A stretch of DNA of 54,594 nucleotides from Dehalococcoidia bacterium (GTDB lineage Bacteria; Chloroflexota; Dehalococcoidia; SM23-28-2; HRBIN24). Under the pieces are notes generated by a model. The model searched no databases and had not been told where the DNA came from. It saw only the letters and a list, made by a program, of their open reading frames with translations. The position numbers were made by a program, and so were the translations under genes. The stretch is taken from contig JANXAP010000025.1 of NCBI GenBank assembly GCA_025062275.1, positions 1-54,594 of the forward strand, given 5' to 3'. Positions 1 through 54,594 of the stretch are shown here, piece after piece (the stretch's first letter is position 1; each line of letters opens with the position of its first letter).

Positions 1-132
1 GAGTCTGAGCGGCAGGAAGGGAGGTGGGCGGAGCGGAGGTTGAAGGGTTTTGCCGAGGTGCAGGAGGTGTTGGAAGGGATGCTTCGGGAAAGGTATGCCC
101 CCCGTACACAGACGCTTACACATAAATCTTGA
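1..132 (+). CDS. C-terminal fragment of a probable transposase (truncated by window edge)
   Basis: An open frame enters from the left edge and stops at TGA 130-132. The 43 visible residues are basic and helical, containing RRLKGFAEVQEVLEGMLRE followed by a short polar tail. This resembles from memory the C-terminal end of IS256/mutator-type transposases, but no catalytic motif is in view, so the family is a guess. The 339 bases after it contain no gene, which would fit an insertion-sequence end or remnant. Confidence 0.35.
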   Translation, partial: ESERQEGRWAERRLKGFAEVQEVLEGMLRERYAPRTQTLTHKS

Positions 133-471
133 CACGACCGCACACCCTTCGCACGTTGGACCGCTCCGCGCTGCCTCATAGCAAGAGCCTGAGATCGCTC
201 TTCCCTTTTCGGAGCTGGCGGAGCACGTCAAGAGACAGAAAAAGTCCCCGTCGCAACATCCCTTCAGGCCCTGGGCCTAGAGAAAAGGCTCATATAGGTC
301 GCCCGCTTCGACATGCTGACGCGACGAAAACAGCAGTAGACGAGGGTAGTGAGCCTCAGCGGCATGGGCAAAGGCCGAGCCCGCATCCTGGGAGCGGATA
401 GTCGCTGGACCGAATACTTTTGTAGTGCTTAGCGGAGGAGGCTGCCCAGGACGCAGGCAGCCATCGCGGCC
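133..471. other. Intergenic stretch without a recognised gene
   Basis: No open frame here has a plausible start or a recognisable product. It may contain the right end of the insertion sequence whose transposase tail ends at 132. Close to the cupredoxin gene there is a hairpin with 7-bp arms (440-446 and 456-462) that could act as a weak leftward terminator, although it has no T-tract. Confidence 0.4.
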
Positions 472-837
472 TCACTCCTGGACCACGATGGTCAGCTCCA
501 TGCCCGCCTCCCGGTGGCCGGGGAGGTCGCAGTAGGCGGGAAAGGTCTGGGGGCGTGACGGGGCCTGCCAGTGGACCCTGCGCGTGCGCCCTGCCGGCAC
601 AACCACCTCTTCGATGCTGGCCTCGTCGCTCTCGAACTCGTGATCCTGGCTGCCTCGGTTGGTTATGACGAAGGTCACTTTCTCGCCGGGCCGCACCTGC
701 ACCTGGGCCGGCTCGTAATACATGCTGCCGTCGGGCCTCTCGCCCGCCGTGATGGCTATCTCTCTGCCAGCCTCCCCCTGGCAGGCGAGGGCGCTGGCAG
801 CCAGCGCAATGGCCAGGGCCAGCGGAATGAAGCGCAT
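472..837 (-). CDS. Cupredoxin-domain lipoprotein
   Basis: This 121-residue protein starts with a lipoprotein signal peptide ending in an ALAC lipobox (Cys19), so it is probably a membrane-anchored extracytoplasmic protein. The rest is a single cupredoxin domain. Candidate type-1 copper ligands are the His of DHEF and the Cys, His and Met of the CDLPGHREAGM stretch near the C-terminus. The start lies 3 bp after the stop of the FTR1-type permease, so the two are almost certainly one operon. In EfeUO-type iron uptake a cupredoxin-bearing partner works with the FTR1 permease; a similar electron-transfer or metal-handling role here is inference. Confidence 0.85.
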   Translation of the reverse strand: MRFIPLALAIALAASALACQGEAGREIAITAGERPDGSMYYEPAQVQVRPGEKVTFVITNRGSQDHEFESDEASIEEVVVPAGRTRRVHWQAPSRPQTFPAYCDLPGHREAGMELTIVVQE

Positions 838-840
838 CGG

Positions 841-1692
841 TCACCTCCTCGACTGCTGCACAACCGGCCTCTTCTGCGGCGCGGCATGCCCCGCGACCCC
901 GGCCAGGACGAACAGGACCACAGCCACGGCCAGGTAGACGAGATAGGCGGCCACCTGCCCCAAGAAGGGGCTGGCATCGTAGCCCAAGACAGCGCCCAGC
1001 AGCTCCCCTGGGCCATAGTTATCGGGAAGCAACGAGTAGGTATCCCACAGGCGCGGGCCGAGAGCCGAGAGCACCCTGGCCTCGTGCAGCTCCTTCAGGC
1101 CGTTGGCCAGCAGCCCCGCAGCCAGCACCACCAGGGCGATGGAGGTCAGGCCGAAGAAGGCCCGCACCGGCACCATCCCCGACGAGACGTAGACGAGGTA
1201 GCCCACAGCCACCGCCAACGCCAGGCCCAGCCCAGCCCCTGCCCAGTAAAGGGCCGGAGCGGTCGAGCTGGCGCTGCCTGCAAAGAGGAAAAGGGCCGTC
1301 TCCAGGCCCTCGCGCCCCACAGCCGAGAAGGAGAGGAGCGCAAGGGCTGCCACAGACCCGGAGCCCAGGGCAGCGTCCACCTTCGCCCTCAGCTCCCGGC
1401 CGATGGTGGCCGCCTGCCGATGCATCCAGAAAACCATCCAGGTGAGCACGCAGACGGCCAGCAGCATGGCCCCTCCCTCCAGGGCCTCCTGGGCACGGTG
1501 GGGTAGCTCCACCGCCAGCGCCTGCAGGGCAGCAGCCGCTGCGACGCTGACCAGGAAGGCCACGGCCGTGCCCGCCCACACGGCGCCCTGGTGCCTCTGC
1601 TGTCCCACCCGCTTCAGGTATCCCAGGACGATGGCCAGGACCAGGGCCGCCTCCAGTCCCTCACGAAAGGTCACCAGCGCCGAGTAAGGCAT
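841..1692 (-). CDS. FTR1/EfeU-family iron permease
   Basis: A 283-residue polytopic membrane protein with about seven hydrophobic segments. It carries two REGLE motifs, one near residue 10 in the first helix and one in the middle (GREGLETALFLF), the iron-binding signature of Ftr1p/EfeU oxidase-dependent permeases. The ATG at 1692 is chosen because it opens directly on the first membrane helix; the frame remains open further upstream but that part is not FTR1-like. It is the first gene of a two-gene unit with the cupredoxin lipoprotein. A palindrome-rich region upstream suggests metal-dependent control, and a DtxR-family regulator is encoded 5 kb away. Confidence 0.9.
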   Translation of the reverse strand: MPYSALVTFREGLEAALVLAIVLGYLKRVGQQRHQGAVWAGTAVAFLVSVAAAAALQALAVELPHRAQEALEGGAMLLAVCVLTWMVFWMHRQAATIGRELRAKVDAALGSGSVAALALLSFSAVGREGLETALFLFAGSASSTAPALYWAGAGLGLALAVAVGYLVYVSSGMVPVRAFFGLTSIALVVLAAGLLANGLKELHEARVLSALGPRLWDTYSLLPDNYGPGELLGAVLGYDASPFLGQVAAYLVYLAVAVVLFVLAGVAGHAAPQKRPVVQQSRR

Positions 1693-1818
1693 GCCCGTCT
1701 CCTCCAAAGAGGGATGAAAGCCGCCGGACGACGGCAGGCAGCCGTCCAGCAACGTGCCAGACCCGAAATACGCAAGGCCACCGTTCTCGTCCGCACAGTG
1801 TAGCCTATCCTCAACGAT

Positions 1819-1860
1819 GACATTAGTGTCACCAAATGTCAAGCCTTGGCCTACACTAAT
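1819..1860. promoter_or_regulatory. Overlapping inverted repeats between divergent metal-related genes (candidate operator)
   Basis: Two inverted repeats overlap here. One is a 22-bp element at 1819-1840 with GACATT/AATGTC outer arms. The other has 8-bp arms ATTAGTGT (1822-1829) and ACACTAAT (1853-1860). A TTGACA hexamer on the minus strand (1842-1837) lies inside this region and could be the -35 of the permease operon, although no convincing -10 follows. A repressor binding here would cover the promoter; assignment to a DtxR- or Fur-type regulator is inference. The rest of 1693-2154 shows no gene. Confidence 0.45.
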
Positions 1861-2154
1861 TGTTTGGGCTGGCTTCGTTTTTAGAAGGGTTCCAATCCCG
1901 TCGGGTAGTTCGCCACGCCGGTGGCTGTCGCGGCCTCCAGAGCGCGTCGCCTCCCGCCCTTTTTTCTCCACGGGGAGGTCGCGCCGGAGAGAAGGCGCAG
2001 TCACATCAGCCTGCGCGACCCCAGCATGGCCCATGCCGGGACCACGGCCGAGCCCTGGCTGCACCGCCTTCGGCTGCGCGACTGCTTTAGCCAGTGGATC
2101 CGTTTACTGCGCAGGCGCGTATCCATACCGGGAGACCTGATAGGGAGGTATATC

Positions 2155-2505
2155 GTGGCCCGTGGAAGCATCTGCCTGCTGGCCATAGTCGCAGCGGCCT
2201 CGCTGACGTTGCTCATAGCCACCGCCTGCGGCGGAGGATCAGAACAGGGCATCTCTCTGGAGGCTGACGACTTCTACTTCGAGCCGCAAGAGATAAAGGC
2301 ACAGGCTGGTCAGCCCCTCACCATCCGCATCGAGAACGAAGGGCGCAACCCCCATACCTTCACCATCGAGTCGCTGGGGGTGGACGTGGAGTTACAGCCA
2401 GGGGAAGAGCGCACCGTAACCCTCACGCCTACCAGTACCGTCGACTTCGTCTGTCGCTTTCACCAGGCACAAGGGATGGCGGGACGCTTAACCGTGGGCC
2501 AGTAG
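2155..2505 (+). CDS. Cupredoxin-domain lipoprotein (second copy)
   Basis: A 116-residue protein from GTG 2155, preceded by GGGAGG at a short distance; the frame upstream is not protein-like. It has a lipoprotein signal peptide with lipobox ATAC, then a cupredoxin domain with likely copper ligands His in NPHTF and Cys, His and Met in VCRFHQAQGM. It is transcribed away from the FTR1 permease and its partner cupredoxin, across a shared upstream region of about 460 bp. It may be another periplasmic copper or electron-transfer protein. The relation to iron uptake is suggested only by position. Confidence 0.85.
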   Translation: MARGSICLLAIVAAASLTLLIATACGGGSEQGISLEADDFYFEPQEIKAQAGQPLTIRIENEGRNPHTFTIESLGVDVELQPGEERTVTLTPTSTVDFVCRFHQAQGMAGRLTVGQ

Positions 2506-2525
2506 TCCACGAGATGCGATGGCGC

Positions 2526-3683
2526 TCAGGCTTCCGGGGCGCGGCCGGCGAGGGGTTGCGCCCCTTCCCTTTCCGGCGGACGGCGTCGCAGCAGCCTCTC
2601 GACCCAGATGGACACCCTGCGTTCCTCGGGCAGCAGCCCCTGGGGCCTCACCAGCAGCACCAACACCAGCAGAGCGCCCAGCAACAGGTCACGAATGTAG
2701 AATATGCGCACCCGCAGCGCCTCGGGCAGGGGATAGCCCAGCAACTGCAGGCTGATGATCCACAGCCCCCACACCACATAGGCGCCCAGCACGGCGCCAC
2801 GGTTATTGCCGCTCCCGCCCACCATGAGCATGGCCCAGAAGATGAACGTGCCGGCGAAGTGCGTAAAGGTGTCGGGAGATACCGCTCCCCGTTCATAGGC
2901 GTATACCGCCCCGCCCAGGCCCATGATCATGGCCCCCACCACGAAGGCCTGGCGACGGAAGGCCGTAACGTCCTTGCCGCTGGCGGCGGTCGCCGTTTCG
3001 TCCTCCCGCAGGGCCCTCAACACCCTTCCCCACGGGGAGCGTAGCGCCCTCTCGGCGGCGAAGAAGACCAGCGCCAGCACCGCCACCGCTAACAGCAGGT
3101 AGAAATATTGATAGTCGTCGGGGCTGAACAGCGAATAGAAGGGGCGCGGGATCCCTTTCAGGCCCCGTTCGCTGTTGACCAGCCCCCGCTCGGCCACCAC
3201 CACATTGCGCATCAGCTCGGCGATGCCGATGGTAGCGATGGCCAGGTAGTCCTCTCGCAGCCGCAGGGCGGGGAACGATAGCAGATAGGCCAGCGCTCCG
3301 CACATGGCCATCGCCGCCAGAGCGCCCACCAGGAAGGGCACCCACTCCTCGCCCTGCAGGAAGGGAGGCGAGAGCTTCGGCCCCAGCCCGCCTACGTAGG
3401 TGTCGAACCCGCCTGCCGCCGGCTCCTTGGTGAAGGCGGCGGCGGCATAGGCCCCGAGCATGAAGAACGCCACCACCCCGAAGTTGAACACCCCGGCATA
3501 GCCCCACTGCACGTTCAGTCCCAGCGTGAACAGCGAATAGATGGCCACCGTCACAGCGAAGGCGGTGAGGAAGCTCAGCACCCCACCCCAGTCCCAGCCG
3601 GAGCGCTCGGCGGGCATGATGATTACCGCCGCCGTCACCGCCAGAAAGGCCAGCAGAGTGGGCCACAGGTCGCGGCGCATCAC
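2526..3683 (-). CDS. livM: Branched-chain amino acid ABC transporter permease LivM
   Basis: A 385-residue inner-membrane permease of the LivM family with about ten hydrophobic segments. The cytoplasmic coupling loop (EDETATAASGKDVTAFRRQA, roughly residues 230-250) is typical of these permeases and docks on the LivG/LivF ATPases. A basic tail of about 40 residues after the last helix is longer than usual. It overlaps the upstream livH gene by 4 bp, so translation is probably coupled. The transported ligand is probably a branched-chain amino acid, but this family also includes urea and other amide transporters. Confidence 0.9.
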   Translation of the reverse strand: MMRRDLWPTLLAFLAVTAAVIIMPAERSGWDWGGVLSFLTAFAVTVAIYSLFTLGLNVQWGYAGVFNFGVVAFFMLGAYAAAAFTKEPAAGGFDTYVGGLGPKLSPPFLQGEEWVPFLVGALAAMAMCGALAYLLSFPALRLREDYLAIATIGIAELMRNVVVAERGLVNSERGLKGIPRPFYSLFSPDDYQYFYLLLAVAVLALVFFAAERALRSPWGRVLRALREDETATAASGKDVTAFRRQAFVVGAMIMGLGGAVYAYERGAVSPDTFTHFAGTFIFWAMLMVGGSGNNRGAVLGAYVVWGLWIISLQLLGYPLPEALRVRIFYIRDLLLGALLVLVLLVRPQGLLPEERRVSIWVERLLRRRPPEREGAQPLAGRAPEA

Positions 3684-4771
3684 GTCTTAGCCCCCAGCAG
3701 CCCCCTGGGCCGCAACAGCAGGATGGCGATCAGGATGACGAAGGCCACCCCCGGCTTGTAGGTCGGGTCCAGTTGCCTGCCGAATATCTCCCACCCCACC
3801 GAGGTCTCCTGGGCCGTGGCCACCACCATCGCCCCCAGCAGGGCACCCACCGGGTTGCCGATGCCTCCCAGGATGGCAGCAGCGAACACCGGCAGCAGGA
3901 CCACGAAGCCCAGCTGAGGGTTCAGCTGGGCCTGCAGGGCCAGCAGCACTCCGGCCACGGCCATCAGCGCCCCGGCCAGCGCCCAGGTGGCCACAGTGAC
4001 CCGTTCGGTGTCTATGCCCGACACGCGGGCCAGGTCGGGGTTGTCGGCCAGGGCGCGCATGGCCTTGCCCAGGCGGGTACGGAACAGCAGCAGATAGACC
4101 AGGCCCGCCAGGGCCACAGCCACTGCGAAGGTGAAGACCTGGTCCGACTTCAGCAACACCCCGAACGGGAAGCGGTGGGCCGGAAACACCCCCTCCACGT
4201 AAAGGCGAGGATTGGGCCCCCAGACCATGAGCATGAGGCTGCGCAGGCCGATGGCCAGGCCCAGAGAGGCGACCGCCAGGATAACCACGCCCGCCCGTCG
4301 CCTGCGCAGGGGCCGGTAGACGAGGCGGTCCAGGCCGATGCACAGGAGGCCCAGGGCCAGGGCCGACAGCACGGCAGCTACCAGCAAGCCGTAGCCGAAG
4401 GTGAGATCGCCCAGGCGTTCGCTGGCGCCGGGCAGCGAGTCCAGGGCCCGGGGCAAATGCACATCCCGACGCGTCCCCACCACCGCTCCGGTCAGGGCGA
4501 AGTAGGCCAGGTAGCCCCCCAGCATCATCAGGTCGCCGTGGGCGAAGTTGGCGAACCGCAGGACGCCGTAGACCAGCGTCAGCCCCAGAGCGGCCAGGGC
4601 GTATACGCTGCCCACCACTAGCCCCACAGCGAAGTGATCGGGGCTGGACACGGCCGAACCAACCAGGAAGGAGACCACCAGGGCCCACAGCAAAGCCCCG
4701 CTGAGGGCATCGGCGCGGTAACGCAACTCCTGCCAGCTCGACTGGACGAAGGCGCGGGCGGCGGCCGTCAC
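3680..4771 (-). CDS. livH: Branched-chain amino acid ABC transporter permease LivH
   Basis: A 363-residue membrane permease, longer than the usual 290-300 residues of LivH because of an extended N-terminus and an insertion around residues 90-120 that probably forms an external loop. The conserved coupling region RALADNPDLARVSGIDTERV is present in the second half. It sits 3 bp after livF and overlaps livM by 4 bp. The gene order in the direction of transcription is livG, livF, livH, livM. Confidence 0.9.
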   Translation of the reverse strand: MTAAARAFVQSSWQELRYRADALSGALLWALVVSFLVGSAVSSPDHFAVGLVVGSVYALAALGLTLVYGVLRFANFAHGDLMMLGGYLAYFALTGAVVGTRRDVHLPRALDSLPGASERLGDLTFGYGLLVAAVLSALALGLLCIGLDRLVYRPLRRRRAGVVILAVASLGLAIGLRSLMLMVWGPNPRLYVEGVFPAHRFPFGVLLKSDQVFTFAVAVALAGLVYLLLFRTRLGKAMRALADNPDLARVSGIDTERVTVATWALAGALMAVAGVLLALQAQLNPQLGFVVLLPVFAAAILGGIGNPVGALLGAMVVATAQETSVGWEIFGRQLDPTYKPGVAFVILIAILLLRPRGLLGAKT

Positions 4772-4774
4772 GGG

Positions 4775-5500
4775 CTATTCTCCCAGATAGGAGCGGGCCA
4801 CCTCTGGGCTTCCGAGCAGTTCCTGGGCCGGCCCTTCCAGCCGGTTCTGGCCCATGGCCAGCACATAGGCGCGATGGGCCAGCTTGAGGGCCTCGCGGGC
4901 GTTCTGCTCCACCATGAGGACAGCTGTCCCTGCCGCGTTGATCTCTCTAACCTTAGCGAAGACCACCTCTACCATGCGCGGTGCCAGCCCGGCCGAGGGC
5001 TCGTCCAACAACAGCACCTGCGGGTCCAGCATCAGGGCACGGGCCAGGGCGAGCATCTGGCGCTGCCCCCCCGAGAGGCGCCCCGCCCGCTCGTGACGAC
5101 GCTGGGCCAGCTCGGGGAAAAGGGCGAAGGCCCTCTCGAGCCGCTCTTTCACCTGCTTGGGCACCAGGTAGGCGCCCATCTCCAGGTTCTCCTGGACGGT
5201 CAGGGACGGGAAAACGTTGTCGGCCTGGGGGACGTAACAGATGCCCCTGGCCACCACCTGCTCCGGCGGCAGGCCGGTGATGTCCTGACCTCGCAGCAGC
5301 ACCCGCCCTGCCTGAGGCCGCACCAGCCCCACGATAGCCTTCATCAGGGTGCTCTTGCCAGCGCCGTTGGGGCCGATGACGGCCACCATCTCCCCCTCGG
5401 CCACGCGCAGCGAGACCCCGTGGAGGATCTGCACCTCGCCGTAGCCTGCCACCAGGCCTGAGACCTCAAGGACGGTCGCTTTGGAGGTACTGTCCGCCAA
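4775..5500 (-). CDS. livF: Branched-chain amino acid ABC transporter ATP-binding protein LivF
   Basis: A 241-residue ABC ATPase with Walker A GPNGAGKST, signature LSGGQRQMLALARAL and Walker B VLLLDEPSAGLAP, followed by the switch His region (VLMVEQNA). Length and the short LivF-type C-terminus fit the family. Its start lies inside the end of livG (35-bp overlap), which points to coupled translation. It should pair with LivG on the cytoplasmic face of the LivHM permeases. Confidence 0.92.
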   Translation of the reverse strand: MADSTSKATVLEVSGLVAGYGEVQILHGVSLRVAEGEMVAVIGPNGAGKSTLMKAIVGLVRPQAGRVLLRGQDITGLPPEQVVARGICYVPQADNVFPSLTVQENLEMGAYLVPKQVKERLERAFALFPELAQRRHERAGRLSGGQRQMLALARALMLDPQVLLLDEPSAGLAPRMVEVVFAKVREINAAGTAVLMVEQNAREALKLAHRAYVLAMGQNRLEGPAQELLGSPEVARSYLGE

Positions 5501-6263
5501 GATAGGCCTCCAGGACCCTTTCGTCCGACCTGATCTCCTCGGGGGTGCCTTCGGCGATGACCTCGCCGCTGCTCATGACGATGATGGGGTTACACAGGCG
5601 CATTACCAGGTCCATATCGTGCTCGATGATGAAGAAGGTGATGCCCCGTCGGTGGCAAAGCTCCTCGATGGCGGCCACCAGGCGACGCATGAGGACGGGG
5701 TTGACGCCGGCCCCTGGCTCGTCCAGCAACACCAGCTCCGGGTCGCACATGAGGGTGCGGGCCAGCTCCAGCAACTTCTTCTGCCCGGCGGACAGGTTGG
5801 CGGCATACTCGTCCCGCAGGTGGGCCAGGTCCACGAAGTCCAGCACCGACATGGCCTTTTCGAAGATCTCCTCCTCCTGGCGGGCCACCTGCCCCGGAAG
5901 CAGCCATACGTTCCATAGCAGCTCACCTTTCTGGCCAGGGGGCACCAACATCAGGTTCTCGAGCACCGTCATGCTCCCCAGGGGACGGGGTATCTGAAAG
6001 GTGCGGGCTATCCCGCGACGGAACACCTGGTGTGGCGGCAGGCCATCGATACGTTCTCCCCTGAAGTAAATGGCCCCCGATGTGGGGCGGAGGAAGCCTG
6101 TGATGAGGTTGAAGAGGGTCGTCTTGCCAGCGCCGTTGGGGCCGATAAGGCCAGTGATGGTGCCCCGCCTCAGCCGCAGGGTGCATCTGTTCACTGCCCG
6201 CAGACCGTCGAAGCTCTTGGTCAGGGCACGGGTCTCCAGCAGCGGGGCCTCGGCAACGTCCAT
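5466..6263 (-). CDS. livG: Branched-chain amino acid ABC transporter ATP-binding protein LivG
   Basis: A 265-residue ABC ATPase and the first gene of the liv operon. It has Walker A GPNGAGKTT, the LivG-type signature LSAGQKKLLELART, Walker B LVLLDEPGAGVNP, and the characteristic long insertion between Walker A and signature (FQIPRPLGSMTVLENLM). A promoter with TTGACA and TATACT elements lies 44-71 bp upstream. No periplasmic binding protein (livK) gene is in or next to the operon, so the ligand receptor must be encoded elsewhere. Confidence 0.92.
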   Translation of the reverse strand: MDVAEAPLLETRALTKSFDGLRAVNRCTLRLRRGTITGLIGPNGAGKTTLFNLITGFLRPTSGAIYFRGERIDGLPPHQVFRRGIARTFQIPRPLGSMTVLENLMLVPPGQKGELLWNVWLLPGQVARQEEEIFEKAMSVLDFVDLAHLRDEYAANLSAGQKKLLELARTLMCDPELVLLDEPGAGVNPVLMRRLVAAIEELCHRRGITFFIIEHDMDLVMRLCNPIIVMSSGEVIAEGTPEEIRSDERVLEAYLGGQYLQSDRP

Positions 6264-6306
6264 GGCATACGCCGAATAGCCAGAATGCCCCTATGGGCCG
6301 ACCCTC

Positions 6307-6334
6307 AGTATATGTGGCCGATGCTATGTGTCAA
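6307..6334 (-). promoter_or_regulatory. Promoter of the liv operon
   Basis: On the minus strand TTGACA (6334-6329) is followed after 16 bp by TATACT (6312-6307). This is a near-consensus housekeeping promoter whose start would lie near 6300, about 37 bp before the livG ATG at 6263. Confidence 0.7.
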
Positions 6335-6359
6335 TCGGCAGCCCTGAGCAGCTGACCGG

Positions 6360-6596
6360 TCAGGCAGGCACGATGGAGCGGATATAGTGATAGTGGCAGG
6401 AGAGACGGGCGCCCGGGCGACCCTCCGGCTCCAGCATCGCCACCAGCCCGTCCAGCGCGTCCACGACCCCCACCAGGGTGCCGACCAGCACGGGGCCGAA
6501 GGGCGAGGCGGGGTCCAGCTCCAGCCGCACCCGTCGTCCCACATACTGGCGCAGCTCCTGCGGGTCCAGTCGGCTGCCCACACGCTGAAGGTTCAT
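6360..6596 (-). CDS. Small protein of unknown function, possibly Sm-like fold
   Basis: A 78-residue protein starting at ATG 6596; the longer upstream frame runs through tRNA-Arg and is discarded. The sequence alternates strand-like segments: ELRQYVGRRVRLELD, then VLVGTLVGVVDALDGLVAML, then a final HYHYIRSIVPA. Together with one N-terminal helix this pattern recalls Sm/Hfq-like five-strand barrels, where a strand-Gly-strand core is followed by a short closing strand. That resemblance is by eye only. It lies between tRNA-Arg and the liv promoter and could be cotranscribed with the tRNA. I cannot name a function. Confidence 0.6.
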   Translation of the reverse strand: MNLQRVGSRLDPQELRQYVGRRVRLELDPASPFGPVLVGTLVGVVDALDGLVAMLEPEGRPGARLSCHYHYIRSIVPA

Positions 6597-6658
6597 GGCG
6601 GCGCCTCCCTTCTGCGCATTCGCGGGGAAACGATAACACCGTGGAGATGGTGTCGGGC

Positions 6659-6734
6659 TGGCGCCCCAGGAGGGACTCGAACCCCCGGCCCGCGGCTTAG
6701 GACGCCGCCGCTCTTCCAACTGAGCTACTGGGGC
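6659..6734 (-). tRNA. tRNA-Arg (anticodon CCT)
   Basis: The minus strand folds as a full cloverleaf: acceptor GCCCCAG/CTGGGGC, D-stem GCTC/GAGC, anticodon stem GCGGC/GCCGC around loop GTCCTAA (anticodon CCT), 5-base variable loop, and a T-arm with TTCGAGT. The discriminator is G and the CCA end is encoded (6661-6659). Confidence 0.95.
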
Positions 6735-6831
6735 GCCCATCGATATTGTATCCCCCAGAGCCTTCCTGTAAACCCTGCGCCCTGCCTCCTGAGATAGGAA
6801 AAGGGCCGGTGGGGGAGGAATTGAAATTAGG

Positions 6832-6860
6832 TTGACGCCGAGAGTTTCTATTTGTATCCT
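6832..6860 (+). promoter_or_regulatory. Promoter of the DtxR-family regulator gene
   Basis: TTGACG (6832-6837), a 17-bp spacer and TATCCT (6855-6860) precede the regulator gene. TTAGGTTGAC at 6827-6836 overlaps the -35 and resembles half of an IdeR/DtxR box, so autoregulation is possible. The inverted repeat CCTCC-CTGAA-GGAGG (6858-6872) overlaps the Shine-Dalgarno site. Confidence 0.6.
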
Positions 6861-6880
6861 CCCTGAAGGAGGTGTTAGCG

Positions 6881-7567
6881 ATGGCCCCCAGGTCTGGAAT
6901 TAGCAGCGACACACCCACTCCTACTGTCGAGGACTACCTGCACGCCATCTACAGCTTGCTGGGCGAGGGGGAAACGGTCTTCTCCGCCCGCCTGGCCCGT
7001 CGCATGAGGGTCACACCGCCCACTGCCTGGGCCACCGTCCAGCGCATGGTCCGCGATGGCCTGGTGACCCTGGACAGCAAGAAGGTGATCCACCTCACCG
7101 AGAAGGGCAAGCGTCTGGCTGAGGACATAGTGCGCCGGCACCGACTGGCGGAGCGCTTCCTGACGGACGTGTTGGGACTGGGCTGGGCCGACTGCCACGA
7201 GGAGGCACACCTGTTCGAGCATGCCCTCACCCCCAGGCTGGAGGAGCGCATCGTAGCCCTGTTGGGCAACCCCACCACCTGCCCCCACGGCAGTCCCATC
7301 CCTGGCTCCGGGGCCACCCTGCCGCCCGACCTGGTCCCCCTGGCCTCTCTGGCCGCAGGGGAGGAGGCCACCATAGAGTTCATCTCGGAGGAGCTCGAGG
7401 AAGACCTTGACCTGCTGCGTTATCTGGAGCGGGGACGTATCATGCCTGGCCACAGGGTGCGGGTGTTGGAGATGGTGCCCCCCAGCGACCTGATGGTGGT
7501 GGAGTCGGACGGGCAGCAGGTGCCCCTGGGGCTGAAGGTGGCGCAGAAGATCCGCGTGCGCCGCTAG
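6881..7567 (+). CDS. DtxR/MntR-family metal-dependent transcriptional regulator
   Basis: A 228-residue regulator starting at ATG 6881, eight bases after AAGGAGG; the GTG at 6872 lies inside that site and is rejected. The N-terminal winged helix (to about residue 75) is followed by a metal-binding dimerisation domain and a C-terminal SH3/FeoA-like domain (about 150-228). Aligned with DtxR, His87, Glu91, His106, Glu113 and His114 match known metal ligands. The position of DtxR Cys102 is His110, and DtxR Met10 is Asp18, as in the MntR EDY motif. Metal choice (Fe or Mn) is therefore uncertain. Plausible targets are itself and the FTR1 operon. Confidence 0.88.
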   Translation: MAPRSGISSDTPTPTVEDYLHAIYSLLGEGETVFSARLARRMRVTPPTAWATVQRMVRDGLVTLDSKKVIHLTEKGKRLAEDIVRRHRLAERFLTDVLGLGWADCHEEAHLFEHALTPRLEERIVALLGNPTTCPHGSPIPGSGATLPPDLVPLASLAAGEEATIEFISEELEEDLDLLRYLERGRIMPGHRVRVLEMVPPSDLMVVESDGQQVPLGLKVAQKIRVRR

Positions 7568-7657
7568 CGGCCCGAGCCGATCGGAGGGACCGCGAAGGCC
7601 TCCCGCAGCGGCGCTCGGGGGCGCCCCTCACAAAAGGGTGAAAGGGCGTCCTGTCGG

Positions 7658-7686
7658 TTGACGCGGGGGGGTGCCGGTGCTAGACT
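7658..7686 (+). promoter_or_regulatory. Promoter of the small-protein/metE-like/speDE operon
   Basis: TTGACG (7658-7663), a 17-bp spacer and TAGACT (7681-7686) form a good housekeeping promoter. The predicted leader before the ATG at 7769 is about 75 nt and I see no riboswitch fold in it. Confidence 0.65.
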
Positions 7687-7768
7687 TTCTCTTGCTCAGC
7701 AGAAGAGGGGGTCGACGCCTTCCGAGGTCGGGCTCGGCCCTTTCTCTGTGTAAAAACGGGACGGGCGG

Positions 7769-8032
7769 ATGCGCAGGCGCTGGTTCCGGTTCGGCTTCTA
7801 CGCGCCCTTCGGCTTCTGGCTGAGGGGCTTCCACGGAGCCTGGGGCGGCCCTTGGCACCGCCACGGCCACCGCCCCTTCTCGCTCCTGCGGGACTACCGC
7901 CGCTGGCTGGAGGAATATCATCAGGACCTCCGGCAGGCCAAGCAGGAGCTGGAAGAGGAGCTGAAAGAAGTGGAGGCCGAACTGGAGCGCCTGCGAGGCG
8001 CTCGAAAAGAGGAGGAGAGACAGGGCCCTTAG
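7769..8032 (+). CDS. Small aromatic/His-rich protein with C-terminal coiled coil
   Basis: An 87-residue protein of unknown function. The first 40 residues are rich in Trp, Phe, Gly, His and Arg (for example WGGPWHRHGHR), and residues 43-85 form a charged helix with heptad-like leucines (QAKQELEEELKEVEAELERL), likely a coiled coil. It is the first gene after a good promoter and 36 bp upstream of the MetE-like pair. A metal-binding or membrane-surface role can be imagined from the N-terminus, but nothing proves it. Confidence 0.65.
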   Translation: MRRRWFRFGFYAPFGFWLRGFHGAWGGPWHRHGHRPFSLLRDYRRWLEEYHQDLRQAKQELEEELKEVEAELERLRGARKEEERQGP

Positions 8033-8068
8033 GCTGGGGAAGGTGACTTCCCCAACGGAAGCGGTCAG

Positions 8069-9058
8069 ATGCTGACGACGGTCGTAGGACACTACCCGAA
8101 GATCCCCAACCGCCCCAGGCCGGCCCGCCTGCGCCAGGCCATCGCCCGCTACGAGCGGGGCGAGATCTCTCGCCAGGAACTGGCGAGGATCGAGGACGAG
8201 GTGACCATCGAGGTCATCCAGGAGCAGGTCGAGGCCGGCATCGATATTGTCACCGACGGGCAGATACGCTGGGAGGACGACCAGACCTACATCGCCCGCC
8301 GCCTCTCGGGCTTCAACATCAACGGCCTGGTCCGCTACCTGGACACCAACACCTACTTCCGGCAGCCGGTGGTGGTGGGAGAGATCCGGCACCGGGAGAC
8401 CTTCCTGGTCCACGACTGGCGTTTCGCCCAGGAGCATAGCCCCCGCCCGGTCAAGGCCATCGTCACCGGGCCCATCACCCTGGCACGGCTCTCGCAGGAC
8501 GAACACTACCGGGACCACGGCCGCCTGGTGATAGCCCTGGCCGAGGCCCTGGCCCCCGAGGTGAGGGCCCTGGCGGAGGCCGGCGCGCCCATCGTCCAGG
8601 TGAACGAGCCCCTGATCCTCTGGCATCCGGAGGACCTGCCCCTGCTGCGCAGGGCCCTGCAAATCATGCTGGACGGGGTCACTTGCGAGACGGCCCTCTA
8701 CACCTGGTTCGGGAGCATCGAGCGCGTTTACCCCCAGCTCCTGGAGCTGCCCGTGACCACCATCGGCATCGACCTGGTGTCCCAGCCCCGGAACTGGCAG
8801 GTACTGGGCCAGCATACCTTCCCGACCGACAGAAAGCTGGGGGCGGGCATCGTGGACGGACGCAACACCCGCCTGGAATCGGTGGAGGAGATAGTGGCGG
8901 CGGTGCGGCACCTGACCCGCATCGTCCCGCCCGACCGCCTCTACCTGAATCCCAGTTGCGGCCTGGAATACCTGCCGCGGGAGGTGGCCCAGGACAAGCT
9001 GCGCCGCCTGGCCGAGGGTGCCCATGCAGCCCGCCAGGCCCTGGGGGTGGAGGCCTGA
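8069..9058 (+). CDS. MetE C-terminal-like barrel protein lacking the zinc ligands
   Basis: A 329-residue protein of the cobalamin-independent methionine synthase superfamily, containing one barrel, whereas full MetE has two. It keeps the family scaffold (GHYPK start, VTGPITL, NPSCGLEYLP) but differs at key sites. Aligned with the next gene, the Asp of IDEP is Asn179 (VNEP), and the His-x-Cys zinc pair is Tyr211 and Trp213 (ETALYTWFGSIERVYP). Only the final Cys297 is kept. It is thus probably not a standard zinc-dependent methyltransferase on its own. The next gene, two bases on, is an intact paralogue; a heteromeric partner role is inference. Confidence 0.82.
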   Translation: MLTTVVGHYPKIPNRPRPARLRQAIARYERGEISRQELARIEDEVTIEVIQEQVEAGIDIVTDGQIRWEDDQTYIARRLSGFNINGLVRYLDTNTYFRQPVVVGEIRHRETFLVHDWRFAQEHSPRPVKAIVTGPITLARLSQDEHYRDHGRLVIALAEALAPEVRALAEAGAPIVQVNEPLILWHPEDLPLLRRALQIMLDGVTCETALYTWFGSIERVYPQLLELPVTTIGIDLVSQPRNWQVLGQHTFPTDRKLGAGIVDGRNTRLESVEEIVAAVRHLTRIVPPDRLYLNPSCGLEYLPREVAQDKLRRLAEGAHAARQALGVEA

Positions 9059-9059
9059 T

Positions 9060-10058
9060 ATGAGGGAGGCACTGCTCACCAGCGCTGTCGGCTCCTACCC
9101 CAAGCCCGATTACCTGGTGCGGGCCCGCAACGCCTACGCCCAGGGCAAGCTGGACGTGCAGGAGCTGCGTCAACTGGAGCGCAAGGCCACCGAATACTGG
9201 GTGCGCGTGCAGGAGCGGGTGGGGCTGGACGTCCTGGTGCACGGCGAGCAGGAGCGGGGCGATATGGTGGCCTATTTCGCTGGCGAGCCGGGCGGCGTGG
9301 TCATCGAGGGCATGAAGCTGGGCGGTCTGGTCCGCTCTTATGGCAACCGTTACTATCACAAGCCCATCATCGCTGGCAAGCTGCGCTGGCCCGGGCCCAT
9401 GACGGTGGACATGTGGCGCTTCACCCAGTCCCTCACCGACCGCCCGGTGAAGGGCATGCTCACCGGCCCCTACACCATGGTGGAGTGGTCCTTCAACGAG
9501 TACTACCCCACCAGGGAAGAGGCCGTCATGGACATGGCCCTGGTCATCCGCGAGGAGGTTAAGGCCCTGGTGGCGGCCGGCTGTCGCTATATCCAGATCG
9601 ACGAGCCGGCCATCCACACCCGTCCGGAGGAGGACTTCGACATGGCGGTGGAAGCCTTCCGGCGGGTGGTAGAGGGCATCGACTGCGAGTTCCACACCCA
9701 CATCTGCTACGGTCCCATCGAGAAGATCTATCCGGACATGCTGCGGCTGCCGGTGCGTCAGATACACCTGGCCTTCAAGAACACCGGCTTCCAGTACCTG
9801 AAGCTGCTGGAGGAGCACCCCTGGCCTTCCGACAAGGTGCTGGGGGTAGGCGTCACCGACGTGCACAACCACAAAGTGGAATCGGTGGAGGAGGTGGTGG
9901 AAGACATGAAACGTGTGCTGAAGCTGCTGCCGCCCGAACAGGTGTGGGTCCTGCCCGACTGCGGCCTGAAGACCCGCACCCCCGAGGAGGCAGAGGCCAA
10001 GCTGCGCGTCATGGTAGAAGGCGTGCAACGCCTGAAGCGAGAACTGGGACTGGACTAG
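9060..10058 (+). CDS. Short (core) MetE-like methionine synthase
   Basis: A 332-residue single-barrel homologue of the MetE catalytic domain, lacking the N-terminal folate-associated half. It retains the IDEP motif (Asp181), zinc ligands His214 and Cys216 in THICYGPIEKIYP, and Cys301 in LPDCGLKTR. Short MetE proteins of this type are known as folate-independent methionine synthases in some archaea and in Dehalococcoides, where the methyl group comes from a corrinoid protein rather than methyl-folate; the donor here is unknown. ATG 9060 opens directly on the conserved SAVGSYPKP. Next to speD and speE, it could feed methionine into SAM and spermidine synthesis. Confidence 0.88.
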   Translation: MREALLTSAVGSYPKPDYLVRARNAYAQGKLDVQELRQLERKATEYWVRVQERVGLDVLVHGEQERGDMVAYFAGEPGGVVIEGMKLGGLVRSYGNRYYHKPIIAGKLRWPGPMTVDMWRFTQSLTDRPVKGMLTGPYTMVEWSFNEYYPTREEAVMDMALVIREEVKALVAAGCRYIQIDEPAIHTRPEEDFDMAVEAFRRVVEGIDCEFHTHICYGPIEKIYPDMLRLPVRQIHLAFKNTGFQYLKLLEEHPWPSDKVLGVGVTDVHNHKVESVEEVVEDMKRVLKLLPPEQVWVLPDCGLKTRTPEEAEAKLRVMVEGVQRLKRELGLD

Positions 10059-10063
10059 GAGCG

Positions 10064-10471
10064 ATGGAGAGGCTGGCACAGGTCACCTACCAGGAGAGAG
10101 ACGCGGCCGTCCTGGCCCTGGGCATCCATCTCCTGTGCGAGATGTGGGAATGCGACCGGGAGGCCCTCAACCGTCGTCGCTACCTGGTGAGGGCCCTGAC
10201 GGAGGCGGTCAGGGCTGCCGGGGGCACCCTCCTGGGCATCAAGTCCCACGCCTTCAAGCCCCACGGCGTCTCGGCGGTGGCCCTCTTGGGCGAGTCCCAC
10301 ATGTCCATTCACACCTGGCCCGAGCTGGGCTATGCCGCCGTGGACATCTTCACCTGCGGCCCCAGCATGGACCCCTACCGTGGTCTGGAGCTGCTGAAGG
10401 AGGCCGTGGGGGCGAGGCGCATGTCGGTGCAGGAGGTGCGTCGTGGCCCGGGAACAGGGCGCCTCCACTGA
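10064..10471 (+). CDS. speD: S-adenosylmethionine decarboxylase proenzyme
   Basis: A 135-residue prokaryotic AdoMetDC that makes decarboxylated SAM, the aminopropyl donor for spermidine. The self-cleavage site is Glu77-Ser78 in LLGESHMSIHTWPELGYA; Ser78 becomes the pyruvoyl group. His83 and Cys98 match the processing and proton-donor residues of the Thermotoga enzyme (Ser63/His68/Cys83) with the same spacing. The ATG at 10064 follows GGAG closely and is five bases after the MetE-like gene. The end overlaps speE by 29 bp. Confidence 0.93.
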   Translation: MERLAQVTYQERDAAVLALGIHLLCEMWECDREALNRRRYLVRALTEAVRAAGGTLLGIKSHAFKPHGVSAVALLGESHMSIHTWPELGYAAVDIFTCGPSMDPYRGLELLKEAVGARRMSVQEVRRGPGTGRLH

Positions 10472-11354
10472 GGGCGGCACCCAGGAACCCTTCTGGTTCA
10501 CTGAGGAGCTGCCGCCCTACTGGGATCAGAACCTGCGCACCCAGCTGCGCGTCCATCGCATCCTGCACCAGGAACGCTCCCCCTACCAGCACATACAAGT
10601 TTTCGACCTGGGCAGCTTCGGCCGCGCCCTGTTGCTGGACGGCATAGTCCAGACGACGGAGGCCGACGAGTTCGTCTACCACGAAATGGTGGCCCTGCTA
10701 CCCTGCCTCCAGGTGGGCAGGCCGCGAGAGGCCCTCATCATCGGCGGCGGGGACGGCGGTGCCCTGCGTCAGGTCCTGCGCTTCCGCTCCCTGGGCCGAG
10801 CGGTCATGGTCGACCTGGACGAGCGAGTGGTGGAGGTCAGCCGACGCTTCCTGCCCTCGGTGTCGCAGGGGGCGTTCGACGACCCCCGCGCCCAGCTCAT
10901 CATCGGCGATGGGCTGGAGTGGGTGCGCCGCTACCGGCGCCGCTTCGATGTGGTCATCATCGACCTGACGGACCCTACCAGCGACGGTCCGTCCAACCCC
11001 CTTTACTCCGTCCCCTTCTTCGAGGACGTGCGCCGCGCCATGCGCAGCGGGGGCATCGTCTCGGTCCAGAGCGGCTCCCTCACCTATCAGAGCGAATGGG
11101 TGCGGCGGTTGCGGGCCACCCTGGGCCAGGTCTTCCCCCATGTCCGCCTGCATACGGCCATGGTGCCCTCGTACCAGGCGGGCCTCTACGCCTTTTTGCT
11201 GGCCTCCCAGAAGCCCCTTCGCCGCCTGACGCGGGCCGCCTTTCAGCGCCGACTGCAGGACGTGGACGGGCCCCCGCGCTACCTTTCCTATGACGTCTAT
11301 CTGGCGTCCATGGCCCTCCCGCCCTACCTGGCCGAATCGCTGGAGGCGTCCTGA
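10443..11354 (+). CDS. speE: Spermidine synthase-family aminopropyltransferase
   Basis: A 303-residue enzyme that transfers the aminopropyl group of decarboxylated SAM to putrescine or a related amine. It has the N-terminal beta domain, the nucleotide-binding GGGDGGALRQVL, the acidic end of the next strand (VDLDERVVEV), and the catalytic-loop motif DLTDPTSDGPSNPLYS. GTG 10443 is preceded by GGAGG and lies within the end of speD, so translation is probably coupled. Amine specificity cannot be read from the sequence. Confidence 0.92.
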   Translation: MAREQGASTEGGTQEPFWFTEELPPYWDQNLRTQLRVHRILHQERSPYQHIQVFDLGSFGRALLLDGIVQTTEADEFVYHEMVALLPCLQVGRPREALIIGGGDGGALRQVLRFRSLGRAVMVDLDERVVEVSRRFLPSVSQGAFDDPRAQLIIGDGLEWVRRYRRRFDVVIIDLTDPTSDGPSNPLYSVPFFEDVRRAMRSGGIVSVQSGSLTYQSEWVRRLRATLGQVFPHVRLHTAMVPSYQAGLYAFLLASQKPLRRLTRAAFQRRLQDVDGPPRYLSYDVYLASMALPPYLAESLEAS

Positions 11355-11357
11355 CCG

Positions 11358-12068
11358 ATGGCCGGTCGCCCGCCGCGCCTCGTGCACACCTCCGACCTGC
11401 ACCTGGGAGCAGCCTACGGCTCCTGGCACGGGCGCGACGCTGACCACGGCCTGCCGCTGCTGGAGCGGGTGGTTGCCGCCGCCCTGGCGGAGCGGGCCGA
11501 TGCTCTCTTGCTGGTGGGCGACATCTTCGACAGCAACCGTGTGGGCGATGCCCTGGTGACCGCGGTGGCCCGCATGTTGACATCGCTGACGTTGCCGGTA
11601 GTCTTCCTGCCCGGCAACCACGACTGCTACACGGCCGACTCGGTCTATCGCCGGCTGGAGCGGGCTTGCGCCGGGGCCGCCAATGTGCACATCGTCCGCT
11701 CGCCCGAAGGCGAGACGGTTCGCCTGCCCTCCCTAGACCTGGCCCTCTGGGGGCGCCCTCACGTGGACTACGATGACTGTCGTCCGCTGGCCGAGCTGCC
11801 GCCCCGAGGCCCCGAGCGCTGGCAGGTGGCCATGGCCCACGGCCACTACGTCCGCGACCGCCACGACCTGGGCCGCAGCTATCTCATCTTCCCCGAAGAC
11901 ATCGCCGCCTCGGGCCGTGACTATGTGGCCCTGGGCCACTGGGACCTGCACGCCGACGTCAGCGCCGGCGGGGTGGTGGCCGCCTACTCGGGGTCCCCGT
12001 CCCGCACCGGCCAGGTGCTGGTCGTCGAGCTGGGAGACGAGACCAGCTACCGCCTGCGCCCCATCTAA
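11358..12068 (+). CDS. SbcD/Mre11-like calcineurin-type metallophosphoesterase
   Basis: A 236-residue protein with all calcineurin-like metal motifs: SDLHLG (Asp13, His15), GDIFD, GNHD, a His in AMAHGHY, and GHWDLH. It resembles DNA-repair exonucleases of the SbcD/YhaO group but ends right after the catalytic domain, lacking the capping domain of full SbcD. Start ATG 11358 is three bases after the speE stop. No SbcC partner is nearby. The end overlaps the convergent mutL stop by 4 bp. Confidence 0.85.
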   Translation: MAGRPPRLVHTSDLHLGAAYGSWHGRDADHGLPLLERVVAAALAERADALLLVGDIFDSNRVGDALVTAVARMLTSLTLPVVFLPGNHDCYTADSVYRRLERACAGAANVHIVRSPEGETVRLPSLDLALWGRPHVDYDDCRPLAELPPRGPERWQVAMAHGHYVRDRHDLGRSYLIFPEDIAASGRDYVALGHWDLHADVSAGGVVAAYSGSPSRTGQVLVVELGDETSYRLRPI

Positions 12069-13750
12069 CGACGCCCGAACCCCTTCGCCAGCTCGTCGGC
12101 CCTGATCTGGAGCATGGTGGGTCGGCCGTGGGGACAGGTGTGGGGCACCTCTGCCTCCTCCAGACGTCGCACCAGCTCCTGCATTTCTTCCTGCGAGAGG
12201 GTCTTGCCGGCGCGCACGGCCGCATGGCAGGCTACGGCCGCCGCCACCCGGTCGATGCCCTCGGGGGGCCGGTCCTGGGCCATGCGGTCCAGCACGGCCA
12301 GCAAGGCCGCTGCCGGCTCCTTGTCCCCCAGCAGAGCGGGCACCGCCCGCAACAGGTAGCCCCGTTCGCCGAACTGTTCCAACAGGAAGCCGTTGGCCGT
12401 CAGGGCATCCCGGCATTCCTGCAGCAGCGCCTCCTGGGCAGGCGACAGCTCCACCGCCACGGGCGTCAGCAACCCCTGAGATATAGGGCCGCACCCCTGC
12501 CGCCGCGCCAGCACCTCCTCGTAAAGGACGCGCTCGTGGGCGGCATGCTGATCGATGAGATACATCCCCTCGGGTCCTTCGGCCACTATGTAAAGGTTGG
12601 CTATCTGGCCCACCACCCTCAGCAAGGGCAGGGCACGACGCGGAGTGTGCCCGTCCTCCGGGCGAGGGGACGCCTCGGCCGCCCAGAGAGCGGGCGCCGG
12701 CGACACCCCGTCCGACGGAGAGAGCGACGGAGGCGGCGAGACTGCGGGGGCCCTGGGCACGGGAGCTTTCGCCAATAGCGCCTCCCGCCCCGCCCTGGCT
12801 ACGGCCGAGAGGACGGCATGCTCGTCCTGGAAGCGCACCTCTGCCTTTGCTGGGTGCACGTTGACGTCCACCGCCTCGGGCGGCAGGCGTATGCCCAGGA
12901 CGGCGATGGGGTGCCGGCCGGCAGGCAAAAGCCCCTGATAGGCCTCCTCCAGGGCGAAGGAGAGGCGCCGGTTCTGGACCCAGCGTCGGTTGACGAAGAA
13001 GCTCTGGTAGGTGCGGCTGGCCCGCGCCAACTGCGGCGGCGAGACCAGGCCCTCCACCCCCACCCCCTCGCGCTCCCAGTCCACCGCCAGGAGGGCCGAG
13101 GCCACCTGATGGCCATAGACCGCGGCCACGGCATCCCGCAGGCTGCCCGAGCCAGGGGTGGAGAGGGCCTTCCGCCCGTCCACCACCAACTGGAAGCGCA
13201 CCTCGGGGTAGGCCAGGGCATAGTGGGAGACCACCTGGGCGATGAGAGAGGCCTCGCTGGCGGGCGAGCGCAGGAACTTGCGACGCGCCGGATGGCGGGC
13301 GAAGAGCCTCCACACGCTGACCACTGTGCCAGGGGCCATTCCCCTCTGGCCTCGGGCCACCGGCCGCCCCTCCTCGAGCCGCAGCCAGGAGCCTGCCTCG
13401 GCCCCCCGGGGGCGGGAGGCCATCTCCACATCGGCCACGGCGGCGATGGAAGGCAGCGCCTCCCCTCGAAAGCCCAGAGTGACGATGCGTTGCAGGTCCT
13501 CGCTGCTGGAGACTTTGCTGGTGGCGTGGCGGGCGAAGGCCAGCTCCAGCTCCTCTGCGGGGACCCCGCAGCCGTCGTCGCTCACTCGCACCAGCTCCAG
13601 GCCCCCGCCCCGCACCTCCACGGCGATGCGTCGCGCGCCGGCGTCCAGCGAGTTCTCTACCAGTTCCTTGACCACCGAGGCGGGCCGCTCCACCACTTCG
13701 CCGGCGGCGATGCGCTCTACCACCTCTCTCGGGAGCTCGCGAATGGGCAT
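12065..13750 (-). CDS. mutL: DNA mismatch repair protein MutL with endonuclease motif
   Basis: A 561-residue MutL. The N-terminal GHKL ATPase has ENSLDAGA, DDGCGVP and TLGFRGEALPSI. The C-terminal dimerisation domain carries the nicking-endonuclease motif DQHAAHERVLYEE and the zinc-associated CPHGRP, as in MutL of bacteria lacking MutH. A low-complexity Pro/Ser linker joins them (about residues 325-370). ATG 13750 gives the usual MPIRELP start; the longer upstream frame overlaps the phosphotransferase gene. mutS lies 1.2 kb upstream on the same strand. Confidence 0.95.
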   Translation of the reverse strand: MPIRELPREVVERIAAGEVVERPASVVKELVENSLDAGARRIAVEVRGGGLELVRVSDDGCGVPAEELELAFARHATSKVSSSEDLQRIVTLGFRGEALPSIAAVADVEMASRPRGAEAGSWLRLEEGRPVARGQRGMAPGTVVSVWRLFARHPARRKFLRSPASEASLIAQVVSHYALAYPEVRFQLVVDGRKALSTPGSGSLRDAVAAVYGHQVASALLAVDWEREGVGVEGLVSPPQLARASRTYQSFFVNRRWVQNRRLSFALEEAYQGLLPAGRHPIAVLGIRLPPEAVDVNVHPAKAEVRFQDEHAVLSAVARAGREALLAKAPVPRAPAVSPPPSLSPSDGVSPAPALWAAEASPRPEDGHTPRRALPLLRVVGQIANLYIVAEGPEGMYLIDQHAAHERVLYEEVLARRQGCGPISQGLLTPVAVELSPAQEALLQECRDALTANGFLLEQFGERGYLLRAVPALLGDKEPAAALLAVLDRMAQDRPPEGIDRVAAAVACHAAVRAGKTLSQEEMQELVRRLEEAEVPHTCPHGRPTMLQIRADELAKGFGRR

Positions 13751-13767
13751 GGCCCTATGCGACGGCT

Positions 13768-14865
13768 TCAGACAGCATCCATCGCCTCCAGGTCGGCAAT
13801 GGCGGAGACGGTGCGGTCCACCATGGCCGTGGCCAGGGCAGCGCCCCGCTCGTTGGCCCAGTCCAGAGAGCCGCCGGCGATGACGGCGTAGACCAGGCAG
13901 AAAAAGGCGCCCACGCGATACTCGTGCAGGCACTGCTCGAAGCTGTAGTCCCGCACCCCTTCCTCCATGAGAGTGCGATGGTAGAGGCGCAACAGACCCA
14001 GGCCGTGGCGGCGGCGCAGCTCGACATCGAGGCTGGTACAGGTGAAATAGGCCACGTCGAAGGTGGCCCGACCACGACAGGTGATCTGCCAGTCTACGAC
14101 AGCCAGGGTAGGGCGACCCCCTTCCTGCCCGAAGAACATATTGTCCAGGCGGTAGTCCCCGTGCAGGATGGTGCGAGGCTCCCTGGCGAAGTCGTCCAGG
14201 ATGGCCTCGATGTTTTCGCCCAGCTTGCGTGCGGCCTCGGGCAGCCAGGGCGGCACGCGGTCGGCAAAGCGCTGCATGAAGGGCTCCCACGACTGCCAGA
14301 ACTGTTGCTGGGCCGCCTTGTTGACCGGGTCGTTGACGAAGGGCATCCATTCCAGCTCGCCCAGGCGGGGATGCTGCCACCAGGTAGCATGGAGGCGCGC
14401 CGCCTCGCGGACGGCCAGCTCGGCGTCCTCCAGAGGACAGGAGGCCACCTGGTCACCGAGGCGCCGTCCTGGCGCCAGGTCTTCCAGCAGAAGGGCATAG
14501 TCGCCCCGCTCCAGGTCCATAGCCGCGTAGTAGGGCCTGGGGGTCGCGATGCCTACCCTGCCTGCCAGCTCCTGATAGAAGCGGACCTCACGCTCGTAGA
14601 ATCGGAACAGCCGCCCTATCTCCCGGTTCTCGGGCACGGGGGCGGGGAATTTGGCCACCAGAGACGAAGGGGCTCCTTCCTCACGGCGGTCATAGCGGGG
14701 GCGGATGCGCAGCACCTGGCCGATGAGGCCGACCCCCTCGCTGATGGCCTCCACATCAAAGCCCGTGACCTGGGCCTCCCGCAACGCCCCTCCCTGGCGC
14801 AGGGCGTGGGTGAGCCAGTCCGCCGTCATCTCCTCCGGGCCGGCCGGAATGCGCAGCCGCGTCAT
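13768..14865 (-). CDS. Aminoglycoside phosphotransferase/ecdysteroid-kinase-like protein
   Basis: A 365-residue protein of the APH/choline-kinase-like fold. It shows the catalytic loop ILHGDYRLDNMFF (His and Asp of the HGD motif) and the metal-binding VVDWQ segment. It probably phosphorylates a small hydroxylated molecule, but the substrate is unknown. The start at 14865 is preferred since GGGAGGG precedes it by about five bases; ATG 14904, overlapping the mutS stop, is an alternative adding 13 residues. It separates mutS and mutL, probably as a passenger in their operon. Confidence 0.82.
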   Translation of the reverse strand: MTRLRIPAGPEEMTADWLTHALRQGGALREAQVTGFDVEAISEGVGLIGQVLRIRPRYDRREEGAPSSLVAKFPAPVPENREIGRLFRFYEREVRFYQELAGRVGIATPRPYYAAMDLERGDYALLLEDLAPGRRLGDQVASCPLEDAELAVREAARLHATWWQHPRLGELEWMPFVNDPVNKAAQQQFWQSWEPFMQRFADRVPPWLPEAARKLGENIEAILDDFAREPRTILHGDYRLDNMFFGQEGGRPTLAVVDWQITCRGRATFDVAYFTCTSLDVELRRRHGLGLLRLYHRTLMEEGVRDYSFEQCLHEYRVGAFFCLVYAVIAGGSLDWANERGAALATAMVDRTVSAIADLEAMDAV

Positions 14866-14903
14866 GGCACCCTCCCAACTCGCTTGCCCTGACGTTTGCC
14901 CCA

Positions 14904-17516
14904 TTATACGCCTCTGCGGGAAGGCACAGCGTCCCCCCGCCCCAGGCCACGGCGTGCCCGTTCGCGAAGCTCGTAGAGTCGGGTGATGGCCTCCAGCGGC
15001 GTGAGAGAGTCCACGTCCAGGGAGGCCAGCTCCTCCAGCAGGCCCAGGCCGTCCACGGCCAGCGGCAGCTGCACCGCCGGCTCGCCCCGGCCCCGACGGC
15101 GTTGGAACCGCTGACGGGAGGCCGACTCCATCTCCTGCAATAGCTCCTGGGCGCGGGCCACTACCGGCCGCGGCAGGCCAGCCAGCTCCGCCACCTGCAC
15201 CCCGTAGGAGCGGTCGGCGCCTCCCGGCAGCACCCGGTGCAGGAAGACGATGCGGCCTCCTTCCTCGGCCACCGCCACGTGGTAGTTGCGCACCCGCGGC
15301 AGGAAGGCCGCCAGGTCCACCAGCTCATGGTAATGAGTGGCAAAAAGGGTCCTGGCCGCTACCTCGGGACGGTTGTGCAGGAACTCGACCACCGCCCTGG
15401 CGATGGCCATGCCGTCGTAGGTGGAAGTGCCGCGGCCTATCTCGTCGAACAGCAGCAGCGAGCGTGGGGTGGCGCCGTGCAGCATGGCTGCCGTCTCCAC
15501 CATCTCCACCATGAAGGTGGAGCGGCCGCCAGCGATGTCGTCGCTGGCACCGATACGGGTGAAGATGCGATCCACCACACCTATGCGCGCCTCACGGGCG
15601 GGGACGAAGCTGCCCACCTGGGCCATGATGACGATGAGGGCCACCTGTCGCAGATAGGTGGACTTGCCGGCCATGTTGGGCCCCGTGAGCAACATGATCC
15701 GGCACCCGTCCCGCGACAGATGGGTGTCGTTGGGCACGAAGGCCCCTTCCGGCAGGGTCCGCTCCACTACCGGATGGCGTCCATCAACGATGCGTATCTC
15801 GTCGCCGTCGTCCACCTCGGGCCGGACGTAGCCGTAGCGGACGGCGGCCCCGGCCAGGGCGCAGTAGACGTCCACCTCGGCCACGGCCTGGGCCAGAGAG
15901 AGGACACGGCCCGTCCAGGCGGACACCTGGGCGCATACCTGGCGAAAGAGCTCTCTCTCCAGGGCCTCCTGCCGCTCGCGGGCGTGCAGGATGCGGTATT
16001 CCAGGTCCTTCAGCTCCGGCGTCACGAAGCGCTCGGCCTCGGTGAGGGTCTGTCGACGCTCGTAGTCGGAGGGCACCAGATGCAGGTTGGCCCTGGTGAC
16101 CTCGATGTAGTAGCCGAAGACCTTGTTGTAGCCGACCTTCAGGGAACGGATGCCGGTGCGTTCCCGCTCTCGCGCCTCCAGTTGGGCCAGCAGTTGCCTG
16201 GCGTCCCGCTGCAGCTCCCGCAGTTCGTCCAGCTCCTTCGAGAAGCCAGGGCGGATGACCCCACCCTCCTCGAAGGAGCCGGGGTCGTCGGCGACGGCGC
16301 GGGCGATGAGGTCGGCCACTTCCTGTAGGGGCGACAGGCGGGCGAGCATGTCTTCCAGCAGGACCCGAGACCCCCTGGGCACTCGCTCCAGGTCGCAGTC
16401 CAGGGCCTCCCGCAAGGAGGACACCAGGGCGAGGCCCCGGCCCAGGGCAGCCAGGTCGCGAGGGGTGGCGACGCCAGCGGTGGTGCGGGTCATGAGACGC
16501 TCCAGGTCCGGCATGCGCGCCAGCACCTGGGCCACCCGCTCCCGGCGCAGCGCCGAGTCGAAGAACACCTGCACGCAGTCCTGGCGACGTCGTATCGCCT
16601 CCACGTCCAGCAGCGGCTGCCCCAGCCAGCGACGCAACAGCCGGGAGCCCATGCTGGTGCGCGTCAGGTCCAGCACCGACAGCAGGGAGGCGCCGTCGTC
16701 GCCCCGCAGGGGACGAAAGATCTCCAGGTTGCGGCGAGCGGCAGCGTCCAGCAGCATGTAGGCGCCGGGGCTGTAGACCTGCAGGCGCACCAGCCCCGAC
16801 AGGGCAGGGCGTTGATTCTCCTCCAGATAGGCCAGGATGGCCGCGGCCGCGCGCACGGCCAGCGGTTCCCCGTCCAGCCCCAGGGCATCGAGGCCCGGCG
16901 CCCCGAAGTGGCCGAGGAGCCGCTCGCGTGCCGCCTCCAGGTCATGAGCGTCGGCGGGCAGAGGCGAAACGCGGACGCCCTCGGGTGCTGCGGCGTCGCC
17001 GCAGAGCAGCTCGGCTGGCCGTATCCGCTCCAGCTCGGTCATCGCCTCCTGGGAGGGAAGCTGGCAGCAGGCGAACTCGCCGGTGGAGACGTCGGCGTAG
17101 GCGATGCCGGCCTCCTCGCCCTCCATAACCAGGGCAGCCAGATAGTTGCTGTCCCGCTGGGGCAGGAGGGCCTCCTCCACCACGGTCCCGGGGGTGACGA
17201 CGCGAACCACCTCCCGCGGCAGCAGTCGCTTCCCCTTCCCGGGGGCCTCCATCTGCTCGCAGATGGCCACCTTGTGGCCGGCGGCGATGAGGCGGGCTAG
17301 GTGGGACTCGAGCGACTGATGAGGGATGCCGGCCAGGGGCACCCGCTTGCCCTTCCCTACTGGCCGCGAGGTGAGGGCTATGCCCAGCTCCCGGGCCACC
17401 ACCTGGGCATCGTCGTCGAAGGTCTCGTAGAAGTCGCCGAGACGAAAGAGGACGATGGCGTCGGGGTAGCGGCGCTTTATCTCCAGGTACTGGCGCCGCA
17501 TGGGCGCCTCGGCCAT
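14904..17516 (-). CDS. mutS: DNA mismatch repair protein MutS
   Basis: An 870-residue MutS, close to the usual 850. The mismatch-reading motif is in FRLGDFYETFDDDA near residue 30 (Phe-x-Glu). The ATPase domain has Walker A TGPNMAGKST, Walker B LLLFDEIGRGTSTYDG and the ATHYHEL motif. The start at 17516 follows GGGGAGG by six bases; a longer frame to 17606 is not MutS-like. The C-terminal tail is short and ends by overlapping the alternative start of the phosphotransferase gene. It works with the MutL encoded downstream. Confidence 0.96.
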   Translation of the reverse strand: MAEAPMRRQYLEIKRRYPDAIVLFRLGDFYETFDDDAQVVARELGIALTSRPVGKGKRVPLAGIPHQSLESHLARLIAAGHKVAICEQMEAPGKGKRLLPREVVRVVTPGTVVEEALLPQRDSNYLAALVMEGEEAGIAYADVSTGEFACCQLPSQEAMTELERIRPAELLCGDAAAPEGVRVSPLPADAHDLEAARERLLGHFGAPGLDALGLDGEPLAVRAAAAILAYLEENQRPALSGLVRLQVYSPGAYMLLDAAARRNLEIFRPLRGDDGASLLSVLDLTRTSMGSRLLRRWLGQPLLDVEAIRRRQDCVQVFFDSALRRERVAQVLARMPDLERLMTRTTAGVATPRDLAALGRGLALVSSLREALDCDLERVPRGSRVLLEDMLARLSPLQEVADLIARAVADDPGSFEEGGVIRPGFSKELDELRELQRDARQLLAQLEARERERTGIRSLKVGYNKVFGYYIEVTRANLHLVPSDYERRQTLTEAERFVTPELKDLEYRILHARERQEALERELFRQVCAQVSAWTGRVLSLAQAVAEVDVYCALAGAAVRYGYVRPEVDDGDEIRIVDGRHPVVERTLPEGAFVPNDTHLSRDGCRIMLLTGPNMAGKSTYLRQVALIVIMAQVGSFVPAREARIGVVDRIFTRIGASDDIAGGRSTFMVEMVETAAMLHGATPRSLLLFDEIGRGTSTYDGMAIARAVVEFLHNRPEVAARTLFATHYHELVDLAAFLPRVRNYHVAVAEEGGRIVFLHRVLPGGADRSYGVQVAELAGLPRPVVARAQELLQEMESASRQRFQRRRGRGEPAVQLPLAVDGLGLLEELASLDVDSLTPLEAITRLYELRERARRGLGRGDAVPSRRGV

Positions 17517-17649
17517 GTCAGACCTCCCCTCTCGCCGCCTACCGGGGGCGCTGGCCCCTTTTTGCCGCTCATTATAGGGCGGCAGAGGCCTATCGGTAAC
17601 GGTCAACGGTCTCTCGGCGGACTCGGGGCTGTCCTCGCAGTGGAGGTCG

Positions 17650-19560
17650 CTAGCTGACGTAGGCGTCCAGCACGCCGATGGCCTGCGGGGCCACTTCCTT
17701 GCAGGCGTTGCAGCGGATGCAACGCCCCTGGTCTATGCGATAGGAGCCGTCGTCCTTGACGATGGCCTGGGTGGGGCAGATGTCGGCGGCCTGCGCCAGC
17801 GACTCGTCCTGCGCCACCACCTCGTAGCGCACCAGCCCGCGACAGGCCTTGGCCGGGCAGCGGCGGTGCAACAGGTGTTCTTGGAACTCGTCCTGGAACA
17901 GGTCCAGAAGCGACAGAATGATGGTCGGTGCCGCCTGTCCGTGGGCGCAGTTGGCGTTGCGCATGGCGTTGGGCAGCAGCCTCAGCAGCTCCAGGTCCTC
18001 GGGACGGCCGCCGCCCTGGGAGATGCGCCGCAATATCTCCTGCAGCCGCCTGGTGCCAGCGAAGCAGGTGGTGCAGCGGCCGCAGGACTCGTCCTCGGCG
18101 AACCACTCGAAGTAGACGGCCAGGTCGACCACGCAGGAGGAGTCGTCCAGGACCACCAGCCCGCCAGCGCCCATCAGCATGCCTATCTCGCGGAAGGGCT
18201 CCGGCTCCAGGGGGAGCCCGTCCTCGGCCAGTATGCGGGAGGCTGGCGCCACGCCCGACAGGGGCCCGCCTGGCTGGACCCCCTTGAGCTTGCGTCCTTC
18301 GGGCGGGCCTCCCGCAGCCACCATGATGACGTCCCGCACCGGCGTGCCCAGGGGCACCTCCAGCACGCCCACCCGCCGCACCTGTCCCGACAGGCTGAAC
18401 ATCTTGGTGCCCTTATTGCGCTCGCTACCTACAGCGGCATACCAGGCGGCACCATGGCGCAGGATGAGGGGGACGTTGGCATAGGACTCGACGTTGTTGA
18501 CGTTGGTGGGCTTGGCGAACACGCCGGCCTGGGCGGGATAGGGCGGACGGATCTTGGGCATTCCCCGCACGTCCTCCAGAGAGGATATGAGGCCCGTCTC
18601 CTCGCCGCAGACGTAGCTGCCGGCGCCCCTCACCACTTCCAGGTCGCAGGTGAGGTCGGAGCCGAGGATGTTCCGGCCCAGGAGGCCCCGCTCCCGCGCC
18701 TGTTCCACCGCCCTACGCATTCGCTCCACCGGCAACGGGTACTCGTCGCGGATGTAGATGTAGCCGTAGGAGGCGCCGGTGGCACGGGCGGCTATCAGCA
18801 TGCCCTCGATGATCAGGTGGGGATCGCCCTCCATGAGGCTGCGGTTTACGAAGGCACCCGGGTCGCCCTCGTCGGCGTTGCAGATGAGGTACTTGGGCGA
18901 GCCGCTGGCCTGCCGCAGGAAGTCCCACTTGCGTCCCGTGGGGAAGGCGGCACCGCCCCTGCCCCACAGCCCCGAGTCCAGGACCTCCTTGATGACCTCC
19001 TCGGGGGTCATGGTCAGGGCCTTGGCCAGGCCCTCGTAGCCTCCGCGGGCGATGTAGTGGTCTATCTCCTCGGCACCGATGTGCCCCACGTTGGCCATGA
19101 GTCGCCGCACCTGGAGGCGCATCCAGTCCGTCTGGGCCAGGTCTGGCAGCCCCTCCACGGGGGTGCCACGGTAGCCCTCCAAACGCTCCTCCTCATAGAG
19201 GACCACGCCCAGGGCCAGGTCCGGCAGCACCTTGGCCTCGCCCAGCACGGCATCCAGCAGGCGCGGCACCTGGTCGGCAGTGACGCGTCCGTAGAGGACC
19301 CGGGGCAGGCCCGGCAGGTGCACGTCCACCACGGGGTCGGCGAAGCACAGTCCCGGGCAGCCCACCACCAGGACATCGGCCTGGGCGCCCCGGCGCGACA
19401 GCTCCTCGCGGAGGGCCCGCAGGGTCTCGTCGGCGCCGGCGGCACGGGTGCAGGTGGAGATGGCGACCCGGAAAAGGGGCCGGGCAGGCCGGACTACGGC
19501 CTCCCAGGCGGGGCGTGCCGCCTCCTGAAGCTGTCGATAGGCCTCCAGCGGGTCGGCCAT
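17650..19560 (-). CDS. NuoF/HoxF-like NADH-binding diaphorase subunit with fused ferredoxin domain
   Basis: A 636-residue flavo-iron-sulfur protein. In order: an N-terminal thioredoxin-like [2Fe-2S] region (Cys in STCTRAAG and VGCPGLCFAD), the NuoF core with GRGGAAFPTGRKW and the NADH-binding NADEGDPGAF, the FMN-binding region, a [4Fe-4S] site (ESCGRCTTCFAGT plus a later NCAHG Cys), and a C-terminal 2x[4Fe-4S] domain of which only one cluster motif is complete (CIRCNACKEVAP; CPTQAI contributes). This layout matches the NAD-reducing subunits of soluble hydrogenases and formate dehydrogenases. No catalytic large subunit is adjacent; it is paired only with the NuoE-like gene one base upstream. 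Confidence 0.9.
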   Translation of the reverse strand: MADPLEAYRQLQEAARPAWEAVVRPARPLFRVAISTCTRAAGADETLRALREELSRRGAQADVLVVGCPGLCFADPVVDVHLPGLPRVLYGRVTADQVPRLLDAVLGEAKVLPDLALGVVLYEEERLEGYRGTPVEGLPDLAQTDWMRLQVRRLMANVGHIGAEEIDHYIARGGYEGLAKALTMTPEEVIKEVLDSGLWGRGGAAFPTGRKWDFLRQASGSPKYLICNADEGDPGAFVNRSLMEGDPHLIIEGMLIAARATGASYGYIYIRDEYPLPVERMRRAVEQARERGLLGRNILGSDLTCDLEVVRGAGSYVCGEETGLISSLEDVRGMPKIRPPYPAQAGVFAKPTNVNNVESYANVPLILRHGAAWYAAVGSERNKGTKMFSLSGQVRRVGVLEVPLGTPVRDVIMVAAGGPPEGRKLKGVQPGGPLSGVAPASRILAEDGLPLEPEPFREIGMLMGAGGLVVLDDSSCVVDLAVYFEWFAEDESCGRCTTCFAGTRRLQEILRRISQGGGRPEDLELLRLLPNAMRNANCAHGQAAPTIILSLLDLFQDEFQEHLLHRRCPAKACRGLVRYEVVAQDESLAQAADICPTQAIVKDDGSYRIDQGRCIRCNACKEVAPQAIGVLDAYVS

Positions 19561-19561
19561 C

Positions 19562-20095
19562 CTATCCTCCCCGTGCCTCCCGCTTCAGCCGTCGGGCCAG
19601 CTCGATGGCCGAGGCTACTGTCAGGGGGCCGATGTAGCGTCCTCCCACCCGCACCAGGGGTGCCAGGTGACAGGTGCCATCGCACTGGACAAGACGCAGG
19701 CCGAGGGCGCCGTCGGGAGTGCTCTCGTTCATGCGGCAGCCCAGCTCCGCCTCGAGGGCAAGGCGGATGTTGCGGGAGCCTTTGAGGAGGCAGGCGGGGC
19801 CGCTGCACCACTGGACCTCCACCCTGGGGGGCGGCTCGGTCCGTATCTCCGAGTAGAAGGTGATGGTTCCCCATACCAGGGCGGGGGTGGTCTTGAACTT
19901 GGCAGCGAGGAAGGGGACAGCCTCCCTGGGCACGTAGCCCAGCTCGTGCTGGATGCGGTGCAGGGCCTCCAGCATCTGGGCGCGGTCGGGCTCCAGGTCG
20001 GCGATGAGGGCCTGGACGCGCGCCGCGACGCCGGTGTCGTCCTCGATGAAGTCGATGGGAGTGAAACGAGAGGAGTGACGCGAAGTGAGTCCCAT
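19562..20095 (-). CDS. NuoE-like thioredoxin-fold [2Fe-2S] subunit
   Basis: A 177-residue subunit with an N-terminal helical bundle (ALHRIQHELGYVPREAV, typical of NuoE) and a thioredoxin-like [2Fe-2S] domain. The four Cys are in WCSGPACLL and QCDGTCHLAP; the first pair is spaced C-x4-C as in NuoE. It passes electrons between the flavin subunit and its partner. The stop is one base before the start of the NuoF-like gene, and a promoter with a TACAAT -10 element precedes it. Confidence 0.9.
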   Translation of the reverse strand: MGLTSRHSSRFTPIDFIEDDTGVAARVQALIADLEPDRAQMLEALHRIQHELGYVPREAVPFLAAKFKTTPALVWGTITFYSEIRTEPPPRVEVQWCSGPACLLKGSRNIRLALEAELGCRMNESTPDGALGLRLVQCDGTCHLAPLVRVGGRYIGPLTVASAIELARRLKREARGG

Positions 20096-20109
20096 GGCCC
20101 TTCCCTGGC

Positions 20110-20139
20110 ATTGTAATTGTTTTCACCAGCCGCGGGCAA
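20110..20139 (-). promoter_or_regulatory. Promoter of the diaphorase pair
   Basis: On the minus strand TTGCCC (20139-20134) and TACAAT (20115-20110) are separated by 18 bp, about 15 bp before the ATG at 20095. It is divergent from the neighbouring rightward gene. Confidence 0.5.
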
Positions 20140-20178
20140 GGGCTGCCGCAGGCCCTTCTGCCAGCCGACCCGTCAGCC

Positions 20179-20184
20179 TATACT
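20179..20184 (+). promoter_or_regulatory. -10 element next to the start of the flippase-like gene
   Basis: TATACT lies seven bases before the in-frame GTG at 20192. If used as a -10 element, transcription would start at or beside that GTG, giving a leaderless mRNA. There is no Shine-Dalgarno sequence here. Confidence 0.4.
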
Positions 20185-20191
20185 GGGGCCT

Positions 20192-21223
20192 GTGACGGCC
20201 GTGGTCGGGATGATGCGGGGCTGGCTGCGCAGCGGACGCCTCTGGCTGGGGCTGGCCGGCACTGCCCTCTTCCTGGGCCTCTTCTTCGCTCGTACCGACC
20301 TGGAGGGTCTGTGGGACTCCCTGCGCGAGGCCGATTACCGCTGGGCCGTCCCCGCCGTGGCCCTGTGGTTCGTATCGGCCTGGTTCCGGAGCCTGCGCTG
20401 GAGCCTGCTGCTGCGTCACCTGGCCCGCCTCGGGACAGGCGCCCTCTATCCGGTGCTGGTCATCGGCTACATGGCCAACAACCTGTTGCCCGCCCGCCTG
20501 GGGGAAGTGGTGAGGGCCTACGTCATGGGCCAGCGCTATGGCCTGAGCAAGATGTCCGTGCTCGGCTCCATCGCCAGCGAGCGGCTGATGGACGCGCTGG
20601 TGCTGCTGGTGCTGATGACCTCGGCTGCCGCCTTCGTGGGCCTGGAGGGGCATTTGCGGGCCCTCTCCCTAGGAGCCGTGGTCGTGGTGGCGGGCGGCTT
20701 TGCCGCGCTGTACTGGGCTGCCTCCCGCCGGCCGACGGTGGAGCGGACGCTGGCCGTGCTCCTGCGGCCCCTGCCTCCGACGCTGGCTTCCCGCTTGCGG
20801 AGTGCCGTGGACGCCTTTCTGGAGGGAACGGCAGCCCTGCGCTCGCCCCTGCTGCTGGTGGCGGTGGCCCTGTGCGGAGGAATAGCCTGGTTGCTGGAGG
20901 CTGGCATGTATTACCTGGTGGGCCGGGCCTTCGACCTGCGGGAGGGGTTCGCCGTCTACCTGGTGCTGGCCGGGGCAGCTAACTTGGCCATCACCGTCCC
21001 TTCCACCTCGGGCGGCATCGGCCCCTTCGAGTGGGCGTCGCGAGAGGTCCTGGTGGCCGTGGGGGTGGCCAGCGGCACAGCCTCGGCTTACGCCCTGGCC
21101 CTCCATGGGCTGCTGCTGGTGCCCGTCATCGTGGTCGGCCTCCTCTTCCTGTGGGCAGTGCAGCTCTCGCCCACGGCAGCGCTGGCGCCGGCCGAAGAGG
21201 CGACTGCGGAGGTGAGGGATTGA
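20192..21223 (+). CDS. Lysylphosphatidylglycerol synthase TM region/UPF0104 membrane protein
   Basis: A polytopic membrane protein of about 343 residues from GTG 20192, with about eight hydrophobic helices. It fits the UPF0104/AglD-like family (TIGR00374): the N-terminal VPAVALWFVSAWFRSLRWS, the YMANNLLPARLGEVVRAYVM motif, and near the end the typical VPSTSGGIGPFEWASREVL. Members act in envelope lipid or polysaccharide processes, often with glycosyltransferases. The upstream frame to 20117 is not membrane-like. ATG 20213 is an alternative start. Its stop overlaps the TTG start of the next gene. Confidence 0.82.
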   Translation: MTAVVGMMRGWLRSGRLWLGLAGTALFLGLFFARTDLEGLWDSLREADYRWAVPAVALWFVSAWFRSLRWSLLLRHLARLGTGALYPVLVIGYMANNLLPARLGEVVRAYVMGQRYGLSKMSVLGSIASERLMDALVLLVLMTSAAAFVGLEGHLRALSLGAVVVVAGGFAALYWAASRRPTVERTLAVLLRPLPPTLASRLRSAVDAFLEGTAALRSPLLLVAVALCGGIAWLLEAGMYYLVGRAFDLREGFAVYLVLAGAANLAITVPSTSGGIGPFEWASREVLVAVGVASGTASAYALALHGLLLVPVIVVGLLFLWAVQLSPTAALAPAEEATAEVRD

Positions 21224-22566
21224 GCGGCGAGGGCAAACGGGTGGCCATCGTCGGCGGCGGCGTGGCGGGACTGACGGCCGCTTACCGGCTGTTGCAGCGG
21301 GGCTTCCAGGTGCACGTCTACGAGGCAGGCCCCGAGTGGGGCGGGCTGGTGCGGACCTTTGAGGTGGGCGGAGGGCGCATCGAGTGTTTCTATCACCACA
21401 TTTTCACCACCGACACGACCATCGTCGCCCTGCTGGAGGAGCTGGGGCTGTCGCCCCGGCTGGTATGGCGCGATTCCAAGGTGGGCATCTACTACCAGGG
21501 ACGCCTCTACCCCTTCGTAACGCCCATCGACCTGCTGCGCTTCACTCCCGTGGGTCTGCTGGACCGCCTTCGCCTGGGCCTCATGGGCCTCTACCTCCGC
21601 AGGCAGCGGGACGGCGATCGCTTCATGGGCATCACCGCCCGCGAATGGGTCTCGCGCTTCGCTGGCCAGCGCAACTGGGATGTGGTATGGGGACCCCTCT
21701 TCCGTGGCAAGTTCGGAGACATGGCCGACCAGGTGAGCATGGTCTGGCTCTGGAACAAGGTCCGCCTTCGCTTCTCCTCCCGTCGTGGCGGGCCGTTGCA
21801 GAAGGAGGTGCTGGGGTACCTGCTGGGGTCCTTCGGCCTGATGGTGGACGAGCTGGTGGCCCGCATCCGTGCCCTGGGCGGACACCTGCACGCCGCGACG
21901 CCCGTCCAGAGGGTGATAGTGGAGGACGGACGGGCCACGGGCGTCCTGCTGGCCGACGGCACCCCGGCACCCGCCGATGCCGTCGTGGCGACGGTGGCCA
22001 ACCGCATCTTCCTGCAGTTGGCCCCGCAGCTCCCCCAGGACTACGTCGCCCTCTGCCGCGGCATACCATACCAGGACGCCCTGTGCATGGTGCTGGCCCT
22101 GCGCCGCCCTCTCACACGCTTCTACTGGCTGAACATCAACGACCGCGGTTTCCCCTTCCTGGCCCTGGTGGAGCACACCAACTTCATCGGCCCGGAGAAC
22201 TACGGCGGCCAGCACGTGCTCTACATCTCCAATTACCTGGAGAAGGGGCATCCCTACTTCAGCATGAGCGACGAGGAGCTGTGGGCCGTTTACCGACCTT
22301 ACCTGGCCCGCATCAACCCCGAGTTCGACGACTCATGGGTGACGGGGCGCTGGGTCTTCAAAGGTGCCGATGCCCAGCCCGTGTTCACGGTGGAGAACGC
22401 CGGACGCGTCCCTCCCCACCGGACGCCCATCGCCGGGCTGTATCTGGCGAACATGTCGCAGATCTTCCCGGAAGACAGGGGCCAGAACTACAGCATCCGC
22501 CTGGGTGAGCAGGTGGCAGAGCTGGTGGCTCGGGACATGGCCCGCGTCTCGTCTTATGTCATCTAG
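21220..22566 (+). CDS. FAD-dependent amine-oxidase/protoporphyrinogen-oxidase-like protein
   Basis: A 448-residue flavoprotein. The N-terminal dinucleotide-binding motif is VAIVGGGVAGLTAAYRL, followed by VYEAGPEWGGLV; the C-terminal FAD-binding segment includes GLYLANMSQIFPEDRGQNYS. The TTG start at 21220 overlaps the previous stop (TTGA) and is preceded by GGAGGTGAGG. Related proteins are phytoene-desaturase or UDP-galactopyranose-mutase-like FAD enzymes found in polysaccharide clusters. Substrate unknown. It ends in an 8-bp overlap with the convergent membrane protein gene. Confidence 0.85.
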   Translation: MSGEGKRVAIVGGGVAGLTAAYRLLQRGFQVHVYEAGPEWGGLVRTFEVGGGRIECFYHHIFTTDTTIVALLEELGLSPRLVWRDSKVGIYYQGRLYPFVTPIDLLRFTPVGLLDRLRLGLMGLYLRRQRDGDRFMGITAREWVSRFAGQRNWDVVWGPLFRGKFGDMADQVSMVWLWNKVRLRFSSRRGGPLQKEVLGYLLGSFGLMVDELVARIRALGGHLHAATPVQRVIVEDGRATGVLLADGTPAPADAVVATVANRIFLQLAPQLPQDYVALCRGIPYQDALCMVLALRRPLTRFYWLNINDRGFPFLALVEHTNFIGPENYGGQHVLYISNYLEKGHPYFSMSDEELWAVYRPYLARINPEFDDSWVTGRWVFKGADAQPVFTVENAGRVPPHRTPIAGLYLANMSQIFPEDRGQNYSIRLGEQVAELVARDMARVSSYVI

Positions 22567-24904
22567 GCCGGGACGGGACGCCAGCCGGAAAGAAGACGAC
22601 CTCGTCCACTGAGCCGCACCAGGGACAGCGCGCCCACACGTCCTCCGTGCGATGGACGGGGGCCGGCGGCACCCGGTCGCGCAGGTAGCGTCCCCAGTTC
22701 TCCCAGGTGTGCGGGCTGCCAAGGCTGCGCAAGAAGTCCCGGATACCCTCGCCCAACGTGGGACGAGCGATGTCCCGGTAGACTTCCGGGAACCACCAGC
22801 GTAGCGGATAACGGTAAGGAGGCTCGTAGGCGTCCAGGTAGGGCTGCATATAGGCCGCGCTCTCGTAGGCCAGCACCACCACCGACCCCGATGGTGGCTG
22901 GAAGCCAGGACCCGGGGTGACGAAGCGCAGCTGCCGGTAGTCGCGCAGGTACCACTGCCATGGCCAGGCATAGGTGGTGTCGACCGCCAGAGGCAGGTCG
23001 CGCCCCACGCCCGACTCCTCGGCGAGCCGCTGGATGCGCTCCGCCACGTCCGGCACCGCCGGCGATGTCTGGGTGTAGACCAGCAGCTCCCGCGGCACGT
23101 CGCCGTGCTGGAAGGAGGCAGTGATGCCCGTCTTCACGCCGAACATGAGCAGGGGCGCCAGCAGCGCCAGCGCGAGGGCGGCGGGGGAACGCGCTGCCGC
23201 CAGTGGCAGCAGGCCGGCAGCCCCGGCAGCAGCCATGATGGCCCCCTTCGTCTCGGCACCCCAGGGGCCGTAGACGGCAAGGCCCGCCCCGATGGTCATG
23301 GCCGCAGCTCCCCACAGCAGCCACCCACGAACGTGGCCCCGCCAGGCACGTTCCAGCAGGCGGCCCAGCGCATAGGCGGCCAGCAGGCAGAGGGGCAGGG
23401 CCAGGTGCGTGGTGAGCCAGGGCATCTTCTCACCCATCAGCGAATAAGCGAAGAGGGCGCCCGCCAGCCAGAAGCAGAGGAAGCGTTCGAACTGATCGCC
23501 GCGCACGCCGACATACACCGCCAGACCAGCTATGGGTACCAGAAAGGCCAGGCGGTCGTGCCCCAGGGAGGGATCGTAACCTTTGGCTCCGAAGAAGGCC
23601 AGCAGGGAGAAGCAGGCGATGGCCGTCAGCAGCCAGGACGCGATGCCACCCCGCAGACAGTAATAGAGCAGGGCCAGACCCCCTGCCAGCAAGGGCAGGT
23701 ATTCATAGGCCGGCAGCACCACCAGGTAGTAGTAGTCGGGCTGGTCGCCACGTCGGAATTCGTGCTGGGCTATCCAATAGTCCAGCGAGCCCCAGATGCC
23801 CGAGGCGAAGCCATCGCTGTTGGTGAAGAAGGTCGTGTACAGCAGGACGTAGGGCACGTAGAAGGCGGCAGCCGCCAGCATCCAGCGCCGCCGGTCCCAC
23901 GCCAGTCCCACCACTGACGTGGCGACCAGCAGGACCGTCACCGTGACCGTCGCGATGACGTGCTCCAGCAACACTCCGCGAAACCACAGGAACCGCTCCC
24001 AGACCACCCTGGACATCTGGTCCTCGCCCAGGCCCAGGGCTGCCAGCGGCATCTGGATGCCCGGGGCGAACTGGGGGGCCGACAGCGTGCCCAGCACCAG
24101 CATCAGGTCGGCAGCACGGTGCCAGTCTGTGAGTCCCCACCGTTCCCGCAACCGGCGGGCGAAGGGCCACAGGGCCACTACCGCCCAGGCAAGGGAGACG
24201 AAGAAGACGAGCACCACAGCCGAGCCGAGGCGACCGAGCCGGCGGCGCTCTGTCACCTGGCCCCAGAAGTGTTGGGCCAGCCACAGCTCCAGGAACAGCA
24301 GGAAGATGGCGAGGTGGATGTAGGTGGTCTCCATGGTGGCGAAGCCCAGCCCCAGCAGCAGCGCCGCCAGCGTCAGGTAGACGGGGCTGCCGGCGTCCAG
24401 ATAACGCCACATGCAGGCCACCAGCGCCAGGGTCAGAAAGGCGATGAGCATATCGTCACGGTTGAAGCGACTGAAGTAGACCAGCACCGGCGAAAGGGCG
24501 ATGAGGACTCCGGCCACCAGCGCCCCCGCCGACCCCAGACGGTGGCGGAGCGCCAGGGGGAGCAGCACCAGCCCCGAGCCAGCCAGGGCCGTGGGCAGCC
24601 GGGCGGTGTAGTCGCTGGCACCGAACAGCAGGTAGGAAAGGGCGGTCAGGAAAAACTTCAACGGCCCGTGCATCATCGGCAGGTGCTCGTAGGTGCCATC
24701 GCGGTAGAGCAGGTAGGAGAAGAAGGCGTGGAGGGTCTCGTCGTGGTGAAGGGCGCGGGAGCCCAGGTCCCACAGCCGCAGGCCCATGGCCACCGCCAGC
24801 ACAACAGTCCAGGCCGCCGCCTCGGGCGTCACGCGCAGCCGCTGTGACAGCGTCCGCTCCAGGTCGAAGGACACGGTGGGGGCGTAGGCCGTCTCCTCCC
24901 TCAT
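22559..24904 (-). CDS. Large membrane glycosyltransferase-like protein (TIGR03663/Agl23 family)
   Basis: A 781-residue protein with more than ten hydrophobic helices and a soluble C-terminal domain. The first external loop has the GT-C type motif ALHHDETLHAFFSY, with the acidic residues expected to bind a lipid-linked sugar donor. Overall layout fits the TIGR03663 family, often called flippase activity-associated protein Agl23. The extreme C-terminus has a CPWCGS pair that may bind zinc. It overlaps the upstream gene by 4 bp, and both probably act in envelope glycosylation. The exact reaction is unknown. Confidence 0.82.
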   Translation of the reverse strand: MREETAYAPTVSFDLERTLSQRLRVTPEAAAWTVVLAVAMGLRLWDLGSRALHHDETLHAFFSYLLYRDGTYEHLPMMHGPLKFFLTALSYLLFGASDYTARLPTALAGSGLVLLPLALRHRLGSAGALVAGVLIALSPVLVYFSRFNRDDMLIAFLTLALVACMWRYLDAGSPVYLTLAALLLGLGFATMETTYIHLAIFLLFLELWLAQHFWGQVTERRRLGRLGSAVVLVFFVSLAWAVVALWPFARRLRERWGLTDWHRAADLMLVLGTLSAPQFAPGIQMPLAALGLGEDQMSRVVWERFLWFRGVLLEHVIATVTVTVLLVATSVVGLAWDRRRWMLAAAAFYVPYVLLYTTFFTNSDGFASGIWGSLDYWIAQHEFRRGDQPDYYYLVVLPAYEYLPLLAGGLALLYYCLRGGIASWLLTAIACFSLLAFFGAKGYDPSLGHDRLAFLVPIAGLAVYVGVRGDQFERFLCFWLAGALFAYSLMGEKMPWLTTHLALPLCLLAAYALGRLLERAWRGHVRGWLLWGAAAMTIGAGLAVYGPWGAETKGAIMAAAGAAGLLPLAAARSPAALALALLAPLLMFGVKTGITASFQHGDVPRELLVYTQTSPAVPDVAERIQRLAEESGVGRDLPLAVDTTYAWPWQWYLRDYRQLRFVTPGPGFQPPSGSVVVLAYESAAYMQPYLDAYEPPYRYPLRWWFPEVYRDIARPTLGEGIRDFLRSLGSPHTWENWGRYLRDRVPPAPVHRTEDVWARCPWCGSVDEVVFFPAGVPSRPR

Positions 24905-26646
24905 TCCGTCCTCACCATGGTCTGCACCCTGAACTCCAGAACGCTGCCGTACGGCTCTCGCAGTATGAGCCAGCGCCAGAAGCGGCGTCCGTCGTCCCGG
25001 TGCCAGCGCCAGTCCCGGGCCACCGTCAGGGGGCTACCGCTGGGCGAGAAGCCGCGAGGGGCCGCCGAAGCCGCCTCGGTCAGGTATACGGCGGAGCGCT
25101 GGGGCGGATCTCCCGCCACCAGGGGCAGATGCCTGAGATGCCAGCCGAGCACCTCAGCCACGCCCAGCGACACGGCAAGAGGCGCCGCCGGCGCTGGCAG
25201 CTGGGGCAGGAGCCTCTCTATCTGCTCCCGTCCCACCGTAAAGCGAGCCCCCAGCAACGGCTCGGCCCCCTGGTGGAAGCCCACCGCCCAGATGGTGTGG
25301 GGCCAGAAGCCCAGGGCCAGCGGCGCCAGGGCCAGGGCCGCCGCCGCTGCCGTGGCCATGCCCCACCACCGCCACGAGAGCCACAGCCCCCACATGAGGG
25401 ACACCGCCGCCAGCCAAGCACCCCACGCTTCCGCCGCCGATACCTGGCCGAAGGGCCTCGCCCACAGCGTCCACAGCAGGCCCAGGGATCCCAGGCAGGC
25501 CACCACCAGCACGGCCGCCGGCCACGACCGCCCCACCTCGCTCCAGGGGAGGGCGCTGAGCCCCCAGGCCAGGGCCGCCGCCCCCAGGAGCGCCAGGGGG
25601 AGCGCCACCGCCAGCAGGGCACCCTCGTGGGCATGGCCGCTGGCCAGGGCCACCAGCAGCCCAGGGGCCAGCCAGCACAGGGACAGGAGCTCCCAGGGGG
25701 CGAGGCTGTCCACGCTTCTCGCCGCCCAGGCGCGTCGCAGTAGCAGGGCCGCGCCACCCAGGCCCAGAAAGGTCAGGGGCCAGTCGTAAGCGAGCAGGGA
25801 CAGCACCGTCAGCAGGGGCGCACGGTCGCCGGGGAGGGCGAAGAGGTCAGACCACAGGCGCGGGCCGGCCAGGGCGCTGGAGGGGCCGTCGCCCCAGTGA
25901 AGGACGCTCACGACCAGGCCCATGGCGAGGCCGAGGGCCATCGCCACCGGCCAGCGCCTCAGGGATGCCCTCACAGGGGGCCAGCGCGGGTCCTCGGCCC
26001 AGGCAGCCACCGCCAGGAAGAGGGCACAGCCCAGCAGCCCCGTCAGGCCTACGGCGTCGCTACCGAGGCAGAGGGCAGCCAGAAGGGCCGCGGCCCACAG
26101 GGTCAGAGGTCGCGGCCGCTGCCAGTGCGCCAGCAGGGCCGCTGCCAGCAAGGCCGCCAGCAGGCCGCCCAGAGAGCCGGGCAGGACAGTGCGAGAGGCG
26201 GCTACCGCCAGAGGCGAGAACGCTGCCAGGAGTGTGGCCAGCAGGGCCACCGCGCGCCCGCCACCTCGGGCCACCAGGTAGACGGTTGGCACCAGCGCCG
26301 CCCCGGCCAGTGCCGACACCAGCCTCGCCCAGGCGTCCCCGTCGGCGCCGAGCCGGAACAAAAAGGAGGTGAGGACGGAGGTAGCGTCCCCGGCCCACTG
26401 GGGTGGGTGGGCACCCTGGGCCACCACCCAGGCAGCGAATGCCTGTCCTGCCTCCCGCACCGTCAGGCCGGTGGCCCCCAAAGCGGCCAGTCGTAGAGCA
26501 GCCCCCCCAGCCACCAGGCCAGCGAGCAGGAGGGTGCCCAGCTCCAGTTGCAGGGCAGGGGCCACGGTGATGGGCGGGGTCGATGGGAGCTGGGCCCTGG
26601 CCTCGGGGCGCTCAGGCCGCCGGGGCAGGGGGTGCGGGGGTCTCAC
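24901..26646 (-). CDS. Membrane protein, GT39-like (PMT-type) glycosyltransferase relative
   Basis: A 581-residue, very Ala/Leu-rich protein with about twelve predicted membrane helices and a C-terminal soluble tail of about 120 residues. The first loop has GLTVREAGQAFAAWVV, which sits where GT-C enzymes carry their acidic catalytic motif; the only acidic residue there is Glu, so activity is uncertain. It overlaps ftsY at one end and the Agl23-type gene at the other, by 4 bp each. It may be a partner of the Agl23-type protein. Confidence 0.7.
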   Translation of the reverse strand: MRPPHPLPRRPERPEARAQLPSTPPITVAPALQLELGTLLLAGLVAGGAALRLAALGATGLTVREAGQAFAAWVVAQGAHPPQWAGDATSVLTSFLFRLGADGDAWARLVSALAGAALVPTVYLVARGGGRAVALLATLLAAFSPLAVAASRTVLPGSLGGLLAALLAAALLAHWQRPRPLTLWAAALLAALCLGSDAVGLTGLLGCALFLAVAAWAEDPRWPPVRASLRRWPVAMALGLAMGLVVSVLHWGDGPSSALAGPRLWSDLFALPGDRAPLLTVLSLLAYDWPLTFLGLGGAALLLRRAWAARSVDSLAPWELLSLCWLAPGLLVALASGHAHEGALLAVALPLALLGAAALAWGLSALPWSEVGRSWPAAVLVVACLGSLGLLWTLWARPFGQVSAAEAWGAWLAAVSLMWGLWLSWRWWGMATAAAAALALAPLALGFWPHTIWAVGFHQGAEPLLGARFTVGREQIERLLPQLPAPAAPLAVSLGVAEVLGWHLRHLPLVAGDPPQRSAVYLTEAASAAPRGFSPSGSPLTVARDWRWHRDDGRRFWRWLILREPYGSVLEFRVQTMVRTE

Positions 26647-27581
26647 GTCGCCAGCAGGGCTTCCACGAACTCCCGCGGGTCGAAGGGGGCCAGGTCATCG
26701 GGGCCTTCGCCGGTGCCCACGAACAGCACCGGCAGCCCCAGCTCGTGAGCTATGGGGAACACCACCCCCCCTTTCGCACTGCCGTCCAGCTTGGCCAGCA
26801 CCACGCCGGTCACGCCCACTGCCTCGCTGAAGTAGCGGGCCTGCTGCAGGGCATTCTGGCCAGTGGTGGCATCCAGCACCAGCAGCACCTCGTGGGGCGC
26901 CGAGGGGATGCGCCGCTGGACGACTCGGCGGACCTTGCGCAGCTCCTCCATCAGATTGCTCTTGGTATGAAGGCGACCGGCCGTGTCTATGATGACCACG
27001 TCGACGCCGCGGGCCTCGGCGGCGGCGACGGCATCGAAGGCCACGGCCCCCGGGTCGGCCCCCTGTTGGTGGGCCACCACCTCGGCCCCCGCCCTCTCGG
27101 CCCACTGACGGAGCTGGTCGATGGCCGCAGCGCGGAAGGTGTCGGCCGCACCCAGTAGCACCTTCAGCCCCTGGGCACGGAAGGCGTGGGCCAGCTTGCC
27201 GATGGAGGTGGTCTTGCCCGAGCCGTTGACCCCCACCACCAGGATCACCGCCGGCCTCGGCCAGGGGCCTTCGCGGCCCCAGAGCTGCCCCCTGGGACCG
27301 CCCACGTCCAGGACCGCTATCAGCTCTTCCTTGAGGGCCTCGAGGGCCAGCTCGGGGTCGGAGATGCCCTGCGCCCTCACCCGCTCCCGCAGGCGCCGCA
27401 GGACAGCCTCGGTGGTGGCGACCCCCACGTCGGCGGCCAGGAGCGTCTCCTCCAACTCTTCCCAGACCGACTCGTCCAGCCCTCGCTGGAAGATGCCTCC
27501 CAGACGCGAGAACCAGGTGCGGCGGGTCTGCTCCAGCGCCCGACCGGTCTGGGGTGCGCGACGACCGAAGAGCCTCAACAC
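26643..27581 (-). CDS. ftsY: Signal recognition particle receptor FtsY
   Basis: A 312-residue SRP GTPase with the NG domains only; the long acidic N-terminal domain of enterobacterial FtsY is absent, as is common in other phyla. Motifs: GVNGSGKTTSIGKLAHAF (G1), DTFRAAAIDQL, DTAGRLHTKSNLMEELRK (G3) and AKLDGSAKGG (G4 and closing loop). GTG 27581 is preceded by GGAGG. It docks ribosome-SRP complexes at the membrane; the SRP RNA is encoded at 41211-41489. It follows smc by 42 bp. Confidence 0.96.
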   Translation of the reverse strand: MLRLFGRRAPQTGRALEQTRRTWFSRLGGIFQRGLDESVWEELEETLLAADVGVATTEAVLRRLRERVRAQGISDPELALEALKEELIAVLDVGGPRGQLWGREGPWPRPAVILVVGVNGSGKTTSIGKLAHAFRAQGLKVLLGAADTFRAAAIDQLRQWAERAGAEVVAHQQGADPGAVAFDAVAAAEARGVDVVIIDTAGRLHTKSNLMEELRKVRRVVQRRIPSAPHEVLLVLDATTGQNALQQARYFSEAVGVTGVVLAKLDGSAKGGVVFPIAHELGLPVLFVGTGEGPDDLAPFDPREFVEALLAT

Positions 27582-27623
27582 GGGGCCTCCAGAGGAAGGA
27601 TAGCAGCGGCCTCGGGCGGGACG

Positions 27624-30600
27624 CTAGCCCACCGCTACGTCGCTCAGACGCAGGGAGATGACCCTCGAGGCCCCGTCGGGGCCCATGGAGATGCCGTAAA
27701 CGGCGTCGGCGGCCTCGATGGTCTTGCGATTGTGGGTGACGACGATGAACTGGATGTGACGGGACAGCTCGCGCAGGCCGTCGGCGAAGCGGCCTACATT
27801 GGCCTCGTCCAGCATGGCATCGGCCTCGTCCAGGACGCAGAAGGGGAAGGGATTGGTCTCCAGCAGGGCGAAGAGGAAGGCCAGGGCTGTCAGCGCCCTC
27901 TCACCTCCGGAGAGCTGGTTGAGGGTGCGCACGCGCTTGCCCGGGGGCCTTGCCGTCATCTCCACCCCCGGCTCGGGGCCGTCGGTCAGGCGCAGGCGTG
28001 CCTCGCCCCCGGGAAAGAAGGAGGCGAAGTAGCGGGAGAAGCCCCGAGCCACCGCGTCGAAGGTCTCCTGAAAGCGTCGCTCCAGGAAGCGGTCCATCTC
28101 CTCCATGGCGCGGCCCACGGCCGCTTCCGCCGCCTCCAGGTCAGCCAGCTGGGCCACCAGACCGTCGTGTCGCTCCCTGAGCTGGCGGTATTCGCCCTCG
28201 GCCTCGCTGTTGACGGATCCGAGGCGACGGAGCTGGGCCCGCAGCCGTTCGATGTGGGCCTCCAGGCCCTCCGGCACCCCTTCCGGGGGAGGCGGAGGCA
28301 AGGCTTCAGGGTCGTAGCCGTCGGCGCGGGCCTTCTGGGCCAGCGATTCCACCTCCGAGCGCCAGTGGCGCAGGTCGGCCTCGGCCTGGGCCAGGTCGCG
28401 CTCGGCAGCTATGAGCCTTTCCTGCACCTGCAGCAGACGCTGCCGGGCCTCGTGCTCGCGGGCCTCCGCCCGAGCGATAGCGTCCTCCGACGGCCCTTCG
28501 TCGGGCAGCGCCTGAAGCTGGCGGCGGGCCTGCTCCAGGCGCTGCTGGCAGTCGGCCAGGGCAGTCGATACTTCCCGCTCCTCCTGCTGCAGCTTGGCCA
28601 ACTGGCCCTCCTTGGCCCTGATGCGCTCCTCCAGGCGCAACCGGGCCTGCCAGCGGCGCCTGGCCTCTTCCTCCAGCGCCCGCATCTGCCCCTGCAGGGA
28701 GGCGAGGCGGGCGCTGAGGTCTCCCACGGCCTCGCCGGCCTCCCGCCGACGCTGAGCGGCCGCCTCCAGGGACGGCTGCAGGCGGGCAGCGATGGCCTCT
28801 GCCTCCTGGGCCTCCCCTTGCAGGGCAGCAGCCCGCTCCATGAGGGACTGGGCCTCCTGCAACGAGGCAGCCTCTTGCTCCCGCAGACGCGCCAGGGAAG
28901 CCATGATGCCCCGCATCTCGCCCTTGAGCTGGGCCAGCCTGGCCCTCTGCTGGGCAGCGGCATCCTGCAGGCGGCGACGCTCCCCCTCCAGCGATGCCCC
29001 CTGTCTGCGCAGGGCAGCGAGGGCCTCGGAGCGTTCCTGGAGGCTCGAGCGGAGGCGGGCCAGCTCCCTCTCGCCCACGTCCAGCAGGGCGTTGAGCCGC
29101 TGCACCTCCTTCACGACGTCCTCGCTGTCCCACTCCAGGCGCAGGGTGAACTGACGGGTGTGCTGCCCCTGACCGGCGCCGATGGCCCCCCAGGGATGGA
29201 AGACCAGGCCGTCCAGGGTGACGACGGTGCCCAGCTCCCGACGGGCCATGCGCTGGGCCGTCTCCACGTCCTCCACGATGATGACCCGCCCTAGCAGGGC
29301 GTCCACCAGCCGCCGATAGCGGGGATCGCACTTCACCAGCTGGGCGGCCACGCCCACCACCCCCCGCTCTCGCGTCAGGCTGAGGGAATGGACGGGGCGG
29401 AGGCCGTCCATCGGGACCAGATAGGTGCGCTCGCCGCTGGAATCGGCTATGCGTCGAGCGGCAGCGATGGCCTCGTCGCTACGGGCCACCACCAGCGCCC
29501 GCAGCCACTCGCCCAGGGCCGCCTCGATGGCCCTCTCGAGGCCCTTGGGGACCTTGAGGACGCGGTAGAGGACCGTCTCGAGCCCGGGGACAGCCCCTCC
29601 CTCCTCCTCCGGCAGGGGCGGACGGAGCTGTCGCTCCAGGTCCTGGACGAACTGGAGGCGAGAGCGCATCTCCTCCAGTTGAGCGCGGCGCAGGGCCTGG
29701 TTGGACTCCACTTGCTGGATCTGGGCCGATATCTGCCGCGCCTCGCGCTCCAGGCGCTCCATCTCCTGGGACAGCTCCTGGCCCTGGCGCAGAATGGCCT
29801 CCTCCTGGCGACCCAGCTCTCGCAGGGCGTGCACTACCTGCGCCATGCGTCTGACCAGGGCGCGCCGCTGCTCCTGCAGCGACTGCAGGTGGCGGTTGCC
29901 ATCGCCGGTAGCGGACCGGAGGCGCTGGGCACGCCTCTCTGCCTCCTGGGCCGAGGCCCTGAGGGCCTCGGCCCGCTGGCGTGAGGATCTCGCCGCTTCG
30001 GACAGCTCCCGCCACTCCTCTTCGGCCCGACGGAGCCCCTCCCGGGCCTTGGCCAGCTCCTGCTCCAGAGAGGCCATGAATTCCCGTAGCGACTCGTGGC
30101 GCCCCTCTTCGTCATCGGTGGGCGGCAAGGACGCCATCTCCTCCCGCAGCGACCTGAGCTCCTCCTCCAGGTCGCGACGGCGGGCGCCGAGCATGGCCAG
30201 TCGCTGCTGGGTCAGGGCCGCCTCCTGCTCCAGGCGCTGGACGGCCTCGCGACGACGAGCGCGCTCCTCGGCTGCCGCCTGGGCGCGAGCGCGCAGCGCC
30301 TTGACCTCCTCGGCGGCCTGCGACAGCTCCCGAGCACATCGCGAGGACTCGTCGCACAGGGTCGCCTCCTCCTGCCGCGCCCGGGAGAGGCGTGCCGTCG
30401 CCTCCTCCAGGGCCGACCGGGACCGGTGCCAGGCATCGGCATACCAGACAGCGAGGGCCTGTGCCAGCTCGGTCGAGAGCCGGCGCTGCTCCTGAGCGCG
30501 TCGGGCCTGACGCTCCAGCTGAGCCAGTCGCGGCCCGATTTCCCCCAGCAGCAGGCGCACCTTGTCCATGCCCTCTCGCGCTCGCGCCAGCCGGGAACAG

Positions 30601-31127
30601 GCCTCCTCCAGCCGCAGGCGGTAGCGCTGGACGTCCGAGGCCTCCTCGATGAGCTGGCGTCGGTCTTCGGGCCGCATCTGGAGGAAGCTTTCCACCAGCC
30701 CCTGGCCGATGAAGGCATAGGAGGCGCCGGTGGACCCTGTCAGGTGCACCAGCAGCTCCTGCACATCGCGGTGGCGGGCACGACGACCGTTCACCAGATA
30801 GTCGCTCTCGCCCCAGCGGTAGGCGCGGCGCGAGATGGACAGCTGTCCCCGTCCGTCGCGGCCGTCCAGCCCGTCCAGGACGATGGTCACCTCCGCCTTT
30901 TCTGCCGGGGGACGGGAACGGGAGCCGACGAAGATGACCTCTTCCAGCTTGCGGGCGCGCAGGACGCGGCTGGAGGACTCGCCCAGCACCCAGCGCAGGG
31001 CCTCGACGATGTTGGACTTGCCCGAACCGTTGGGGCCGACGACAGCGGTGATGCCGGGGCCTAACTCGAAGATGGTCCGGGAAGCGAAGCTCTTGAAGCC
31101 GGAGATCTCGAGGCGGCGCAGGAACAT
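27624..31127 (-). CDS. smc: Chromosome segregation protein SMC
   Basis: A 1167-residue SMC ATPase. N-terminal Walker A GPNGSGKSN at about residue 32; first coiled coil to about 500; hinge at about 510-640 (from GLETVLYRVLKVPKGLERAI); second coiled coil; and the C-terminal head with signature LSGGERALTALAFLFALL and Walker B FCVLDEADAMLDEAN. It forms the condensin core that compacts and segregates chromosomes with ScpAB, which are not in the window. It starts 3 bp after rnc, in the order rnc-smc-ftsY. Confidence 0.97.
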   Translation of the reverse strand: MFLRRLEISGFKSFASRTIFELGPGITAVVGPNGSGKSNIVEALRWVLGESSSRVLRARKLEEVIFVGSRSRPPAEKAEVTIVLDGLDGRDGRGQLSISRRAYRWGESDYLVNGRRARHRDVQELLVHLTGSTGASYAFIGQGLVESFLQMRPEDRRQLIEEASDVQRYRLRLEEACSRLARAREGMDKVRLLLGEIGPRLAQLERQARRAQEQRRLSTELAQALAVWYADAWHRSRSALEEATARLSRARQEEATLCDESSRCARELSQAAEEVKALRARAQAAAEERARRREAVQRLEQEAALTQQRLAMLGARRRDLEEELRSLREEMASLPPTDDEEGRHESLREFMASLEQELAKAREGLRRAEEEWRELSEAARSSRQRAEALRASAQEAERRAQRLRSATGDGNRHLQSLQEQRRALVRRMAQVVHALRELGRQEEAILRQGQELSQEMERLEREARQISAQIQQVESNQALRRAQLEEMRSRLQFVQDLERQLRPPLPEEEGGAVPGLETVLYRVLKVPKGLERAIEAALGEWLRALVVARSDEAIAAARRIADSSGERTYLVPMDGLRPVHSLSLTRERGVVGVAAQLVKCDPRYRRLVDALLGRVIIVEDVETAQRMARRELGTVVTLDGLVFHPWGAIGAGQGQHTRQFTLRLEWDSEDVVKEVQRLNALLDVGERELARLRSSLQERSEALAALRRQGASLEGERRRLQDAAAQQRARLAQLKGEMRGIMASLARLREQEAASLQEAQSLMERAAALQGEAQEAEAIAARLQPSLEAAAQRRREAGEAVGDLSARLASLQGQMRALEEEARRRWQARLRLEERIRAKEGQLAKLQQEEREVSTALADCQQRLEQARRQLQALPDEGPSEDAIARAEAREHEARQRLLQVQERLIAAERDLAQAEADLRHWRSEVESLAQKARADGYDPEALPPPPPEGVPEGLEAHIERLRAQLRRLGSVNSEAEGEYRQLRERHDGLVAQLADLEAAEAAVGRAMEEMDRFLERRFQETFDAVARGFSRYFASFFPGGEARLRLTDGPEPGVEMTARPPGKRVRTLNQLSGGERALTALAFLFALLETNPFPFCVLDEADAMLDEANVGRFADGLRELSRHIQFIVVTHNRKTIEAADAVYGISMGPDGASRVISLRLSDVAVG

Positions 31128-31130
31128 GGG

Positions 31131-31829
31131 CTAGCTGGCCCTGGAGAGGGTCTGCAGGGCCTGGCGAGCCGCCTCCAGCTCCGCCTGTTTCTTACTCCGA
31201 CCCTGTCCCCGCCCCAGGACCTGCTCGCCCAAGACTACCTCGACGGTAAAGGTCTTGGCGTGGTCAGGCCCCTCGGCCTCCACCACCCGGTATCGGGGAA
31301 TCTGGTGCCAGCGGGCCTGGACCACCCGCTGCAACTCCGACTTGCTGTCCACCACCGGCTGGCCCGTCGCCAACCGCTCCAGCTCCGGCTCCAGCAGCCT
31401 CAAGACCAGTTGCCGCGCCGCCTCCAGACCGCCATCCAGGTAGACGGCGCCGATGACCGCCTCCAGGGCACCTGCCAGGTTGGAGGGCCGCTTCCGGCCT
31501 CCGGAAAGGTCCTCGCCCTTGCCCAGGAGCAGGTACCGCCCCAGTCCGATGCGCTCGGCCACCGCCGCCAGGGTGTCCCAGCGCACCACGTGGGCCCTCA
31601 TCTGGCTCAGCTCGCCCTCAGTGCTTTCGGGGAAGAGGTGATAGAGATGCTCGGCCACCGCCAGATTGAGCACGGCATCGCCCAGGAACTCCAGGCGCTC
31701 GTTATCGTGCAGGCCCCTGTCTCGGACCTCGTTCAGGTAGGAGCGGTGCACCAGAGCCTGCTGGAGCAGGGAGGGGTCCTTCATCCCCAGCCCCAGCACC
31801 CTGGCCAGCTCCTGCCAGTCCCTCTTCAT
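31131..31829 (-). CDS. rnc: Ribonuclease III
   Basis: A 232-residue RNase III that cleaves double-stranded RNA, including rRNA precursors. The catalytic domain has the family signature NERLEFLGDAVLN and the second metal-binding acidic site (GALEAVIGAVYLDGG). The C-terminal dsRNA-binding domain spans about residues 160-230 and ends in GRSKKQAELEAARQAL. It is the first gene of rnc-smc-ftsY, with a good promoter 84-119 bp upstream. Confidence 0.96.
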   Translation of the reverse strand: MKRDWQELARVLGLGMKDPSLLQQALVHRSYLNEVRDRGLHDNERLEFLGDAVLNLAVAEHLYHLFPESTEGELSQMRAHVVRWDTLAAVAERIGLGRYLLLGKGEDLSGGRKRPSNLAGALEAVIGAVYLDGGLEAARQLVLRLLEPELERLATGQPVVDSKSELQRVVQARWHQIPRYRVVEAEGPDHAKTFTVEVVLGEQVLGRGQGRSKKQAELEAARQALQTLSRAS

Positions 31830-31919
31830 AGGTTGCCAGCCAAACTATATCGCCAAAAACTGCCCTCTGAGGCCCCGAGGAGCCAAGGGAAGCCCAAAAA
31901 TCCAGCTTTGACGGCTGCC

Positions 31920-31948
31920 ATGATAGGCTCCGAGGCGAGGGTTGTCAA
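31920..31948 (-). promoter_or_regulatory. Promoter of the rnc-smc-ftsY operon
   Basis: On the minus strand TTGACA (31948-31943), a 17-bp spacer and TATCAT (31925-31920) form a near-consensus promoter. Transcription would begin near 31913, leaving a leader of about 84 nt before rnc. Confidence 0.7.
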
Positions 31949-31956
31949 GCCCGGGA

Positions 31957-31962
31957 TATAAT
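31957..31962 (+). promoter_or_regulatory. -10 element before the CCA-transferase family gene
   Basis: A perfect TATAAT stands 15 bp before the GTG at 31978. No properly spaced -35 hexamer is seen. The predicted start would leave only about eight bases of leader and no Shine-Dalgarno site. Confidence 0.4.
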
Positions 31963-31977
31963 TTCTCGGGGTGTACG

Positions 31978-33231
31978 GTGCAAAAGGCAAACTTGACGCA
32001 AAAATTATGGGAGCGCCTCTCCCCACAGCAGGAGCGGGCGCTGAGAGCCCTCCTCTCCCTCGCGCCTGAGGCGCCCATCTACCTGGTAGGAGGCGCCGTC
32101 CGCGACCTCCTCCTGGGCCTGCCCAGCATCGATCTGGACCTGGTGGTGGAAGGGGACGCTCCTGCCCTGGCTATATCCCTGGCCGAGGCCCTGAGCGCGC
32201 GGGCGGTGGTCCACCGCCGCTTCGGCACCGCCACGGTCCGCGGCCGCGACTTCCATGTGGACCTGGCCACGGCGCGCGCCGAGAGCTACCCGCGTCCGGG
32301 TGCCCTGCCCTCGGTGCGCCCTGCTTCCATCGCCGAGGACCTGGCCCGCCGCGATTTCACCATCAACGCCATGGCCCTCGGCCTGGCCGGACCCCACCGC
32401 GAACGCCTCCTGGACCCCCACGGGGGCCAGGCGGATCTTGAGGCGGGGCTGTTGCGCGTGCTGCACGAGGCCAGCTTCCGCGACGACGCCACCCGCATAC
32501 TGCGGGCGGCCCGCTACGCAGCCCGCCTCTCCTTCCGCATCGAGGAGCTGACACTCGCCTGGCTGCGTCGCGACCTGCACTACCTGGACACCATCAGCGG
32601 CCCCCGCCTCCGCCACGAGCTGCTGCGCTGCCTGCAGGAGGAGCGCCCCGAGGAGGCGCTGCTGGTGCTGGCAGAGCTGGGAGTCCTGGCCCGACTGCAC
32701 CCCTCCCTTTCCTTCGATGCCGCCGCTGCCGGCGCCCTGGCCCGCGCGCGCCGCGAGGCAGGGAGGGAGGCCTCGCCCCTGCTGGGCCTGGCCATGCTGG
32801 GCGCTCGCCTGCAGGAGAACGAGGCGCTGGCCGTAGCCTCCCGTCTGGCCCTGACGCGGGCCGAGCGTCAGGTGCTGCTGGCCATGGCCCGACTACGCGC
32901 TCTGGCCCCGGAGCTGGCGTCTCCGGAGAGGGCGCCCAGCCATATCTGTGCCCTGCTGGACGGCTACCCGCCTGCGGCCCTCTGGGCCTACGCCTTCACG
33001 GTGGACAACCCCCTGACACGGCAACGGGTCCTGGACTACCTCCGCCAGTGGCGGCATCGCCGCCCCCACCTGACAGGCCGCGACCTGGCCAACCTGGGAG
33101 TCCCCCCCGGGCCGGCCATGGGCCGCGTCCTGGCCCACCTGCGCGACGCCTGCCGCGACGGCCGCGTCCGCACTCGTCAGGAGGAGGTGGAACTGGTGCG
33201 GTCGCTGCTGGCAGGGGGGCTGGGCTCCTAG
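31978..33231 (+). CDS. tRNA nucleotidyltransferase/poly(A) polymerase family protein
   Basis: About 417 residues of class II nucleotidyltransferase. The head has YLVGGAVRDLLLG, the metal-binding Asp pair in SIDLDLVVEGD, and the ERxxRRDFTIN-type segment (EDLARRDFTINAMAL), followed by RILRAARYAARL. The C-terminal half is all-helical, without an obvious HD motif. It adds or repairs the CCA end of tRNAs or polyadenylates RNA; the three tRNAs in this window already encode CCA, so repair is likely. GTG 31978 is my choice from the -10 position; TTG 31942 would place the promoter inside the gene. Confidence 0.88.
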   Translation: MQKANLTQKLWERLSPQQERALRALLSLAPEAPIYLVGGAVRDLLLGLPSIDLDLVVEGDAPALAISLAEALSARAVVHRRFGTATVRGRDFHVDLATARAESYPRPGALPSVRPASIAEDLARRDFTINAMALGLAGPHRERLLDPHGGQADLEAGLLRVLHEASFRDDATRILRAARYAARLSFRIEELTLAWLRRDLHYLDTISGPRLRHELLRCLQEERPEEALLVLAELGVLARLHPSLSFDAAAAGALARARREAGREASPLLGLAMLGARLQENEALAVASRLALTRAERQVLLAMARLRALAPELASPERAPSHICALLDGYPPAALWAYAFTVDNPLTRQRVLDYLRQWRHRRPHLTGRDLANLGVPPGPAMGRVLAHLRDACRDGRVRTRQEEVELVRSLLAGGLGS

Positions 33232-33257
33232 CCGCCGCTGTATACTGGAGGACGGAG

Positions 33258-33485
33258 ATGGACGGAGAGGTCTGTGCCGTCTGCGGCGGCCCCCTCAGGC
33301 CCGATACCACCGCCTACTGCAACGGCTGTGGCCAGCCCTTCCACTTCAGCCACAGCGCCGGCCCCGACGAGTACGATTGCGGCCAGGCATGGGTGCACAT
33401 GCAGTTCCTGACCCTCGAATTCGGCTGCAACGTCTGCCTGGGGAAGGCGCTCGGCCTGGAGCCACCGGTGGGGATGGGACACTGA
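33258..33485 (+). CDS. Mini zinc-finger protein, RING/PHD-like (first of a pair)
   Basis: A 75-residue protein starting at ATG 33258. Possible zinc ligands come in the order CAVC, CNGC, the FHFSH His residues, DCGQ, and CNVC, which resembles a cross-brace RING/PHD or treble-clef finger. TATACT at 33241 and GGAGGACGG just before the ATG could serve as -10 and ribosome site. Its stop overlaps the next start by one base (TGATG). Function unknown. Bacterial RING-like proteins are uncommon; protein or nucleic-acid binding are both possible. Confidence 0.72.
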   Translation: MDGEVCAVCGGPLRPDTTAYCNGCGQPFHFSHSAGPDEYDCGQAWVHMQFLTLEFGCNVCLGKALGLEPPVGMGH

Positions 33486-33682
33486 TGCAAGAGCTCTGCC
33501 CCGTCTGCTCGTTGACCGTGGACTGGGGCGAGGGGATCCGCTGTTACCTGTGCGGACGCCTCTTCCACCTGTCCTCGGCGCGCGAGTGCGGACACGTGCT
33601 GCCCAACCCCAAGGCTTGTTGCGGGCTGATCCATCTCTGCCGGCCCTGCGCCACCGGAGTGGCGGTGCAGGCGCCGTCCTAG
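33485..33682 (+). CDS. Mini zinc-finger protein, RING/PHD-like (second of a pair)
   Basis: A 65-residue protein whose ATG shares a base with the previous stop. It has the ligand order CPVC, CYLC, FHLS His, ECGH, ACC, HLCRPC, which parallels its neighbour and suggests duplication of one finger module, although the sequences outside the ligands differ. The two may form a complex. The end overlaps by 4 bp the convergent peptidase gene. No function can be assigned. Confidence 0.7.
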   Translation: MQELCPVCSLTVDWGEGIRCYLCGRLFHLSSARECGHVLPNPKACCGLIHLCRPCATGVAVQAPS

Positions 33683-35037
33683 CCCTGAGCGAAGCGCCCC
33701 AGCAGAGCGGCCACCGCCTTGGCCCCCCGCAGGAAGTCCTCCACCCGCACGTTCTCGTCGGGCGCGTGAATGCGGGAGTCGGGGTAGCCCACCCCGAAAT
33801 CGATGACCGGTAGCCCCAGCTCTCGCACGAATGGGTAGAGGGGGCCCGTGCCGGCCATGGATGGCACCACCACCGGCTCCTTGCCGTAGACCTCCCGCAG
33901 CACCTCCCGCGCCATCGCCACCAGAGGGTGGGACACCGGCGTTCGGGCGGGACGCTCGCCCGACAGGTAGCGCACCTCGACGTCGTCGAACCCCTGCTCC
34001 CGCAGGTGCCGCTCCAGCTTGGCCAGGATATCGGCCGGGTCCTGATCAGGCACCAGGCGAAAGTCCAGCTTGGCCAGGGCCTGGGCAGGGAGCACTGTCT
34101 TGGGGCCGGGACCAGTGTAGCCGGCCAACAGGCCATCGATGGTGGCTGTAGGCTCGAAGATGTGGCGCTTGCGCACCTCTGCCCCCGTGAGGCCGCAGAC
34201 GAAGGCGCGGGCACCGTAGGCCCGGAGCGTCTCTTCTTCCTCGGCCGGCATGGCCTCCACCGCCGCCAGCTCCTCGGGCGTGGGCGGTCGGACAGCATCG
34301 TAGAAGCCGGGGATGAGAACCCTCTCGTCCCGGCCCTTGATGGTGCTCAGCGCCCACGCCAGCCGCCAGGCTGCATTGGGCAGCACCGTGCCCCACGAGG
34401 AGTGGGCATCGCGGGCCAGGCTACGGACGGCCAGCTCCACATACAGCAGCCCCTTGACCCCCAGGGTGAGCTGCGGACGCCCGTCCCAGGTGACGCCGCC
34501 CCCTTCCCACAGGCAGGCATCGGCCCGCAGCAGGTCTCGATGCCTGGCTACGAACTCTTCCATGTGGGGGCTGCCGATCTCCTCGTCGCCCTCGATGCAG
34601 AACTTGACGGTGCAGGGCAGACCGCCGGCTTGCTGCCAGGCGCGGATGGCCCACAGCCGGGCCACGATGTTGCCCTTGTTATCGGAAGCGCCACGGGCGT
34701 AGAGCCGTCCCGCCCGCAGGGTGGGTCGGAAGGGGGGCGACGACCACTCCTCCAGCGGCTCCTCGGGCTGAACGTCGTAGTGGTCGTAAAAGAGGATGGT
34801 GCGTGGCGAGGCGCCGGGAGCGACAGCCAAGACCACAGGGTGGCCACCTTCCGGCTTAGGGAGGACCTGAGCGTCGAACCCCAGCGAGATGAGGCGGTCT
34901 GCCAGCCAGGCGGCCGTCTCCTCTATGGACTCGCCGCGGGCGCTGACGCTGGGCAGGGAACAGAGCTCCTGCAGCTCACGCAGGGCATCGTCCAAGCGCT
35001 CGTCCAGGTAGCGGAACATGTCCTCCATCTCAGCCAC
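33679..35037 (-). CDS. M20-family metallodipeptidase/deacylase
   Basis: A 452-residue M20 peptidase of the dipeptidase subgroup. Metal-site residues are visible in FYDHYDVQP (His), RGASDNKG (bridging Asp), EGDEEIGSPH (catalytic and metal Glu) and the late SRIHAPDENV His. The dimerisation lid domain sits in the middle, about residues 200-330. It is cytoplasmic, with no signal peptide, and probably hydrolyses dipeptides or related amides. Its start overlaps the GNAT gene end by 8 bp. Confidence 0.9.
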   Translation of the reverse strand: MAEMEDMFRYLDERLDDALRELQELCSLPSVSARGESIEETAAWLADRLISLGFDAQVLPKPEGGHPVVLAVAPGASPRTILFYDHYDVQPEEPLEEWSSPPFRPTLRAGRLYARGASDNKGNIVARLWAIRAWQQAGGLPCTVKFCIEGDEEIGSPHMEEFVARHRDLLRADACLWEGGGVTWDGRPQLTLGVKGLLYVELAVRSLARDAHSSWGTVLPNAAWRLAWALSTIKGRDERVLIPGFYDAVRPPTPEELAAVEAMPAEEEETLRAYGARAFVCGLTGAEVRKRHIFEPTATIDGLLAGYTGPGPKTVLPAQALAKLDFRLVPDQDPADILAKLERHLREQGFDDVEVRYLSGERPARTPVSHPLVAMAREVLREVYGKEPVVVPSMAGTGPLYPFVRELGLPVIDFGVGYPDSRIHAPDENVRVEDFLRGAKAVAALLGRFAQG

Positions 35038-35452
35038 CTCCCTGGCACCTGACCATGCTCATTTGTCCCTGCCGGCACGCATCGGGCGCATATCCTAACC
35101 TTAACCAAAAATAAAAGGCGAGGCCCATGGTCTCGGGCACGAGAGCGCGGAAGCAGCGCACGCCCATGGTCGCTGCCAGGTGCCCCTCCAGCGCCCTCAC
35201 TGCCTCACTGCCCAGGCCGAACCCTCGCCGGTCGGGCGCTATCACCGCCAGATGAAAGGTGCAGCACCCCTCCCCAGGGTCGTTGAGCCCGTAGCCGAGG
35301 ACGCCCACCATCTGGTCGTTCGTCAGCAGCACGGCCACCAGCTCCTGAGCGGCGGCCCTATTATAGCCCGGGCACCAGGCAGCGAGCTGGGGCCTCTCTG
35401 GTGGCAGGAGGGGGCGGAGCCTAACCCTGGGCGCGGCGGCCAGGGCCTCCAT
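35030..35452 (-). CDS. GNAT-family N-acetyltransferase
   Basis: A 140-residue acetyltransferase. The CoA-binding motif A is VIAPDRRGFGLGSEAVRALE, preceded by the beta strands FHLAVI and followed by the typical LGY near the C-terminus (FWLRLGYAPD). It probably acetylates an amine; the substrate is unknown. It sits 12 bp after the PHP gene and overlaps the peptidase start by 8 bp, so the three are likely cotranscribed. Confidence 0.85.
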   Translation of the reverse strand: MEALAAAPRVRLRPLLPPERPQLAAWCPGYNRAAAQELVAVLLTNDQMVGVLGYGLNDPGEGCCTFHLAVIAPDRRGFGLGSEAVRALEGHLAATMGVRCFRALVPETMGLAFYFWLRLGYAPDACRQGQMSMVRCQGGG

Positions 35453-35464
35453 CGTCAGCCGCCC

Positions 35465-36175
35465 TTAGGTGGGGAGCAGGTGGGCCACCGTCTCTTCGAA
35501 GGGACGCAGGTCGCCCACATTCAGGCCAGCAGCCGGATAATACCGCCCGGCCCGCAGCAGCGCCAGCATGTGCTCCTGGGACTCCAGCTCTTCCTCGAAG
35601 ACGGTGGTGAAGCAGCCAAGGCCGTTGGTGGAGTGGCAATCGCTGGCGCCGATGCCCCGCTTGCCCAGGATGCGCGCTACCTGCAGGGCGAAGGCGTTCT
35701 CGCGCGGCGTGCAGCCGCCGTTGGCTACCTCGATCTCGTCCACGAGCTGGAAGATGGGCAGCCTCGCCGCCTCCTCGGGCGTCATCTCCACGGCGGGACG
35801 GCCGTCGCGGCGGTAGTGGACGGGGTCGAAGAAGTGGCGGAAGGGGTGGGCGGCGATCATAAAGCCGCCTATCTCGTTTACCACCCGCCTCAACTCCGTC
35901 GCTCGGCGGATGCCCGGCACGTAGCGGCTGATCCCCACCACGATGATGTGCCCCAGGTCGGTGGAGACCTCCATGCCACGGCTCAGGAAGATGTTCGCCC
36001 GCCGACGAAAGGCCTCCCACTCGTGGTCGTCCCAGGCACGGTCGTGCTCGCTGATATTGACGCCCGTGAGGCCGATGCGCTGCGCCTCCTCCAGCAACTG
36101 CTCGGGCGTCAGGGAGGAGTCGGAGGCACCGCGCACCGTGTGCACGTGCATGTCGACGATGGTGCCCTTCGTCAT
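35465..36175 (-). CDS. PHP-domain metal-dependent phosphoesterase
   Basis: A 236-residue PHP protein. Metal ligands are seen in DMHVHT, ISEHD, GMEVSTD, AAHPFR and GASDCHS, in the usual order. It has no other domain, as in stand-alone PHP proteins of the TrpH/YciV type that hydrolyse phosphate esters of nucleotides or histidinol phosphate. Substrate unknown. A promoter (TTGAGC-17-TACCAT) lies in the gap to the upstream protease gene, so it may start its own unit with the GNAT and M20 genes. Confidence 0.85.
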   Translation of the reverse strand: MTKGTIVDMHVHTVRGASDSSLTPEQLLEEAQRIGLTGVNISEHDRAWDDHEWEAFRRRANIFLSRGMEVSTDLGHIIVVGISRYVPGIRRATELRRVVNEIGGFMIAAHPFRHFFDPVHYRRDGRPAVEMTPEEAARLPIFQLVDEIEVANGGCTPRENAFALQVARILGKRGIGASDCHSTNGLGCFTTVFEEELESQEHMLALLRAGRYYPAAGLNVGDLRPFEETVAHLLPT

Positions 36176-36258
36176 CTGTCTCTCAGCGCTCCCGAGTTAT
36201 GGACCGTCTTTTCCTGGCCAGCATTTCGTGAACGTAAGGGTTATCGCACCCACCAGCC

Positions 36259-36287
36259 ATGGTAAGGAATGGTCAGCTCGCGCTCAA
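36259..36287 (-). promoter_or_regulatory. Candidate promoter for the PHP-GNAT-M20 genes
   Basis: On the minus strand TTGAGC (36287-36282) and TACCAT (36264-36259) are 17 bp apart; the -35 overlaps the stop codon of the protease gene. The predicted leader is about 75 nt. Confidence 0.4.
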
Positions 36288-37267
36288 GGGCCGGGCATCG
36301 GCGGCTGCTCCTCGATGCCCACTGGCACCCGCAGCAGTTGCCCGTCCCGCACCAGCTCCAGCTCGTAGACCCTTCCCACCGGCTCCTCGTCCAGGAAGCG
36401 GTGCAGGTCGTCGATGCCGGCGATGACGCGGCCTCCCAGACCCACGATGACGTCCATGGGGCGCAGGCCCGCCCGCGCGGCCGGGCTGCCGGGCACCACC
36501 TCCAGCACCATCACCCCTGTCCGCTGGCGCCCACCCAGGGCCGCCAGGAGCGGAGGCGGCAGCTCCCGCGGCTCCACGAAGATGCCCAGGTAGCCTCGCG
36601 TCACCCGGCCGCGCGTAATAAGCTGCCCCGCAATGCGCTTGGCCGTGTTGATGGGGATGGCGAAGCAGAGGCCCTGGGCATAGGGAATGACAGCAGTATT
36701 GATGCCTATAACCTCGGCAGCACCGTTGCACAGGGGGCCGCCCGAGTTGCCGGGGTTAAGGGCAGCATCGGTCTGGATTATGTTCTCCAGCAGCCGCCCG
36801 GTGCGGCTGCGGAAGGCGCGACCCAGGGCGCTCACCACCCCGGCCGTAACCGTCCACTGGAACCCGAAGGGGTTGCCGATGGCCACCACCAGTTGCCCCA
36901 CCCGCAGGCGCGCCGAGTCTCCCAGGGCAGCGATGGGCAGTCCCGAGGCAGGCACCCGCACTACTGCCAGGTCTGTGTGGGGGTCCTCGCCCACCAGCTC
37001 GCCGGCGAACTGCCGGCCATCGTACAGGGTCACCTCCAGCCGCCGCGCCCCGGAAACTACGTGGCTGTTGGTGAGAACGAAGCCATCGGGCGAGATGATG
37101 ACCCCGGAGCCGGCCCCCGTCCGCTCCCGCGGCACTGCCCGCTGGTAACGGTCGCGGACCAGCACCCGCTGGGAGGCGGCGATGTTGACCACCGCCGGCC
37201 CCACCCTTTCGGCCACCGACACCACTACCCGCGAATAGGCGTCCAGGACTTCCTCGCCGTCAGCCAC
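36284..37267 (-). CDS. HtrA/Deg-type serine protease with one PDZ domain, no signal peptide
   Basis: A 327-residue trypsin-like protease. The catalytic triad is His in LTNSHVVSG, Asp in PHTDLAVVRV and Ser in NPGNSGGPL. A single C-terminal PDZ domain spans about 225-320 (RGYLGIF, then LRPMDVIVGLGG). It lacks the N-terminal signal or membrane anchor found in most HtrA proteins, so it may be cytoplasmic. It starts 18 bp after a small membrane-protein gene that could tether or regulate it; that is speculation. Confidence 0.9.
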   Translation of the reverse strand: MADGEEVLDAYSRVVVSVAERVGPAVVNIAASQRVLVRDRYQRAVPRERTGAGSGVIISPDGFVLTNSHVVSGARRLEVTLYDGRQFAGELVGEDPHTDLAVVRVPASGLPIAALGDSARLRVGQLVVAIGNPFGFQWTVTAGVVSALGRAFRSRTGRLLENIIQTDAALNPGNSGGPLCNGAAEVIGINTAVIPYAQGLCFAIPINTAKRIAGQLITRGRVTRGYLGIFVEPRELPPPLLAALGGRQRTGVMVLEVVPGSPAARAGLRPMDVIVGLGGRVIAGIDDLHRFLDEEPVGRVYELELVRDGQLLRVPVGIEEQPPMPGP

Positions 37268-37285
37268 GCTCCACCTCCCGCGCCA

Positions 37286-37708
37286 TCAGGGCGCCGCCTC
37301 GGCCAGATAGGGCAAACCCCATCCGAAGGCGCCCACCCACAGGGCCACCACCAGCGCCAGCCACCACCAGACCCGCGACCAGACATAGTAGACCACTGCC
37401 AGGACCGACACCCCCGCCGAGAGGACGCCTGCGGTGAAGGCCCAGTTGGGGCTTCCCAGCCCGGCCCCCGGCAGGTTGTCCAGTGCACCCCGGTACAGCA
37501 TGCCCATGAGCATGCCCACCAGCGGGCCCCAGGCGAACAGCAGCAGCGAGACGGGCACCGCCAGCATCGCAGGCCCCAGGTTGGGCGCTATGGCCCGGGC
37601 GAGGGCGGGCACCTGCCCCCGCAGCCGCACCAGTCCCAGGCTCACCGGCCAGACCGACACCAGCGACAGGCAGTAGCCCAGGACAGCGCCCGAAAAGACC
37701 TCGGCCAC
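37286..37708 (-). CDS. Small integral membrane protein of unknown function
   Basis: A 140-residue protein with about four hydrophobic segments, for example LGYCLSLVSVWPVSLGLV, AMLAVPVSLLLFAWGPLVGM and WWLALVVALWVGAFGWGL. No catalytic motif is seen and I do not recognise a family. It lies 3 bp after ispE and 18 bp before the protease gene, in the same transcription unit. Confidence 0.7.
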   Translation of the reverse strand: MAEVFSGAVLGYCLSLVSVWPVSLGLVRLRGQVPALARAIAPNLGPAMLAVPVSLLLFAWGPLVGMLMGMLYRGALDNLPGAGLGSPNWAFTAGVLSAGVSVLAVVYYVWSRVWWWLALVVALWVGAFGWGLPYLAEAAP

Positions 37709-37711
37709 GGC

Positions 37712-38569
37712 TCAGCCCCCCAGGGCCTCCGTCCGTCCGGCAGTACGGGCCACCAGCGGCGTGAGGCCCTCGGCCCGCAGCCGAGCGGCCATGGCCTCCG
37801 CCTCGGCGACGTCCGCCGCCAGAGCGAAGAGGGACGGGCCGCTGCCGGCCAGATGGACGCGTCGGGCACCAGCCTTCAGAAGAGCGCGACGGTAGTGGGC
37901 CAGGTCGGGGAGCAGAGCATAGGCTACAGGCTCGAAGGCGTTGTGCATCAGCCCCTCGTCCACCGCTCGCCGTTCCTCCATCCGCGCCAGGAAGGAGCGG
38001 GTGAAGGAGCCGTCGCTGTACTGGGAGGGAGAGAGGCTGCGGTACATCAGCCCCGTCTTGCCCTCGAGATCGAAAGGCGGCACCAGGATCACCAGCCAGA
38101 CGGTGGGGGCATCGGGCAGAGGCGAGACCACCTCCCCGCGGCCTGTGGCCAGCGCCGTGCCTCCATAAAGGAAGAAGGGGACGTCGGACCCGAGGCCGGC
38201 CGCCAGACAGTGAAGCTCGTCGGAGCAGATGGACAGCCCCAAAAGTGAGCTAATGCCCCGCAGCACTGCGGCGGCATCGGAGCTTCCACCCCCCAGGCCG
38301 GCTGCCACCGGGATGCCCTTGCGCACCCGCACACGCACACCGCCCTGGGGCAGAAGCAGGCGGGCAGCCCGCAGCGCCAGATCCTCCTCTCCGAAGGAGG
38401 GGCCTCCCACCGTCTCCACCTCCAGGCCGGGGGCCTCCTCCAGCTCCAGCTCGTCCCACACCGCGATGGTCTGCAGGACCGTCGTCACCTCATGGTAGCC
38501 ATCGGGACGACGGCCCATGACCTCCAGTGTCCAGTTGATCTTGGCCGGAGCCAGAACACGCAGGGCCAT
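37712..38569 (-). CDS. ispE: 4-diphosphocytidyl-2-C-methyl-D-erythritol kinase
   Basis: A 285-residue GHMP kinase of the MEP (non-mevalonate) isoprenoid pathway. It has the N-terminal APAKINWTLEVMGRRPDGYHE, the ATP-binding PVAAGLGGGSSDAAAVL and the C-terminal HLAGSGPSLFAL. ATG 38569 shares a base with the ksgA stop (TGATG); the much longer upstream frame is a shadow of ksgA. ksgA-ispE adjacency is widely conserved in bacteria. Confidence 0.95.
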   Translation of the reverse strand: MALRVLAPAKINWTLEVMGRRPDGYHEVTTVLQTIAVWDELELEEAPGLEVETVGGPSFGEEDLALRAARLLLPQGGVRVRVRKGIPVAAGLGGGSSDAAAVLRGISSLLGLSICSDELHCLAAGLGSDVPFFLYGGTALATGRGEVVSPLPDAPTVWLVILVPPFDLEGKTGLMYRSLSPSQYSDGSFTRSFLARMEERRAVDEGLMHNAFEPVAYALLPDLAHYRRALLKAGARRVHLAGSGPSLFALAADVAEAEAMAARLRAEGLTPLVARTAGRTEALGG

Positions 38570-39390
38570 CACGTCCTCACCGAGGCGTGGCGGGCAGCGA
38601 CGGCAGCGTGCAGCCTCGCCCACTCCTCCAGGTTCAGGGTGCCCGGGCGTCGCTCCGCGTCCAGCCCTGCCAGGGCGATGATCTCGGCCGCCTCCTGCGG
38701 CGGCAGGGACAGGCCGATGGCCAGCGAATTGCGGAGCTGCTTGCGGGGGGCGGCGAAGCCGGCCTTCACCGTCTCCAGGAAGGCGTCCACGTCGTCCAGC
38801 GCCACCGCGGGCTCTTCCCTGACGTCCAGGCGCACCACCCCCGAATGGACCCGGGGCGGCGGCCGGAAGGCCCCCGGAGGGACGATGAACAGCAGCTGTG
38901 GCCGGGCCAACAGCTGCATCTCCACGCTGAGAAAGGTCATACGACCGGGCGCTGCGGCTATCGCCTCGGCCACCTCCCGCTGGAGGGTGACCACCAGCCA
39001 GCGTGGCGGCGGCTGCGCGCGGAGGAAATGGCGCACAACTGCCGTGCCCACCGAGAAGGGCAGGTTCCCCACGACCACATACGGAGGGCCGCCCCCGGCC
39101 AGGGACAACAGCTCTGCGGGAGGCATGCGCAGCACATCGCCCGCCACTACCACCAGGTTGGCCGGGTCGCCCAGGCGGGCCGGAAGGGCCTCGGCCAGGG
39201 CCTCGTCCAGCTCCACGGCCACTAGGCGAGAGGCCCTGCGCAGCAGGCGACGGGTCAGGTTGCCGGTGCCAGGCCCCACCTCGATAACGGTGTCTTCGGG
39301 GCCGAAATCGGCCGCCGCCGCGATGCGCTCCAGGTAGCGTTCCGACACCAGCCAGTGCTGGCCCAGCGCCCTTCGCCGACGTACGACCAT
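38569..39390 (-). CDS. ksgA: 16S rRNA dimethyladenosine transferase
   Basis: A 273-residue RsmA/KsgA that dimethylates the two adjacent adenines in helix 45 of 16S rRNA. The SAM-binding motif is EVGPGTGNLTRRLL; the catalytic motif is NLPFSVGTAV, with Phe in place of the usual Tyr of NLPY, a known kind of variation. The N-terminal LGQHWLV is the family start signature. It is followed directly by ispE. Confidence 0.95.
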   Translation of the reverse strand: MVVRRRRALGQHWLVSERYLERIAAAADFGPEDTVIEVGPGTGNLTRRLLRRASRLVAVELDEALAEALPARLGDPANLVVVAGDVLRMPPAELLSLAGGGPPYVVVGNLPFSVGTAVVRHFLRAQPPPRWLVVTLQREVAEAIAAAPGRMTFLSVEMQLLARPQLLFIVPPGAFRPPPRVHSGVVRLDVREEPAVALDDVDAFLETVKAGFAAPRKQLRNSLAIGLSLPPQEAAEIIALAGLDAERRPGTLNLEEWARLHAAVAARHASVRT

Positions 39391-39510
39391 GCTCTCCTCG
39401 GGTCACCCCCGCAGACCATGATAGAGCACGCCGCTGTATCATGTATGAAGCGCGACAGGTCGCGGTCGGTGCCCGGCCGCGCCGTATATATGTGAGGGGA
39501 GCAGATAGCT

Positions 39511-39963
39511 TTGAGAAAGGGTCGAGCACCGGGAGAGGACGGGGAGTCGTTGGAGGGCTTCACGCCCGAGGAACGGGAGGCCATGCGGGAGCGGGCCCGC
39601 GAGCTGAGGGCGGCCCGCCGAGGCTCCCCCGCCGACGATGAGGCCGCCGTCCTGGCCAAGATCGCGGAACTGCCCGAGCCGGACCGCAGCATGGCCCAGC
39701 GGCTGCACGCCCTCATCAGGGCGACAGCGCCTTCCCTCTCGCCACGGCTCTGGTACGGCATGCCCGCCTACGCCAAGGACGGCAAGGTGCTCTGCTACTT
39801 CACCCCAGCCTCCAAGTTCAAAGAGCGCTACGCTACCTTTGGCTTCAATTCCGTTGCCAGGCTGGACGAGGGCAACATGTGGCCCACGGCCTTCGCCCTG
39901 AAGGCGCTGACCGCCGCCGAAGAGGCGCGCATCGTCGAGCTGGTGAGGCGGGCAGCGGGCTGA
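39511..39963 (+). CDS. DUF1801/YdhG-like protein
   Basis: A 150-residue protein from TTG 39511, with GAGGGG about ten bases upstream. The core ([20 protein letters not shown], then [19 protein letters not shown]) matches the DUF1801 fold, seen in YdhG-type proteins with proposed iron-chaperone roles. The first 50 residues are charged and probably helical, with basic [18 protein letters not shown]. It lies divergent from ksgA and convergent with the G5/3D protein. Function uncertain. Confidence 0.78.
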
Positions 39964-40007
39964 GGGGGCCGGCGCTTTCGGGTCGATGCCGGGCGACGTC
40001 GTGGACC

Positions 40008-41156
40008 TCAGTCGAGAATGTAGATGGTGACCCAACCGGTGCGCCAGTTGGGCACCACGCCCTCGGGATAGGCCAGGTCTATCATATAGCCACGCACGCC
40101 CCCGCCCGTATCGGCGGCCACCGCCATGCCGTATCCGGGAACGCAAATGCGGGTGCCCAGGGGGATGACGCTGGGGTCCACGGCCACGATGCCGTACCCC
40201 ACCCGCAGGCCAGTGGCGGTGTAGTAGCCGGCGCCGCGGCCGGGCGCGTACCAGGTGGCGTAGACGGTCATGGTGCGGCTGTGGGCGATGCCCGAACAGT
40301 CGCCGCTTCCGGTGGCCGGCACCACGATGGACGAGGGGGGAGGCGGTCGGCGAGTACCCCTGACCACCACCCGGTCCTGGGGCGGCACCGTCGACTCGGA
40401 TACCAGCTGGCGCCACGCCTCTCGCCCGTCCTCGTAGACCACCTCGAATTCGCGTCGCACGACGCCGTCGGCCCCTTCCTGGGCCACGTAGCTCTGGCCC
40501 AGAGGCAGTGACGGGTCATCGCGATATACGACATTCCTGGCTATGGTCTCCTCCTGCACATCGCGCACCACCTGGACCCTCACCACACGCACCGACATGC
40601 CGTCGCTGAGCTGGGCCGTGACAGCCGGCGACACCCGGTCCATGGCTCCCAGGAAGACCCCCCGCTCGGCCAGCAGGTCGCCAACGCTGACGGCATGGGT
40701 GGCTACCCAGCTCTCGCCGCCGTCCACCTGCAACAGCACATGCTTGGCGCGCCGGATCACCACCCTCAGCCCTGAGGTGAGGGGAGCATCGCGGGACGGC
40801 ATCACCAGGTCGGCCTCGTCCAGCTGGATCTGCAGTTCGTCCAGGGCCTCGCCGACGGTGGCGGCGTCAGCCGTGAGGTGCAGAGCGACCCCCCGGTCGT
40901 GAAGCACGAAGGGTACCAGATGAGGGGAGAGAGGTTGGGGTGGGGAAGCCAGGGCCACCCCCTTGTCCTTGCCAGCGCCGCCCTGGAAGACGGCCAGGGC
41001 TACCAGCGCCACCGCCACCGCGCATCCGGCCAGGGCCAGCGACAGATGGTGCCTGGCCCCCGGCCGGACCGATTCCCACTTCGCTACGAGGCTGGATGCT
41101 GTCGTGCTCAGGCGGGCTCCCAGGCGGGCCCGCCTATCTAAGTCCGGCCCCATCAC
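40008..41156 (-). CDS. YabE-like cell-wall protein: DUF348, G5 and 3D domains
   Basis: A 382-residue exported or anchored protein: a cytoplasmic basic N-terminus, one membrane segment (about 40-58), DUF348-like repeats (about 80-190), a G5 domain (about 195-270), a short Pro/Ser linker, and a C-terminal 3D domain with the three Asp (VAVDPSVIPLGTRI, ADTGGGVRG, MIDLAYP). Such proteins are cell-wall hydrolases of the YabE/Rpf-related group. In Bacillus yabE lies close to ksgA and ispE, and this order is kept here. Start 41156 or 41153 (two ATGs in a row). Confidence 0.88.
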   Translation of the reverse strand: MMGPDLDRRARLGARLSTTASSLVAKWESVRPGARHHLSLALAGCAVAVALVALAVFQGGAGKDKGVALASPPQPLSPHLVPFVLHDRGVALHLTADAATVGEALDELQIQLDEADLVMPSRDAPLTSGLRVVIRRAKHVLLQVDGGESWVATHAVSVGDLLAERGVFLGAMDRVSPAVTAQLSDGMSVRVVRVQVVRDVQEETIARNVVYRDDPSLPLGQSYVAQEGADGVVRREFEVVYEDGREAWRQLVSESTVPPQDRVVVRGTRRPPPPSSIVVPATGSGDCSGIAHSRTMTVYATWYAPGRGAGYYTATGLRVGYGIVAVDPSVIPLGTRICVPGYGMAVAADTGGGVRGYMIDLAYPEGVVPNWRTGWVTIYILD

Positions 41157-41182
41157 CTCATATCTGCACTGTTGCTGGTGCT

Positions 41183-41205
41183 GCCCGCCCCACGACGGGG
41201 CAGGC
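41183..41205 (-). terminator. GC-rich hairpin after the SRP RNA (candidate terminator)
   Basis: A 9-bp stem (with one G-U pair on the RNA) and a 5-base loop lies six bases past the predicted 3' end of the SRP RNA. It has no clear U-tract, so termination or processing is only likely. Confidence 0.45.
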
Positions 41206-41210
41206 GCAGC

Positions 41211-41489
41211 AAGGGCAGCCGTGCACCCGCTGTCGACCCGGCGCTACGGCCTTGCCGACGGCCGTCAGCTCCGGCCAGGCCGACCTGCGGCGCCCGAGGC
41301 CACCACTTACCGCTGCTCCCTTCCGGGCCTGACGGGGTTCGTGGCGCCCCGCCGCGCAGGACCCGACCATCGACGCCTCTGGCCGACGGTAGCCTCCACA
41401 GCCCCGGGCCTCGAGCGGGAATTCGGCCCCGCTATGGCGGATTGCGGGTGCAGGGCACCGCCAGCTCCCCGCCTAGCACGGCCGCCCCG
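41211..41489 (-). ncRNA. ffs: Signal recognition particle RNA, large bacterial form with Alu domain
   Basis: The minus strand contains the conserved SRP S-domain core: GTCAGGCCCGGAAGGGAGCA then GCGG, the tetraloop and symmetric loop bound by Ffh, closed by CCTGCG/CGCAGG and GGTCGGG/CCTGGCC stems. Near the 5' end CGTGCTAGGCGGGGAG and TGCCCTGCACCCGCAATCCG match the Alu-domain region of large Gram-positive-type SRP RNAs. The ends pair over 12 bp (GGGCGGCCGTGC with GCACGGCTGCCC), giving about 279 nt. It is divergent from galU. Confidence 0.9.
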
Positions 41490-41493
41490 TTCA

Positions 41494-41521
41494 ACCTTAC
41501 CGTAATATCTCCACCTGTCAA
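41494..41521 (-). promoter_or_regulatory. Promoter of the SRP RNA gene
   Basis: On the minus strand TTGACA (41521-41516), a 16-bp spacer and TAAGGT (41499-41494) predict a start near 41488, which agrees with the 5' end deduced from terminal pairing of the RNA. Confidence 0.75.
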
Positions 41522-41532
41522 CCCCCGCGTCC

Positions 41533-41561
41533 TTGTCTCCCGTTAGAAGCTGGTGTAGAAT
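41533..41561 (+). promoter_or_regulatory. Promoter of galU
   Basis: TTGTCT (41533-41538), a 17-bp spacer and TAGAAT (41556-41561) lie 29 bp before the galU ATG. It is back to back with the SRP RNA promoter, 12 bp apart. Confidence 0.7.
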
Positions 41562-41589
41562 TGCCGCGCGCCAGGGGCGGAGAGAGGGC

Positions 41590-42450
41590 ATGGCTGTCCG
41601 TAGAGGCGTCATTCTGGCAGCAGGTTTCGGCACCAGGTTCCTTCCCGCAACCAAGGCTATACCCAAGGAGATGCTCCCCCTGCTGGACAGGCCCGTGGTC
41701 CAGCACATCGTCGAGGAGGCGGCCGCAGCAGGCGTGCGGGAGCTGGTGATGGTCATCTCACCCGGCAAAGAGGCCCTGGCCCAGCATTTCGCCCCCTCGC
41801 CGGAGCTGGAGCGGGCGCTGGAGGCCCGGGGCGATGGCCCCAGGCTCCAGGAACTCCAGCGCATCTCCGGCCTGGCCCGCATCGCCTTCGTCTACCAGGA
41901 GGGCAGGCTGGGCACGGGCCATGCCCTTCTCCAGGCCCGCTGGCTGCTGGAAGGGCAGCCCTTCGCCCTCTTCTATGCCGACGATGTGGTGGCCGCCCAC
42001 CCCCCGGCCATCGGCCAGCTGGTAGAGGCCTTCCAGCACCTCGGCGGCCCGGTGCTGGGGCTGGTGGAGGTGGAGAGGGACGAGGTCTCCCGCTACGGCG
42101 TCATAGACGGCGAGCCGCTGGAGAGCGGCGATTTTCTCGTCCGGGCGACCGTGGAGAAGCCCGAGCCCCAGGAGGCCCCCTCCCTTTTGGCCGTTATCGG
42201 CCGCATGGTGCTGACGCCCGACATCTTCCCCGCGCTGGAGGAGACCCCGCCCGGACGAGCAGGGGAGATATGGCTCACCGATGGCCTGGCCCGACTCTGT
42301 CGCCAGCGTCCCGTATACGGGAGACGGCTCCAGGGTCGCTGGCTGGATACGGGCCACCCCCAGGGCCTGCTGGAAGCAGCGCTGTGGCTGGCCACCGACG
42401 TCCCTCATCTGGCCGAGAGGCTGGAGCGCTACCTGCGCGGGCGCCGATAG
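41590..42450 (+). CDS. galU: UTP-glucose-1-phosphate uridylyltransferase
   Basis: A 286-residue nucleotidyltransferase making UDP-glucose. N-terminal GVILAAGFGTRFLPATKAIPKE carries the nucleotide-binding and catalytic residues; GRLGTGHALLQAR, FYADDVV (metal Asp) and EKPEP follow, and the family motif near the end is GRWLDTGHPQGLLEA. ATG 41590 follows GGAGAGAGGG. UDP-glucose could feed the envelope glycan genes at 20192-26646. It is three bases from the next gene. Confidence 0.93.
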   Translation: MAVRRGVILAAGFGTRFLPATKAIPKEMLPLLDRPVVQHIVEEAAAAGVRELVMVISPGKEALAQHFAPSPELERALEARGDGPRLQELQRISGLARIAFVYQEGRLGTGHALLQARWLLEGQPFALFYADDVVAAHPPAIGQLVEAFQHLGGPVLGLVEVERDEVSRYGVIDGEPLESGDFLVRATVEKPEPQEAPSLLAVIGRMVLTPDIFPALEETPPGRAGEIWLTDGLARLCRQRPVYGRRLQGRWLDTGHPQGLLEAALWLATDVPHLAERLERYLRGRR

Positions 42451-42452
42451 CC

Positions 42453-43202
42453 ATGCGCGTCCTGGTCATTGGGCTGCCCATGCCCGACCCCAGCTTCGAC
42501 AACTACACCTTCCTGAGCGCCCCGTCCTTCTTCGACTACGAGGCCCTCATCGTCGAGGCCTCAGCCGTCTCCAGGGCCATAGCCGAGGCCGCCGCCGGTA
42601 GCGGCGACCACGAGACCTATGACCGCCTCAGGGTGGTCAACGGCCCCGGCGGCCCCGACGCCATGTCCCTGGCCCGCCTGCTGCGGGCACGCCGCTGGGA
42701 GACCGAGCGCTTCCTGGATCGGGGCGGCCTGCTGGTCCTGTTCGCCTACCCCGAGGCGCCTGTCCCCGGCGTCGAGGGCATGCCCGACTGCCGCCGCTAC
42801 TACTGGCTGCCGGAGGGCCCGCTGGGGAGCTGGGAGGAGGCCCTGGTGCCTGGCTTCGGCAGCCGCGGCGCCGAGCTGACAGACCCCGAACACCCCTTCG
42901 CGCCCTACGTGCGGCAGTTCGGGCCTCGCCTGTCCTACCGCGCCTACCTACACCCCCAGGCCGAGGCCCAGGCGCTCGTCTTCGCCCGCAGCCCGGGCGG
43001 CGCGGCAGTGGCGGCGGAGCTTGCCCTTAACGGTGGCCGCCTGTTACTGTTGCCACCAGTGGGAGACCTGAATCCGACCTTCGACCGCATGGCCCTGGCC
43101 CAGACCATGCGGGCCTGCATCGAGACCGCTCTGGGCCTGAGGCCGTCGGCGGAGGGCGTCGCCGTCGACCAGCAGGAGGTAAGGGAACATGGCGCCCCTT
43201 AA
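42453..43202 (+). CDS. Conserved-looking protein of unknown function
   Basis: A 249-residue soluble protein from ATG 42453, three bases after galU. The N-terminal strand MRVLVIGLPMPD and the segment FLDRGGLLVLFAYPEAPVPG suggest an alpha/beta fold with a Rossmann-like or glutamine-amidotransferase-like core, but no catalytic motif is clear. It ends with a 14-bp overlap with the FabL-like gene, which points to coupled translation. I cannot assign a function. Confidence 0.65.
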   Translation: MRVLVIGLPMPDPSFDNYTFLSAPSFFDYEALIVEASAVSRAIAEAAAGSGDHETYDRLRVVNGPGGPDAMSLARLLRARRWETERFLDRGGLLVLFAYPEAPVPGVEGMPDCRRYYWLPEGPLGSWEEALVPGFGSRGAELTDPEHPFAPYVRQFGPRLSYRAYLHPQAEAQALVFARSPGGAAVAAELALNGGRLLLLPPVGDLNPTFDRMALAQTMRACIETALGLRPSAEGVAVDQQEVREHGAP

Positions 43203-43986
43203 AGGAAAGTGGGCACTGGTGCTGGGGGCCTCCAGCGGCCACGGCGCCGCCACCGCCCTGGAGCTGGCCCGCCAGGGCATGAACATCTTCGGCGTGCACC
43301 TGGACACCAGGGCGACCCTCCCCAATGCCCAGCGCATCCAGGCCCAGATCCAGGACCTGGGCTGTGAGGCCGTCTTCTTCAACACCAATGCCGCCGACGA
43401 CGCCAAGCGGCAGCAGGTGTTGGAGGAGGTGCGCCGGCGGGTCCCCCAGGGCGAGCACGTGAGGGTGCTGCTCCACTCCCTGGCCTTCGGCACCCTGCGG
43501 CCCTACGTGCCCCAGGATCGCGCCGAGGCCGTCAGTCGCAGCCAGATGGAAATGACCCTGGACGTCATGGCCCACAGCCTGGTCTACTGGGTCCAGGACA
43601 TGTACTACCTGGGGCTGCTGGGCCCTGGCAGCAAGGTGTTCGCCATGACCAGCGCCGGCTCCCACCGTGTCTTCCCCAACTATGGGCCGGTGGGGGCGGC
43701 CAAGGCAGCCCTGGAGTACCACGTCAAGCATCTGGCGGTGGAGCTGGCACGGCGGGGCATCGCCGTGAACGCCATCCAGGCCGGCGTGACCGATACTCCG
43801 GCCCTGCGCAAGATACCCGGCCACGAGCGGATGCTGGAATTCGCCGCCCATTACAACCCGGGCGGGCGCATCACCACGCCCGAGGACGTGGCCCGGGCCA
43901 TCGTCGCCCTCAGCCAGGACGAGTCCCCCTGGCTCACAGGCAACGTCATCTGTGTGGACGGGGGCGAGGCCCTGGTGCTCATCTGA
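43189..43986 (+). CDS. Enoyl-ACP reductase-like short-chain dehydrogenase (FabL type)
   Basis: A 265-residue SDR. The cofactor motif is LGASSGHGAATALEL; the NNA-like segment is HSLAFGTLRP; the active site is SAGSHRVFPNYGPVGAAKAA, with Tyr and Lys six residues apart (Y-x6-K) as in FabI/FabL, rather than the Y-x3-K of ordinary SDRs. The C-terminus GNVICVDGGEALVL is typical. The pattern around the active site is closest, from memory, to FabL of Bacillus. It likely reduces enoyl-ACP in fatty acid synthesis. Confidence 0.82.
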   Translation: MAPLKGKWALVLGASSGHGAATALELARQGMNIFGVHLDTRATLPNAQRIQAQIQDLGCEAVFFNTNAADDAKRQQVLEEVRRRVPQGEHVRVLLHSLAFGTLRPYVPQDRAEAVSRSQMEMTLDVMAHSLVYWVQDMYYLGLLGPGSKVFAMTSAGSHRVFPNYGPVGAAKAALEYHVKHLAVELARRGIAVNAIQAGVTDTPALRKIPGHERMLEFAAHYNPGGRITTPEDVARAIVALSQDESPWLTGNVICVDGGEALVLI

Positions 43987-44010
43987 CCATCGCCTATCAG
44001 GGAGGTCGAC

Positions 44011-44226
44011 GTGATCGAGATCGGACGGGAACAGTATCGGCGGGTGGAGGTGACCGACGAGAGGGGAGAGGTGCTGCTGACCATCGAGCGCCTCCCCAAT
44101 GGCAACGTGATGGTGGAGGCCCGCATCTACGACCGCACTGGCCGCTTGCTGGCCACTATCGAGCCCGACGGCCTGCACGAGCAGGTGCCGGGCTGCGTCA
44201 ACCTGGGCGGTGGCCCGCCGGGCTAG
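44011..44226 (+). CDS. Small protein of unknown function
   Basis: A 71-residue protein from GTG 44011, with GGAGGT six bases upstream. It is mostly strand-like (YRRVEVTDERGEVLLTIERL, then VMVEARIYDRTGRLLATIE), which suggests a small beta-sheet domain, and ends in a Gly/Pro tail. It lies between the FabL-like gene and lepA. No family recognised. Confidence 0.6.
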   Translation: MIEIGREQYRRVEVTDERGEVLLTIERLPNGNVMVEARIYDRTGRLLATIEPDGLHEQVPGCVNLGGGPPG

Positions 44227-44268
44227 CGCCTTCGTCCGAGACCCCCGCTCTGATACCATGGCCTTGGT

Positions 44269-46092
44269 ATGGAGCAGGGGCTGATACGCAACTTCTGCAT
44301 CGTCGCCCACATTGATCACGGCAAGTCCACCCTGGCCGACCGCCTCCTGGAGGCGACGGGGACCCTTTCCCCGCGGGAGGCGGGCGAGCTGGTGCTGGAC
44401 GACATGGACCTGGAGCGGGAGCGGGGCATCACCATCAAGGCCTCGGCTGTGCGCATGACCTACCGCGCCCGCGACGGCCTGGAGTACGAGCTGAACCTGA
44501 TCGATACCCCAGGCCACGTGGATTTCAGCTACGAGGTCTCCCGCGCTCTGGCCGCCTGCGAGGGCGCGGTGCTACTGGTGGACGCATCTCAGGGCATCGA
44601 GGCCCAGACCCTGGCCAACTTCTTCCTGGCCCTCGACCAGGGCCTGACCATCGTCCCCGCCGTCAACAAGATAGACCTGCCCGCCGCCGATCCCGAGAGA
44701 GTGGCCCAGGAGCTGTGCGATACCTTCGGCTTCCGCCGCGACGAGGTGCTGTTCGTCTCGGCCAAGGACGGCACCGGGGTGCCCGAGCTGCTGGAGGAGA
44801 TCGTGCGTCGCGTCCCGCCCCCCTCCGGCCGCCCCGATGCCCCCCTGCGGGCGCTGGTCTTCGACTCCAAATACGACCCCTACAAGGGCGTCATCGCCTA
44901 CGTGCGGGTGGTGGACGGGCACCTCGACGGCCGCCGACCGCTGCGCCTGATGGCCACCAACCGCCGCCTCGAGCCGCTGGAGGTGGGCTTCTTCCGGCCA
45001 TCTCCCACTCCCAGCCAAAGCCTCACGGCGGGCGAGGTGGGCTACGTGGCCACCGGCCTGAAGACGGTGGGCGACTGCCGCGTGGGCGACACCATCACCT
45101 GGGACGACGATCCCGCCGCCGAGCCACTGCCCGGCTACCGTCCTCCCAAGCCCATGGTCTTCGCCGGGCTGTATCCCGCCGATGCCGAGGAATACCAGGC
45201 CCTGCGAGACGCCCTGGAGAAACTGAAGCTGAACGATGCCGCCCTCATCTTCGAGCCGGAGTCCTCCCTGGCGCTGGGCCCGGGCTTCCGATGCGGCTTT
45301 CTGGGTCTCCTGCACATGGACATCGTCCAGGAGAGGCTCGAGCGAGAGTTCAAGCTGGACCTGCTGGCCACGGCTCCCAGCGTCGAGTACCGGGTGGTCA
45401 CCACCGACGGTCAGGAGTTGCCGGTGCGCAGCCCGGCGGAGCTGCCGCCGCCCACCCGTATCGCCGAGATACGGGAGCCGTGGATGCACCTGTCGGTCAT
45501 CGCTCCGGAGCGTTACATCGGCGCCATCATGGAGCTGGTGACCTCCCGGCGGGGGGAGTTCGCGCGCATGGAGTACCTCGACCAGGGGCCTGCCGTGCGC
45601 GAGGGCGAGCGGAGGGTGCTGCTGGAGTACCGTATGCCACTGTCGGAGATGCTGGTGGACTTTTACGACCAGCTAAAGTCCCGCACCCAGGGCTACGCCA
45701 GCATGGACTACTCCTTCGCCGAATACCGGCCGGCGAAGCTGGTCAAGCTGGACGTGCTGGTCAACAACCAGCCCGTGGACGCCCTGAGCCTGCTGGTCCC
45801 GGCCGAAAGGGCCTATCAGGTGGGCCGCGCACTGGTGGAGAGGCTGAAGGAGCTGATACCGCGACAACTCTTCGATGTCCCTATCCAGGCGGCCATCGGG
45901 GGGCGGGTTATCGCCCGCGAGACCATCCGGGCCCTGCGCAAGAACGTGCTGGCCAAGTGCTACGGCGGCGACGTAACCCGCAAAAAGAAGCTGCTGGAGA
46001 AGCAGAAGGAAGGGAAGCGACGACTGCGCCGCATCGGCCGAGTGGAGATCCCCCAGGAAGCATTTCTCGCCCTCCTGAAGCTGGAACGCTAG
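44269..46092 (+). CDS. lepA: Elongation factor 4 (LepA), translational GTPase
   Basis: A 607-residue LepA/EF4. GTPase motifs: [16 protein letters not shown] (G1), RERGITI (G2), DTPGHVD (G3), NKID (G4) and SAKDG (G5). Domains II, III and V follow, and the LepA-specific C-terminal domain ends in [20 protein letters not shown] and [13 protein letters not shown]. It acts on stalled or initiating ribosomes. GATACCAT about ten bases before the ATG could be a -10 element giving a very short leader. It ends in a 4-bp overlap with a convergent gene. Confidence 0.96.
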
Positions 46093-46829
46093 CGATGCCG
46101 CTCACGACGGAAGGGGCGCAGGAGGGCACCCAGCGCCGCCAGGACCCCGCGCCGCGCAGGCCTGCCGGCCAAGATAGACTCGATACGCTGCTCCAGCGCC
46201 GCAGCCTCCCGAGGGTCCGCCCGCTCAAGCCGCCGCAGCAGCACCTCCACGTATCGCCTCCGCAACGGGTCCCCCTCCTCCGCCAGCCCCACCACCGGCG
46301 TCGCTGCGCCCTGCGCGGTCCGGTCGCCTCCCACCCCGGCCATCCCTGAGGAAAGCCAAGCCAATTCCAGCGCCGCTGCCCTTCTTCTCCTAGGCGGCTC
46401 CGCCACCCGCAGCCCCACCACCCGCGCCAGACCCAAGGCGAACCGGGCCTGCCTTCTGGCCAAGGCCTTGCCGTAACGCTCGCCAAACAACCCCTCCAGC
46501 TCTTCCTCCGATCTCCCCGCCCACCCCTCGTCCCCCAGTGCCTTTGTATATGCGTTATGAATAGCCTTTGCCAGACCCTGCCTGCCCTCGGGCCAGGGCT
46601 GCAGGAGCAAACTGTAACGTTCAGTCGGCGTGTCGGTGAAGGGGTCCACCAGTCCCAGAAAGCGCAGCGCCACCAGAACCTCCCAGGCAGAGCCTCCCCT
46701 GAAGCCCATCTCCCTGAGCAGGGCCGCGTCCACCCGCTGCGGCCAGCCATGCTTCGGCGCCTCCCTCAGCAGCCGCAGGAAGGCGCTCAGGGAGCCGTAA
46801 GGCGCTAGCCTGGACCGTTGCCAGGGCAT
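46089..46829 (-). CDS. Unknown protein with DUF5343-like N-terminus
   Basis: A 246-residue soluble protein. The N-terminus ([20 protein letters not shown] then [20 protein letters not shown]) looks like a winged-helix-type domain as in DUF5343 proteins. The middle is helical and basic, and the C-terminus ([20 protein letters not shown]) is a probable helix pair. Function unknown; a DNA-binding role would fit the repeat-rich promoter directly upstream. Confidence 0.6.
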
Positions 46830-46863
46830 ACTCGTTCTATACTCGTATTATACTCGTGCACGA
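46827..46863 (-). promoter_or_regulatory. Iterated ACGAG operator/promoter of the 46089-46829 gene
   Basis: Reading towards the gene: the 12-bp perfect palindrome CTCGTGCACGAG (46863-46852), then TATAAT, ACGAGTATAG and AACGAGTATG, so ACGAG occurs three times with 11-bp spacing, the last overlapping the start codon. TATAAT (46851-46846) is a -10 candidate about 17 bp before the ATG. One protein per helical turn could bind here. Confidence 0.5.
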
Positions 46864-47094
46864 GCTTCAAACAACGAGGGCTGCAACGACTTGAGATACC
46901 CAGGCCGTTGCCCCATCCCCGTCCAGGCCCAAAGGGACGATACGGGGGCTCGCTCGAGGAGGGGTAACGCGGGCATCAGGCCATGGGGCGACTCGCCGCA
47001 GTGCAGTGACCGGAGGGGCGAAGGAGGGAGGGAGGGCCGCTAAAGCTGGATAGACCGGACCTCAGGGGTGTTCTCGCGGACGAACTGCAGGAGC
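46864..47094. other. Intergenic stretch without a recognised gene
   Basis: No reading frame here has a plausible start and product. A short leftward frame ending at the TAG near 47041 lacks any start and resembles nothing I know. The stretch looks like spacer between the unknown gene and the oppDF terminator. Confidence 0.5.
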
Positions 47095-47118
47095 GGGAAA
47101 GCGCCCGAAGGGGCGCCC
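47095..47118 (-). terminator. Intrinsic terminator candidate of oppDF
   Basis: On the minus strand GCGCCC-CTTC-GGGCGC (47116-47101) is followed by TTTCCC, about 60 bp after the oppF stop. The stem is strong but the T-tract is short. Confidence 0.5.
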
Positions 47119-47175
47119 TGGCCCTCTAGGCGGGGGCTCGCCAAGGGCCCTCTCGCGGAGCGGTTTCCGGTCCTG

Positions 47176-48258
47176 TCAGCGGGCGTTGTCGGGCCGGACC
47201 CCGCTCCATCCGTCCAGCTTGCCGCCGATGACGCGGTGGCAGGCCACCCAGTGCGGGCGGTCGGCCGTGCCCACGTTGCGCCACTCCGGCACCCGTGTCC
47301 GGCACTCGTCTATGGCGATGGGACAACGGGTGTGGAACACGCAACCGGGTGGTGGCCGCATGGGGCTAGGTATCTCGCCGTGCAGGATGATGCGTTCCCG
47401 CTTGGCCTCCACGGCCGGGTCGGGAACCGGCACCGCCGACAGCAACGCCTTAGTGTAGGGGTGCAGAGGGTTGGCATACAGCTCGTCGCGGTCCGTCAGC
47501 TCCATCACCTTGCCCAGGTACATCACGGCCACACGGTTGCTGATGTGGCGCACCACCGACAGGTCGTGGGCAATGAACAGGTAGGTGAGCTGGAACCGCT
47601 CCTGCAACTCTTCCAGCAGGTTGATGATCTGGGCCTGGATGGAGACGTCCAGGGCCGACACCGGCTCGTCGGCCACGATGAAGCTGGGCTGGACGGCCAG
47701 TGCCCGCGCGATGCCGATGCGCTGTCGCTGGCCACCGCTGAACTCGTGGGGGTAGCGGTTGGCATAGAACGGGTTCAGGCCGACCACCCGCATCAGCTCC
47801 TCCACCCGCTCCCTGCGCTCCTTGCGGTTTTTGGCCAGCCCATGAATGATCATGGGCTCGGCGATGATGCTGCCCACAGTCATGCGGGGGTTGAGGGAGG
47901 CGTAGGGGTCCTGGAAGATCATCTGCATCCGACGGCGCATGCGCCGTATCTCCCCCGGCTTCATGGCCGTCAGGTCGTGCCCCTCGAAGATGATGCGCCC
48001 GGAGGTGGGGCGGTAGAGCATCAGGATGCAGCGGCCGAGGGTCGTCTTGCCGCAGCCCGACTCGCCCACCAGGCCCACCGTCTCGCCGCGCTTTATGTCG
48101 AAGGTGACGCCGTCCACCGCGCGGATGGTGCCCACCTTCCGCTGGAAGATGATGCCCGCCGTCACCGGGAAGTGCATCTTCACGTCCTGGATGGAGACCA
48201 GGACATTGTCGCCGATGGTGGCGCTGGGCTGCTGCTGTCCAGTGGTCTGCAGGGACAT
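47176..48258 (-). CDS. oppF: Dipeptide/oligopeptide ABC transporter ATP-binding protein (OppF-like)
   Basis: A 360-residue ABC ATPase of the peptide/nickel transporter type. Walker [13 protein letters not shown], signature [15 protein letters not shown], Walker [15 protein letters not shown]. The C-terminal oligopeptide-ATPase extension has the Cys motif [14 protein letters not shown], which in this family can bind an iron-sulfur cluster. ATG 48258 is preceded by AGGAGAGG. It follows oppD by 24 bp. No permease or binding-protein gene is nearby. Confidence 0.9.
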
Positions 48259-48282
48259 GTGACCTCTCCTTTCGGCCCGCCG

Positions 48283-49293
48283 CTACGAGGCAGGGGTGGG
48301 GGCCTCTACCTGTTGGGCTAGTCGCTGCCACTCCCAGCAGGCCGACAGATGGTTCTCGCCCACCAGCATGAGGGGCGGCGCCTCCATCTTGCAGCGCTCC
48401 ACCGCGAAGCGACAGCGCGGCTGGAAGGCACAGCCGGGGGGCATGTGCACCAGGTCGGGCGGGAAGCCCTCGATGGGGTCCAGTCTGGCCTTGCGTGGCT
48501 GGTCCAGTCGGGGCACCGAGCGAAGCAGGCCCAGGGTATAGGGGTGGCGAGGCCGGTGGTAGAGCTCCATAGCGCTCGCCGACTCCACTATCTTGCCGGC
48601 GTACATCACGTTCACACGGTCGGCGTAGCGGGCCACCACCCCGAGGTTATGGGTGATGATGATGACGGCCGTGCCCAGCTCCCGCGTCAGCCGCGTCATC
48701 AGCTCTAGGATCTGGGCCTGGATAGTCACGTCCAGGGCAGTGGTCGGCTCGTCGGCCAGGAGCAGGCGGGGGTTGCAGGCCAGGGCCATGGCTATCATCA
48801 CCCGCTGCCTCATCCCTCCCGAGAACTGGTGCGGGTAGTGGTCGATGCGCCGCTCGGGCTCGGGTATGCCTACCATCTCCAGCAGCTCGATGGCCCGACG
48901 GCGGGCGCTGGCCCTGTCCATCTTCAGGTGTACTTCCAGGGGCTCCGTCAGCTGGCGGCCGATGGTCAGGACGGGGTTGAGAGAGGTCATGGGCTCCTGG
49001 AAGACGATGCCGATCTTGTTGCCGCGGATCTGGCGGATGCCCTCGTCGTCCAGCTTCAGCAGGTCCTGGCCCTCGAACCATATTTCCCCGGAAACGATCC
49101 TGCCGGGTGGCTGGGGGATCAGGCGCAGGATGGAGAGGGCACTGACGGTCTTGCCGCAGCCCGACTCGCCCACCAGGCCGACTATTTCCCCTGGATAGAC
49201 ATCGAAGGAGACGCCATCCACCGCCCTGACCACACCTTCGTCGGTATAGAAGTATGTGCGCAGGTCGCGGACGCTCAGCAGTGGCTCAGCCAC
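48283..49293 (-). CDS. oppD: Dipeptide/oligopeptide ABC transporter ATP-binding protein (OppD-like)
   Basis: A 336-residue ABC ATPase. Walker [13 protein letters not shown], signature [15 protein letters not shown], Walker [16 protein letters not shown], and the C-terminal Cys motif [17 protein letters not shown] 49293 is chosen because GAGGAGGGG stands directly upstream and the protein then starts with [14 protein letters not shown], as in the family; a frame to 49341 runs through a large hairpin. It is first in the oppD-oppF pair and should drive a membrane transporter encoded elsewhere. Confidence 0.9.
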
Positions 49294-49325
49294 GGCCCCT
49301 CCTCTCGCCGGCCACAGGCCAGCTC

Positions 49326-49363
49326 GGGTCTCGTGGCCCATATTTTAGTGGGCCACGAGACCC
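49326..49363. repeat. Perfect 15-bp inverted repeat in the oppD leader
   Basis: GGGTCTCGTGGCCCA (49326-49340) and its exact reverse complement (49349-49363) flank the 8-base loop TATTTTAG. It lies 33 bp upstream of the oppD GTG. It could be an RNA hairpin in the leader, a repressor site, or a miniature transposon trace. No T-tract follows on either strand in a way that suits a terminator. Confidence 0.6.
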
Positions 49364-49490
49364 TTAGCAATCAGCCGTCTATAGCAAAAGCGGCGATACA
49401 AAGACACTATAGCGACCCTCGGCCCCATATGGCGAGAGCGCGCATCCGCTGAGGAACAGGCGATGGTTGGGTAAGCCGGCGGGAGTCAGC

Positions 49491-49575
49491 TGGTGGGGAA
49501 GGCGGGACTCGAACCCGCACGCCTTACGGCACGTGATCCTAAGTCACGCTCGTCTACCAGTTCCGACACTTCCCC
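49491..49575 (-). tRNA. tRNA-Leu (anticodon TAG)
   Basis: Minus-strand cloverleaf with acceptor GGGGAAG/CTTCCCC, discriminator A and encoded CCA (49493-49491), anticodon stem CGTGA/TCACG with loop CTTAGGA (anticodon TAG), a long class II variable arm (TGCCGTAAGGCGT), and T-arm GCGGG-TTCGAGT-CCCGC. Confidence 0.95.
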
Positions 49576-49623
49576 ACGTCGTCTGTCACTATGGTGTGAA
49601 GGCTCGTCTGCCAGGGAAGTGAC

Positions 49624-49699
49624 TGGAGGGCCGCCCGGGAGTCGAACCCGGAACCCGCGGATTAAGAGTCCGCCGCTCTGCCAGTTGAGCTAGCGGCCC
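49624..49699 (-). tRNA. tRNA-Lys (anticodon CTT)
   Basis: Minus-strand cloverleaf with acceptor GGGCCGC/GCGGCCC, D-stem GCTC/GAGC, anticodon stem GCGGA/TCCGC with loop CTCTTAA (anticodon CTT), and T-arm CCGGG-TTCGACT-CCCGG. CCA is encoded (49626-49624). The discriminator reads T, whereas lysine tRNAs usually have A or G there. The integrated element begins beyond the 5' end of this gene. Confidence 0.93.
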
Positions 49700-49815
49700 A
49701 GATACCATTTAGCCCCCTTCGGGCAGCCATTGTCAAGGCGTGACGGGAGGGCCGCAAATGGTTGGAAAATGGTTGGACTGGCCCCGCACGCTCCCGCCAT
49801 GGGAAAGGGGGAGCC

Positions 49816-50865
49816 ATGGGCCGCAGGGCCAACCACGAAGGGACATATGTCCACCGGCGGGGCCGCTGGGAAGCTGCCGTCCGCATCGCTGGCCGCCGTT
49901 ACTGGGTGTCTGGCCGCACCCGGCAGGAGTGCCGGGACAAGCTCCAGGCGTTGCTGCTGCGCCACCAGGCGGGGGAGCTTGCGCCCCCCTCCCGCCTCAC
50001 CCTGGGCGAGTGGTGCCAGCAGTGGCTGGGGCAGGGCAGGTGGCGGCCGTCCACCTTGAGGCGCTACCGGCAGGTGCTGGCCCCGCTGCTGGCGAGGCTG
50101 AGCCACGTGCGCCTGTCCCGTCTTGAACCGTGGCCCATCGCTGCCGTCCTCGCTTCCCTGGACATGGGCGGCCGGAGCAAGGAATTGGCCCACGTGGTGC
50201 TTCACGCCTGCCTCAGCGAGGCAGTGAAGCTGGGCCTAATCGCCACCAACCCCATGTCCAGGGTGCCACGGCCCAGGCACCAGAAGCCTGAGGCGAAAGA
50301 CTGGGGCCTGGAGGACATGCGCCAGTGGCTGCGGGAGGCCCTGGAGGACGCCACGCCCCTGGCCTCCCTGCTCGCACTGATGCTGTTAACCGGCCTCAGG
50401 CCAGGGGAGGCGCTGGGGCTAAGGTGGGATGACATCGACCTAGAGCGTGGCACCCTCACGGTGAGGCGCAGCGTCACCTGGGCAGGGAGCACCTGGCATG
50501 AGGGCAAGCCGAAAACCCGAGCGGGCGAGAGGACAGTAGCCCTCCCGTCCCTGGCGGTGGAGCTGCTAGGGCGGCTGCCCAAAGACTCTGTCCACATCTT
50601 CTGGCAAGAGCGGCCGCCCTACACCAAACGCATCAGCGAGACGATGGCCGCCCTGTGCGAGAGGGCAAATGTCCCCAGGCGCCCCGCCCACTACCTGAGA
50701 CATGCCCACGCCTCCCTCCTAGCTGCCCAGGGTCTGGACGTGAAGTCCCTGCAGCGCAGGCTGGGCCATTCCCAGGCTTCAGTGACGTTGAACGTCTACG
50801 CCCACGCCCTCTCGGAGATGGACCGGAGGGCGGCAGAGCTGGTGGACGAGGCCCTGGCCAAGTAG
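49816..50865 (+). CDS. Tyrosine recombinase (phage-type integrase)
   Basis: A 349-residue integrase from ATG 49816 (GGGGGAG just upstream; a frame to 49762 adds 18 unlikely residues). The N-terminal AP2-like arm-binding strands (GTYVHRRGRWEAAVRIAGRR) precede a SAM-like core-binding domain (about 65-165). Catalytic residues are Arg in TGLRPGEALGLRWDD, Lys in KPKTRAGERTV, His and Arg in HYLRHAHAS, His in LGHSQASVT and Tyr in NVYAHAL. All are present, so it should be active. It is the first gene of the mobile element next to tRNA-Lys. Confidence 0.93.
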   Translation: MGRRANHEGTYVHRRGRWEAAVRIAGRRYWVSGRTRQECRDKLQALLLRHQAGELAPPSRLTLGEWCQQWLGQGRWRPSTLRRYRQVLAPLLARLSHVRLSRLEPWPIAAVLASLDMGGRSKELAHVVLHACLSEAVKLGLIATNPMSRVPRPRHQKPEAKDWGLEDMRQWLREALEDATPLASLLALMLLTGLRPGEALGLRWDDIDLERGTLTVRRSVTWAGSTWHEGKPKTRAGERTVALPSLAVELLGRLPKDSVHIFWQERPPYTKRISETMAALCERANVPRRPAHYLRHAHASLLAAQGLDVKSLQRRLGHSQASVTLNVYAHALSEMDRRAAELVDEALAK

Positions 50866-50885
50866 TGTTTGTATGCTAACGCCCC

Positions 50886-50914
50886 TTGACAGTTCCCCCT
50901 CAGCGTGGTATTAT
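50886..50914 (+). promoter_or_regulatory. Near-consensus promoter of the mobile element
   Basis: TTGACA (50886-50891), a 17-bp spacer and TATTAT (50909-50914) are the closest match to consensus in the window. It lies directly after the integrase and drives the ribbon-helix-helix-like gene and perhaps the replication genes. Confidence 0.75.
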
Positions 50915-50948
50915 GCAACACAAGCCAAACCGAGAGGGGAGTGAGCGT

Positions 50949-51131
50949 ATGCAACGATTCTTCCTTGCCTTGAGGCTGCCGCCTGCCGAGCGTGAAGCGG
51001 TGGAGCGAATGCGCCAAGAGTTACGCCTGCGCTCGTGGCAGGATGTGGCGGTCCGTGCCTACTACCGCCTCAAGCAGGAAGTTCTCGGAAAGGAGGTTGA
51101 CCACGTAGGTGGGAATGGCGAAAAGGCTTAA
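50949..51131 (+). CDS. Small ribbon-helix-helix-like DNA-binding protein
   Basis: A 60-residue protein from ATG 50949, after GAGGGGAG. The pattern fits Arc/CopG-type RHH: a short strand (RFFLALRLP), helix A (AEREAVERMRQEL), and helix B (SWQDVAVRAYYRLKQEVL). Such proteins act as dimeric repressors or copy-control factors in phages and plasmids. Its strong promoter and position as first gene after the integrase suit an element regulator. Family assignment is from pattern only. Confidence 0.6.
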   Translation: MQRFFLALRLPPAEREAVERMRQELRLRSWQDVAVRAYYRLKQEVLGKEVDHVGGNGEKA

Positions 51132-51147
51132 ACCTTTCGAGGCCGAC

Positions 51148-51185
51148 GGGCCCCGCTGTCAGCTTGCCAGGCGGGAGCGGGGCCC
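51148..51185. terminator. GC-rich hairpin after the RHH-like gene
   Basis: GGGCCCCGCT (51148-51157) and AGCGGGGCCC (51176-51185) form a perfect 10-bp stem with an 18-base loop. It could stop or slow transcription between the regulator and the downstream genes. No T-tract is seen. Confidence 0.45.
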
Positions 51186-51229
51186 TGGAGGCACCGGCAA
51201 CCCGGGACAGAGAGAAGGGGGTCAGAACC

Positions 51230-51682
51230 TTGGCGCCTCACAATGATTTTACTGCTACCCGCTCAACAACGCAAGCTTTAACGGTTTACCGCCCGTCACT
51301 GGGGCGGTGGGTCACGGTCGGGAAGCTGGTCCACGTCCACGGCGAGACGGTGCTCGCTGTTCCATATCGGCATAGGCAGCGGCTCGATGGCAGGGTTAGT
51401 CTCCCAGCAGCCGTCTTGCGCTATGCGGCCGAGCAAGGTGCCAGGTCGCTCATCGTCAGGTTCGACGCCGAGAGAAGGGCCCTGCGGCTGCCACTAGCGG
51501 AGGCCTTCCGCCTCGGCAGCCCAGGGACAGTAGATGGGCAGGCTGAGCTATGGCTGCGGCTCGACGACTTTGAGGAGGTGCCGTGGCCAGATTGGCCCTG
51601 GGCCACACGGGAGGTCAGGCTCGGCCCTGGGCCTGAAAATTGGCCTCAGCAACTAGCCCTGGCGTTGGAGGTGGCGGGATGA
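51230..51682 (+). CDS. Unknown mobile-element protein
   Basis: A 150-residue protein from a likely TTG start at 51230, with AAGGGGG about ten bases upstream; the TTG at 51164 lies inside a hairpin and is disfavoured. The sequence alternates short strands and helices (RVSLPAAVLRYAAEQGARSL), and the C-terminal half is rich in Trp, Pro and acidic residues (FEEVPWPDWPWATREVRLG). No family recognised. The stop overlaps the primase-helicase start (ATGA), so it probably belongs to the replication operon. Confidence 0.55.
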   Translation: MAPHNDFTATRSTTQALTVYRPSLGRWVTVGKLVHVHGETVLAVPYRHRQRLDGRVSLPAAVLRYAAEQGARSLIVRFDAERRALRLPLAEAFRLGSPGTVDGQAELWLRLDDFEEVPWPDWPWATREVRLGPGPENWPQQLALALEVAG

Positions 51683-53652
51683 GCACAGCCGCCCCCGACC
51701 GCCTCTCGCTCGTTTTGTCCCGCTTGGAAGAGCTGGGCTGCAGGCCGAGGGGCCGCAACGGAAGCTGGGCTGCGTGTTGCCCCGCCCATGAGGACAAGAG
51801 ACCTTCGCTTAGTCTGCGTGAGGCCGAGGACGGGCGGGTGCTGATTTATTGTCATGCGGGCTGCCGCCCTGAGGCCGTGCTGGAGCGCCTGGGCCTGGGC
51901 TGGGCTGACCTCTTCCCGCCACGGGAACGGCGGAACGGGCACCAGCACCCGGAGAAGGGGGGCCGTGGCCCCGCTGCCGCCGAGAAAGGCCCATCCGGCT
52001 GGCCCGACGAGGACGCTGCCTTCGGTTGGCTGCACAGGAAGTGTGGCGTCCCTAGGGTGATGGCCACCGGCCTGGGCGTCCGCTTCCAGGACGGTGCCCT
52101 CTGCCTGACCTGGCCCGCCATCGCTGCCCGCATGGTGCGCCGTGGCCCCGGCGAGCGCTGGCTGTGGGAGGCGGAGGAGCACGAAGGGCGGCGGCCCGAC
52201 CTTTGGCCCCTGCCCATCTTTCCCCCCCGCACCATCTGGCTGACCGAGGGTGCCACCGACACCCTAGCGCTGCGAGCGGCTGGCCTGCCTGCCTACGCCT
52301 CCGTCAAGGGCGCCTCCCGAGACCTGAGACGGGCCTTCAGGGCCCTGCGGGAGGCGGGCGTGGATGAGGTCGTGTTGGCATTCGACATCGATACCGCCGG
52401 ACGGGACGGTGCCGAGAAGGCGGAGAAGGCGGCGGCCGAGGCGGGGCTGCGGATGCGCCGGTTGGAGCTGCCCCAAGCCCTCGCCTTGGCGGGCGGGAAG
52501 GACATCTGCGACCTTCTGGCCACCCTGGGTGGCAGCCCGAAGCGGTTGCGGGAGGTGGCGGAGGGGCTGGCCCGGGAGGCCCCGGTGCCAGACGAGGGGG
52601 GCCCGTTTGGTTTCGTTCCAACTATATATAGGGCCGTTGGAACGAAACGAGAAGCAAGGGCGGCCGAGCTGCAAGCGAGAGCGAAGGAGGGCGGGGCGAG
52701 CGTGGCCCTGCCCTCTCTCCCCCTCCTGGGACAGGGCGGCGTCATCCTCAAGGGCCTCTCCCACCTCCTCTCCGGCTACCCCAAAGCGGGTAAGACAGAG
52801 CTTTTGGCCCGGGCGGTAGCGGAGTGGCAGGGCGAGACGGTGCTGTGGCTCACGGAGGAGCCCGAGTCCATCTGGGAGGCCAGGCTAGCGAGGCTGCCCG
52901 AGAGCTATTCCCACGTCACCCTCTACTTCGCCCTGGGGTGTCGGCGAGAGGAGCTGCTGGAACGCATCGCCGGAGGGGACGAGACGGTGGTAATCCTCGA
53001 CACATCCAAACTGCTGGGGCTCGAGGACACCAACGATGCCGCCGAGGTGACCAGGGTATTGACCCCCCTCATCGCCACCTGCCGAGAGCGGGGCAAGACA
53101 CTCGTCCTCGTCCACCACGAGAGGAAAGGCGGCGGCCAGCACGGAGAAGGCATCAGCGGTTCCCATGCCTTCCTCGGCCTGGTAGACGTAGCCTTGGAGC
53201 TTCTTCGTGACGATAAGTCCCCCAACCGTCGCCTCCTACGAGGCTATGGGCGAGTAGTCCCCATCCGTGAGCTCGCCTACGAGATGGGTGAGGACGGCTC
53301 CCTGCTGGCCCTGGGTGACCCCACGGCCTTGGCCCTCCTGGCAGTGCAGGAGAGAGCAAGGGCGCTCCTGACCGAGGAGTGGCAGACCTTAGGGGACATC
53401 ATGGCGGCTATGGGCGACCCCAAGCCCTCGGACGAGCAAGTAAGGCGAGCGCTCAACGCCCTGGTGGAGGGGGGACTGGCCGAGCGAGACCCGCCGCCTG
53501 GCGTGAAGGGGAACCGTGCCCACCGGTGGCGTCTCCGGTTCGGTTTCGTTCCAACGGCCCAATCTTTAATTGGAACGAAACCAAACGACGGCCGCCCCGG
53601 GGCGGGCGAGGCGGATGTGGTGTTTGAGCCAGAGGAGGGCGCAGCGGCATGA
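51679..53652 (+). CDS. Primase-helicase of a mobile element, with two in-frame palindromic insertions
   Basis: A 657-residue replication protein. In order: a CHC2-type zinc finger (ACCPAHEDKRPSLSL, then YCHAGC, residues 30-60), a TOPRIM domain (LTEGATDTLALRAAG, then VVLAFDIDTAGRDGAEKA, about 190-250), a RecA-like ATPase with Walker A LSGYPKAGKTELLA (about residue 365) and Walker B VVILDTSKLL, HHERKGGG, then a winged-helix-like end. The peptides FGFVPT-x6-GTK (about 310-323) and FGFVPT-x6-GTK (about 620-633) are encoded by two DNA stem-loops with the same arms. It would prime and unwind DNA in element replication. Confidence 0.85.
   Translation: MSTAAPDRLSLVLSRLEELGCRPRGRNGSWAACCPAHEDKRPSLSLREAEDGRVLIYCHAGCRPEAVLERLGLGWADLFPPRERRNGHQHPEKGGRGPAAAEKGPSGWPDEDAAFGWLHRKCGVPRVMATGLGVRFQDGALCLTWPAIAARMVRRGPGERWLWEAEEHEGRRPDLWPLPIFPPRTIWLTEGATDTLALRAAGLPAYASVKGASRDLRRAFRALREAGVDEVVLAFDIDTAGRDGAEKAEKAAAEAGLRMRRLELPQALALAGGKDICDLLATLGGSPKRLREVAEGLAREAPVPDEGGPFGFVPTIYRAVGTKREARAAELQARAKEGGASVALPSLPLLGQGGVILKGLSHLLSGYPKAGKTELLARAVAEWQGETVLWLTEEPESIWEARLARLPESYSHVTLYFALGCRREELLERIAGGDETVVILDTSKLLGLEDTNDAAEVTRVLTPLIATCRERGKTLVLVHHERKGGGQHGEGISGSHAFLGLVDVALELLRDDKSPNRRLLRGYGRVVPIRELAYEMGEDGSLLALGDPTALALLAVQERARALLTEEWQTLGDIMAAMGDPKPSDEQVRRALNALVEGGLAERDPPPGVKGNRAHRWRLRFGFVPTAQSLIGTKPNDGRPGAGEADVVFEPEEGAAA
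52609..52648. repeat. In-frame palindromic element, copy 1
   Basis: Perfect 13-bp arms GTTTCGTTCCAAC (52610-52622) and GTTGGAACGAAAC (52636-52648) around the loop TATATATAGGGCC. It sits between the TOPRIM and ATPase parts of the primase-helicase and is read in frame. Confidence 0.9.
53542..53582. repeat. In-frame palindromic element, copy 2
   Basis: Perfect 13-bp arms GGTTTCGTTCCAA (53542-53554) and TTGGAACGAAACC (53570-53582) around a 15-base loop. The 12-bp arm core GTTTCGTTCCAA is identical to copy 1, as is the reading frame. It lies near the C-terminus of the primase-helicase. Confidence 0.9.
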
Positions 53653-54125
53653 CCACGGCGTTAGACCTCTTGCGACGAGCCCACGAGTTGGGGTTGACGC
53701 TCCGAGTCGATGGCGGCCGCCTGGTGGTCAGGGGCCGGCGCACACCCGAAGTTGATGCACTGCTGGCGGATATGCGGGCGCATAGCGCCGAGCTCATCCG
53801 CCTGCTCCAACCACCCTGCCCAGCCTCCCCCCTCGTGGCGGCCGCCCTGGGCATGGGCGCACGGCCTGCGCTCAAGTTCACCGTGGCCGAGACGCCCGAT
53901 GAGGCCGAGGACGCACGGTTCTTGGCCCGCATCGCCGCCCTGCTGGCCGAGTTCCCGGGCAGGGACGCCGTCGTCATGACCATCCGCACCCTAGACGGCC
54001 GCCGCCGTCGCTTCTTATGGCGTGCCGCCGCCTGCCCTGGGCTGCGTCGGGCCGTGGCTGGGCTGTTGAGGGAGCGGGCCTTGCGGCCACCCGTGTTGCC
54101 GGAGGTGGGCGATGCTGCCTCGTGA
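53649..54125 (+). CDS. TubC_N-like docking-domain protein of the mobile element
   Basis: A 158-residue protein whose start overlaps the primase-helicase stop (ATGA). The first 55 residues (ALDLLRRAHELGLTLRVDGG, then RLVVRGRR and DALLADMRAHSAELIRLL) match the small helix-strand pattern of TubC N-terminal docking domains, which also occur in phage and plasmid replication loci. The rest is helical without known motifs. It probably mediates protein contacts in the replication complex; that is inference. Confidence 0.65.
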   Translation: MTTALDLLRRAHELGLTLRVDGGRLVVRGRRTPEVDALLADMRAHSAELIRLLQPPCPASPLVAAALGMGARPALKFTVAETPDEAEDARFLARIAALLAEFPGRDAVVMTIRTLDGRRRRFLWRAAACPGLRRAVAGLLRERALRPPVLPEVGDAAS

Positions 54126-54246
54126 GACGATCGTCTCACCGCATCTGCACCGCCGGAGGTGTCGCCGGTGCAAGGGGCCGTTGCCGCCTCGGTGGCTTCC
54201 GTGGCTGTGCCCCGGCTGCCTCGTTCAGGAGCTGTTGGGGAAATGA
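54112..54246 (+). CDS. Zinc-ribbon-like peptide
   Basis: A 44-residue peptide from ATG 54112, preceded by GGAGGTGG. It overlaps the end of the previous gene by 14 bp and the next start by 4 bp. Two Cys pairs, CRRC and CPGC, are separated by 15 residues, typical of a small zinc ribbon. It is rich in Arg, Pro and Trp. Too short to assign; it may bind DNA or a partner in the same operon. Confidence 0.55.
   Translation: MLPRETIVSPHLHRRRCRRCKGPLPPRWLPWLCPGCLVQELLGK
54122..54139. promoter_or_regulatory. Perfect 18-bp palindrome
   Basis: GTGAGACGATCGTCTCAC reads identically on both strands. It overlaps the stop of the TubC_N-like gene and the first codons of the zinc-ribbon gene. It could be an operator or a recognition site of an element protein. 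Confidence 0.5.
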
Positions 54247-54594
54247 CTGTGCCTGTGCTCCCGCCTCTCAGGGCCCGTCGCCTCAACGTGGCGGGGCAAC
54301 GCCTCTACCAGGTGGAAGGGGCGCTGTACCCCTCGGTGACTACGATTCTGGCGGTGGTGGCCAAACCCAACCTAGCGGCCTGGGCACGGCGCACAACGTT
54401 GGCTGCGGTAAGGGAGATGCTGGAGGACGGCCTAGACATCGACCAGGCGCTGACCCTCGCAGCGGAAGAGCCAGAGAGGGTGCGGGATGCGGCTGCCACC
54501 AGGGGCACAGCTATCCACGATGCGGTTGCCGCCGCCCTCGCTGGCGGCCCCTATCCGCCAGAGGCCGAACCCTACGTCAGGGCGGCCCTGGGCT
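54243..54594 (+). CDS. N-terminal part of a PD-(D/E)XK-type exonuclease (cut by window edge)
   Basis: 117 residues are visible from ATG 54243, which overlaps the zinc-ribbon stop (ATGA). The segment LYPSVTTILAVVAKPNLAAW, followed by a helix and ATRGTAIHDAVAAALAGG, matches the N-terminus of Cas4/RecB-like and phage PD-(D/E)XK nucleases, in which the conserved GxxxH helps bind metal. The catalytic D-ExK part lies beyond the edge. In the element it may serve recombination with the replication genes. Confidence 0.65.
   Translation, partial: MTVPVLPPLRARRLNVAGQRLYQVEGALYPSVTTILAVVAKPNLAAWARRTTLAAVREMLEDGLDIDQALTLAAEEPERVRDAAATRGTAIHDAVAAALAGGPYPPEAEPYVRAALG

Follow-up and report, generated by a model that had tools for sequence, protein, structure and literature searches.

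A fused primase-helicase gene near the 3' end of the window (by which we mean the whole 54,594-nt stretch of DNA that was analysed) contains two translated DNA hairpins in mutually inverted orientation. By analogy with known replicons, we consider it reasonably probable that this pair is an intragenic ssi-like replication origin, or priming pair, of a small tRNA-integrating element. The proposal draws on the inversion of the pair, the covariation of the stems, their restriction to this gene, the element-specific arms shared by the copies, and the RepA-type helicase encoded by the gene.

The integrated element and its two hairpins

The 3' end of the window is an integrated element, with tRNA genes, a tyrosine integrase gene, an ORF of 150-172 aa and the primase-helicase gene (Table 1). 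The tRNA-Lys gene is its likely integration site, since complete relatives carry duplicated tRNA ends. The primase-helicase is 657 aa long when counted from the ATG at 51679, and its ORF is also open from a TTG at 51640. At the level of sequence, the sole PDB match of the helicase module was RSF1010 RepA (1g8y, E 4.5e-4). The AlphaFold model, built from three sequences, was poor overall (mean pLDDT 48) and served only for the contrast between disordered and ordered regions; in this low-confidence model, the peptides encoded by the hairpins fall in linkers that are disordered or poorly modelled.

Table 1. Features of the element in the window, and hairpins of related elements. Positions are those of the window unless a locus is named.
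Feature	Position	Strand	Description
tRNA-Leu	49491-49575		tRNA gene of the element locus
tRNA-Lys	49624-49699	-	ARAGORN; likely integration site, window side
Tyrosine integrase of the element	49762-50865	+	Pfam PF00589, E 2.3e-22; PHROG integrase
Fused primase-helicase gene	51679-53652	+	Zn-ribbon/Toprim/AAA_25; PHROG DNA primase/helicase
Toprim primase domain	52231-52515	+	Pfam PF13155, E 5.6e-11
Hairpin W1	52604-52648	-	Palindrome and CAAACG 3' flank; reversed; linker before helicase; encodes GFVPTIYRAVGTK
RepA(RSF1010)-type RecA helicase module, C-terminal winged helix	52651-53535	+	PF13481 AAA_25, E 1.4e-13
Predicted winged helix-turn-helix, module end	53320-53490	+	AlphaFold residues 548-604, pLDDT ~65-87; weak HTH_IclR match
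Hairpin W2	53543-53587	+	Palindrome and CAAACG 3' flank; forward; C-terminal tail; encodes GFVPTAQSLIGTKP
G110 hairpins, arm AAAAAAGTTCCAAC	L193: linker 7167-7210, tail 8120-8169		Loops identical when inverted
G110 type-B hairpins, arm GGTTTCCGCCCA			Two further linker copies
G106 hairpins, arm ATTCATTCTGACG	L190: 1261-1304 and 2251-2293		
G532 hairpins, arm CCAACAAC			Two elements, five copies, all within the two genes
G500 hairpins, arm GCTACCAC			Two copies, both inside the gene
G658 hairpins, arm CCTCCAAC			One copy in a helicase-domain loop, one in the tail
Sister element, contig C34 of the window's genome			Two copies side by side in the tail

The two palindromes, with arms GTTTCGTTCCAA/TTGGAACGAAAC, are 39 nt each and span 52610-52648 (W1) and 53543-53581 (W2). 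As the preliminary description had stated, they lie 933 bp apart in one reading frame and flank the AAA_25/RecA module. Both had been called perfect over 13 bp, which holds for W1, and for W2 only if one outer G-C pair is counted, the W2 stem being 17 bp with one mismatch. The peptide given as FGFVPT-x6-GTK is in fact FGFVPT-x5-GTK, and the loops, described as different, correspond once one copy is inverted: W2 is the reverse complement of W1, asymmetric loop included. A repeat finder returned the two intervals of Table 1 as a 45-nt inverted repeat, 91% complementary, that takes in the loop and the CAAACG flank. Loop similarity between W1 and W2 had a p of ~2e-4 in inverted orientation, P values throughout the hairpin analysis being derived from simple shuffles, and there was none in direct orientation. 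Four half-sites were counted in the window when up to two mismatches were allowed, for 0.61 expected. All tested hairpins were stable as folded single-stranded DNA (z -2.9 to -7.3).

Other features of the locus were recorded. A tandem of two AAATGGTTGGA copies at 49756-49777, where the integrase ORF begins, may represent integrase arm sites. The interval that separates the tRNA genes from a transporter gene holds a perfect 15-bp palindrome (GGGTCTCGTGGCCCA/TGGGCCACGAGACCC, 8-nt loop) at 49326-49363. The 141 terminal bases of the window (54454-54594) are identical to G000:C34:49859-49999, the end of locus L141, and form an assembly fork; this shared contig end was found in C25 and C34 only, the elements of both converge there, and the sequence on which they converge is not among the contigs. 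The sister element lies at a predicted selenocysteine tRNA gene (L141 14878-14974).

Confinement to primase-helicase genes

The preliminary description had suggested that the palindromes may form a dispersed family comparable to the Rickettsia palindromic elements, had noted that a core occurring nowhere else would not be such a family, and had advised searches of whole genomes and of homologues. The advice was apt, and both searches were run. In the window's own genome of 1.8 Mb, no copies of the arm core were found beyond W1 and W2, and the suggested family thus fails the test proposed with it, the core being present in one gene. Among 197 related genomes, a looser pattern retrieved the same 39-nt element in G002 only, where a homologous gene of 54% aa identity holds three copies, and a gene-tail fragment on the edge of a contig holds a fourth; a lone match in G030, 50 nt long, looks like a chance one. 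A scan of 393 genomes of the class, with a covariance model built from an alignment of ten hairpin copies, gave nothing beyond the already known primase-helicase genes. Across the whole genomes of G000, G002, G532 and G500, no copy lies outside such genes, one of those in G002 being the gene-tail fragment. No hit to the strict hairpin pattern was obtained in viral contigs, and with the loose pattern the viral matches listed were apparently chance ones. Homologues from phages, plasmids, viruses and other phyla were distant, and no comparable hairpin pair was seen among those scanned. Trusted Rfam matches were tRNAs only. The searched genomes are in many cases fragmentary, and some of the loci abut the end of a contig.

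A selfish palindromic element of the Rickettsia kind, dispersed among tolerant sites, would fit the in-frame position in linkers, and the G658 copy does resemble an insert in a helicase loop. We nevertheless regard it as very unlikely, because whole genomes hold no copies outside primase-helicase genes, which refutes dispersal, and because each element has its own sequence and the positions are equivalent. Rickettsia palindromic elements and the coding palindromes of Nematomorpha mitochondria likewise lie in frame inside genes and are translated (PMC2229807, PMC6649704), but they are longer and occupy many unrelated genes, whereas an inverted pair in one gene family is found here. The present hairpins measure ~30-52 nt, as compared with 105-146 bp for the Rickettsia elements.

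As a separate observation, locus L138 of G002:C25 contains at 400-807 an in-frame array of a ~12-nt repeat (AAACTCCGGACA, peptide TPDK) that resembles coding iterons, and the ORF of this array starts with a tail hairpin.

Inverted pairs in related elements

Hairpin-bearing relatives of the primase-helicase were found in six other genomes, which come from several families and extend to at least one further class of the phylum. The carriers are C18 (L005), G110 (L193), G106 (L190), G532 (L226, L229), G500 (L228), G658 (L227) and, in the window's own genome, the sister element C34 (L203). These genes carry two or three hairpins. Most of the hairpins sit in the linker that precedes the RecA-type helicase module or in the C-terminal tail, and their arms are specific to the element and common to the copies within a gene. 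Shared-arm pairs were essentially absent from Markov-shuffled sequence, the null for G014a being unusable. More divergent primase-helicases (G344, G014, G040 and G021) have no hairpins, which counts against the origin reading. In G110:C7 (L193 4498-8168), a Toprim-helicase gene truncated in its helicase runs into a helicase gene of the prim-pol type; the joined genes are two primase-helicase types, each with its own hairpin type.

The hairpin loop is asymmetric, its TA-rich letters adjoining the 3' arm, and loop similarity can be used to orient the copies. They are mutually inverted in the window, C18, G110 and C34, with weaker support in G106 and in both G532 elements; the G658 pair was oriented by the loop motif alone, and no call was made for G500. 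In every callable case, the first copy is reversed and the second forward. Spacing within pairs ranges from adjacent to ~990 bp, which again counts against an origin. Since the C34 pair is adjacent in the tail, and one G658 copy sits inside the helicase domain, bracketing of the helicase is not the conserved property; this property is the inverted pair, with one hairpin on each strand.

The polarity also bears on a role in the mRNA, as signals for transcript processing, pausing or termination at domain borders and at the gene end. Such signals would agree with the sites, one being a domain border and the other the gene end, and the tail hairpin of G110 ends in a terminator-like T-run. However, neither pausing nor termination needs the same arms at two sites per gene, the opposite-strand asymmetry of the loops would make one copy antisense in the mRNA, and no Rfam family was matched at a trusted score, so that we hold this role to be improbable.

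Constraint on DNA rather than on the peptide

In simulations with synonymous codons, the observed pairing was reached in 0.7% of recodings for W1 and 0.5% for W2, and a repeated peptide is therefore insufficient as an explanation. Taken copy by copy, the matching fraction ranged from 0.015 to 9% of draws. The peptide of the G002 linker copy is almost that of the window, but the G002 tail copies use a different frame, which gives PFRFDGQSINxNETEP; across all elements, the hairpins occupy all three reading frames. The palindrome is kept in homologues with other peptides (PFRFDG..NRNETE, KTNNIGTSVVGF and KKVPTGYPYSGNFF).

Covariation was measured on an alignment of ten hairpin copies. Both sides had changed in 11 of the 14 stem pairs, 92% of the cells were paired, and none of 500 shuffles was as good. 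The covariation score was 0.60, against 0.18 in shuffles; it is not a probability, the rows being kin and the structure drawn from the same sequences. When the partner column was slid by one, pairing fell to 58% or less. Covarying stems, differing peptides and the use of three frames together indicate that the constraint acts on DNA, and the view of the preliminary description that the palindrome is a DNA-level feature, not a protein motif, is borne out by the frame and peptide changes and by the covariation. An ordinary duplicated protein motif, FGFVPT...GTK, had in its favour a peptide common to W1 and W2 and nearly so to the C18 linker; it is refuted by the homologues that keep the palindrome with other peptides and frames, and has practically no probability left.

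Template switching also yields covarying stems, and could have perfected neutral quasi-palindromes in freely varying linkers. The sites do lie in regions modelled as disordered, in a model of low confidence. But this would leave unexplained that two sites so far apart share their arms, that the loops are inverted, and that the hairpins occupy equivalent sites in several families and are absent from the rest of the genomes, and we give little credit to a neutral origin.

Mosaic history of the helicase cassette

The window gene and C18 share 70% DNA identity from 52565 to 53581. The window gene is 73% identical to the C34 element up to residue ~90, and 77% identical from 53618 onwards. The match to C18 ends, and that to C34 resumes, in such a way that the breakpoints fall at the palindromes. 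From these comparisons, the helicase cassette with both palindromes is different in origin from its surroundings. A swap of the helicase module, as suggested earlier, is thus partly upheld as history, the window gene matching one relative in the stretch that the palindromes enclose and a different one downstream of it, and to a lesser degree as the function of the palindromes. We see exchange as following from the self-contained nature of the replication cassette and not as the function, because in C34 and G658 the hairpins do not flank the module.

Palindromes acting as recombination sites, which would delimit a helicase cassette for a recombinase to swap or invert, would account for the coincidence of the C18 and C34 breakpoints with the palindromes, and for the 45-nt inverted repeats that bracket the module. 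Against them stand the two placements just mentioned and the fact that an integrase is the only recombinase present, with att and end repeats unlike the hairpin arms. Moreover, the reading frame should not survive an inversion, and no invertase was detected. We consider recombination sites unlikely.

The ends of the elements were delimited in G532 and G500 by exact duplications of 74-83 nt that include tRNA genes. The complete elements, L230 and L231 (G532) and L232 (G500), measure 4445, 4676 and ~6590 bp, and code for the integrase, the primase-helicase and small ORFs. Close to the ends of the elements are short direct repeats of the TTGACAGCA type, which resemble arm sites of the integrase. 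The hairpins were also considered as integrase sites; this was rejected, as both the tRNA att repeats and the short end repeats are unlike the hairpin arms.

A candidate origin and its precedents

Four known systems were compared with the hairpin pair. Replication of RSF1010 starts at ssiA and ssiB, two hairpins of ~40 nt, one per strand, which RepA exposes and the primase uses (PMC4434180, PMC6925257, PMC4234260). The present elements resemble its oriV in having hairpins of that size on each strand, a RepA-family helicase (PF13481) and a primase in the same replication module; the helicase, a hexamer in RSF1010, is assigned here by its sequence. They differ in that RSF1010 has an AEP-type RepB' primase, sites located in oriV together with iterons, and a separate RepC, whereas here a Toprim primase is fused to the helicase, and the sites are intragenic with longer stems. 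Neither the window's replication module nor the G532 element showed an iteron array, and no RepC-like initiator was found. Given the mismatch in primase type and iterons, we do not place these elements in the RSF1010 family, and with a Toprim rather than an AEP primase, the hairpins need not be recognised in the RSF1010 manner.

Plasmid pRN1 requires a stem-loop adjoining its primase-helicase-wHTH gene, conserved in structure and not in sequence; a plasmid with an altered stem replicated only once symmetry had been restored, and a stem-loop origin of this type was proposed also for Bordetella phage BIP-1 (PMC4234260). A stem conserved by structure beside such a gene is what we find, as judged by the covariation and the predicted wHTH, although pRN1 has a single stem-loop of ~100 nt downstream of the gene, an AEP primase and an SF3 helicase, in place of Toprim and AAA_25. 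In phage lambda, ori lies inside gene O, the coding sequence of its initiator (PMC3349717), but is made of clustered iterons and an AT-rich stretch rather than an inverted hairpin pair. Finally, the origins of SaPI and SCCmec lie directly after the helicase gene and are bound by the C-terminal domain of the helicase (PMC7581432); these are also integrative elements whose origin is linked to the 3' terminus of a helicase gene, but their iterons are intergenic.

These precedents, the stable folding of the hairpins and the linker position of their peptides led us to propose an intragenic ssi-like origin pair, and elements of 4.4-6.6 kb with few genes leave little room for an origin elsewhere. Under this proposal, the element would first excise, and its protein, with a winged helix and a RepA-type helicase, would bind and open the region. 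Each opened strand would expose one hairpin, of which the asymmetric TA-rich loop and the 3' flank would mark the primase start, and synthesis would run from one site per strand. Protein binding, strand opening, priming and a domain recognising the hairpin are steps that we infer. Somewhat more tentatively, these may be an undescribed class of very small integrative elements (~4.4-6.6 kb) whose whole bidirectional origin consists of an inverted pair of translated hairpins within the replication gene; as the arms diverge in step in both copies, each element would then have a private origin specificity, able to travel with the helicase cassette.

If the pair is indeed an origin, the palindromes at domain borders would be explained without a mobile palindrome family, and bacteria would offer a clear example of dual coding, for a protein linker and a DNA hairpin. 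The origins of such small elements could then be read straight from the primase-helicase gene. Initiator and start signals would reside in one gene, so that a single recombination event would move a complete replicon specificity.
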